From a virus, in the IMG/VR virus record IMGVR_UViG_3300035703_000294, positions 1 to 32,884 of that record: a DNA stretch of 32,884 bases. One strand, written 5' to 3'. Of the stretch, positions 1 to 32,884 are shown piece by piece. A program made the position numbers and the translations under genes. The notes under the pieces were generated by a model. That model searched no databases, was not told the origin of the DNA, and saw only the letters and a list, made by a program, of their open reading frames with translations. Within the stretch, counting starts at the first letter, position 1; every line of letters begins with the position of its first letter.

Positions 1-474
1 CGCGTCAGACCGAACGTACCCAGGGTTGGCTGGAGCGCAGCTGGCTACGCACGTGGCTTATGTGACTGGATCTCAGAAAACGTTACTGAAATTTTTGCCT
101 CCGAATTTTCTATTCATCACCCCGCAGGATTTGCGGGAACTTGTGACGCGTTAGTAGGCGTAAAAAACAATGAATTAGTGTTAATGGATTGGAAGACTAG
201 CGTCTCCAGGAAGACTAAAACCGACGATGAAGGACTGGAACGCTTACCTCCCGGCCACACTTACATCGACCAGTGCGGAGCCTATTCACTGGGACTAAAA
301 CACTTAACAGGCTTGAAACCCACTGGAGCAGCTGTAGTCTTGGCCCGCCGTTGCGGCAAACCTAACGTTCACTGGATGACACTTAGCGAACTAGAACAGG
401 CCGAACAGTCTTTTTTGGAGCGCTGCCACATGTACTTTGAAAATCTCCATTCACAGCTTCAAGCCGAAGCTTGA
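1..474 (+). CDS. PD-(D/E)XK-type nuclease, 3' part
   Basis: The reading frame is open from the first base of the window, so the start lies upstream; 157 residues are visible. The centre has the pattern expected of PD-(D/E)XK nucleases: GFAGTCD with Asp49 (window numbering), then a beta-hairpin-like stretch, then LMDWKTS with Asp63 and Lys65. These would be the metal-binding Asp residues and the catalytic Lys. The family includes phage exonucleases and RecB/Cas4-like enzymes used in recombination or replication. A later helix (HTYIDQCGAYSLGL) resembles the helix with a conserved Gln/Tyr that follows the core in Cas4/RecB-like proteins. It is the last gene of a rightward cluster and is followed by a gap. 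Base composition is more AT-rich than the downstream virion genes. The superfamily is fairly clear; the exact role is not. Confidence 0.72.
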   Translation, partial: RVRPNVPRVGWSAAGYARGLCDWISENVTEIFASEFSIHHPAGFAGTCDALVGVKNNELVLMDWKTSVSRKTKTDDEGLERLPPGHTYIDQCGAYSLGLKHLTGLKPTGAAVVLARRCGKPNVHWMTLSELEQAEQSFLERCHMYFENLHSQLQAEA

Positions 475-478
475 TTTT

Positions 479-578
479 TCATTCATGTTTAACATTCACC
501 ATTCATAAGCCGGGTCAATAAACGCCATTCATAACCAGACTGCGTAAAAGGCCATTCATGACTGGAACGGCCATTCAT
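479..578. repeat. Five ATTCAT-core direct repeats (iteron-like)
   Basis: Copies of (C/T)CATTCAT lie at 479-486, 499-506, 525-532, 552-559 and 571-578, spaced 19 to 27 nt apart; the last four are identical CCATTCAT. A related CATTCAC is at 493-499. They occupy the start of a gap of about 300 nt (475-776) between convergent genes; the rest of the gap holds only the terminator at 721-747. The arrangement resembles binding sites for a replication initiator or repressor, but no partner protein is identified. Confidence 0.5.
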
Positions 579-720
579 GCTGTCTCAAGTGAGTCTCATG
601 AGTCTCGCCGCTACTGCGTTGGTACTGATCGGTGTTGGCCTGGCACTGCGGGCACTGGTGCTACTGGTGCCCGATTGGGAGCCAGGGGGAGAGACTCTAC
701 CCTCCAGCCTGGGGCTCACA

Positions 721-747
721 CAAAAAAGGGCTCCCATGGTGGGAGCC
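721..747 (-). terminator. Rho-independent terminator of the 777-1420 leftward genes
   Basis: A perfect 7-bp stem (729-735 with 741-747, loop of 5) is followed on the minus strand by six T residues (complement of A722-727). It lies about 30 nt past the stop codon of the minus-strand gene ending at 777, the expected place for the end of that operon. Confidence 0.8.
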
Positions 748-776
748 TGTGAGCTGATCAGCTGGAGCGCTTGTGC

Positions 777-1196
777 TCACCCCTGCGGGGTTCGCACTTT
801 TCTAGACGGCTGCGCTTTTCCTGCGTCGCTGCGCTTTTTCCGGGGTGAGCCGGGCGATGCTTTGACCCTATTTGCTGGAGCTTTGACCGCTTGCGATGCG
901 CGCGAAAAAAGTCCCGTAGCTTGTGGAAAAAGCTCGGCAGGTATGTCAGCCCCGCCGTTCAACTGCTGGCACGTTCGCCAGTAGGGCACAAGCTCCCGCC
1001 ACAGCTGGAGCGGGCCTTCCTTGCCGTGTGCCGATTGGAGCGCCAGAAGGTCGGCCCAGTCTGAGGCTTCGATGCTGGAGCGCTCAACTGCCCAGCGGAG
1101 GTCGCGCAGGTGGCGCTTCTCAAGGCGCAGCTGTTCGCGTTCCGCTTCGCGGGCTTCCCGCTGGCGCCCTTTCGTGGTCCACTCGCCGCCGCTCAC
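777..1196 (-). CDS. Hypothetical protein with basic C-terminus
   Basis: A 139-residue ORF starting with GTG at 1196. Its start overlaps the TGA of the upstream minus gene in a GTGA junction, implying translational coupling. The N-terminal 40 residues are highly charged and probably helical. The middle contains a Trp-rich stretch (SDWADLLAL, LQLWRELVPYW). The last 45 residues are rich in Lys, Arg, Pro and Ser, suggesting a disordered nucleic-acid-binding tail. A terminator follows on the same strand. I do not recognise the family. Plus-strand ORFs over the same interval are Arg/Pro/Ser-rich shadows, so the minus strand is preferred. Confidence 0.62.
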   Translation of the reverse strand: MSGGEWTTKGRQREAREAEREQLRLEKRHLRDLRWAVERSSIEASDWADLLALQSAHGKEGPLQLWRELVPYWRTCQQLNGGADIPAELFPQATGLFSRASQAVKAPANRVKASPGSPRKKRSDAGKAQPSRKVRTPQG

Positions 1197-1420
1197 GGCT
1201 CCCTCCGGTCGCCGTTCGCCATAAACACGGCCTCACACTGGCGCCAGTAACCCCACGCACTCCAATTGGTGAGCTCACCAGACAAGCGGGGCCGGTAGTC
1301 TGCCGTACGGCTGGAGCGCTTACGGCCCCAATTGGAGCGCTCTGGCGTGAAACCGCCCCACCAGAACTCTCCCCCTATGGGCACGTCTTGGAAGGCGGCG
1401 CGTCTGTACGTCTGTGGCAT
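1193..1420 (-). CDS. Small conserved-type phage protein
   Basis: A 75-residue ORF with an ATG at 1420, first gene of a two-gene leftward operon. It contains FQDVPIGGEFWWGG followed about 20 residues later by KRSSRTADYRP. This resembles a pattern I remember from many small phage proteins (F-x-D-x-x-x-G-x-x-F, then a Lys/Ser-rich SSRTA segment), whose function is unknown. The leader contains CTCACCC, similar to leaders of the rightward genes at 1526 and 3821, and an inverted repeat at 1435-1448. Only the small-protein type is recognised, not a function. Confidence 0.65.
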   Translation of the reverse strand: MPQTYRRAAFQDVPIGGEFWWGGFTPERSNWGRKRSSRTADYRPRLSGELTNWSAWGYWRQCEAVFMANGDRREP

Positions 1421-1434
1421 CGTTCCCTATGGGT

Positions 1435-1448
1435 GAGGGTCTACCCTC
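1435..1448. promoter_or_regulatory. Inverted repeat in divergent intergenic region (operator candidate)
   Basis: GAGGGT and ACCCTC, separated by CT, form a perfect 6-bp inverted repeat in the 105-nt gap between the divergent genes starting at 1420 (-) and 1526 (+). The position suits an operator acting on one or both promoters; no regulator is assigned. Confidence 0.35.
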
Positions 1449-1472
1449 TAACACTACCACGCCGCGCAAGGC

Positions 1473-1500
1473 TTGCCAGCTGGCGCTGATGTAGTATTGT
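1473..1500 (+). promoter_or_regulatory. Sigma70-like promoter candidate for gene at 1526
   Basis: TTGCCA at 1473-1478 and TATTGT at 1495-1500 are separated by 16 nt, giving a reasonable -35/-10 pair. The predicted transcription start, about 1507, leaves a leader of about 19 nt. A similar TGTATTGT lies upstream of the next gene, near 2335-2342. Confidence 0.45.
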
Positions 1501-1525
1501 GGGGACGTTCAATCGAGGCTCACCC

Positions 1526-2365
1526 ATGGCCCACGAAACACTGACTGCTCGCTTGGATCGCCTGGCAGGTTGCGCTGGCGTTTGGATCCTGGACCGCCGC
1601 GACTCAAACCAGCGAGGTTATGACCTGGATCGCCTGCCATGCTTCGGGATCCGCACCCCAGAAGCTGCACTGCAGGAGTGCATCTCCCAGCACTGGCGCG
1701 ATTGTCGCCTACTGTTCAGCCCCGACCGCCTGAACGATGACACTAGCTGGCCTGGAGGCTATGACGCCCCCAGCCATTACCGCTCAAACGCACGGGTCTT
1801 TCGTGCGGAGTTTGCATCTGAGCTGGAACTAGCGGACGGTGACGCGGACGGAATCGCCCTGGATCTCCGCTATGTCACAGATGAGATGCTCGAAACCATA
1901 GAGGCCCTGGAGTCCTACCCCGTCTTGGATGAAGGCGACCACTCCGAGCTTGAGCTGGATTGTCAACAGCAAGCGTGGGAGTGCTGGGCCGCTTCTGACT
2001 GGCGCGACATTATCCGGGACCGCTTGGCCGCCTACTGTCCCGCTGCAGTGCTGGATCAAAACCAATACGGGCCGAGCACCGCTAAGTATTGGGCCGATGA
2101 TCAACTAGACACTATCCCGGATGCTGACTTGGATCGCAAACTGCAGGAACTGTTCGCCGCTTGTGCAGAGAATCAAAACCAATACTGGGAAGAACAGTCA
2201 GGCGGTGACTTCTGGATCAACCTAGAAAGGGTCGCCGTCGACCTGGACCGGGATGACCTGGCCGAGCTTACCGGGCTGGCTTTGCTGGATCCCGGCCAAG
2301 AGTGGCGCCGGCGCTTGCCTAGTGGCGCGATCTGCTGTATTGTTTCACACGAGACCCAACCCTAA
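1526..2365 (+). CDS. Hypothetical acidic protein
   Basis: A 279-residue protein if started at the ATG at 1526. A GTG at 1499 would add nine residues but lies inside the probable -10 box, so 1526 is preferred. It is acidic and rich in Asp, Trp and Gln, and seems globular. The segment ALESYPVLDEGDHSELELD resembles a YPVLDE-containing motif I remember from uncharacterised phage proteins. A Tyr/Trp-rich stretch (NQNQYWEEQSGGDFW) follows later. No catalytic motif is recognised. It heads a rightward run of small genes. Its ATG directly follows GGCTCACCC, as the next gene's ATG follows GGCTCACTC. Confidence 0.65.
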   Translation: MAHETLTARLDRLAGCAGVWILDRRDSNQRGYDLDRLPCFGIRTPEAALQECISQHWRDCRLLFSPDRLNDDTSWPGGYDAPSHYRSNARVFRAEFASELELADGDADGIALDLRYVTDEMLETIEALESYPVLDEGDHSELELDCQQQAWECWAASDWRDIIRDRLAAYCPAAVLDQNQYGPSTAKYWADDQLDTIPDADLDRKLQELFAACAENQNQYWEEQSGGDFWINLERVAVDLDRDDLAELTGLALLDPGQEWRRRLPSGAICCIVSHETQP

Positions 2366-2374
2366 GGCTCACTC

Positions 2375-2707
2375 ATGACAACAGTTCAGAATCTGCTGGC
2401 TTACGCCAGCCGCCACGCCACAATCAGGCAGCAGGATTATTTCGACCCTCGCTGCGCTCGCGCTGATGAAGTGCGGGCCTGGCGCAACGACAAAAGCAAG
2501 CGTGACCGCCAGCGCCTAGCGGTTCTGCGCAGCTGGCCCGGACGCTGCTGTAGTGCCGAACCACTTGTGCCTGGCACGTACTGGGGGACCCGACTGAAGG
2601 TTACCGCTAGCGGTGAGATCGACTTTACCGCTTGCCAGTATCCGGCCTTGGAACTCTGGCTTGCTGTGGCGGATTATTTCGAGCGCACCAACAAGCTGGA
2701 GGGCTGA
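2375..2707 (+). CDS. Hypothetical protein
   Basis: A 110-residue ORF starting 9 nt after the preceding stop. The first half is basic and helical, with an Arg/Lys-rich run near residues 38-47 (NDKSKRDRQR). The second half holds VPGTYWGTRLKV and a C-terminal amphipathic helix. No family is recognised. The leader GGCTCACTC abuts the ATG and a TATTGT hexamer lies just upstream, so it may have its own promoter as well as read-through from 1526. Confidence 0.55.
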   Translation: MTTVQNLLAYASRHATIRQQDYFDPRCARADEVRAWRNDKSKRDRQRLAVLRSWPGRCCSAEPLVPGTYWGTRLKVTASGEIDFTACQYPALELWLAVADYFERTNKLEG

Positions 2708-2710
2708 GCG

Positions 2711-2959
2711 ATGCTAGAAACTCTCACCGTTTGGGATGTGGAGCTGACCGATACGTTCGGTGGCGAGGCTAACTACAGCTGGGTGCGACGTGATCAGCTG
2801 GCGCTGCCACAGGATGCCAGCCGTAGGCAGATTGTGACGGCTGCCAAGGCTGCGCTAGGTCTGACAGGTTGCCGATGCCGGACGTTCGAGCACGGCGAGG
2901 GATTCGAGCTTCGCCCTGTCGGATCGTGCACAGTGGCGTTTGTCTTGCCGTCTTACTGA
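2711..2959 (+). CDS. Hypothetical small protein
   Basis: An 82-residue ORF whose ATG lies 3 nt after the preceding stop, indicating translational coupling. The N-terminus VWDVELTDTFGGEANYSWVRR resembles a DxxGGEANYxWVRR-like start I associate with uncharacterised small phage proteins. The middle is helical and the end beta-like, with two nearby Cys (CRC). A terminator follows at 2982-3006, so this closes the small left operon. Confidence 0.55.
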   Translation: MLETLTVWDVELTDTFGGEANYSWVRRDQLALPQDASRRQIVTAAKAALGLTGCRCRTFEHGEGFELRPVGSCTVAFVLPSY

Positions 2960-2981
2960 CTGGTGCACTCACCGATCAACG

Positions 2982-3006
2982 GCCCGGCCTTAGTGCCGGG
3001 CTCTTT
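2982..3006 (+). terminator. Rho-independent terminator
   Basis: A 7-bp GC-rich stem (2982-2988 with 2995-3001, loop of 6) is followed by a short T-rich tract (TCTTT). It separates the small-gene operon from the packaging genes. Confidence 0.65.
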
Positions 3007-3060
3007 AATGCGCCGCAGTGGCGGCGTTAAGATTGAACCATAACGCAGCGGATCTTAACA

Positions 3061-3519
3061 GTGAGCGACGCACCGGAAGCTAACAGCGAAGCGCCGGAGA
3101 TTGCGCCGGAAGCTGTAAAGAATACACAGCGCCCATACGGTAGGCGCAATCCTGACGCTGTCATTGAAGAACGCCGGAAGCGGCTTTACAAGCGACAGCT
3201 AACGGGTTTGACTGTCCGTCAATTGGTGCTAGATCATGCTGATCGTGAAGGCATCGGCGAAGTTACAGCCTGGAGAGATTGGGACGCTGTAAAACAGTGG
3301 AACGAGCAGGATTGGCAGAAGGATAGGGAGTCGATAGTTTCACGTCTCCAAGGGATGCGTTTACGTGCTATCGACGTGGCTATCCGTAAAGGTCAAATCG
3401 GCTCTGCCCAACTCCTTATGCGGGACCTTGGTGCTGTGGTTGGCGAGGTTGCCCCGGAAGCGCAGGCTGCTGCAGCGCCGACCCTTCAGATCACGGTGGA
3501 AGACAAGCGCCAGGGCTAG
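3061..3519 (+). CDS. Probable terminase small subunit
   Basis: A 152-residue protein with a GTG start at 3061. After an acidic, Pro/Ala-rich N-terminal tail comes a helical block (about 35-80; ERRKRLYKRQLTGLTVRQL...EVTAWRDWDAVKQW) that looks like a helix-turn-helix DNA-binding unit. A charged helix (about 83-125), fitting an oligomerisation segment, is next, then a low-complexity Ala/Pro tail. TerS recognises the packaging site and hands DNA to TerL. Support is the size, the layout and the position about 0.6 kb before TerL. No sequence signature is diagnostic, so another DNA-binding protein remains possible. Confidence 0.6.
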   Translation: MSDAPEANSEAPEIAPEAVKNTQRPYGRRNPDAVIEERRKRLYKRQLTGLTVRQLVLDHADREGIGEVTAWRDWDAVKQWNEQDWQKDRESIVSRLQGMRLRAIDVAIRKGQIGSAQLLMRDLGAVVGEVAPEAQAAAAPTLQITVEDKRQG

Positions 3520-3570
3520 GCAAACGGACGATAGTGTGCAACAATGGGATGTAAGCTCACCAGGCTTCCC

Positions 3571-3717
3571 ATGACCAACCGCCTTCTCACCCTGGCCGCA
3601 CTGCTCACCGCTTGCGGTGTTCTCGCTATGGGCGCCGACAATGCAAACCAGCTGGCACGATGCGAATCTGCCGGTCGATCGGCTGCCGAGTGCCGGCTGT
3701 TAGTGCTGGGGCGCTAG
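3571..3717 (+). CDS. Tiny exported or lipoprotein-like protein
   Basis: A 48-residue ORF. The first 20 residues form a short hydrophobic signal-like helix (MTNRLLTLAALLTACGVLAM); LLTAC resembles a lipobox with the Cys at position 15. The rest has two more Cys in the pattern CESAGRSAAEC. The leader carries GCTCAC at 3555-3560. It is separated from the next tiny membrane gene by about 100 nt. It could be a lysis-related (spanin-like) or superinfection protein, but neither can be shown. Codon use is like the neighbours, and the start has the same leader element as proven-looking genes. Confidence 0.5.
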   Translation: MTNRLLTLAALLTACGVLAMGADNANQLARCESAGRSAAECRLLVLGR

Positions 3718-3785
3718 TGGCTTGTGCCAATTGGCGATCCGGTACAAATCCGTCCGGATCGCTCGCAATCGGCTCACCGATCGAC

Positions 3786-3791
3786 TAGACT
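3786..3791 (+). promoter_or_regulatory. TAGACT -10 candidate
   Basis: TAGACT lies 29 nt before the ATG at 3821 in a non-coding gap. It is one of seven TARACT hexamers found 22 to 35 nt upstream of genes after gaps in this window. No -35 box is evident. Confidence 0.35.
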
Positions 3792-3820
3792 CCTACAGTA
3801 ACGCTCACCCAAAGCGAACC

Positions 3821-3988
3821 ATGACCTCAGTTCCCAGCCGCGCCACCAAGGCTCAACTGTGCGAGATCCTCTCCACCACTATTGAGCAAAGGAACCGCGC
3901 ACTGCACACTGCAGCCCAGAGTCAGGAACAAGCCACCACAGCACTGATCATCGCCATCGTTGCCTTCTGTCTAGGGTTGCTGTTCTGA
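3821..3988 (+). CDS. Tiny C-tail-anchored membrane protein
   Basis: A 55-residue protein from the ATG at 3821. The frame is open back to 3722 (ATG), but the upstream part overlaps the TAGACT box and the GCTCACCC leader element. The N-terminal 38 residues are polar and helical; residues about 39-55 (ALIIAIVAFCLGLLF) form one transmembrane segment ending at the C-terminus. That layout suggests a small inner-membrane protein. The function is not recognised. It is followed at once by a terminator, so it closes its transcription unit. Confidence 0.5.
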   Translation: MTSVPSRATKAQLCEILSTTIEQRNRALHTAAQSQEQATTALIIAIVAFCLGLLF

Positions 3989-3996
3989 TCACGCCG

Positions 3997-4022
3997 AGCC
4001 GGGGGTAACCTCCGGCTTTTTT
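3997..4022 (+). terminator. Rho-independent terminator
   Basis: A 9-bp stem with one G-U pair (3997-4005 with 4009-4017) and a 3-nt loop runs into six T residues ending at 4022. It separates the small genes from the large terminase gene. Confidence 0.85.
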
Positions 4023-4038
4023 GTGCCGTGTGCGGCAC
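4023..4038. other. Perfect hairpin after terminator
   Basis: GTGCCG and CGGCAC pair perfectly around a TGTG tetraloop directly after the terminator. No T-tract follows, so it is not a second terminator. The remaining 100 nt before the TerL start hold no gene; one segment (4091-4118) looks like a tRNA T-arm. Confidence 0.4.
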
Positions 4039-4140
4039 CCAGGGAACCTACTGACATATCCTCAATTCCTTCCTCTGTTACACACCGGGGGCAGGGGTTC
4101 AATTCCTGTACTACCCTAGAAGGTACCCATACCCCAAAAA

Positions 4141-5391
4141 ATGCCCGATTCTGCTGGAGCACTCACCCTTCGCTACGCCCAAGGTGAGGTATTTTCCAGC
4201 CGAAAACGCTTCAGAGTATTGGTAGCTGGCCGAAGGTTCGGCAAAAGTTACCTCTCATGTATCGAGTTATTGCGTGGGGCGATCGAAAGGCCGGGCGAAA
4301 CCTTTTTCTATGCCGCCCCTACATACCGGATGGCGAAAGACATTGCCTGGAAAGTCCTGAAACGCCTGGTCCCGAAAGCCTGGATCAAATCAAAGAACGA
4401 AACCGACCTCAAGATCGAGCTGGTGAACGGCTCAACCATCGAACTGAAGGGCACTGAAAACGCAATGGCGTTGCGCGGCCGCAGTTTGGCTGGCGTGGTA
4501 CTCGACGAAGCCGCGTTCATGGACGCGGAAGTCTGGTTCGAGGTAATCCGCCCCGCTCTCGCCGACAAACAAGGCTGGGCACTTTTCATCTCCACCCCCG
4601 ACGGCACCGCCAGCTGGTTCTATGAACTCTGGCAATACGCCGACAGCGGCGACAAGGACTGGAGCCGCTGGCAATTCACAACAATCGACGGCGATAACGT
4701 CCCCCCGGAAGAAATCGAAGCTGCTCGCGCCCAACTCGACCCCCGCACATTCCGCCAAGAGTTCGAGGCCAGCTTCGAAAATCTCAGCGGTCTCGTCGCA
4801 GTCTCATTCGGCGACGACAACATCGACAAACAAGTCCAAGACCTACCGATCTTGCCCTTGCTGTTGGGCCTCGACTTCAACGTCGAATTTATGGCAGGTG
4901 TATTTGCGGTCAAAAAAGGCGAAGACCTGTGGGTATTTGACGAATTGATCCTCACAGGCGGTGCAACAACTTGGGATTTCTGTGAGGCCGTCCAACAAAA
5001 GTTCGGAATCGAGCGCCGAATCATCGCCTGTCCCGATCCGACTGGCGGCGCCCGCAAAACAGCCGGCGTGGGTCAAACGGACCATTCAATTCTTCGCAAA
5101 TCAGGCTTTACGGTGTCCAGCCCCCGCGCACCATGGAAAATCCGCGACAAAATCAACGCGGTAAACATGGGTCTACTCGACGCAACAGGCCGCCGCCGCA
5201 TTTTTATCCATCCCCGTTGCAAGGAACTGATCAAATCCCTGCGCACCCTTACATACGCACCAAACACGGGCCTACCCAACAAAAATCTAGGCGTCGATCA
5301 CGCCTTCGACGCACTGGGCTACCTATGCCTCCAAACCTTCAACCTCGCCAAACCAGAAAGCCTCGGTAAAACGTCCTATCGTGTGTGGTAA
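4141..5391 (+). CDS. terL: Terminase large subunit
   Basis: A 416-residue packaging motor ATPase and nuclease. The N-terminal ATPase has Walker A AGRRFGKS at 29-36, Walker B VVLDE at 119-123 with catalytic Glu123, and the coupling motif FISTP further on. The C-terminal RNase H-like nuclease shows its acidic residues in GLDFNVEF and GVDHAFDALGY. The protein translocates DNA into the prohead through the portal and cuts the concatemer. Length is typical of compact TerLs. No good Shine-Dalgarno precedes the ATG, but residues 5-20 resemble the usual TerL start. Upstream are a terminator and about 100 nt without genes, so it likely begins the main virion operon. Confidence 0.95.
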   Translation: MPDSAGALTLRYAQGEVFSSRKRFRVLVAGRRFGKSYLSCIELLRGAIERPGETFFYAAPTYRMAKDIAWKVLKRLVPKAWIKSKNETDLKIELVNGSTIELKGTENAMALRGRSLAGVVLDEAAFMDAEVWFEVIRPALADKQGWALFISTPDGTASWFYELWQYADSGDKDWSRWQFTTIDGDNVPPEEIEAARAQLDPRTFRQEFEASFENLSGLVAVSFGDDNIDKQVQDLPILPLLLGLDFNVEFMAGVFAVKKGEDLWVFDELILTGGATTWDFCEAVQQKFGIERRIIACPDPTGGARKTAGVGQTDHSILRKSGFTVSSPRAPWKIRDKINAVNMGLLDATGRRRIFIHPRCKELIKSLRTLTYAPNTGLPNKNLGVDHAFDALGYLCLQTFNLAKPESLGKTSYRVW

Positions 5392-5409
5392 GACCCCAGC
5401 TGGCGCAAA

Positions 5410-5580
5410 ATGGCGGCCAAAAAACCAACAAAAGGCCAGAAAAAGGTCGAAAAAGTGATGTCTGAGTACAAATCAGGCTTACTCAAGTCCAGCTCGGGCA
5501 AAAAAGTAACCAACCGTAAGCAGGCAATCGCTATTGCCATGTCCGAGGCTGGTATGACCCGCAAAAAGAGGAAAAAGTAA
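5410..5580 (+). CDS. DUF6496-like small basic protein
   Basis: A 56-residue Lys-rich protein starting 18 nt after the TerL stop. The core (residues 16-48: VMSEYKSGLLKSSSGKKVTN, then RKQAIAIAMSEAG) matches what I remember of the DUF6496 family, a small domain found in phages and bacteria with no known function. The ends are polylysine-like, so binding to nucleic acid or capsid is possible. Its TAA overlaps the next ATG (TAATG), so the two small genes are coupled. Such proteins often sit near terminase or portal genes and may be virion or packaging accessories; that is an inference. Confidence 0.8.
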   Translation: MAAKKPTKGQKKVEKVMSEYKSGLLKSSSGKKVTNRKQAIAIAMSEAGMTRKKRKK

Positions 5581-5735
5581 TGGCAAAACGCGGCCTGTAC
5601 AGCAACATCCAAGCCAAACGCAAGCGTATCGCCGCCGGCAGCGGCGAAAAAATGCGCAAACCTGGCACTAAGGGTGCCCCCACCGCCGCTGCCTTCAAAG
5701 CAGCCGCCAAAACAGCCAAAAAACGTAAGAAATAG
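5580..5735 (+). CDS. Small basic conserved-type phage protein
   Basis: A 51-residue Lys/Arg-rich protein beginning in the TAATG overlap with the previous gene. Features are KRGLYSNIQAKRKRIAAGSG at residues 3-22, then EKMRKPGTKGAPTAAAFK and a polybasic end. I remember similar small proteins (RGLYxNI, KRxRIxAGSGE, MRKPGxKGAPT) next to the terminase or portal of aquatic phages; their function is unknown. The charge suggests binding to DNA or to the capsid interior. The next gene starts 2 nt after the stop. Confidence 0.78.
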   Translation: MAKRGLYSNIQAKRKRIAAGSGEKMRKPGTKGAPTAAAFKAAAKTAKKRKK

Positions 5736-5737
5736 CC

Positions 5738-6079
5738 ATGGCCCTCACCGTAACTCGTGGCACCAACCTGGTAGAGCACTACCAGTCGACACCTTTAACC
5801 GCTGTAAACGATTCGTTCGAAATCCACGCCGACTCCAGTGAGTTCACTTTTGCTGCCGTAGTAACCGGCGGAGCCAACTTCAGCTTGGTATTCGAGGCCT
5901 CTTACAACGGCGGAGGCACTTATTTCGAACTAGATACCAGCAAAACAATCAACTCCAATGGCCAATTTGCCTACTTCTACACAGGAAAACCCGCACATCG
6001 CGTGCGTATGCGTATTGCATCAATCAGCTCTGGTACACCTAGCGTTATTCCAATCATCGCCGTCGCTTATCACGGTTAA
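5738..6079 (+). CDS. Small beta-rich probable virion protein
   Basis: A 113-residue ORF starting 2 nt after the preceding stop. It has alternating hydrophobic and polar residues, many Thr/Ser/Gly, and ends in IPIIAVAYHG, as expected of a single beta-sandwich or beta-barrel domain. There is no signal peptide or membrane segment. The location between terminase and portal in a tight operon suggests a head-associated accessory such as a decoration protein; the sequence does not prove this. The stop overlaps the next start (TAATG). Confidence 0.6.
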   Translation: MALTVTRGTNLVEHYQSTPLTAVNDSFEIHADSSEFTFAAVVTGGANFSLVFEASYNGGGTYFELDTSKTINSNGQFAYFYTGKPAHRVRMRIASISSGTPSVIPIIAVAYHG

Positions 6080-6276
6080 TGGCCATCCAAACCGTCAACG
6101 GAGGCTGTGTTCACATCGAAATTGATGCTGAAGACGGCCTCACCCACGCAACATTCGTTTTCAAATCACCCCAAAACCCCGAAATCCTTGGCGGTTTTGT
6201 CTCCATGCTCGCCCAAGGCATCGAAGTGCTGGTGCCCATCAACGATCCCGACGACGAAGAGGAAGACGACGACTAA
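6079..6276 (+). CDS. Small protein with acidic tail
   Basis: A 65-residue ORF coupled to its upstream neighbour by a TAATG overlap. The first 55 residues have beta and helix character (CVHIEIDAEDG, GGFVSMLAQGIEVLVPI). The last ten are almost all Asp/Glu (DPDDEEEDDD). A strongly acidic tail can mimic DNA or bind the very basic small proteins encoded just upstream (5410-5735), but that is speculation. No family is recognised. Confidence 0.6.
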   Translation: MAIQTVNGGCVHIEIDAEDGLTHATFVFKSPQNPEILGGFVSMLAQGIEVLVPINDPDDEEEDDD

Positions 6277-6311
6277 ACCTGCCAAAATAAGTACAAAGTA
6301 GGAGTCAAGCC

Positions 6312-7784
6312 GTGGTCTACAGCGCCAACATCCCCCCAACTGGAGCTGTAGTCAGCGAATCTCCGTTCGTCCGCAGCCTCGACGTCATCGCAATGATGCC
6401 GGACTGGAGCGTGATGGCTGCCGTCACCAAGGGCACGAACTATATCCGCGACCTATCAGAAACATATCTACCGCAAGAACCCCGCGAAGACGACGACGCA
6501 TACGCCACCCGCGTAGACCGCAGTGTCCTCAGCCCCTACACCAGCCGCCTAATCGAAACCGCTGCTGGCGCGATCCTGCGCAAGCCCATCCACATCGAAG
6601 GCGACCCCTACTGGCTGGAACTTGCGCAGAACATCGACGGCATCGGTTCCAACATCAACGAATACGCCCGCCGCGCTCTTGTCAGCAGCCTGACCTACGG
6701 CCACAGCGCCATCTTGGTGGACTACCCGGCTGCCGCTAACGCCATGAACTTGGCGGAAGAGCGTGCCATGGGCCGCCGCCCTTATTTCGTCCACATCGAC
6801 GCCCCCCAGATCTGGGGCTGGCGCAAGGAGTCTGGAACTAATCGCCTTTTGCAGGTCCGCATCCACGACTACGAGATGCGTCCCCTCAACGAATTCGGCG
6901 AAGAGCAGGTGGAGGAAATGCGTGTCATTTATCCCGGTCGCTACGACCTCTACACACTGGGACGCAGCACCGAAACCGTCGAATTCACCGAAAGCGGCGG
7001 CTACAGCCTTGCCGAAATCCCTCTTGTTCCGATCTACAGCAACCGCCGTGGCGTATTGACGTCCCAGCCACCGCTGCTGGACATCGCCAACCTCAACATC
7101 ACCCACTACCAACGCCAAGCCGACCTGATTCACGCCCTTCACATCGCCGCCATGCCCACCCTCGTTCTAGAGGGCTGGGACGACACCACGGGCTCGGCAA
7201 CGATGGGCGTCAACTACGCCATCGCCATGCAACCGGGCAATAAGGCGTATTACGTCCAAGCCGACGCCACCAGTTTCGACGCCCAAATGCAAGAACTCCA
7301 GTCACTGGAGGGTCAAATGTCCACGCTGGGCGTCACTAAGTTGTTCGGCCAAAAGTTTGTCGCCGAATCTGCCGAGGCGAAGCGCATCGACCAAGCCCAG
7401 AGCAACAGCGTGCTCTCGATCATCAGCCAAGAACTGGAAAGCGCCCTCAACCAAGCCTTTGCCTTCGCCGCGCAGTATGTGGGCATCGAACCGCCCGAGA
7501 TAACAATCGACCGCGACTTCGACTACTACCGCTTGATCGGCCAAGACGTCTCTGTCCTGGCCCAGCTCAACCAGATGGGCAAGATCAGCGACTCCATGCT
7601 GCTGGAGATCCTGCGTCGCGGCGAAGTCCTGCCGGACAACATCAACATCGAAGACGAAATGGAAGCCGCTGGACTTTCTGCAACTGCGATAACAGAAAGC
7701 GCCGAAACCACGGAAGAGGCCAACAGCCCCGAGGAGATGACTCCCGACCGTGTTGACCGCCTGATCGAGCTGCTCTCCCGCTGA
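6312..7784 (+). CDS. Portal protein (DUF4055-like)
   Basis: A 490-residue protein with a GTG start at 6312, set by an AGGAG Shine-Dalgarno at 6300-6304 (7-nt spacing). The N-terminal third has the portal pattern of acidic helices ([18 protein letters not shown]) and [15 protein letters not shown], the turn into the clip/wing region. The middle contains [11 protein letters not shown] and a long helix before [11 protein letters not shown]. The C-terminus is helical and acidic. These features fit the DUF4055 portal type as I remember it. The portal is the dodecameric ring at one capsid vertex through which TerL packages DNA. It lies between terminase and scaffold, as expected. Confidence 0.85.
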
Positions 7785-8653
7785 TGGCCACGCAAACCGA
7801 GCAGCTAACGCTCGCCCAAGTCACCGCACTGGTACGCCTAACCCAGCGCGTAGACGCCCTCAACACCATCCATTCGGGCGACACCCCACCCCGCCCCACA
7901 CTCGGCACCGACGGCGACTGGTACATCGCCCTCGACCCCCTCACGATTTACGGCCCCAAAACCAACGGCAACTGGGGCAACGGCACCGAACTTGCCACCA
8001 AAGCCCAAGTCAGCGGCCTGACAGTCGGAGGCAGTCTGCCTGGGGCCGGTGGTGGTAGCGGCGAAGCAGCGACCATCGCTATTGGCACCGTCACCACCGG
8101 CGATCCCGGCACAAGTGCGACCGTCACAAACGCCGGCACCAACACTGCCGCCGTATTTAACTTTGTGCTGCCCCGTGGCGATACAGGCGCCACTGGAGCG
8201 ACAGGCCCTACCGGACCCACCGGAGCAACCGGTCCCCAAGGTCCACAAGGCATCCAAGGCGAGACAGGACCGCAAGGCCCGCAGGGTCTACAGGGCGAAA
8301 CAGGCCCCCAAGGCCCTCAAGGTATCCAGGGCGAACAGGGCATCCAAGGTATTCAAGGTGAAACAGGCCCTCAAGGACCTCAAGGCGACACAGGACCCAC
8401 TGGAGCCCAAGGCCCTCAAGGCGATCCTGGCACTGCCGCCACCATCACCATCGGCGCCGTCACTACAGGCGCCGCCGGCTCCAGCGTTGTCGTCACAAAT
8501 AGCGGCACCAGCACCGCCGCCATCCTCAACTTCACCATTCCCAAAGGTGATCAGGGTGATAACGCGACCGTCACCGCTGGAACAAACATCACTGTCACAG
8601 ACGGTGAGGTATCTGTTGCGGCTGACGCTGTGTTCGACGAAGGAACTTACTAA
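7784..8653 (+). CDS. Collagen-like virion protein
   Basis: A 289-residue protein coupled to the portal gene (TGATG). Residues 132-215 are 28 uninterrupted Gly-X-Y triplets, rich in GPQ, GIQ and GET, expected to form a collagen-like triple helix. Two similar 39-residue beta modules flank it (about 95-133 and 218-256), each ending in FxxPxGD. The C-terminus ends VFDEGTY, an ending shared with the fibre gene at 24272 and the small gene at 25945. Such proteins are usually trimeric fibres on the virion surface. The position between portal and scaffold is unusual for a tail fibre, so a head fibre or head-tail appendage is plausible. Confidence 0.85.
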
Positions 8654-8664
8654 CTCTTCTGTTG

Positions 8665-8670
8665 TAAACT
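8665..8670 (+). promoter_or_regulatory. TAAACT -10 candidate
   Basis: TAAACT lies 25 nt before the GTG at 8696, in the 42-nt gap ahead of the scaffold gene. It may give scaffold and capsid an extra promoter. Confidence 0.35.
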
Positions 8671-8695
8671 AAGCCTGTCTGAGTAGTACACCACT

Positions 8696-9403
8696 GTGCC
8701 CGAAGAACAGCAAGCCCCAGAAACTCCTGTGGAGACTGGTGCGCCTCAGCCTGTGGCTGAAAGCCTGGATCTGGCCGCCCAACTCGAAGCGCTGCGTGCA
8801 AAAAACCAAGAGTTGATTGCTGAGCGCCGCAAAGACCGCGAAAACCGCGAAAATCTCCAAAAGCAACTCGAAGAAATTCGCATTGCTCAGGAACAAGCTA
8901 AAACCGCCAAATTGGCTGAGTCTGGCGAGTACAAAACACTTTGGGAAGAAGCACAAAACACGGTCGCTGAGCTTAAGCAACAGCTGGCCACAAAAGAAGC
9001 CGAAGTAGACCAAATCCGCCAAGGCTTCACTCAAGAACAGGTCAAATCTGCGGCCATCGCACAACTCTCGCAAGCTGGTGCACTGGCACCCGATCAGCTG
9101 TATCGTCTATTGCAGGAGAACTTACGTGCCAAAGATGGACAGCCTGTGGCTGTTGTCGGCGGCGTCGAAGTTCCAGTTGGCGAATACATCGCCAACTTGA
9201 AGAACCCCGGCAGCGGTTACGAGCATCATTTTGCAGCTACGAATCGCGCCGGTATGGGTGTCACGGGTAGTGCCCGCGCCACCGCCCTCCCCGGCCAAAC
9301 CAACCCCTGGCTTAAGGACAGCTGGAACGTCACCCAGCAAATGATCCTTCTCAGTAAGGATCCCGACAAAGCCAGGCTGCTGAAGGCAGAAGCCGGTCAA
9401 TAA
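8696..9403 (+). CDS. Capsid scaffolding protein
   Basis: A 235-residue protein with a GTG start. After an acidic Pro/Gln-rich leader, residues about 25-110 form a long charged coiled coil rich in Glu, Lys, Gln and Ala (LEALRAKNQELIAERRKDRE and on). A small helical domain follows (AIAQLSQAGALAPDQLYRLL), then a disordered segment, and the end is basic and helical. This composition and the place directly before the capsid gene are characteristic of scaffolds that shape the prohead and leave before DNA entry. No protease signature is seen, so it is probably not a fused protease-scaffold. Confidence 0.85.
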   Translation: MPEEQQAPETPVETGAPQPVAESLDLAAQLEALRAKNQELIAERRKDRENRENLQKQLEEIRIAQEQAKTAKLAESGEYKTLWEEAQNTVAELKQQLATKEAEVDQIRQGFTQEQVKSAAIAQLSQAGALAPDQLYRLLQENLRAKDGQPVAVVGGVEVPVGEYIANLKNPGSGYEHHFAATNRAGMGVTGSARATALPGQTNPWLKDSWNVTQQMILLSKDPDKARLLKAEAGQ

Positions 9404-9444
9404 GCCCCTGTGGGGCACTCCCGCAAACCACATAGGAGCCCACA

Positions 9445-10560
9445 ATGGCTGCCATCTCTGAAAACTATTCCGGCGGAACATTCCTGTCGGATCTGGTATC
9501 CCGCCCCGAATTTCTCGCTTACACGAGCGAGGGCATCTTCGAGCAATCGAAGTGGATCCAAAGCGGCATCATCCAGCGCAACGCTGCCCTGGACGCCCGC
9601 GCTGGCGGCACCCGCGTGCGCGTGCCTTTCTTCGATCCCATCAACCCCACCGAAGAGCAAATCCTCTCCTCGGCCGCCTGGGGCACCTCTGGCGCTGGCT
9701 ATCTGACCCCTCAGAAGTCGACCGCCGACGAGCAGATCATGACGATCCTGCACCGTGGCTTCGCCTACGCGGCAGACGACCTGAGCAAGCTCGGCTCCGG
9801 CGCCGATCCGCTGGCCCACGTCCGCAACCAGCTGACTGCCGCCATCAACAAGCTGAAGACCTCCACCCTGAAGGCCCAACTTCTGGGTCTGTTCGGTGGC
9901 ATCTCCGGCGCTGGCGTGCTCGGCCCCAACCAGTTCGACGCTTCGTTCGCTGGTGTCCCCGGTTCGATGACCGAGGCCAACTTCCTGAACGTGGCCAACA
10001 TTGTGAAGGCCAAGGCCAAGCTGGGCGAGCGCGGCGATGAGCTTGACGCCATCGCAATGCACTCCAACGTGGCGTTCTACCTCCAGCAGGTGGGGATGCT
10101 GACCTTCAGCACCTCCGCTCTGGCTGCCTCCGGCGCCATCGTCTGGGGCGGCGGCGGTGTGGGCGTGACCCAACCTGAGGTCGCTACCTTCGCTGGCCTG
10201 CGGGTTGTGATCGACGACCAGCTGACCTATCTGACCGGCGGTACTGCCACCCACGCGGTGAAGTATCCGGTCTATCTGTTCAAGTCTGGCGTGATTTCTG
10301 AGGGTATTCAGCAGGACCTGCGCCTCGCTGCAGACCGCAACATCCTGTCCATGCAGGACGTCGTGGCTGTGGATTACCACTACGGCTACCACGTGACCGG
10401 CACCAAGTGGGCCGCCGCTGGCGACAACCCCACCAACGCTTCCACCTCGGGCAACCTGGCCGCCACCGGCAGCTGGAACCTGGTGTACAGCACCACCAAG
10501 CAAGTGCCCATCGTGCGCCTGCTCTGCAACACCCCTCTCGACACCACCGCCTACGCCTGA
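9445..10560 (+). CDS. Major capsid protein, HK97-fold type
   Basis: A 371-residue protein with a strong Shine-Dalgarno (AGGAG at 9434-9438). It follows the scaffold gene and is followed by a bidirectional terminator, as usual for the most abundant structural gene. It has a short N-arm (FLSDLVSRPEFLAYTSEGIF), an E-loop-like region (GGTRVRVPFFDP), long helices (DPLAHVRNQLTAAINKLKTS, then TLKAQLLGLFGG), the A-domain-like AIAMHSNVAFYLQQVG, and VVIDDQLTY near the C-terminal half. Codons end overwhelmingly in C or G, consistent with high expression. It resembles the gp13-like capsid group as I remember it. There is no N-terminal delta domain, matching a separate scaffold. Confidence 0.92.
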   Translation: MAAISENYSGGTFLSDLVSRPEFLAYTSEGIFEQSKWIQSGIIQRNAALDARAGGTRVRVPFFDPINPTEEQILSSAAWGTSGAGYLTPQKSTADEQIMTILHRGFAYAADDLSKLGSGADPLAHVRNQLTAAINKLKTSTLKAQLLGLFGGISGAGVLGPNQFDASFAGVPGSMTEANFLNVANIVKAKAKLGERGDELDAIAMHSNVAFYLQQVGMLTFSTSALAASGAIVWGGGGVGVTQPEVATFAGLRVVIDDQLTYLTGGTATHAVKYPVYLFKSGVISEGIQQDLRLAADRNILSMQDVVAVDYHYGYHVTGTKWAAAGDNPTNASTSGNLAATGSWNLVYSTTKQVPIVRLLCNTPLDTTAYA

Positions 10561-10577
10561 TTTATCAGTCGTACAGC

Positions 10578-10610
10578 AAAAAGGCCCCCGAACTGGGGGC
10601 CTTTTCTTTT
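10578..10610. terminator. Bidirectional terminator after capsid gene
   Basis: A perfect 7-bp GC stem (10583-10589 with 10595-10601, 5-nt loop) has five A on its left and TTTTCTTTT on its right. It can stop capsid transcription rightward and transcription of the convergent HTH gene leftward, since that gene's stop codon is at 10612. Confidence 0.9.
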
Positions 10611-10611
10611 A

Positions 10612-10881
10612 TCAGGCTTCAGCCTGAAGCCGCATTTCCTCTTGCCGCTGGAACACCTGTTCCGAATCAATCGCCATCTTGTACGACTGCAGAATCAGCT
10701 GGTTCACCAGCACATAAGAAACTTGCAGTTGTTCGCAAATTTCGGGAACTGTCGCGCCTTTTTCACGCAGACCTTGGATTTGTTTTGCTACATCAGCCCA
10801 CTTGCGGGGCTTTTTGGGATCAGGAGCTTGCACGTCCAGCGCATCTACGCTGGGTTCTGCAGAGGCACGACGCGGCGACAT
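10612..10881 (-). CDS. Helix-turn-helix DNA-binding protein
   Basis: An 89-residue protein from the ATG at 10881; the frame is open to 10953 but the upstream part lies antisense to the plus gene at 10880. After a Pro/Ala-rich leader and KKPRKW, residues about 36-70 (IQGLREKGATVPEICEQLQV, then SYVLVNQLILQSY) fit a helix-turn-helix: a helix, the turn GATV, a second helix, then a recognition helix. It is a probable small transcription regulator, pointing against the surrounding morphogenesis operon and sharing the terminator at 10578-10610 with the capsid gene. Its start codon overlaps that of the divergent gene at 10880. Confidence 0.72.
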   Translation of the reverse strand: MSPRRASAEPSVDALDVQAPDPKKPRKWADVAKQIQGLREKGATVPEICEQLQVSYVLVNQLILQSYKMAIDSEQVFQRQEEMRLQAEA

Positions 10882-11074
10882 GAACTTGGTCCGACTGTTC
10901 GTACTACACAATAACCGGCGATTCTTCCTCGACATTCCATACGGCGAGCACACCGAAAAGCAGGCCGACCTTGAACTCGCTGGCGCAGAGGTTTACCACG
11001 CCGCGCTACTCCGCCCTACGGCCAAACAGAGGAAATCACGCACTGGCGCTAGACTCAAACAAAGGATGTATTAA
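10880..11074 (+). CDS. Small hypothetical protein
   Basis: A 64-residue protein from the ATG at 10880. The frame extends up to 10802, but that upstream part is antisense to the HTH gene and reads as low-complexity shadow. Content: a beta-like start (LVRLFVLHNNRRFFLDIPYG), a helix (EKQADLELAGAEVYHAALL) and a basic end (KQRKSRTGARLKQRMY). The function is not recognised; position suggests a minor head or connector accessory. The start ATG shares bases with the ATG of the divergent gene, which makes the start choice uncertain. The next gene begins 3 nt after the stop. Confidence 0.55.
   Translation: MNLVRLFVLHNNRRFFLDIPYGEHTEKQADLELAGAEVYHAALLRPTAKQRKSRTGARLKQRMY
11050..11055 (+). promoter_or_regulatory. 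TAGACT -10 candidate
   Basis: TAGACT lies inside the 3' end of the 10880 gene, 22 nt before the GTG at 11078. It is a candidate for restarting transcription of the connector genes beyond the capsid terminator. Confidence 0.35.
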
Positions 11075-11077
11075 GCC

Positions 11078-11608
11078 GTGGCTGCCGTCATTGATGCCAC
11101 TTTGAGCGGAGCGTCGGCGAACAGCTACGTAACGCTGGCTGGCGCCAACACATATTTCGAGACTGTCCCCGATAGCAGCACTTGGACTGATAAAACCGAC
11201 GACCAGAAAAACCGCGCTCTGATTTCTGCCACCCGCTGGATCGACGGCCTGAGCTTCTACGGCGACCGCTGCACCGAAACCCAAGCCTTGAAGTGGCCCC
11301 GCGAGGACTACAAGGTTGACGGTATTGACCTTGCTTGCACCCTGATCCCCGAGCCCATCAAGGTCGCCACCTACGAACTGGCACGCGCCCTCGCCAACGA
11401 CACTGACGCCATCACCGGCACCACCGGCACAACTGGCATCTACGACGAGGTGGAACTTGGCGAACTCAAGGTCAAATACAACAAGACCAGCCAGACGAGC
11501 GGCGTAATCAACAACGTCTTCGACGTCTATCCCTGGCTTCAGTCCTACCTAGGCCCTTACTGCATGGGCGGCGCCGCTAACTACGCCGTCCGTCTCTTCC
11601 GAGGTTGA
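11078..11608 (+). CDS. Head-tail connector / DnaT-like protein
   Basis: A 176-residue protein with a GTG start (context AAGCCGTGG, as before the portal gene). The sequence pattern SYVTLAGANTYF, then KNRALISATRWIDGLSFYGDRC, QALKWPREDY and IPEPIKVATYELARAL is typical of the phage family annotated as putative DnaT-like ssDNA-binding proteins. In head-to-tail clusters these are usually head completion adaptors binding under the portal. Position, directly before the stopper, tail-completion and terminator genes, supports the adaptor role rather than replication. The end PWLQSYLGPYCMGG is Trp/Tyr-rich. Confidence 0.8.
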   Translation: MAAVIDATLSGASANSYVTLAGANTYFETVPDSSTWTDKTDDQKNRALISATRWIDGLSFYGDRCTETQALKWPREDYKVDGIDLACTLIPEPIKVATYELARALANDTDAITGTTGTTGIYDEVELGELKVKYNKTSQTSGVINNVFDVYPWLQSYLGPYCMGGAANYAVRLFRG

Positions 11609-11609
11609 C

Positions 11610-11987
11610 ATGGGCCTCATCGACCAAGTATTTGCTCCCGTACCCACATCCGTTCTAGCCGACTGGGGCCAAACCATAACGTACATCAAAACCACCACCC
11701 CTCGCACGTACAACCCAACCACCGGAGCGGTTACAGGCGCAGACACAACCGTTTCGGTAAAAGCCGTAATTACGCGGGTAAATCCGCGCGAATCCGAGGG
11801 TCTGTATCAAACCACCGATCTCAAGGTGATCATTGGCACCAGCGAGCTTGGAACGTACTACCCAACCGAAGCCGACCGGATCCGATACAGCCAAGACGGC
11901 GTTACCCGCGAAGCCAAGATCGTCAATATCACTTCATACCGAGGAGATAATCCTGTCTATCACTCGTTAATTGTGAGGCCGCAGTAA
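11610..11987 (+). CDS. Probable head-closure (stopper) protein
   Basis: A 125-residue protein starting 1 nt after the upstream stop. It is Thr/Val/Tyr-rich and beta-like, with an N-terminal helix (MGLIDQVFAPVPTSVLADWG), strands through VSVKAVITRVNPRES, a loop, and LKVIIGTSELGTYYPTEADR, ending in a short strand YHSLIVRPQ. Size and order (adaptor, then stopper, then tail completion) match the small beta-barrel that closes the head channel in siphoviruses. No motif is diagnostic, so the call rests mainly on gene order. Its stop overlaps the next start (TAATG). Confidence 0.65.
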   Translation: MGLIDQVFAPVPTSVLADWGQTITYIKTTTPRTYNPTTGAVTGADTTVSVKAVITRVNPRESEGLYQTTDLKVIIGTSELGTYYPTEADRIRYSQDGVTREAKIVNITSYRGDNPVYHSLIVRPQ

Positions 11988-12535
11988 TGGCACGCAACAG
12001 AGGTTTTCTAAATGAGCTAGATCGTCTAGGTGACAACCTAGATCGGCTTGCTGTTGCTGCTTTTAGTCGCGGTCCAGCTCGCGCGGCAGAAGAAATTGTT
12101 GTTGATTTACAGGAAGCTGGGCCTGTGTGGTCGGGTAAGTTTTCTAACTCTTGGCAGATCGAGACTTCCGATGGCCGCCGTACGGCAGGAAGCGGTTCTC
12201 CCGGTCTCCCGCAGCGCGTTCCGGCTCCACTCCTTAGCGGACGCGGTTTTGTATTTGATGACGTTAAATACGCAGTCTCTAACTTTTCAAATTACGCTGA
12301 TGAAGCTCGTGATTTAGTTGAGGGCCGATATATTGATCCAGGCACAACACCGCTAAAAGAATACGACCGAGGCACCCGTGTAAGCGGTATCCGAGGCGAT
12401 TTAATTGGAGACGATGAAGGACCTAACCGCTCTACCGCCCCACTTGACTGGTACGCCACTTACGTGCGCGGTGGGGCCATTGATCGACGTATCAGAATCG
12501 AGTTGGATGCCGAATTAGGCCGAGTACGACTATGA
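11987..12535 (+). CDS. Probable tail completion protein (gp10-like)
   Basis: A 182-residue protein starting in a TAATG overlap. An N-terminal amphipathic helix (FLNELDRLGDNLDRLAVAAF) precedes AAEEIVVDLQEAGPVWSGKFSNSW. This is the helix-then-WSGxFxxSW pattern that I associate with HK97 gp10-like tail-completion proteins. The C-terminal half has DWYATYVRGGAIDRRIRIEL. Synteny between stopper and tail terminator supports the call. Third codon positions are clearly more A/T-rich than in the capsid and tail-tube genes on either side, suggesting weaker codon selection or separate ancestry. It ends in an ATGA overlap with the next gene. Confidence 0.68.
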   Translation: MARNRGFLNELDRLGDNLDRLAVAAFSRGPARAAEEIVVDLQEAGPVWSGKFSNSWQIETSDGRRTAGSGSPGLPQRVPAPLLSGRGFVFDDVKYAVSNFSNYADEARDLVEGRYIDPGTTPLKEYDRGTRVSGIRGDLIGDDEGPNRSTAPLDWYATYVRGGAIDRRIRIELDAELGRVRL

Positions 12536-12963
12536 ACTACCAAGCAATCCGCGCCGCCGTAGAGAACCCGCTGCTCACCGCTTTTGGCACACTGGTGCCG
12601 GCTGTACCCGTTTACTTTGACAACATCACGGCTGTACCACCAAACACAACCACTGAATACGTCCGCGTCAATGTTACTTTCGGCATTACCAACGAACCCA
12701 CCCTCACTTCAAGCGTTGACAACGCTCGTGGTGCGATTGTTATCCGTATTTTCACTGAAAAAGGACGCGGCCCCGCCCGCAACCAAACCTTGTTGACTAC
12801 TGCCGTAAACGTACTTGAAACACTTAACAACAGCACTAAGGGCACAACAGGGGTTTACTTCAAAGTTGGCGAAATCAACGGCCCTACATTTTCTGCTACG
12901 GAAGAGTCACCGCATTTTGTCGGACGGATTGAAACCTCTTACGTGGCAACTGTGTTGTCGTAG
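12532..12963 (+). CDS. Tail terminator protein (DUF4128-like)
   Basis: A 143-residue protein coupled by ATGA to the gene before. It opens with the helix MNYQAIRAAVENPLLTAFGT, followed by VPVYFDN and YVRVNVTFG, the layout of tail terminators that cap the growing tube and join it to the head. It contains a strand pair (GAIVIRIFTEKGRGPARNQT), a helix (LLTTAVNVLETLNN) and a C-terminal strand (VGRIETSYVATVL). It resembles the DUF4128/tail-terminator-like family as I remember it. Its position just before the tail tube gene is the standard one. Confidence 0.78.
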   Translation: MNYQAIRAAVENPLLTAFGTLVPAVPVYFDNITAVPPNTTTEYVRVNVTFGITNEPTLTSSVDNARGAIVIRIFTEKGRGPARNQTLLTTAVNVLETLNNSTKGTTGVYFKVGEINGPTFSATEESPHFVGRIETSYVATVLS

Positions 12964-13038
12964 GAAGTGTTTGTAATGGGCGCTAACCTGTATTAAGCCG
13001 GGCAGTGCCCGCCCACAAACGTCATCTTTGGTACGCCA

Positions 13039-13812
13039 ATGGCCACCACTGTTCTGTCCGGCACGTCCGGCGCCCTCTACTACAAACCCGCCGGCACCAC
13101 CGGCACTTTCGGTGAGGCTGGTGTCAACACCGCCACCGATACCATCACCGTCGCTCCCTACCTGAACTTCAAGGTTGGCGATCCCGTGGTGTTCAGCGTG
13201 GTGAACAGCCAGACCGGCGGTTCCGGCACCGGCACCCTGCCCGCCGGCATCACCGGCGGCACCACCTACTACGTGATTGCGTACACCGCATCTTCCGGTG
13301 CTCTGCAGGTGTCCGCAACTCTCGGTGGCGCTGCACTGGATATCACCGACGACGGTACTGCCGCCGCTCCCAACGAGTTCCAAGTTGCCTACGCCGCTTT
13401 TGCTGTAGTCGGACAAGTACGCGACTGGAGCTTTGAGATTTCACGCGCCGAAATTGACGTCACCACCATCGGTCAAACCCCTGGTCAGTACGTTCCTTTC
13501 CGCAGCTACATCTCCGGCTTCGGCGATGGCACCGGCACCGCAACGGTCTACATGACCAACGAGGACGCCGCTTTGTCCAACCGCATGATCGAGGACGTGC
13601 TGCAGCGCCAGCAAACCGGCGCCGCCTTCAAGCTGTACACCGACCGCGTGTTCAGCGGCGGCACCCTGAGCGAAAGCCTCAGCCGTTCGATCTCGTTTGA
13701 TGCAGTGCTGACCTCGGCCAGCTTGAACATCAACCCCGACGATGCACAGTCTGTGACCGTCAACTTCCGTCCTGCCGGCACCCCCAGCTTCGACTTCAGC
13801 ACGTCCGCCTGA
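13039..13812 (+). CDS. Major tail tube protein
   Basis: A 257-residue protein whose codon use is as strongly C/G-ending as the capsid gene, as expected for an abundant virion protein. The N-terminal part (about 30-120) holds an inserted beta domain with FKVGDPVVFSV and GGTTYYVIAYT, a common insertion module of virion proteins. The C-terminal part (about 125-257) has the tube core: WSFEISRAEIDVTTIGQTPG, QYVPFRSYISG, then GTATVYM and a final sheet (SASLNINPDDAQSVTVNFRP). A strong terminator follows at 13841. It forms the hollow tail tube through which DNA passes. Two related proteins are encoded at 22905 and 23330. Confidence 0.85.
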   Translation: MATTVLSGTSGALYYKPAGTTGTFGEAGVNTATDTITVAPYLNFKVGDPVVFSVVNSQTGGSGTGTLPAGITGGTTYYVIAYTASSGALQVSATLGGAALDITDDGTAAAPNEFQVAYAAFAVVGQVRDWSFEISRAEIDVTTIGQTPGQYVPFRSYISGFGDGTGTATVYMTNEDAALSNRMIEDVLQRQQTGAAFKLYTDRVFSGGTLSESLSRSISFDAVLTSASLNINPDDAQSVTVNFRPAGTPSFDFSTSA

Positions 13813-13840
13813 TAGTCTGCTGGTGCAGTTGGTTCAGCAA

Positions 13841-13866
13841 CCCCGGCCTCACCGCCGGGGTTTTTT
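13841..13866 (+). terminator. Rho-independent terminator after tail tube gene
   Basis: A perfect 7-bp stem (13841-13847 with 13854-13860, loop of 6) is followed by six T. It should lower expression of the tail chaperone and tape measure relative to the abundant tube protein. Confidence 0.92.
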
Positions 13867-13908
13867 GTATCTAGTCCGCTACAGTAGTGCGAGAAAGCAC
13901 AGGACTTC

Positions 13909-14256
13909 ATGCCTGCCTCAATTCCAGTCCGCGCTATTGATCGCCTGCGTAAAGCAGCGAACTTGGAGCCGGTCAAAAAGCAAGTAGAGCTGTCTGACGG
14001 CAGCACCTTTGAAATGTGGGTGGCACCGCTGACGATGGCTGAGCGCGAACGCGCCCAAAAGCAAGCCAAGTCGGACGATGCCAACGCCTTCGCGCTTCAG
14101 CTGCTGATCACCAAAGCCCTCGACGAGAACGGCACCAAGCTGTTCAGCGCTGGCGAAATCGACGTGTTGAAAAACGAAGTCAAGGACAAGGATCTCCAAG
14201 CACTGATGCTGGCGATCCTGACTGACGATGCCGAGCCCATCGACCCCAAGAACTAG
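13909..14256 (+). CDS. Tail assembly chaperone, short form (gpG-like)
   Basis: A 115-residue protein with an AGGA 4 nt before the ATG. It is helical and charged, contains the strand pair VELSDGSTFEMWVAPLTMAE near residues 26-45, and ends DDAEPIDPKN. Position between tail tube and tape measure is where siphoviruses encode the G protein that coats the tape measure during tail assembly. Downstream the -1 frame stays open and looks coding, so a minor fraction should be extended by frameshifting (see 14250-14441). A TACAGT hexamer at 13880-13885 may serve as a -10 element. Confidence 0.82.
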   Translation: MPASIPVRAIDRLRKAANLEPVKKQVELSDGSTFEMWVAPLTMAERERAQKQAKSDDANAFALQLLITKALDENGTKLFSAGEIDVLKNEVKDKDLQALMLAILTDDAEPIDPKN

Positions 14257-14441
14257 CCAAGGAGCTTCGCCAGGACAACTGGCTCATGCTCCAGTTCGGC
14301 GTCGCCAAAGAGCTGGGACTAAGCCTCGGCCAAGTCCGCAGCATGATGACCGCCGAAGAACTCCTTGGCTGGAGCGCCTACTTCCAGATCCTGAACGAGG
14401 ACCAGCAAAAGGAAATCGAAAAGGCCAAACGCCGCCGCTAA
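14250..14441 (+). CDS. Tail assembly chaperone -1 frameshift extension (gpT-like)
   Basis: The -1 frame relative to 13909 is open from 14226 to the TAA at 14439-14441 and has no start codon before residue about 13. It encodes ELAKELRQDNWLMLQFGVAK and, further on, MMTAEELLGWSAYFQI, which has the T-domain look of tail chaperones. The likely slip site is C CCC AAG at 14244-14250: the Pro codon CCC re-pairs perfectly with CCC. The A-site re-pairing (AAG to CAA) is imperfect, so the exact heptamer is uncertain. If the slip is there, 114 zero-frame residues plus 63 give a 177-residue GT fusion. The ratio of G to GT controls tape measure packaging in lambda-like phages. Confidence 0.78.
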   Translation, partial: ELAKELRQDNWLMLQFGVAKELGLSLGQVRSMMTAEELLGWSAYFQILNEDQQKEIEKAKRRR

Positions 14442-14456
14442 CCCGGCGGCTTTTTT
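14431..14456 (+). terminator. Terminator overlapping the end of the gpT frame
   Basis: A 6-bp GC stem (14431-14436 with 14445-14450, 8-nt loop containing the stop codon) precedes six T (14451-14456). It lies between chaperone and tape measure genes. Confidence 0.75.
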
Positions 14457-14462
14457 GTCGCG

Positions 14463-14468
14463 TAAACT
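14463..14468 (+). promoter_or_regulatory. TAAACT -10 candidate
   Basis: TAAACT lies directly after the terminator and 26 nt before the GTG at 14495, so the tape measure operon could have its own start. Confidence 0.38.
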
Positions 14469-14494
14469 GAAGTACCAGAGTGTGACGTGACGCC

Positions 14495-17400
14495 GTGGCC
14501 TACAGAGCCGATATCGAAATTGCGGTACGCGGCGCACAAGATCTTAAGCGTCTGCAAAACGAAATTTCTGCTACATCAAAACTAATAAATAACTTAAATA
14601 GTTACATAGAAAACATAGGGTCTGGTGGTGTTGTTAGAAATATCAGTAATCTACAAGATACAGTTCAAAAAGCCGCTAACGCTTTCAACGCAGCAGCACT
14701 AAACACAGAAGAAGCTACTATTGCAGCCAAAAAGTACATTGACGCCACAGCGGACTTAAATGCCGGCCTACGTGAGCGTCAAGCTCTACTGAAAAGCATC
14801 AATGAGGAAGAACGCAAAACACGCCTAGCTGCTATTGGAAGAGAAGTAGGCGGCAGAGCTTCTAGCGGATACGCCGGTCCTATTGGCCCTGGCGAAGCAT
14901 CTCCTATCGGAGCGCTTGTAGGTCAAAAGTCTCCAGTTGCAGAGCGCGTACAACGCACAATACAAGCACGACAGGATGAACTGCAGCTGCAGCAAGCCTT
15001 GTTGCGTTTAGAAGAAAAAAGTGCCGGAGAACTAAACAAAAAAGTACAAAGTCAGGAAGCTCTTGTACAGGGTACGCGAGAGGTGCTGAATCTAATTCAG
15101 CAGCAAGCAGACAAAACAAAATTCTTAGCGGGTAAATCCGGTTCAGCAGTCCAAGGACCTCTACCACCTTTAGCTGCAGCAGGGGCAATGGGATTCCCTG
15201 TCGCTCTGTCCAGGACAAAAGCAGAACAAGCAAGTTTGAACTTGGAAGCTAAAAAGCAAGAAATACTACGTAGAATGGTGTCTACAAGGCAGGAGTTGTC
15301 TGGGCTTGCAGAGAATCTACAACGCCTAGATCAAAACACTGCCGTAGCTATTGCTGACGCAGCCCGCGCTCAAGAACGTCTAAATAACGCAAAAGAAAAA
15401 GGTTTACGTATTAGCAAACAAGGAGCCTTAGTTTCTGGAAGCTTTAGCCCCATAGGTGGCGCTGAAAACATTCCGGGTTCCCCGGCAGCCCGACGTGCAC
15501 AGGCGGCACGCCGGCGCGAGGCGTTAAGTAATGCTGTAATCGGTGGAGCTTTCCCTCTATTGTTCGGGCAAGGCCCTGGTGCAGCTTTAGGTGGTGGTTT
15601 AGGCGGTGCTGGTGGTGGTTTAGCGGGCGGTCAATTTGGTTTCGGTTTATCACTGGTTGGTACAGCCTTAGGTGCTGCTGTAGATACGTTTACTCAAGCG
15701 GCGATTGAAAGCGGAAAGAGTTTGAATGATCCAATCAAGAACTTCCAAAAACTTGCAGATGCTGGATTGCTCGCAAGCCGCAGTCAACAACAATACATTG
15801 AACGTCTTATCGAAGCTGGGCGTGTAACTGAAGCTGCCGCCATCATCCAAGATGAGGTGATTAAAAAGATCGGGGTTAGTGGGCTTAAAGATCTACAAGC
15901 CGCTGGTGCGGCTAGCGACAGGCTAAATAAAGCTTTTGCTGAGTTTTCACTACAAGCGCAAGCCGCTGTTGCCGGTCCTCTTGCAGAAATACTTACGTGG
16001 CTTACCGGAGTCGTAGCCATAGGAAATACAGTTAATCGCCAAGCAGCACAGCAGACAGACATACTGCAAGGACTGTCTGAAGCAGACAGGCGTTCATTGC
16101 AGCAACAAGAACAGCAGATACTGCAAGGTGCAAACATTTTTAACGAAGCGCAAAAGCGTCAACAAGTCCAAGGCTTGTATCAGCGATTTGCCTCAAGATC
16201 GAACGTACAACGCCCCGGTGTATCTACAGATCTAACACCACAAAGGCAGGCAGCGGGACAAACTCAAGAATTGCAAGCCCAAGTAGCACTTGAAGCAAAG
16301 AAACTCTCGCTCGTCGGGATGTCACTTGAAAAGAATGGCCAAGCTTACGTAGAAGCTGCCAAAGCGGTAGCGCTGCAAGAATACGAAAACAAACTGCTTG
16401 AAATTAAGAATAGCTGGATAGGTAAAGCTTTCGATATCGAGCGAAATCAAGCCATGATTCGCTTGGCTAACCTGCAGTATGCGGGCAAGCTCAAAGCCAT
16501 TGATGCAGAAAGAGTTAAAACAGGACGCGACGAGTTGGATATACGCCGAGCAATTCTCGGTCTGCAGTCCGACCTTATCCGTACAACTTTAGAAGCGGGC
16601 GACTTAGACATTGAGTACACAAAAGTAACTAAAGGACAAGCCGCCGCTATTGGCGAAGAAATTAAGCAGTTACAAGCGCGTTTGGACCTAGAAGCACGTA
16701 CGCTGGACCTTCGTTTCCAGCAGCAGCTTCTAGTAAAAGATTTAACCGCTCAAGAGCGGAGTTTGATTGAAACTATTTACAAAGAACAACTAAAAAATCT
16801 CACACAACAATACACAACTCGCCAACAAATTCTCATCCAGTCAGAAGCACAACTTTTACTTGACAAAGCTTTGGCTGATGCCGAAGCCGTTAGGCAAGCG
16901 CGGCAGCCTTTCGAGGATTTACGGCGTAACAAAGAACTCGAAATTCAATACGGTAAAACTTACTTGCGGTTAGTTACTGAGGGAGTTCTACCTGCAGAAG
17001 CGGAGCGTATAGCCAATTTTGAAAGGCTTGTATCCGAACAACTAACCGCGCTGGATAATCAAATAGCTATAAGCCAAGCAGCATTGGTACAAGCAGAAGC
17101 CTATGGCGTTAGCGCCGATAGGATAAAAGAACTACGTGAGGAGCTGGAACGGCTTAACAAAGCCCGTGGCGCTGTAGTAGATGAAGCAACTAAAGGTCCA
17201 GGTGAGGGTGCAAAACCGGGCGACAGAATTACAGAAGCTGTTGCAACAGCCCGCGGAGAATTAAACGAGCTACTTGATCTAGAAAACCAAGTTGTTGCCG
17301 CTGCAGCTGCAATTGGCGATGCATTCCAGCAAGCCTTTAGGGGTTTAGTTTCTGGAGCAATGACCGGGCAACAAGCACTTGCCGCGTTCTTCAAAGGCGT

Positions 17401-17941
17401 TGGCGATCACTTTATGGATATGGCAAGCAAAATGATTGCCAAGTTGATTGAGATTTATATCCTCGAAACCGTGCTCGGGTTTATTACCGGTGCCGTCGGG
17501 GGAGGAGGCGGCGGGTCTGTTGTCCAAGGTGTTGATGTGCCCGCTGCTCAAATGCCGGCAGGCATGGCTTTTGCCGAGGGCGGTTTTGTGACCGGACCTA
17601 CTCGCGCACTAATCGGCGAAGGTGGCGAGCCGGAATACGTCATCCCCGCCAGCAAGATGCGTACCGCAATGGGCCGCTACTCAGCTGGTGCTCGTGGTTC
17701 CAGTGTCATCCCCGGCAGCGGCGAGCAAGCAACAGCCGGCACCAGCGGCGGCGCCACCACCATGCAACCCATCGACGTGCGCTACACCGTTGAGCGCATC
17801 AACAGCGTCGATTACGTCACCGCCGATCAATTCCAGGCAGGTATGCGCCAAGCAGCAAGCCAGGGCGCTAAACAGGGTGAGCAGCTTGCAATGCGTAGGT
17901 TGCAGCAGTCCGCCTCAACCCGCAGCAGGCTCGGCATCTGA
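14495..17941 (+). CDS. Tail tape measure protein
   Basis: A 1148-residue protein with a GTG start, the longest tail gene before the tip. It has long coiled-coil stretches rich in Gln, Ala, Glu and Arg and a Gly-rich hydrophobic block in about residues 345-400 (AVIGGAFPLLFGQGPGAALG followed by more Gly repeats). It ends with AFAEGGFVTGPTRALIGEGG and EYVIPASKM, a C-terminal pattern frequent in tape measures. It sets tail length; at about 1.5 angstrom per residue, a tail of roughly 170 nm is expected (inference). Codons are more A/T-ending than in the capsid or tail tube genes. Its stop overlaps the next start (TGATG). Confidence 0.93.
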   Translation: MAYRADIEIAVRGAQDLKRLQNEISATSKLINNLNSYIENIGSGGVVRNISNLQDTVQKAANAFNAAALNTEEATIAAKKYIDATADLNAGLRERQALLKSINEEERKTRLAAIGREVGGRASSGYAGPIGPGEASPIGALVGQKSPVAERVQRTIQARQDELQLQQALLRLEEKSAGELNKKVQSQEALVQGTREVLNLIQQQADKTKFLAGKSGSAVQGPLPPLAAAGAMGFPVALSRTKAEQASLNLEAKKQEILRRMVSTRQELSGLAENLQRLDQNTAVAIADAARAQERLNNAKEKGLRISKQGALVSGSFSPIGGAENIPGSPAARRAQAARRREALSNAVIGGAFPLLFGQGPGAALGGGLGGAGGGLAGGQFGFGLSLVGTALGAAVDTFTQAAIESGKSLNDPIKNFQKLADAGLLASRSQQQYIERLIEAGRVTEAAAIIQDEVIKKIGVSGLKDLQAAGAASDRLNKAFAEFSLQAQAAVAGPLAEILTWLTGVVAIGNTVNRQAAQQTDILQGLSEADRRSLQQQEQQILQGANIFNEAQKRQQVQGLYQRFASRSNVQRPGVSTDLTPQRQAAGQTQELQAQVALEAKKLSLVGMSLEKNGQAYVEAAKAVALQEYENKLLEIKNSWIGKAFDIERNQAMIRLANLQYAGKLKAIDAERVKTGRDELDIRRAILGLQSDLIRTTLEAGDLDIEYTKVTKGQAAAIGEEIKQLQARLDLEARTLDLRFQQQLLVKDLTAQERSLIETIYKEQLKNLTQQYTTRQQILIQSEAQLLLDKALADAEAVRQARQPFEDLRRNKELEIQYGKTYLRLVTEGVLPAEAERIANFERLVSEQLTALDNQIAISQAALVQAEAYGVSADRIKELREELERLNKARGAVVDEATKGPGEGAKPGDRITEAVATARGELNELLDLENQVVAAAAAIGDAFQQAFRGLVSGAMTGQQALAAFFKGVGDHFMDMASKMIAKLIEIYILETVLGFITGAVGGGGGGSVVQGVDVPAAQMPAGMAFAEGGFVTGPTRALIGEGGEPEYVIPASKMRTAMGRYSAGARGSSVIPGSGEQATAGTSGGATTMQPIDVRYTVERINSVDYVTADQFQAGMRQAASQGAKQGEQLAMRRLQQSASTRSRLGI

Positions 17942-18429
17942 TGAACACGACGTATTCACTGGCGCATTATCTAAACGTCCGCTCACCTGACGGCGGCACA
18001 ATCTTTCGTTTTCAAAATTTCTACATCGGTGAAGACGCTTACTTCACCAACATTGATACTGGCGTAGTCAACACGTTTGGCTTTTTAGCTTTCGGTTTTA
18101 GCGGTGTGACCGTTACCAAAGCCGCCGACAACGAACCAGCGACACTGATTTTCCCAAACAATGCACTCACTCGCGGCTGGATTGAGACTGCTGTACACGA
18201 CTACTGGGTCTGCAATGTCCGCACGCTCTTGGTCAACCCCGACGACAAAATGGATTACCGCCTCTTGTCGCGCTATTTCTCGCAGATTGTCGGCGCTAGC
18301 TGGGATAACCAGGCAGTAAAGCTGGAGCTTGCATCTGTGCTTGATGCTGTTGGCGTGGATCTACCCCGCAAGCGTTTAACGCAACAGCTGGTAGGGAGTT
18401 TGCCTGTTACAGCGAACGTCCGCTTCTAA
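17941..18429 (+). CDS. Minor tail protein, probably gpL-like
   Basis: A 162-residue protein coupled to the tape measure gene. The N-terminal half is a beta domain (TIFRFQNFYIGEDAYFTNID), followed by GFSGVTVTKAADNEPATLIF. The C-terminal half is helical and ends with LDAVGVDLPRKRLTQQLVGS and LPVTANV, resembling the Pro/Arg/Leu-rich ends of gpL or DUF1833-type minor tail proteins. No Cys cluster of the kind expected for the iron-sulfur site of lambda gpL is present (only one Cys is seen). Lambda-like order (H, L, K, J) supports a role at the tail tip. Confidence 0.68.
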   Translation: MNTTYSLAHYLNVRSPDGGTIFRFQNFYIGEDAYFTNIDTGVVNTFGFLAFGFSGVTVTKAADNEPATLIFPNNALTRGWIETAVHDYWVCNVRTLLVNPDDKMDYRLLSRYFSQIVGASWDNQAVKLELASVLDAVGVDLPRKRLTQQLVGSLPVTANVRF

Positions 18430-18791
18430 TGCTGGATTTAATCGGGCTGCCCTACGAGCTTGGGGCGCATCCAAGCACAGGTAAAACGGACTGCATCAAT
18501 CTTGTGTATGAGGTTAGAACCCGCTTAGGTCTGAGCTGCCCGCCGCTTCAGCAAGCGTGGTACACGGGGTCCAAAACAATGGTTCTACGTGCGTTGCTGA
18601 CATGGGGTACAGAAGTACAAGAGCGTCTGTACGATGGTGATGTGGCCTTGGCGTCACAAAACGACTGGGCTTTTGGTGTCGTATGGCAATCGGGGATTCT
18701 GCGAATCAGCGAGCTTTCCAAGGCGGTCGCATGGTCCCCTATCGGCAGCAGTTCGATCCGCTGCCGCTACTTCCGTGGGAGAAACAGTTAA
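18429..18791 (+). CDS. NlpC/P60-like tail protein (gpK-like), probably degenerate
   Basis: A 120-residue protein starting in a TAATG overlap. LIGLPYELGAHPSTGKTDCI matches the N-terminal NlpC/P60 pattern with the nucleophile at Cys22. The later GDVALASQNDWAFGVVW corresponds to the strand pair that normally carries the catalytic His (GDxxxF, then HVGIY), but no His is present at that place. The fold is therefore likely conserved while peptidase activity may be lost. The gpK-type enzyme sits between the gpL-like and tip genes, exactly as here. The 3' end overlaps the next gene by about 60 nt. Confidence 0.65.
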   Translation: MLDLIGLPYELGAHPSTGKTDCINLVYEVRTRLGLSCPPLQQAWYTGSKTMVLRALLTWGTEVQERLYDGDVALASQNDWAFGVVWQSGILRISELSKAVAWSPIGSSSIRCRYFRGRNS

Positions 18792-21700
18792 TTACTGCGC
18801 TGGACTGCAGCGAAGACGAATATCGCCAGTTTGTGCGTGAGCTGTATCGCAGAGCTGCCGTAAGACCCGCCGAATACGCGCATATTCCCGACGTACAAAA
18901 TTTTCCTGATCCGTTTCTAACGTCATTAGTTATAAGTCTTGTTGTTGGTGCTCTTTCAACTGCAGCGTCGTATTTACTGGCGCCAAAACCGGCCCAGTTA
19001 TCAGCGCCGGATGAAGTTAAATTTCGCAAACTGCGCAATGTAACTGGGCGCCAAAGCTTTGCTCCAACCTTTGGGTTTAGTAGCACGCAGCAACTTGCTG
19101 AATACGGCACACCCGTGCCGATTGTTTTTACAAAGCAACAACTGCGTACAGATGACCTAGGCGAAACGTATTACTCCGGCGGCATCCTGATTTCGCCGCT
19201 GCTTGTGTGGAGCCGGATCAAAAGTTTCGGCAGCCACCAAGTTATTGAATTACAGATGGTTGCCGGGCAGGCACCCATGGAACGCGCAGATATTGCCGGC
19301 ATTTTTCTCGGTAATAACACGCTTGATTCAATGCACGATCAGAGCTACCAGCTCTATTACACAGGTGGCTTTGATGAAAACACCAGCAGTCGGCTGACTG
19401 GTAGAAACCTGCGTTACGGCGCACTGGCTCAACCACCTGTGCCGGGTTACGATCAAGAGGCGTTTTTCTGCCCTACTCGTTTAGGCGGCGGACGCCCCGG
19501 TTTTTCTCATACCTACACGCCGTCATCGCAGACACGCTTTGGCGTTTACGCTGCTATCCCAAACGGTACGCCTTATCGACTGAACTGGGAAATTATCAGC
19601 GTTCCTCAAATCGAAGGCAAAACAAAAGAAGACGCACAGGAAGAAGCTGCAAAGCAATATCGCATTGTCGCTCAAGCCGATATGGACACGGTGCTTGGCG
19701 GGCAAGATTTAAGCGAGCCATACCAAAGCGGTATGCCTGGCGTGGGGCGTAATTACGGTCGCCACGTAGGCGTTATTGAGCACCAAGGATACATGGTGCC
19801 ATCTCCTGATAACGAGGAAGGCACCGGAACACGCATTCGCACCGTCAACAAGGGCGACCGCATCCGCATTGTTGTTGGTTACGGCAGGCAAGATCGCAAG
19901 CCTACGTGGTCCCGCGATGCCATCACACGCGGAGCAAATATCAATACTGAAGACGTTCGCAGTACAACTGATAACGAGAACGTTCGCTACGACAACCAAT
20001 TTCAGCTTGGCGCGTATTTCATGATTGGGCGCTGTCTATTTCGCGTAGTGGAACGCAGCTCTTATGTTTACGAGCCAGGCAAAACGGACAACGTAAACGT
20101 GTACCTGGAATGTATTGAAACATGGAGCCAACAGCAAAATAAAATCGGCATCGTTGGAACAAACAAAATCGAAAAAGCAGACTTTCTGACAGGTCCGGAC
20201 ATCTCCGAGGCGTTCTTCCCGATATGCCAAGTTGAGATAGCCAACATCGTCAATAACAAAGACTGCGACGTAACCGAGCTTGGTATTAAATCTAATGTTT
20301 GGTTGCGCTTCGATGGTATTTGCAATTTTAACGCTGTACCAAATCCGGACACCCTTATCAATAAGAACAGAAGAAAAATTCAACTTACTACTTCATACCG
20401 CAATACTTATGGCACGCGAGCTTCGTATTTTGGACTGTACGTGCGCCCAGCAAATGAAAATGCTGATGGTTCTGCGCGCTGGGTGTTCCTGAAACTCTTC
20501 TGCGTAAAAGGTAGTGCGCCTATTGATCAGTACAGTTTTGTCCGTGTATTCCACCCCAGCCGCGGAAAGTACGAATACAGGATTCGCCCCTTCAACTCGG
20601 GCGAGCAGGTCTTTACCGGCGACAGCAACGCCCCTATTTGGCAGCTAGATGGCGCAGCGCCTTACGGCGAAACATCACTAGAAACAGACTACGGGACGTT
20701 TACTGTCGGCGCAAAATTTAGGACAGTTATCAACCAAGATTTGTGGTCCTTAAAAGAAATGATCGACCGCCCCAGTACGTTTGGGACGCAGACGACGGTA
20801 ACGATTAAGGGCACTAGCGAGCAACCACGCAGCATTAGCTATCAAGGCATGGTGCGTTATAACTCAAACGACTACGCCGACAACTTCAAAGAAAGTAATG
20901 TGTGGTCAATTAAGGCCGGCATTGATCCATACTTCGATGGTTTGGGCGAAGGCGCTACGCATACTTTTGATATTGTCTACACAGATGACGGTCAGGGCAT
21001 AAATAACAACCGTGAAGTCACGATGAGTGTACGCCTTCGTTCGTATAGGCAAGCTCGTGCGAATGTAGCCAGAGATCTGTGGTGGCGCGTGGATCGCGTT
21101 GATGTTGTAACGGGTAGTGGTCGTTGGCGTGACGGCGATGTAATTCGCAAACGTCGTTTTCTTGATGGTTTTGGTGATGAGTGGGAAACAATTTTCCGTA
21201 TAGACGGTCTACGCGAAGAAACAATTAGCGTGCCCACGACAATCGGGCGTAAGTTTGAAGAATACCCTGGCATCGCAGAGGTTTCGCATTACGGTGATCT
21301 GATCAAACATTCTTGCGACGACGCGCCAGAACACGAAATTGTTTACGTCAACGAATCTCTGGAAGAGCGCCTGATTCCTCAATACGAAAACCTTGCGATG
21401 GTGGGTCTGAAAATGAAATCAGGCTTCAACATCAACAACGTCGATCAGCTACACCTTTACATCAAAAACGGCGTCAACGTTGAGCTGCTCACCGATGGCG
21501 GCACAGGCCCAAGCAATCTATTCACTGACTTGGCGTATTACCTGCTCACCAATAGCGACATCGGCGTTGGTGGAATTATTTCGCAAGAGCTTATTGACAG
21601 AGCACAGCTTGCCGCAACTGGACGGTATTTGCGCGCCAACGGTCTGTTCTTTGACGACGTAATTTCAGATGGCATCAACGTTCGTTCTTACCTGGCGCAG

Positions 21701-22531
21701 ATAGCACCGTCCATGCTGTGCAACCTGTCCAGTAAAAACGGTGTTTTCTCCATCGAGCCTGCTTTGCCAATCAACGGCAGCGACGTAATCGACGGAACTA
21801 TCGCTCTTCCAATCAAAGCCATATTCACTGACGGCAACATTATTGAAGACAGCTTTAGCTTGGATTACTTGGGACTTGAAGAACGGAAGATGTTCCAGGC
21901 TGTAATTCGTTACCGCAAGGAACGAGAAAACAAACTGCCAGAAGAGCGCACCGTTACCGTCCGCTACAAAGGCGATGAAGACAAACCGATTGAAGAGTTT
22001 GAACTGTCGCACGTCACATCAACAAGCCATGCCATCAAAGTTGCCAAGTATTTTCTGTCACTGCGCAAATATGTGACGCATTCCGTGGCGTTCAAAACTT
22101 TGCCTGACGGCAACAGCCTACAGCCAGGCGACTGGATCAAAGTTGCGACGGCAAGCAGCCCGTACAACCCGGTTAGCAACGGCATCGTCAAAGACGACGG
22201 CACTGTTGTCAGCACAGAACCGCTTACCGCTGGCTCGTATTCAGTCTTTTACTGGGACCGCAGCAGCGAAACGATTGCAGAAGGCACGCTAACTATTAAC
22301 GCTGCCGGACTAGCTACCAGCCTGCGTGGAACAATTTTCTCCGTCAAGAGCGCCACAACATCAAATTACTTAAACGTGTACCAGATTGAAGCTTTGGATA
22401 TCGACCAAGATGGCATTGTCGGAATCAAAGCTACCGAGTTTCCGGTGGACAGTTCCGGTCGCAGTATCATTGCTCAAGACGTAACACCGCGTTCTGGGCA
22501 GTTTGACGTTATTGCCGACACCATCGACTAA
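18731..22531 (+). CDS. Tail tip / host specificity protein (gpJ-like)
   Basis: A 1266-residue protein. The ATG at 18731 is preferred because AAGG lies 7 nt upstream and the residues from PLPLLPWEKQLITALDCSED onward look conserved; an ATG at 18683 would add 16. A hydrophobic segment (about 62-84, LTSLVISLVVGALSTAASYL) ends in LLAPKP, as in gpI-type proteins, suggesting an I-J fusion. Next comes TGRQSFAPTFGFSSTQQLAE and YGTPVPIVF, the usual entry of TipJ proteins. Long beta-rich regions with fibronectin-like and tip-hub domains follow. It closes the tail tube and contacts the receptor. Its stop overlaps the next start (TAATG). Confidence 0.85.
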   Translation: MVPYRQQFDPLPLLPWEKQLITALDCSEDEYRQFVRELYRRAAVRPAEYAHIPDVQNFPDPFLTSLVISLVVGALSTAASYLLAPKPAQLSAPDEVKFRKLRNVTGRQSFAPTFGFSSTQQLAEYGTPVPIVFTKQQLRTDDLGETYYSGGILISPLLVWSRIKSFGSHQVIELQMVAGQAPMERADIAGIFLGNNTLDSMHDQSYQLYYTGGFDENTSSRLTGRNLRYGALAQPPVPGYDQEAFFCPTRLGGGRPGFSHTYTPSSQTRFGVYAAIPNGTPYRLNWEIISVPQIEGKTKEDAQEEAAKQYRIVAQADMDTVLGGQDLSEPYQSGMPGVGRNYGRHVGVIEHQGYMVPSPDNEEGTGTRIRTVNKGDRIRIVVGYGRQDRKPTWSRDAITRGANINTEDVRSTTDNENVRYDNQFQLGAYFMIGRCLFRVVERSSYVYEPGKTDNVNVYLECIETWSQQQNKIGIVGTNKIEKADFLTGPDISEAFFPICQVEIANIVNNKDCDVTELGIKSNVWLRFDGICNFNAVPNPDTLINKNRRKIQLTTSYRNTYGTRASYFGLYVRPANENADGSARWVFLKLFCVKGSAPIDQYSFVRVFHPSRGKYEYRIRPFNSGEQVFTGDSNAPIWQLDGAAPYGETSLETDYGTFTVGAKFRTVINQDLWSLKEMIDRPSTFGTQTTVTIKGTSEQPRSISYQGMVRYNSNDYADNFKESNVWSIKAGIDPYFDGLGEGATHTFDIVYTDDGQGINNNREVTMSVRLRSYRQARANVARDLWWRVDRVDVVTGSGRWRDGDVIRKRRFLDGFGDEWETIFRIDGLREETISVPTTIGRKFEEYPGIAEVSHYGDLIKHSCDDAPEHEIVYVNESLEERLIPQYENLAMVGLKMKSGFNINNVDQLHLYIKNGVNVELLTDGGTGPSNLFTDLAYYLLTNSDIGVGGIISQELIDRAQLAATGRYLRANGLFFDDVISDGINVRSYLAQIAPSMLCNLSSKNGVFSIEPALPINGSDVIDGTIALPIKAIFTDGNIIEDSFSLDYLGLEERKMFQAVIRYRKERENKLPEERTVTVRYKGDEDKPIEEFELSHVTSTSHAIKVAKYFLSLRKYVTHSVAFKTLPDGNSLQPGDWIKVATASSPYNPVSNGIVKDDGTVVSTEPLTAGSYSVFYWDRSSETIAEGTLTINAAGLATSLRGTIFSVKSATTSNYLNVYQIEALDIDQDGIVGIKATEFPVDSSGRSIIAQDVTPRSGQFDVIADTID

Positions 22532-22905
22532 TGGCTTACCCCGCCTACGCCCCAACTAGCCGCAGCTTTGGCGCTGGTGATTACCAGTACAAAACCTACA
22601 AGGCGCAAAACGGCAAAGAAGTACGAATTTTGTACGGCGACAAGCGCACCGGCATGACGCTGGATCTTGGCTACGACAATATCGCTGACACCGAAGCCGA
22701 CGACTTCATCACCCATTACGACGAAACAAAGGGCGGCTTCACCTCGTTCACGTTGCCCGCTGCATTCCGCACTGGCTGGGGCGGTAACAGTGCTGCTATT
22801 GATGCAGCGACTGGTAATCAATGGCGTTACGACGGACCACCGCAGATTACGTCTGTGCGACCCGGAATCAGTAGCGTTACAGTGAAGCTGGTGGGTGTGC
22901 TCTGA
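22531..22905 (+). CDS. Minor tail protein, gpM-like
   Basis: A 124-residue protein coupled to the tip gene. Its pattern (PSRSF-like start with GAGDYQYKTYKAQNGKEVRI, LYGDKRTGMTLDLGYDNI, FITHYDETKGGFTSFTLP, GW, WRYDGPPQITSVRPG, ending VTVKLVGVL) fits the small beta-rich minor tail proteins related to lambda gpM. It probably forms part of the baseplate or distal tail, with a role in linking fibre genes downstream. The position after, not before, the tip gene differs from lambda. The stop overlaps the following start (TGATG). Confidence 0.62.
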   Translation: MAYPAYAPTSRSFGAGDYQYKTYKAQNGKEVRILYGDKRTGMTLDLGYDNIADTEADDFITHYDETKGGFTSFTLPAAFRTGWGGNSAAIDAATGNQWRYDGPPQITSVRPGISSVTVKLVGVL

Positions 22906-23330
22906 TGGCCAAGGTTTACACCGGCAAAGACGGTCGCCTTCTAATCGACGGGACCCAGCAGATCAAGGTCAGTAGCTGGACGCTGACCGGCAGCTTGGAG
23001 ATGCTCGAAACCACCACGCTTGGAGACTCCCAGCGCACTTACGCGCCTGGCGTGCAGGAATTTAATGGGAGCGCCAGTTTGCTGTACTACAACGACGGCA
23101 CCGGCAGAAACGACGCAGCAACAGCATTGAAGAAAGTGCTGAAGGTTGCCGGCATCAGTGATGCAGATACGGTGGCTATGACGTTAAGGCTTGTGGAAGG
23201 CAACAGCAACCACGATGTACGCCTAAATGTGTACATTACCAGCGTCAGTTTTGGCGCAAGTGTTGGCGAGGTTAGCCGCGCTGATATCAGCTTCCAAGGC
23301 ACTGGTGCATTGACGGCGGTAACGATCTAA
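22905..23330 (+). CDS. Tail-tube-fold protein (second copy)
   Basis: A 141-residue protein without an insertion domain. VSSWTLTGSLEMLETTTLGD and RTYAPGVQEFNGSASLLYY align by eye with the core of the tail tube protein at 13039 (WSFEISRAEIDVTTIG, QYVPFRSYISG). The final strand pair (VYITSVSFGASVGEVSRADI, then SFQGTG) matches that protein's last sheet. It is therefore a compact tail-tube-fold paralogue. Its place downstream of the tail tip gene suggests a distal tail ring or fibre adaptor rather than the main tube. It overlaps both neighbours by stop/start codons. Confidence 0.72.
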   Translation: MAKVYTGKDGRLLIDGTQQIKVSSWTLTGSLEMLETTTLGDSQRTYAPGVQEFNGSASLLYYNDGTGRNDAATALKKVLKVAGISDADTVAMTLRLVEGNSNHDVRLNVYITSVSFGASVGEVSRADISFQGTGALTAVTI

Positions 23331-24226
23331 TGGGCATTTATCTCGGACAGATCGGAACGATTGAGCTGACGCGCAAATCAGCAGAAGGCGCCAAAGAATC
23401 GCTCGTCAATCCAAGCGATATAAACACCGAACGCGACCGTTTCAGCTTTGATTTTGAAGAGGGCACGCTACTAACAGGTGACCTGCTAGAAATCAGCACA
23501 ACAGACGGCACAAATTTAGATTTTGTTGCTGCAAGTGGCTGGGCTGACAATACCGTTTATCCAAGCGGCAACTGGTACGCATTTATTGACGAGCTAGGCG
23601 GCATCAAGCTTTACACCACGTTTGCCGACAGCCTAGAAGGCAGCACTGTAGGACTAGTGCCACTGGCGACTATTGCGCGAGATATCCCAATTCGCGTCGT
23701 TGTACGTGATCGTGACACGCGCATTTTGGGTGACGTTACCGAGTACGAACTCAACACAAACCGCGAAGTCGTTGATGTTTCTGTACTCGGAGATGAATAC
23801 CGCCAGCAGTACAGCAGCCTAATTACAGGCAGCGGCAGGCTTACCGCCCACTGGGACTACATCGCAAACACGGGCGAAGAATCAGTCAACTACTTAATGC
23901 AGCTGGTACTGCGCACCGAAGTTGGTTCTACTTTTCACGGCAAGTTTTACATTAAAGCCGCAGACACCACAGCCCAAACCGGGTCGTTTGCAGCAACGCA
24001 AATCAACGATGCCTTGTGGTGGGAATTTGATGCCTTAGTCACAAACGCAGCAGTCAGCTTCACGCCGGACAGCATCATTACGGCAGCGATTGATTTTGTC
24101 GCCACCGGACCCATAAAACTCCGGGCTCAAACCCAGCAAAAACGTTTCCTACTACAGGAAGACGACGGCAAGCTAGAACTGGAACAGGATCCTACGTCTT
24201 ACCTGCTGTTGGAAGAACTGGAGTAA
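23330..24226 (+). CDS. Tail-tube-fold protein with insertion domain (third copy)
   Basis: A 298-residue protein coupled by TAATG. The first 130 residues include an inserted beta domain with LLTGDLLEIS and YPSGNWYAFI, like the GDxVxF and YYVI module in the tube protein at 13039. Residues about 150-270 show the tube core (YELNTNREVVDVSVLGDEYR, QQYSSLITGSGRLTAHW, and later VSFTPDSIITAAIDFVATG). The C-terminus FLLQEDDGKLELEQDPTSYL followed by LLEELE is a Leu/Glu-rich tail of the type seen at ends of phage virion proteins. Function is likely structural at the distal tail. Confidence 0.68.
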   Translation: MGIYLGQIGTIELTRKSAEGAKESLVNPSDINTERDRFSFDFEEGTLLTGDLLEISTTDGTNLDFVAASGWADNTVYPSGNWYAFIDELGGIKLYTTFADSLEGSTVGLVPLATIARDIPIRVVVRDRDTRILGDVTEYELNTNREVVDVSVLGDEYRQQYSSLITGSGRLTAHWDYIANTGEESVNYLMQLVLRTEVGSTFHGKFYIKAADTTAQTGSFAATQINDALWWEFDALVTNAAVSFTPDSIITAAIDFVATGPIKLRAQTQQKRFLLQEDDGKLELEQDPTSYLLLEELE

Positions 24227-24230
24227 GACT

Positions 24231-24236
24231 TAGACT
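24231..24236 (+). promoter_or_regulatory. TAGACT -10 candidate
   Basis: TAGACT follows the TAA of the previous gene by 4 nt and precedes the ATG at 24272 by 35 nt, marking the likely start of the fibre operon. Confidence 0.38.
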
Positions 24237-24271
24237 CGGTGTAACTGTAACCGCCACGCGAGCACTGGGGC

Positions 24272-25945
24272 ATGGCCGACCTACGCATCAGCGAACTTGC
24301 CGCACTTGCCGGTGGCGACCTAGCAGCAGGCGACTTGCTTGCGGTTGTTGATAACAGTGCTAGCGAAACCAAAAAGATCACGGTGGTGGATCTGGTGGGT
24401 AATGCCACCACACTGATTGCCGATGCAACGATTCCAAGCGCCAAGATCCTGTTTGGTGCCAACACAATCAGTGGCGATGCACTTGAGGATGCCAGCGTCA
24501 ATACCGGTGAGTTAGTAGACAATGCCGTCACTGCCGCCAAACTTGCCGACGAATCCACCGTTGACCTTGTAACGACACTGCCAGCCAGCGGTGCCTTTGT
24601 TGGTCAGATCGCGCTGGACACTGACGACGACAAGATCTACTGCTGGAACGGATCTAGTTGGATCAGCGTCAAAGCCGCTGGCAGCATCAATACCGTCATC
24701 GGTGACACCGCTGGCATCGTCAACCTCAGTGTTGCCACATCCGGCGATCAGGTCACGATCACAACTTCACTGGATAACACCAGTGCAGCCGGTCAATTCC
24801 TTGCTGGTCCTAGTGGTGGAGCGGGCGCCGTTAGTTACCGCACAATCGCTGCTGCGGACCTTCCCACCGCGACGACCACAGACAAAGGGGCGGTCATCGT
24901 CAATGGAAATGGACTCACGCTTAGCGGTAGCACTATCCAAATTGACAACACTGTTGCTGCAAATACCTCTGATTACTTTGTTGTTCAATACAACTCAAAG
25001 GGGCTTGTCACTGGCGGCAGGGACATTGTTGGCGGTGACTTGCCTCCCGCTGCTGATGGTGTTCTTGGTGCCGTATTTCCAGGTACAGGTTTAAGCGTTG
25101 CGCTGTCCGGCGCATTGAATCACACCAATGTGGTCGACGCCGGTACGTACACAAAAGTTACCGTCGATTCGCAAGGTCACGTCTCGCTCGGCGGGACTTT
25201 AATCGCAGCAGATATTCCAGAACTTGACGCCAGCAAAATTACAAGCGGCACGTTTAGTTCTGTTCGGCTAGCTGATAACAGTGTTACAGCGCAGCAGTTG
25301 GCCGATTACGGCATCGCGCAAATTAGTAGCACACAACCTGTCCCCGAGTTTGCCGGTCAGCTGTGGATTAACCCGACTGACCGCACAGCTTATGTGTGGG
25401 TCGGTCAGGTATCCCCAGTTCAGGGTTATTACCTGCCTCTGAATAACGAATTTGGCGCGCAGGCTAACTTGCGTTTTGGCGGTACATATAACGCCAACAC
25501 CAATACAATCGCAAGCCTTAACACCTACGGCGCGTCAGCGGGATTAACTGTTGGGTCTGCGTTGGTTGCGCCAACGGCAGCTAGTTCCGGTTTGTATTTA
25601 TTGGTTACAACGGCTGGTACAGGCACGTCACCCGCGCCTGCCGTGTCACTAGACGTCGGCGACTGGATCCTTAGTCCCGGATCTGGCACGGCATGGACAC
25701 ACGTAAACCTTGTTGGCGCAGGTATCAGCGTCATTGACGCAGACGACGTTACGTTTAACGGTGCCGCTCTAAGCCCCGCAATGACTGGCGTGGCCGACGC
25801 TGGAGCCGCACTGACAACTTTATGGGGTCGCAGTCAGATCGCAACAACTGTCAACCTCGGCATTGTCTTGGAGAGCACGGAAATCACAGTCGATAACAGC
25901 ACTGGAGCAATGGCAGTTGGAGTGGTTGATGAAGGCACCTACTAA
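24272..25945 (+). CDS. Tail fibre protein
   Basis: A 557-residue protein, low-complexity and rich in Gly, Ala, Thr, Ser and Val. It opens with LRISELAALAGGDLAAGDLL and AVVDNSASETKKI, a start common in phage fibre proteins that attach to the baseplate. Repeated motifs such as NTGELVDNAVTAAKLAD and ADNSVTAQQLADYG suggest beta-helical or trimeric shaft repeats. It ends with GVVDEGTY, the same tail as the collagen-like protein at 7784. Its stop overlaps the ATG of a 52-residue gene. Confidence 0.8.
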   Translation: MADLRISELAALAGGDLAAGDLLAVVDNSASETKKITVVDLVGNATTLIADATIPSAKILFGANTISGDALEDASVNTGELVDNAVTAAKLADESTVDLVTTLPASGAFVGQIALDTDDDKIYCWNGSSWISVKAAGSINTVIGDTAGIVNLSVATSGDQVTITTSLDNTSAAGQFLAGPSGGAGAVSYRTIAAADLPTATTTDKGAVIVNGNGLTLSGSTIQIDNTVAANTSDYFVVQYNSKGLVTGGRDIVGGDLPPAADGVLGAVFPGTGLSVALSGALNHTNVVDAGTYTKVTVDSQGHVSLGGTLIAADIPELDASKITSGTFSSVRLADNSVTAQQLADYGIAQISSTQPVPEFAGQLWINPTDRTAYVWVGQVSPVQGYYLPLNNEFGAQANLRFGGTYNANTNTIASLNTYGASAGLTVGSALVAPTAASSGLYLLVTTAGTGTSPAPAVSLDVGDWILSPGSGTAWTHVNLVGAGISVIDADDVTFNGAALSPAMTGVADAGAALTTLWGRSQIATTVNLGIVLESTEITVDNSTGAMAVGVVDEGTY

Positions 25946-26103
25946 TGTCTGGCTTCAATTACAACGGCGAGAACCTACCCCGCAGTGGGGTTATAGGTGA
26001 ACTGCTAGTCAAAGTCAGCAATGCCGACTATTACGTCCAGTACAAAAGCTTGAGCGAAATCATCGAAGAGTACGACGTCGTTATCGACGAAGGTGAATAC
26101 TAG
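25945..26103 (+). CDS. Small fibre-associated protein
   Basis: A 52-residue ORF coupled to the fibre gene by TAATG. It starts MSGFNYNGENLPRSGVIGEL and ends EEYDVVIDEGEY. The terminal DEGEY matches DEGTY at the ends of the 7784 and 24272 products, so it may be a fibre-tip or assembly partner. It is acidic, with no membrane segment. Its TAG forms the first three bases of the TAGACT box for the next gene. Confidence 0.62.
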   Translation: MSGFNYNGENLPRSGVIGELLVKVSNADYYVQYKSLSEIIEEYDVVIDEGEY

Positions 26104-26106
26104 ACT
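26101..26106 (+). promoter_or_regulatory. TAGACT -10 candidate overlapping a stop codon
   Basis: TAGACT at 26101-26106 includes the TAG stop of the 52-residue gene and lies 34 nt before the ATG at 26141, which has its own GGGAG Shine-Dalgarno at 26129-26133. Confidence 0.38.
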
Positions 26107-26140
26107 GAGCCAGTAACGCCGTCCCATCGGGAGTTAAGGC

Positions 26141-28201
26141 ATGGCTACGTATCAGCACATCCGCAGCAGCACTGCGCATAAGCGTCCGACGACGAGCATC
26201 GCTGACGGTCAGCTTGCAATTAACACGAATACTGCAAGCCCCGGTCTGTTTTTCAAGGATTCCGCTGGTACGGGCATTGTCAAGGTGGGTCCGGTGCATG
26301 TAGGCACCACGGCACCAAACTCAAGCCCCGCAGTAGGCGGCAGCAGCGGCAACTATCTAGGTGAGCAGTGGCTTGATACCAGCGTCAGCCCGGCGCAGAT
26401 GAAAGTCTGGAACGGCAGCGCCTGGGTTGGCATTGTTGCTGATGAGCTACCTGTATCCAAGCTGCAGGATGGCGCCGCTCGCCAGCTGATCCAAACCGAT
26501 GCCGCTGGTACTGGTGTTGAGTGGACTAGCAATATTGATGTACCTGGCACGCTGGACGTAACCAGCACTGCAACATTCGACAGCATTGCACAGCACCCAT
26601 TGGGTACTGCTGGTGCGCCAACAATTACATTTACCGGCGACAATAATACCGGCCTGTACAGCCCCGGCGCGGATCAGCTGGCGCTGGCAACGGGTGGCAC
26701 TGGGCGGTTGTTTGTTGATGCGAGTGGGCGGGTGGGCGTGGGGACTTCGTCCCCTCAGACCTTGTTAAATCTCCGCGCAGCAAGCGGAAATGCAATCCTC
26801 AGACTTGAAAATAGCAACACAGCGGTTGGAGTTGGTGAAGCACTAGGCGCTGTTGAATGGTATTCAAACGATTCCTCAACCGGCGGCACTGCAGTAGCGG
26901 GAAAGATCAACGTTGTTGATGAAAACGGGTTTGGCACTGCCTATGGAATGGGCTTTTATACCGGCGTTGCTTCTGGCGGCAGCTACGCTCTAGCTGAGAG
27001 AGTCAGAATTGATGAGCTAGGCCGTGTAGGCATAGGGACCAGCTCAGTTAACACTACATTAGAAGTCCTCAATTCCTCAACTCCAATTATTCGAGTTGGT
27101 GACGGTTTGCGCCACGTTGAACTACGTGGCGGTTCTACTACGCAAAACGCTTCTGTCGGTACTAATTATGCTGGCGCATTTGAGATTATTCAAAATGGTA
27201 GCGCCGCAATTACTATTGACACTTCAAAACGTGTAGGGATTGGCACTACTGCGCCCCTGGCAAAGCTGCATGTTAACAATGGCACAAATGAAAACATTCA
27301 TTTTACAACCGGTGGCAGTGGAGACCAGAGAATTTCAGCAATCAACGATGCAAACAACGCAACAGTCCAATTAAGTCTTCAAGGGTCACCTTTACTGTTT
27401 AGAGGATCAGGAGGAAGCGAAGTAGGCAGGTGGGATACGTCAGGTCGTTTTTTAGTTGGTACGTCTTCGAGCCCTAGCGCGGGTCAAGGTCAATACGCAC
27501 GCATTGTTGCTCAAGGTTATACAGGAGGAGCGACAGGTGGTGGATACATTTCCTTGCAACGAGGCGAGGCAGCGACTGCAATTACTGCCGAAGAAGAATT
27601 AGGGCTAATTAACTTTGGAGACAGTGCTGGTAATACCTTTGGCACCATTGCGTGTCGAGCAGATGCAACTGCCGGAGCAGGTGACTACCCAGGCAGGCTG
27701 GCGTTCTCCACTACTGCGGATGGGGCAAGTTCTCCGACGGAGCGGCTGAGGATTACAAGTGCTGGAGCGGTAACTTTTTCAAACGGCTCGATTGTTATCA
27801 ACGGGACTGCAATAGCATCTGGTGCTGGCAATAGCACACTCAAATGGAACACATCAACAGGCATTGTTACATACGACACGTCAAGCAGGCTTGTAAAAGA
27901 AAATATCGTTGATTGCCCTTACGGTATTGATGCGCTAAAGCAGCTACAGCCACGCAAATACTTCCGAACCGATGACCAGCGTGAAGAAATTGGTTTCATT
28001 GCAGATGAGATGATTCAGGTGATACCTGAGTTTGTTCCCATCGGTCCAAAATCCGTAATTACAAAAGACGAGAAGGATACAGAGCAGATTCCAATTGGCG
28101 TCAACTACGAGAAGCTGACAGCAGTTCTTGCCAAAGCACTGCAAGAAGCTGTTACCAAGATCGAAAGTCTTGAGGCTCGCTTAACTGCGGCAGGCATCTA
28201 A
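26141..28201 (+). CDS. Tail fibre with C-terminal S74 chaperone domain
   Basis: A 686-residue fibre. The N-terminus QHIRSSTAHKRPTTSIADGQ is a common attachment start of fibres. The middle carries repeats of the GRVGIGT(S/T) type (residues 196-380, four or more copies), typical of trimeric beta-helix shafts. The last 106 residues are an intramolecular chaperone/auto-protease of peptidase family S74: SSRLVKENI at 581-589 with the predicted cleavage Ser (581/582) and Lys586, then EEIGFIADEM and a C-terminal coiled coil. After trimer folding the chaperone cuts itself off. It is probably the main receptor-binding fibre. Confidence 0.9.
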   Translation: MATYQHIRSSTAHKRPTTSIADGQLAINTNTASPGLFFKDSAGTGIVKVGPVHVGTTAPNSSPAVGGSSGNYLGEQWLDTSVSPAQMKVWNGSAWVGIVADELPVSKLQDGAARQLIQTDAAGTGVEWTSNIDVPGTLDVTSTATFDSIAQHPLGTAGAPTITFTGDNNTGLYSPGADQLALATGGTGRLFVDASGRVGVGTSSPQTLLNLRAASGNAILRLENSNTAVGVGEALGAVEWYSNDSSTGGTAVAGKINVVDENGFGTAYGMGFYTGVASGGSYALAERVRIDELGRVGIGTSSVNTTLEVLNSSTPIIRVGDGLRHVELRGGSTTQNASVGTNYAGAFEIIQNGSAAITIDTSKRVGIGTTAPLAKLHVNNGTNENIHFTTGGSGDQRISAINDANNATVQLSLQGSPLLFRGSGGSEVGRWDTSGRFLVGTSSSPSAGQGQYARIVAQGYTGGATGGGYISLQRGEAATAITAEEELGLINFGDSAGNTFGTIACRADATAGAGDYPGRLAFSTTADGASSPTERLRITSAGAVTFSNGSIVINGTAIASGAGNSTLKWNTSTGIVTYDTSSRLVKENIVDCPYGIDALKQLQPRKYFRTDDQREEIGFIADEMIQVIPEFVPIGPKSVITKDEKDTEQIPIGVNYEKLTAVLAKALQEAVTKIESLEARLTAAGI

Positions 28202-28285
28202 GTCCCCTTCTCTAATCGTGCGGGCAACCGGCACTTCCCAACAGGTTGCAACCCTACTAACCTGCTACTGAACACGGTTTTTACC

Positions 28286-28597
28286 ATGGCCACCACCTTT
28301 ACGTGGGGTATCAACACCCTGGAGCGCGAGACCGACGACGGTTTCGTGTTTACCGCTCACTACACCGTGGATGCCAATGACGGCACCTACTCCAGCGGCG
28401 CCTATGGCAGCGTGGGTTTCGAGCGCCCCGACAACCTCATCCCTTACAACCAACTTACGGAAGAGACCGTAATCGGCTGGGTCAAGGAAGCTCTCGGTGG
28501 TGACGAAAAAGTTGCCGAAATCGAGGCTGCTTTGCAGGAACAGCTCGATCAACAACGCAATCCCACCAAAGCCGCCGGCGTCCCTTGGGCCTCCTGA
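28286..28597 (+). CDS. DUF7936-like protein
   Basis: A 103-residue acidic protein. FTWGINTLERETDDGFVFTA and a YGSVGFERPDNLIPYNQLTE stretch resemble the DUF7936 type as I remember it, found in aquatic phages near structural genes. The second half is an amphipathic helix ending GVPWAS. Function is unknown. Codon use is C-ending, like the abundant capsid proteins, so it may be made in quantity. Upstream is an 84-nt gap with an imperfect inverted repeat (GCAACC/GGTTGC, 28224-28249). Confidence 0.78.
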   Translation: MATTFTWGINTLERETDDGFVFTAHYTVDANDGTYSSGAYGSVGFERPDNLIPYNQLTEETVIGWVKEALGGDEKVAEIEAALQEQLDQQRNPTKAAGVPWAS

Positions 28598-28692
28598 TTA
28601 CAGGACTGGCACTGCTGCTAGCCATCGCCATGCTTGGAATGATGGTCTGGCAGTGGTGCCACACCTCCGACTGGCAAGATCGCTACTGGTGA
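28585..28692 (+). CDS. Tiny membrane protein (holin-like candidate)
   Basis: A 35-residue ORF with a TTG start at 28585, overlapping the previous gene by 13 nt. Residues 1-23 form one transmembrane helix (LGLLITGLALLLAIAMLGMM), followed by a Trp-rich tail VWQWCHTSDWQDRYW. The length and charge-free N-terminus fit a small membrane protein such as a pinholin or accessory. There is no clear ribosome site, and an ATG at 28630 gives a much shorter product. It ends 1 nt before the next ATG, which supports coupling. Confidence 0.45.
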   Translation: MGLLITGLALLLAIAMLGMMVWQWCHTSDWQDRYW

Positions 28693-28693
28693 C

Positions 28694-28828
28694 ATGGCAG
28701 CTAAGTCAAAGACAGCCTTGGGACGCGTCGAGCACCAGCCCGGCAAACCCAAGAAAACGCGCCAAGGGCAAGGACAAAACAGCCTGCCTAATCACGGGCG
28801 TAAAAAGCTAAGGGGTCAAGGGCGCTAA
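28694..28828 (+). CDS. Tiny basic protein
   Basis: A 44-residue protein with almost no hydrophobic residues, rich in Lys, Arg, Gln and Gly: SKTALGRVEHQPGKPKKTRQ followed by GQGQNSLPNHGRKK and a basic end. I remember similar small basic proteins near the lysis genes of cyanophages; their role is unknown. Such composition suggests binding to nucleic acid or a virion surface. It starts 1 nt after the preceding stop and is followed by a gap containing TATAAA at 28831-28836, a possible -10 for the next gene. Confidence 0.68.
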   Translation: MAAKSKTALGRVEHQPGKPKKTRQGQGQNSLPNHGRKKLRGQGR

Positions 28829-28859
28829 CCTATAAAAAAGGTCGGCAGTATGCCTTGCA

Positions 28860-29111
28860 ATGGATCACTGTGACGAGGCACCGATTACTGCCAAGCCCCC
28901 CGACAACCCCTTTAACCAGGTCGTGCCAGCCCTGCTGACTGCTGCAGTCGTAGGTCTGGCCGGCCTTTTTATGCAAGTCGCCAAGCTGGATCAGTCCGTC
29001 AGCACCGTGGCCGCCGACATCCAAGAACTCAAGAACGACTCAAAAGAAAGGCTTAGTGATCTCGAAAGCAGAGTCCGCCATATTGAAATGACTGTCGGCA
29101 CTAAAAAATGA
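28860..29111 (+). CDS. Membrane-anchored coiled-coil protein, holin-like
   Basis: An 83-residue protein: short acidic cytoplasmic N-terminus, one transmembrane segment (about 22-41, VPALLTAAVVGLAGLFMQVA), then a heptad-type helix to the C-terminus (LDQSVSTVAADIQELKNDSK, then ERLSDLESRVRHIEM). The reverse layout (coil then membrane helix) is known for XhlA-type lysis proteins. The position before the endolysin suggests a holin, antiholin or spanin, but only one membrane segment is visible. Its stop overlaps the next start in ATGA. Confidence 0.65.
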   Translation: MDHCDEAPITAKPPDNPFNQVVPALLTAAVVGLAGLFMQVAKLDQSVSTVAADIQELKNDSKERLSDLESRVRHIEMTVGTKK

Positions 29112-29290
29112 GCGTCGTCCACAGCACTGACTACGGCAACGGCTACGTCCTCGATCAGCTGGAGAATGAACGGGGCGAACTGTACTACCGCGCCTGCAAG
29201 GGCAGCATCTGCCGTTACGCTGAAGACCACTACATCGCAATGATGTATTTAGAAGGCATGGGCTGGGACCCTAAAGCAGACCCCCAGTGA
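29108..29290 (+). CDS. Small hypothetical protein
   Basis: A 60-residue protein coupled by ATGA to its upstream neighbour. It is Tyr-rich and acidic (STDYGNGYVLDQLENERGEL, YYRAC, then CRYAEDHYIAMMYLEGMGWD), with two Cys five residues apart. There is no membrane segment. No family is recognised. Its last 20 nt overlap the end of the convergent HNH gene, and no terminator lies between. Confidence 0.58.
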   Translation: MSVVHSTDYGNGYVLDQLENERGELYYRACKGSICRYAEDHYIAMMYLEGMGWDPKADPQ

Positions 29291-29606
29291 TCCACTGCAC
29301 AATCGCATCCTCCCGATGCGGTTCCCAAAACGGCTGGTTTCTGTACCACTCAATCCAGTCCTCCGCCGACTTCGAGATATTGCAGCCAAAACAGCAGGCC
29401 ACAAGGTTTTGCTGGTGCGTATGACCCCCACGAATTTTGGGATGCACGTGATCCAGCGTCGCAGAACGCCCCAAATCCGCATCACAGTAGGCGCACTTAT
29501 TGCGCCAATGATTAAGGATTGATTGCCGAAAACGCGCCTTTGCTTCTTTTTTGTTTAAGTATTCGCCATCTTCGATGCGATGGTCCATACCCAGCAGTGG
29601 CTCCAC
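29271..29606 (-). CDS. HNH endonuclease
   Basis: A 111-residue protein (an ATG at 29588 would give 105). It has a classical zinc-stabilised HNH: Cys38-x-x-Cys41 (CAYC), Asp52-His53 (LDHVHP), Asn67 (QQNLV) and Cys72-x-x-Cys75 followed by Asn76 (CFGCN). It would nick or cut DNA with a divalent metal. The gene points against its neighbours and its end overlaps the convergent gene by 20 nt. A free-standing (homing-type) nuclease is likely; a packaging-associated HNH would normally sit next to the terminase, which is far away here. Confidence 0.85.
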   Translation of the reverse strand: MEPLLGMDHRIEDGEYLNKKEAKARFRQSILNHWRNKCAYCDADLGRSATLDHVHPKIRGGHTHQQNLVACCFGCNISKSAEDWIEWYRNQPFWEPHREDAIVQWITGGLL

Positions 29607-29659
29607 AGAATGTAGCGGTAGAAACTATTACGTGCCCTGGTTCTCTTATCTAGTACAGC

Positions 29660-29665
29660 TAAACT
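29660..29665 (+). promoter_or_regulatory. TAAACT -10 candidate
   Basis: TAAACT lies in the 81-nt gap between the divergent HNH gene and the ATG at 29688, 22 nt from that start. It is the candidate promoter of the endolysin operon. Confidence 0.38.
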
Positions 29666-29687
29666 TTGGCAAGAATCCTTATTTGCC

Positions 29688-29828
29688 ATGGATTTCATCC
29701 AGCATCCAGCCTTCTGGATCGTGGTCGCCGCAGCTTCAGAGCTGATCGCCCTTTCCCCTCTCAAAGACAACAGCATCATCCAGCTGGTGTTCCACGCCCT
29801 TCGCGCCATCAAGGGAAAAAAGCTCTAG
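29688..29828 (+). CDS. Small membrane-type protein, zero-frame product
   Basis: A 46-residue ORF starting with ATG at 29688. A hydrophobic segment (about 5-22, HPAFWIVVAAASELIALS) is followed by SPLKDNSIIQLVFHALRAIK and a basic end GKKL. One short membrane helix plus an amphipathic helix fits a holin-like or membrane-associated accessory of the adjacent endolysin. Close to its stop it contains A AAA AAG in frame (29816-29822), and the -1 frame beyond is open for 78 codons, so this is probably the short form of a frameshifted pair. The family is not firmly recognised. Confidence 0.68.
   Translation: MDFIQHPAFWIVVAAASELIALSPLKDNSIIQLVFHALRAIKGKKL
29816..29822 (+). promoter_or_regulatory. Slippery heptamer A AAA AAG
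   Basis: Six A and a G in the zero-frame register A AAA AAG, the canonical bacterial -1 slip site at which both tRNA-Lys re-pair fully. It lies 3 nt before the zero-frame TAG (29826-29828). Confidence 0.65.
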
Positions 29829-30058
29829 GCAAAACTTGGGAGCAAGCTGTACGGGAGTGGTGGTTTGAGCTACTACTCCCAAGCAAGCTCGACCAAGCGG
29901 AAGCCGCTTGGCACGCAACGCAACCATCTGATCCAGAGCCTGTGATCGTGCATCACAAAATTGATGATCAGCTCCAAACCGGCGAAAGCCGCCTTCTGGG
30001 TGGCGCCATGAGTATCCACGCCCCTTGGTCCGATGGCAACCAACAAGATCCGCCTTAA
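29822..30058 (+). CDS. -1 frameshift extension of the 29688 gene
   Basis: After a -1 slip at 29816-29822 the frame continues for 78 residues to the TAA at 30056-30058, giving a 123-residue fusion with the 45 upstream residues. It reads ALGKTWEQAVREWWFELLLP, then SKLDQAEAAWHATQ and a Pro/Asp-rich, His-containing end. There is no ATG, GTG or TTG in this frame between the slip site and residue 41 (GTG at 29942), so a separate gene would lose the most protein-like part. The stretch would otherwise be an unexplained 200-nt gap. The last 26 nt overlap the endolysin start, indicating coupling. Function is unknown; a lysis regulator is a guess. Confidence 0.6.
   Translation, partial: ALGKTWEQAVREWWFELLLPSKLDQAEAAWHATQPSDPEPVIVHHKIDDQLQTGESRLLGGAMSIHAPWSDGNQQDPP
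29835..29883 (+). promoter_or_regulatory. Inverted repeat downstream of the slip site
   Basis: CTTGGGAG (29835-29842) and CTCCCAAG (29876-29883) are a perfect 8-bp inverted repeat with a 33-nt loop, starting 12 nt after the slippery heptamer. It could form a stimulatory hairpin or part of a pseudoknot; 12 nt is slightly longer than the usual spacing. Confidence 0.45.
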
Positions 30059-31160
30059 CGACTTATTCCGGTTCTACAAGGCGCTGCCCCACCAAATGGC
30101 CGCCATCACAGAACTGGAAGCAGCCATCAACAAGGCCAACCCCCACATCCTGGGCCGAGACCAAGGCTGGTTCAAAACCTGGAGCGTCGCAGGTAAACAA
30201 ACTAACTTTGCTAACAGCTGGGAAGGCATCCTCGAAGCCGCCCGAGTTGCTGGAGCAAAATTTCCAGAACTGGTGGCTGCCCAGTGGGCACTGGAATCAA
30301 ATTACGGAAAACTTGTCTCAGGCCGCAATAACTTCTTCGGACTAAAAGGCGAAGGTAGCGACAAGAAAACACAGGAATTTATCAACGGCCAGTGGATCAC
30401 AATTACCGACAGCTTCATCGACTTCCCCGATTTGCTGTCATGCGTAATGTATCTCGTCGACCACTGGTATAAAGATTACAAAAACTACAAAGGTTGCAAT
30501 AACGCAACCACCCGCGAAGAGGCCGCTAAGTGGTTGCACAAGGAAGGTTACGCAACAGACCCCAACTACCCAGGCAAGCTGATCCAACTGATGGACCAGC
30601 ACGCTGGTACGAAACCACTGGTTCCGGCAAAAGAAAAAATCCTCAAAGTTGCCTACGAGTATCAGCTCGGTAGTGATGACGGCCCCACCGGCTGGCGCCA
30701 ATGCTTCAGTTCCAGCTGCGCCATGGTGGCCCGCTACTACGGAAAAATCTCAGGAGATTATGAGTACAACAAAATCCGCGCCCGCTTCGGCGACACAACC
30801 GACCCAAAAGCGCAGATTGCGGCATTGAAATCACTGGGACTGAACGCCACCTTCGAGATGGATGGCACAGTCGAGGACTTGGAAAACGAAATCACCCACG
30901 GCCACCCAGTTCCAGTCGGCTGGTTACACAAAGGACCAGTAAGTAACCCGAGCGGTACTGGCCACTGGAGTGTAGTCATTGGATATACACCGACGCACTT
31001 CATCCACAATGATCCGTTCGGCGAGGCAAATCTGACTGCTGGCGGCTACGTCAGTAACAAGGGAGGCGCGGGCATCGCGTACTCCCGCAAGAACTGGCTG
31101 CCTCGCTGGCTCATCGAAGGCAACGACACGGGCTGGTTCATGCGTATCCGCCCGAGGTAA
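30033..31160 (+). CDS. Two-domain endolysin: glucosaminidase plus C39-like peptidase
   Basis: A 375-residue lysis enzyme without signal peptide. Residues about 60-190 are a glucosaminidase (LYZ2-like) domain: FPELVAAQWALESNYGK with predicted catalytic Glu88, NNFFGLKG, and the end AAKWLHKEGYATDPNYPGKL. Residues about 202-375 look like a C39-type papain-fold peptidase: QCFSSSC (Cys224), GHWSVVIGY (His311) and IHNDPFG (Asn326/Asp327). It would cut glycan strands and peptide cross-links. Start at the ATG at 30033, overlapping the frameshift extension by 26 nt. Lack of a signal peptide means export needs a holin, so the nearby small membrane proteins are candidates. Confidence 0.88.
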   Translation: MATNKIRLNDLFRFYKALPHQMAAITELEAAINKANPHILGRDQGWFKTWSVAGKQTNFANSWEGILEAARVAGAKFPELVAAQWALESNYGKLVSGRNNFFGLKGEGSDKKTQEFINGQWITITDSFIDFPDLLSCVMYLVDHWYKDYKNYKGCNNATTREEAAKWLHKEGYATDPNYPGKLIQLMDQHAGTKPLVPAKEKILKVAYEYQLGSDDGPTGWRQCFSSSCAMVARYYGKISGDYEYNKIRARFGDTTDPKAQIAALKSLGLNATFEMDGTVEDLENEITHGHPVPVGWLHKGPVSNPSGTGHWSVVIGYTPTHFIHNDPFGEANLTAGGYVSNKGGAGIAYSRKNWLPRWLIEGNDTGWFMRIRPR

Positions 31161-31162
31161 TC

Positions 31163-31384
31163 ATGCGCCCCATCGAACACAGCACCGAATCCCAATTCCA
31201 CAAAGCTGCCCAAGACAAATGGCTGGTGGAACTATTCAATAAGCAGGACTATCGCGGCCTGCTTGAAGCTGCCCTTATCTTGAATACGCTCCACCAGCTG
31301 GAACGAACAAAATCGGCCTGGGCTATCCGCGAAGCCGCCGATAACCTGGCCGATCAATTCGGAATGGACCGCGATTCCGCTTAG
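31163..31384 (+). CDS. Small helical hypothetical protein
   Basis: A 73-residue, all-helical protein starting 2 nt after the endolysin stop: ESQFHKAAQDKWLVELFNKQ, DYRGLLEAALILNTLHQLER, then AIREAADNLADQF. It looks like a conserved cyanophage small protein of unknown function found close to lysis genes. It is the last gene of the rightward block: its TAG (31382-31384) overlaps the TAA of the convergent minus gene by 4 nt, with no room for a terminator between. Confidence 0.65.
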   Translation: MRPIEHSTESQFHKAAQDKWLVELFNKQDYRGLLEAALILNTLHQLERTKSAWAIREAADNLADQFGMDRDSA

Positions 31385-31551
31385 TTCTGGTTGTACTTCT
31401 GGTACAGCCCGGTGTAGGTGTGGTGCTGGGGGTGCTCAGGGTTGGAGCGCCCATCCCACTCGTACAACTTTTCGAGCAGTTCCATCCGGGCATGATCGAC
31501 AATCACCTGCCCCCAGTTCTGGCGATCCAGCTCAGTGATTTGACTGCTCAC
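31381..31551 (-). CDS. Small conserved-type protein
   Basis: A 56-residue ORF, GTG at 31551 to TAA at 31383-31381. ARMELLEKLYEWDGRSNPEH followed by HTYTGLYQKYNQN resembles a small cyanophage protein I remember, with a helix, a DGRxxPxHP turn and YTGL near the C-terminus. Function is unknown. Its start overlaps the end of the upstream minus gene (stop at 31532), so it belongs to the leftward operon. Its stop overlaps that of the convergent gene at 31384. Confidence 0.66.
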   Translation of the reverse strand: MSSQITELDRQNWGQVIVDHARMELLEKLYEWDGRSNPEHPQHHTYTGLYQKYNQN

Positions 31552-31855
31552 GTTTAGCCTCCACGAGTTTCAGGTTTCGCCGGGCCGTTTCTTTCGGCCC
31601 ACGCTTCGAGCGCACCAGCCTAGGCTTTTTTGCCACCTGCTCGGGCACCTCAACCTTGCAGTTGGGGTAACGATTCGTGGCAAAAGTAATCGCCTGCTGG
31701 AGCGACTCTGCCCGAACGAGATCCCGCATTGCGCCTTGCCCCGGCAGCCAAATCTTCAGCTCAAACAGCTGCGCCTTTTCTGCACTGGTGCGTGAGCGAC
31801 CTTCACCGAGCCGCAGCTCCGGGTCTTGTTGTTCCTGGAACGGTACTACTTCCAT
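31532..31855 (-). CDS. Hypothetical protein with basic C-terminus
   Basis: A 107-residue protein starting with ATG at 31855. A Gln/Glu-rich N-terminus leads to a compact beta-alpha core (AQLFELKIWLPGQGAMRDLV, RAESLQQAITFATNRYPNCK, VEVPEQV), then a Lys/Arg-rich tail (AKKPRLVRSKRGPKETARRN). The core resembles small ferredoxin-like folds seen in phage early proteins. The tail suggests nucleic acid binding. Coupled at both ends: it overlaps the upstream gene by 10 nt and the downstream one by 20 nt. The family is not recognised. Confidence 0.62.
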   Translation of the reverse strand: MEVVPFQEQQDPELRLGEGRSRTSAEKAQLFELKIWLPGQGAMRDLVRAESLQQAITFATNRYPNCKVEVPEQVAKKPRLVRSKRGPKETARRNLKLVEAKREQSNH

Positions 31856-32061
31856 GACCGGGGATAGGCGGGTTCATCAACGCTATGCACAGCAACGTTG
31901 CTGTTAGTGCACTCAGCAACAGCTCTCGCCGCAGCGACAGCTCGTTCATATGTGACCCACGAGGATGCATCCTCCTTGGATCCGGTGAGACCGATTCCTT
32001 TACCAGGGCCGTAAACCGCCGTAACCCAGCGATCCTCGACCATGACGACATAGCGCGTCAT
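31846..32061 (-). CDS. Small hypothetical protein
   Basis: A 71-residue protein from ATG at 32061, with AAAGG just upstream. MTRYVVMVEDRWVTAVYGPG has paired strands; DASSWVTYERAVAAARAVAE is a helix of the sort found in small phage early proteins; the end SNVAVHSVDEPAYPRSWK is a strand. No function is recognised. An overlapping alternative frame (31803-32051) is less protein-like and does not fit the overlaps of the operon. It is followed by the 107-residue gene with a 10-nt overlap. The 78-nt gap before it may contain a promoter. Confidence 0.6.
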   Translation of the reverse strand: MTRYVVMVEDRWVTAVYGPGKGIGLTGSKEDASSWVTYERAVAAARAVAECTNSNVAVHSVDEPAYPRSWK

Positions 32062-32139
32062 CTGCCTTTGTGTGACTACTGTGTGAATCTAAAGCTTCCG
32101 CCTAGTCTGCGTCGGTATGTATCGAAACACAACCGAGTC

Positions 32140-32415
32140 TCATGCGTCAGTTTCTGACACACCTTCTACTTGCTTGGAGCGCATTCTTCCCTGCACCCGC
32201 CGCTGCACCGACTCCGCCCAAGCCGCTTCATCCGCAGCCTTCGCAGCCTTGTAATCAGACGCTGGTACGGACTTTTCCAAAGCTGCGTAAACCATATCTC
32301 GCAGCATGGAGGTCAGACGCTTGTTTTCTGCTGCGGCAAGATCTTGCGCGAGCTTGTAACGGTGGTTGTCCAGCAACAACTGCACGTACCACTTTTGTCC
32401 GTGTCGCAGCGGCAT
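32140..32415 (-). CDS. Probable ribbon-helix-helix regulator
   Basis: A 91-residue protein from ATG at 32415. Residues about 8-40 (KWYVQLLLDNHRYKLAQDLA, then AENKRLTSMLRDMVYAAL) follow the ribbon-helix-helix layout: a short beta strand, helix, turn, helix, as in Arc/CopG repressors. The rest is a charged helix ending in RVQGRMRSKQ. A dimer would insert paired strands into the DNA major groove. The 42-nt gap before it has an inverted repeat at 32438-32450 that could be its own operator. It may control the leftward gene cluster. Confidence 0.68.
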   Translation of the reverse strand: MPLRHGQKWYVQLLLDNHRYKLAQDLAAAENKRLTSMLRDMVYAALEKSVPASDYKAAKAADEAAWAESVQRRVQGRMRSKQVEGVSETDA

Positions 32416-32437
32416 AACTCGTCTGTAATCTCCTACA

Positions 32438-32450
32438 CAGTAGCATACTG
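32438..32450. promoter_or_regulatory. Inverted repeat upstream of RHH-like gene
   Basis: CAGTA and TACTG with a 3-nt centre lie 23 nt before the RHH-like gene's start. On the minus strand TATGCT (complement of 32442-32447), inside the repeat, could serve as its -10. An operator covering a promoter is plausible but short. Confidence 0.33.
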
Positions 32451-32457
32451 CGACACA

Positions 32458-32673
32458 TTAGACGCGCCAGCGAACATCCTCATCCACATCCCGCCGCCAC
32501 GAATTCGACTGAGCCAACCGCGCACCAGACCGCTGCTGCCTGGAGCCCTTCCTCACCCTCCGCGCAAACTCCAAAAACGCCGCCATTCTGTGCAAATCGC
32601 TCGTTTTGGCCGCACGAATTTCCCGCATCAGCCACTCCATCACCAACTCACGGCCTGTGCGGGCTGGACTCAT
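32458..32673 (-). CDS. Small basic helical protein
   Basis: A 71-residue protein that begins in an ATGA overlap (32670-32673) with the upstream minus gene. It is rich in Arg, Met and Ala: GRELVMEWLMREIRAAKTSD, LHRMAAFLEFARRVRKGSRQ, then a Trp/Arg-rich end (SWRRDVDEDVRWRV). No function is recognised; the charge suggests RNA or DNA contact. It is one of several coupled small genes in the leftward cluster. Confidence 0.58.
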   Translation of the reverse strand: MSPARTGRELVMEWLMREIRAAKTSDLHRMAAFLEFARRVRKGSRQQRSGARLAQSNSWRRDVDEDVRWRV

Positions 32674-32852
32674 GAGACTAGATCTGAGACTCGCAAGATC
32701 GACTGAACGTGCTGATCAGGACAAAGCTCCAGAGCCCTCATTCTCGCGGTGAAAGCATCTGGAGCAGTGATAAACAGGTCGTGCGTACCACCGTGGCGCG
32801 GGTGCATCCGCACTCGGTATTCGTAATCTTCGACGACCTGTTCGGGGCTCAC
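32670..32852 (-). CDS. Small hypothetical protein
   Basis: A 60-residue protein starting with GTG at 32852. It shows VEDYEYRVRMHPRHGGTHDL, FITAPDAFTARMRALELCPD, then HVQSILRVSDL: two strands, a helix and a strand, resembling the compact fold of the gene at 31846 (strand pair, then a helix with Ala/Arg). Start and end are both shared with neighbours through GTGA and ATGA overlaps. The family is not recognised. Confidence 0.6.
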   Translation of the reverse strand: MSPEQVVEDYEYRVRMHPRHGGTHDLFITAPDAFTARMRALELCPDQHVQSILRVSDLVS

Positions 32853-32884
32853 TTTGCCTTGTCCCAGCTATCTCCGACCTTAGC
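32849..32884 (-). CDS. 3' end of a further leftward gene (partial)
   Basis: The minus frame is open from the window edge to a TGA at 32851-32849, which overlaps the GTG of the next gene (GTGA), the same junction type used elsewhere in this cluster. Only 11 residues are visible (AKVGDSWDKAK), too few for a function. Confidence 0.45.
   Translation of the reverse strand, partial: AKVGDSWDKAK

Follow-up and report, generated by a model that had tools for sequence, protein, structure and literature searches.

Canonical programmed -1 ribosomal frameshifting in bacteria, as at the A AAA AAG site of dnaX (PMC5009743), takes place at an X XXY YYZ heptamer lying in register near the 0-frame stop codon and yields two products from one N-terminus. 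The heptamers A AAA AAG, G GGA AAG and C CCA AAG are all highly shift-prone in E. coli (review PMC5009743), and an internal Shine-Dalgarno stimulator is present in only some programmed -1 frameshift genes. The cyanophage gene described here resembles this system in the register and position of its heptamer, in its two predicted products and in its use of these main heptamers, but its site has no upstream Shine-Dalgarno stimulator and its downstream structure is unproven. Among phages the obvious comparison is the lambda G/GT tail chaperone, where a small gene likewise gains a C-terminal part through a shift close to its end. However, the cyanophage gene adjoins a cell-wall hydrolase gene rather than a tape-measure gene, encodes a membrane-type N-terminus and gave no match to a tail-chaperone family. 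The lambda S dual-product holin offers a different parallel, being a small membrane-type gene of the lysis region with two products that have a membrane part in common, although the cyanophage products would differ at the C-terminus through a frameshift rather than through two starts, and they match no holin family. Finally, the holin gene 17.5 of T7 lies between the tail fibre and small terminase genes, and in T7-like relatives the cyanophage gene occupies the same place.

The window, meaning the whole stretch of DNA that was analysed, comprises positions 1 to 32,884 (32,884 bases) of the IMG/VR virus record IMGVR_UViG_3300035703_000294; nearly all named relatives of its lysis-region locus are Synechococcus phages. 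The features of that locus are as follows.

28860-29111, + strand: gene for a protein of 83 aa that has a coiled coil and a single membrane helix
29688-29828, + strand: 0-frame open reading frame of 46 aa, the putative short product, sequence MDFIQHPAFWIVVAAASELIALSPLKDNSIIQLVFHALRAIKGKKL
29816-29822, + strand: slippery heptamer A AAA AAG, in register within the 0-frame codons GGA AAA AAG CTC TAG
29822-30058, + strand: -1-frame extension of 78 codons plus stop, reading ALGKTW...QQDPP
29826-29828, + strand: 0-frame stop codon TAG, one codon 3' of the heptamer
29835-29842 with 29876-29883, + strand: 8-bp inverted repeat, CTTGGGAG with CTCCCAAG
29853-29880, + strand: stable hairpin predicted by RNA folding, arms 29853-29864 and 29869-29880
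30033-31160, + strand: endolysin with glucosaminidase and C39-like peptidase domains, from domain matches

Translation of the window gives a long product of 123 aa, consisting of residues 1-45 of the 46-aa reading frame and the 78 residues of the extension, whose end (30058) overlaps the start of the endolysin gene (30033). An earlier note, made without database searches, had described the reading frame, heptamer, stop codon, -1 frame, endolysin overlap and 8-bp repeat, and all of these held at the positions it gave. Its larger claim, a programmed frameshift with products of 46 and 123 aa, is strongly supported by comparison, no protein having been seen directly.

In the mechanism proposed, ribosomes would start at 29688 and most would stop at 29826, releasing a helical-hairpin protein of 46 aa whose membrane helix is borderline. 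A fraction would slip back one base at A AAA AAG (AAA-AAG to AAA-AAA) and read past the stop codon for 78 more residues; the resulting 123-aa protein would share the membrane-type N-terminus but carry a distinct tail. A programmed -1 ribosomal frameshift in this cyanophage gene is very probable on comparative grounds, in the absence of protein, ribosome-profiling or reporter data. What comparison supports is the heptamer, the frame, selection on both products and the absence of another start; slippage in infected cells, its rate and any help from downstream RNA structure are inferred.

The arrangement is rare outside this gene. Of 210 plus-strand stop-to-stop reading frames of at least 40 aa in the window, the 46-aa frame alone has an in-frame heptamer among its last codons together with at least 45 open -1 codons beyond it. 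Among other reading frames in the contigs of relatives, 18 of 6695 pass a loose form of this test, none of the 18 with A AAA AAG.

Several neighbouring or similar genes in the window deserve separate mention. A tail-chaperone-like gene precedes the tape-measure gene (13909-14256) and ends in the codons GAC CCC AAG AAC TAG; C CCC AAG lies at 14244-14250 and the -1 frame runs on for about 60 codons, to about 14440. Judged from sequence alone, this is likely an ordinary G/GT-type frameshift at a non-canonical site. On the minus strand, an HNH endonuclease gene (29271-29606) lies between a 60-aa reading frame and the frameshift gene. In most relatives the HNH gene is absent and the frameshift gene is directly preceded by the gene of a small protein that has a membrane helix and a coiled coil; the HNH gene may be a mobile insertion. 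A DUF7936 gene (PHROG 7802; 28286-28597), common to T7-like cyanophages such as S-CBP3, lies 5' of the lysis region. A YYRxCxxxxCRYxED stretch occurs in small reading frames both upstream of the frameshift gene in the window (29108-29290) and downstream of it in a relative (L363 3385-3576), and no family match was found for either.

Evidence for programmed frameshifting comes from the behaviour of the heptamer among relatives. With the 123-aa fusion as query, 132 relatives were found in IMG/VR, and in 79 of the 80 best, which were inspected for the site, the 0-frame stops one codon past a canonical heptamer, with 50 to 86 open -1 codons following in nearly all; the exceptions and variants within this set are G AAA AAG (L040) and C CCA AAG (L081). 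A wider set drawn from IMG/VR and named phages with an N-terminal profile and divergent members as queries comprised 430 loci with the N-terminus, 221 of them distinct. Where the downstream frame is complete, heptamer and extension occur together in 195 loci and both are missing in 17; two have an extension without the heptamer and none a heptamer without the extension. The heptamer is accordingly kept in 195 of 197 loci with an extension, and 17 of the 19 without it also lack the extension. Because these searches had begun from the N-terminus or the whole fusion, a reverse search was made with the C-terminal end of the extension alone, and here too an in-frame heptamer, with a 0-frame stop no more than four codons beyond it, was present in 54 of 55 distinct loci.

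The heptamer itself changes among relatives only to other canonical heptamers (A AAA AAG 157, G GGA AAG 16, C CCA AAG 8, A AAA AAC 1). It is conserved beyond what the protein needs, given that the third base before AAA AAG is A in 157 of 157 cases across eight amino acids: Gly, Ala, Pro, Ser, Gln, Val, Thr and Glu, encoded by GGA, GCA, CCA, TCA, CAA, GTA, ACA and GAA. Elsewhere in the same genes glycine is encoded by GGC 62 times, GGT 18, GGG 10 and GGA only 8. The 0-frame stop of relatives falls one codon past the heptamer or immediately after it, yet it may be TGA (95), TAG (43) or TAA (19); since the position is held while the codon varies, the ending of the short product also appears to be maintained. 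Extensions of the types GWQRRLE, RWLLRFSTR and LKPN sit behind different heptamers (L377 and L378 as against other G GGA AAG loci), a pattern suggesting that extension modules could have been swapped at the slip junction.

The extension evolves as a protein, and in the -1 frame only. For the close group, that frame gives a dN/dS of 0.13, the two others 1.7, and the 46-aa 0-frame gene 0.06. The -1 frame as far as codon +12 is free of ATG, GTG and TTG in 125 of 182 relatives; among the remainder no conserved start position was found. The extension is predicted to form a long helix followed by two strands with a conserved I-x-[AS]-P-W motif, represented in the window by SIHAPW close to the C-terminus. 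Scanning its members revealed no Pfam or PHROG family, and the PDB returned no match to the tail, whether searched by fold or by sequence. The tail domain has 417 confirmed matches in cyanophage contigs. The earlier note had called this tail soluble, which is a weak part of its description, the side of the membrane on which it would lie being unknown. In two named phages the extension is annotated as a separate protein, S-CBS3 gp22 (L099 2686-2853) and S-EIVl AHV82131 (L100 2671-2907). Each is an internal-start piece of the -1-frame extension and, as the annotated starts fall inside the conserved extension, both annotations are likely wrong.

The Oinezvirus group, which lacks the heptamer, served as a control. 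Its members have an open -1 frame of 52 codons that was considered as a diverged extension and rejected: dN/dS is 2.6 in this frame and 0.14 on the opposite strand, the substitution pattern of antisense coding. The pattern points to an opposite-strand coding gene just downstream of the 46-aa homologue in this group (L103 2640-2800 and relatives), unannotated in AP013546.

Three outcomes had been named in advance by the earlier note as refuting its claim. Loss of the heptamer in close relatives and failure of the -1 frame to be conserved were not seen, as the counts and dN/dS values above make plain. A downstream part with its own start is absent from heptamer-bearing relatives and found only in two distant lineages without the heptamer, S-CBS2 and a Cyanobium contig (L190). 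The claim that no usable start lies near the beginning of the extension held in relatives; the window itself has an open -1 frame 5' of the junction back to a TTG at 29666, although among 182 relatives only 32 keep it open beyond the gene start, with no conserved start.

Whether RNA structure assists the slip is less clear. The region 29810-29900, proposed by the earlier note for folding, is indeed predicted to fold strongly (-34.7 kcal/mol, z -3.6), and in 74 representatives folding just past the heptamer exceeds that of shuffles with synonymous codons (mean z -1.45; no representative above +1), an excess that fades to z -0.34 at 126 nt. The particular hairpin that note had proposed, the 8-bp repeat, failed as a conserved stimulator: it is peculiar to this genome, one of its pairs being broken in 26 of 31 close relatives. 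It competes with the 12-bp hairpin at 29853-29880, for which 85% of cells are paired in close relatives, without covariation there. More generally, no clear covariation supporting a downstream structure and no RNA structure common to the different extension types was found, and a Shine-Dalgarno-like motif 7-18 nt upstream of the heptamer occurs in 0 of 182 relatives. A structural stimulator downstream of the heptamer is therefore likely on the folding excess alone, and has not been shown.

Other cyanophages join, separate or dispense with the same parts. In S-CBS2 a related hairpin gene, gp049, is followed as here by the tail domain, gp048, in the -1 frame; in contrast to the window there is no heptamer, and gp048 starts at a GTG of its own that overlaps the stop (TAGTG). 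A GTG also overlaps the stop in the Cyanobium contig L190 (AAGTGATC), which has no canonical heptamer. C CCC AAG does lie ahead of the stop there, and slippage in this contig remains a possibility. In T4-like cyanophages (PHROG 3316; S-PM2p161 and relatives) the tail domain forms part of one uninterrupted membrane-protein gene adjoining lysozyme or endolysin genes, so that the search for homologues in a single reading frame, suggested by the earlier note, did find them for the extension domain, with a membrane segment of their own. The extension is homologous to the C-terminal part of these proteins: it aligns with the C-terminal (APW) domain of PHROG 3316 over the C-terminal about 55 columns (hhalign 95.5%, E 1.5e-8), and Foldseek relates the tail to Q5GQH8 (E 7e-3, prob 1.00). 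Both kinds of protein have an N-terminal membrane segment and a C-terminal domain ending LGG-x-[MI]-R-L-x-[AS]-P-W, but no relation of the PHROG 3316 membrane segment to the 46-aa hairpin could be detected. S-PM2p161 was also considered as a lipoprotein or spanin; its lipobox-like LSSC is not retained in its relatives, and no spanin claim is made.

The 0-frame family occurs without any extension in P60, S-CBP1/3/4, S-CBS4, the Oinezvirus group and one microvirus. In S-CBP4 the hairpin gene lies in the lysis region without an extension, and the tail domain is encoded by a second, distant gene; that gene, S-CBP4_0049 (L522 1387-1683), lies far from the lysis genes, and the tail-domain protein it encodes has a hydrophobic stretch of its own. 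The microvirus case is an unannotated small reading frame resembling the 46-aa protein (L107 2492-2626; MH572431, Microviridae; SEIIALTPLKSNSIFQLL). Little is known of lysis genes in this group, and the frame may be a candidate for one.

What the two products do is the more difficult question. The 46-aa protein matches PHROG 22542, of unknown function (E 2.6e-30). AlphaFold predicts helices at residues 7-22 and 29-43 (mean pLDDT 85.6), and the best 19-residue hydropathy, 1.65 at residue 7, marks the first as a borderline membrane helix. A fold search of this model against viral structures gave no match, and no similarity of the products to known holin or spanin families was found. The neighbourhood is more informative. 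The frameshift gene precedes a cell-wall hydrolase gene in most relatives, and in 58 representative loci the hydrolase directly following belongs to one similarity cluster. A lysis role is favoured because of these hydrolase neighbours, the 17.5-like position in T7-like relatives and the lysozyme or endolysin neighbours of the T4-like homologues. In this reading both forms would act in lysis, the short one holin-like and the long one its minor partner, modifying or tethering it, a proposal that could as readily prove wrong as right; it is inferred from position and predicted membrane helices, and no lysis activity has been shown.

The rival that survives best accepts the frameshift and disputes only its purpose: the products might instead be membrane proteins with some other late role, such as superinfection exclusion, a change in the host membrane, or virion assembly or release. 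It stands on much the same footing as the lysis reading. In its favour are the lack of likeness to known lysis proteins, the S-CBP4 tail-domain gene far from lysis genes, three T7-like phages (L104-L106) in which the next genes are not endolysin, and a membrane helix that is merely borderline. Against it stand the hydrolase of a single cluster next in 58 representative loci, the T4-like cyanophages, whose tail domain is independently linked to lysozyme or endolysin genes, and the position of the 0-frame family beside lysozymes in S-CBP3 and S-CBS4, both without the extension.

The remaining rivals concern the frameshift itself, and they fare far worse. The tail could be a separate overlapping gene, translated from an internal start or after reinitiation at the 0-frame stop, with the heptamer incidental. 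S-CBS2 and L190, with GTG over the stop and no canonical heptamer, fit this account, as does the TTG at 29666, from which the whole -1 frame of the window is open. However, the junction and its vicinity contain no start codon in most heptamer-bearing relatives, the A before AAA AAG is held across eight amino acids, the heptamer changes solely to other canonical heptamers, and the annotated S-CBS3 and S-EIVl starts fall inside the conserved extension. As a general explanation this is very improbable and was rejected for heptamer-bearing relatives; it is kept for S-CBS2 and possibly L190. Alternatively, RNA polymerase might slip on the A run, leaving a share of transcripts frame-shifted. A6G is indeed a short homopolymer run, although G GGA AAG (16) and C CCA AAG (8) have no run longer than 3 and retain the same extension and stop geometry; six A's are in any case shorter than the runs usually needed for transcriptional slippage. 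This too is highly unlikely, and it is excluded for lineages whose site has no A run. A broken gene or a sequencing error as the source of the two frames is all but ruled out, for although a one-base indel would also give two overlapping frames, the arrangement recurs across many samples, in 195 distinct sequences that include seven named phages, with selection maintained on both frames.

Programmed ribosomal frameshifting is thus the preferred reading, and the locus is one of the clearer comparative cases of a mechanism that, like its heptamers, is classical. What is new is the gene family, its place, and the interchangeable solutions by which the parts are combined: a frameshift, an overlapping gene, or a single gene with another anchor. 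No paper on frameshifting in a cyanophage lysis region was found in the literature searched, most subscription journals being outside its scope, and the family and its genome position are undescribed in the papers that could be searched. A bolder reading holds that the gene is a built-in control of lysis in which slippage, rather than two starts, sets a fixed ratio of short to long product, serving siphoviruses and T7-like viruses of picocyanobacteria alike, the T4-like viruses supplying the tail from a separate membrane protein. Taken as one joint claim, it is plausible and rather more apt to fail than to hold.

Annotations of named phages either miss the extension or split it off as a false separate gene, and a protein has been overlooked in at least hundreds of cyanophage contigs. 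Orthologous sites with three different heptamers constitute a natural set for studying frameshifting in cyanobacteria. The hosts are abundant picocyanobacteria, and the lysis proteins of their viruses, endolysins apart, appear poorly known. If both products do act in lysis, the gene would represent a new way of obtaining two lysis proteins from one gene.
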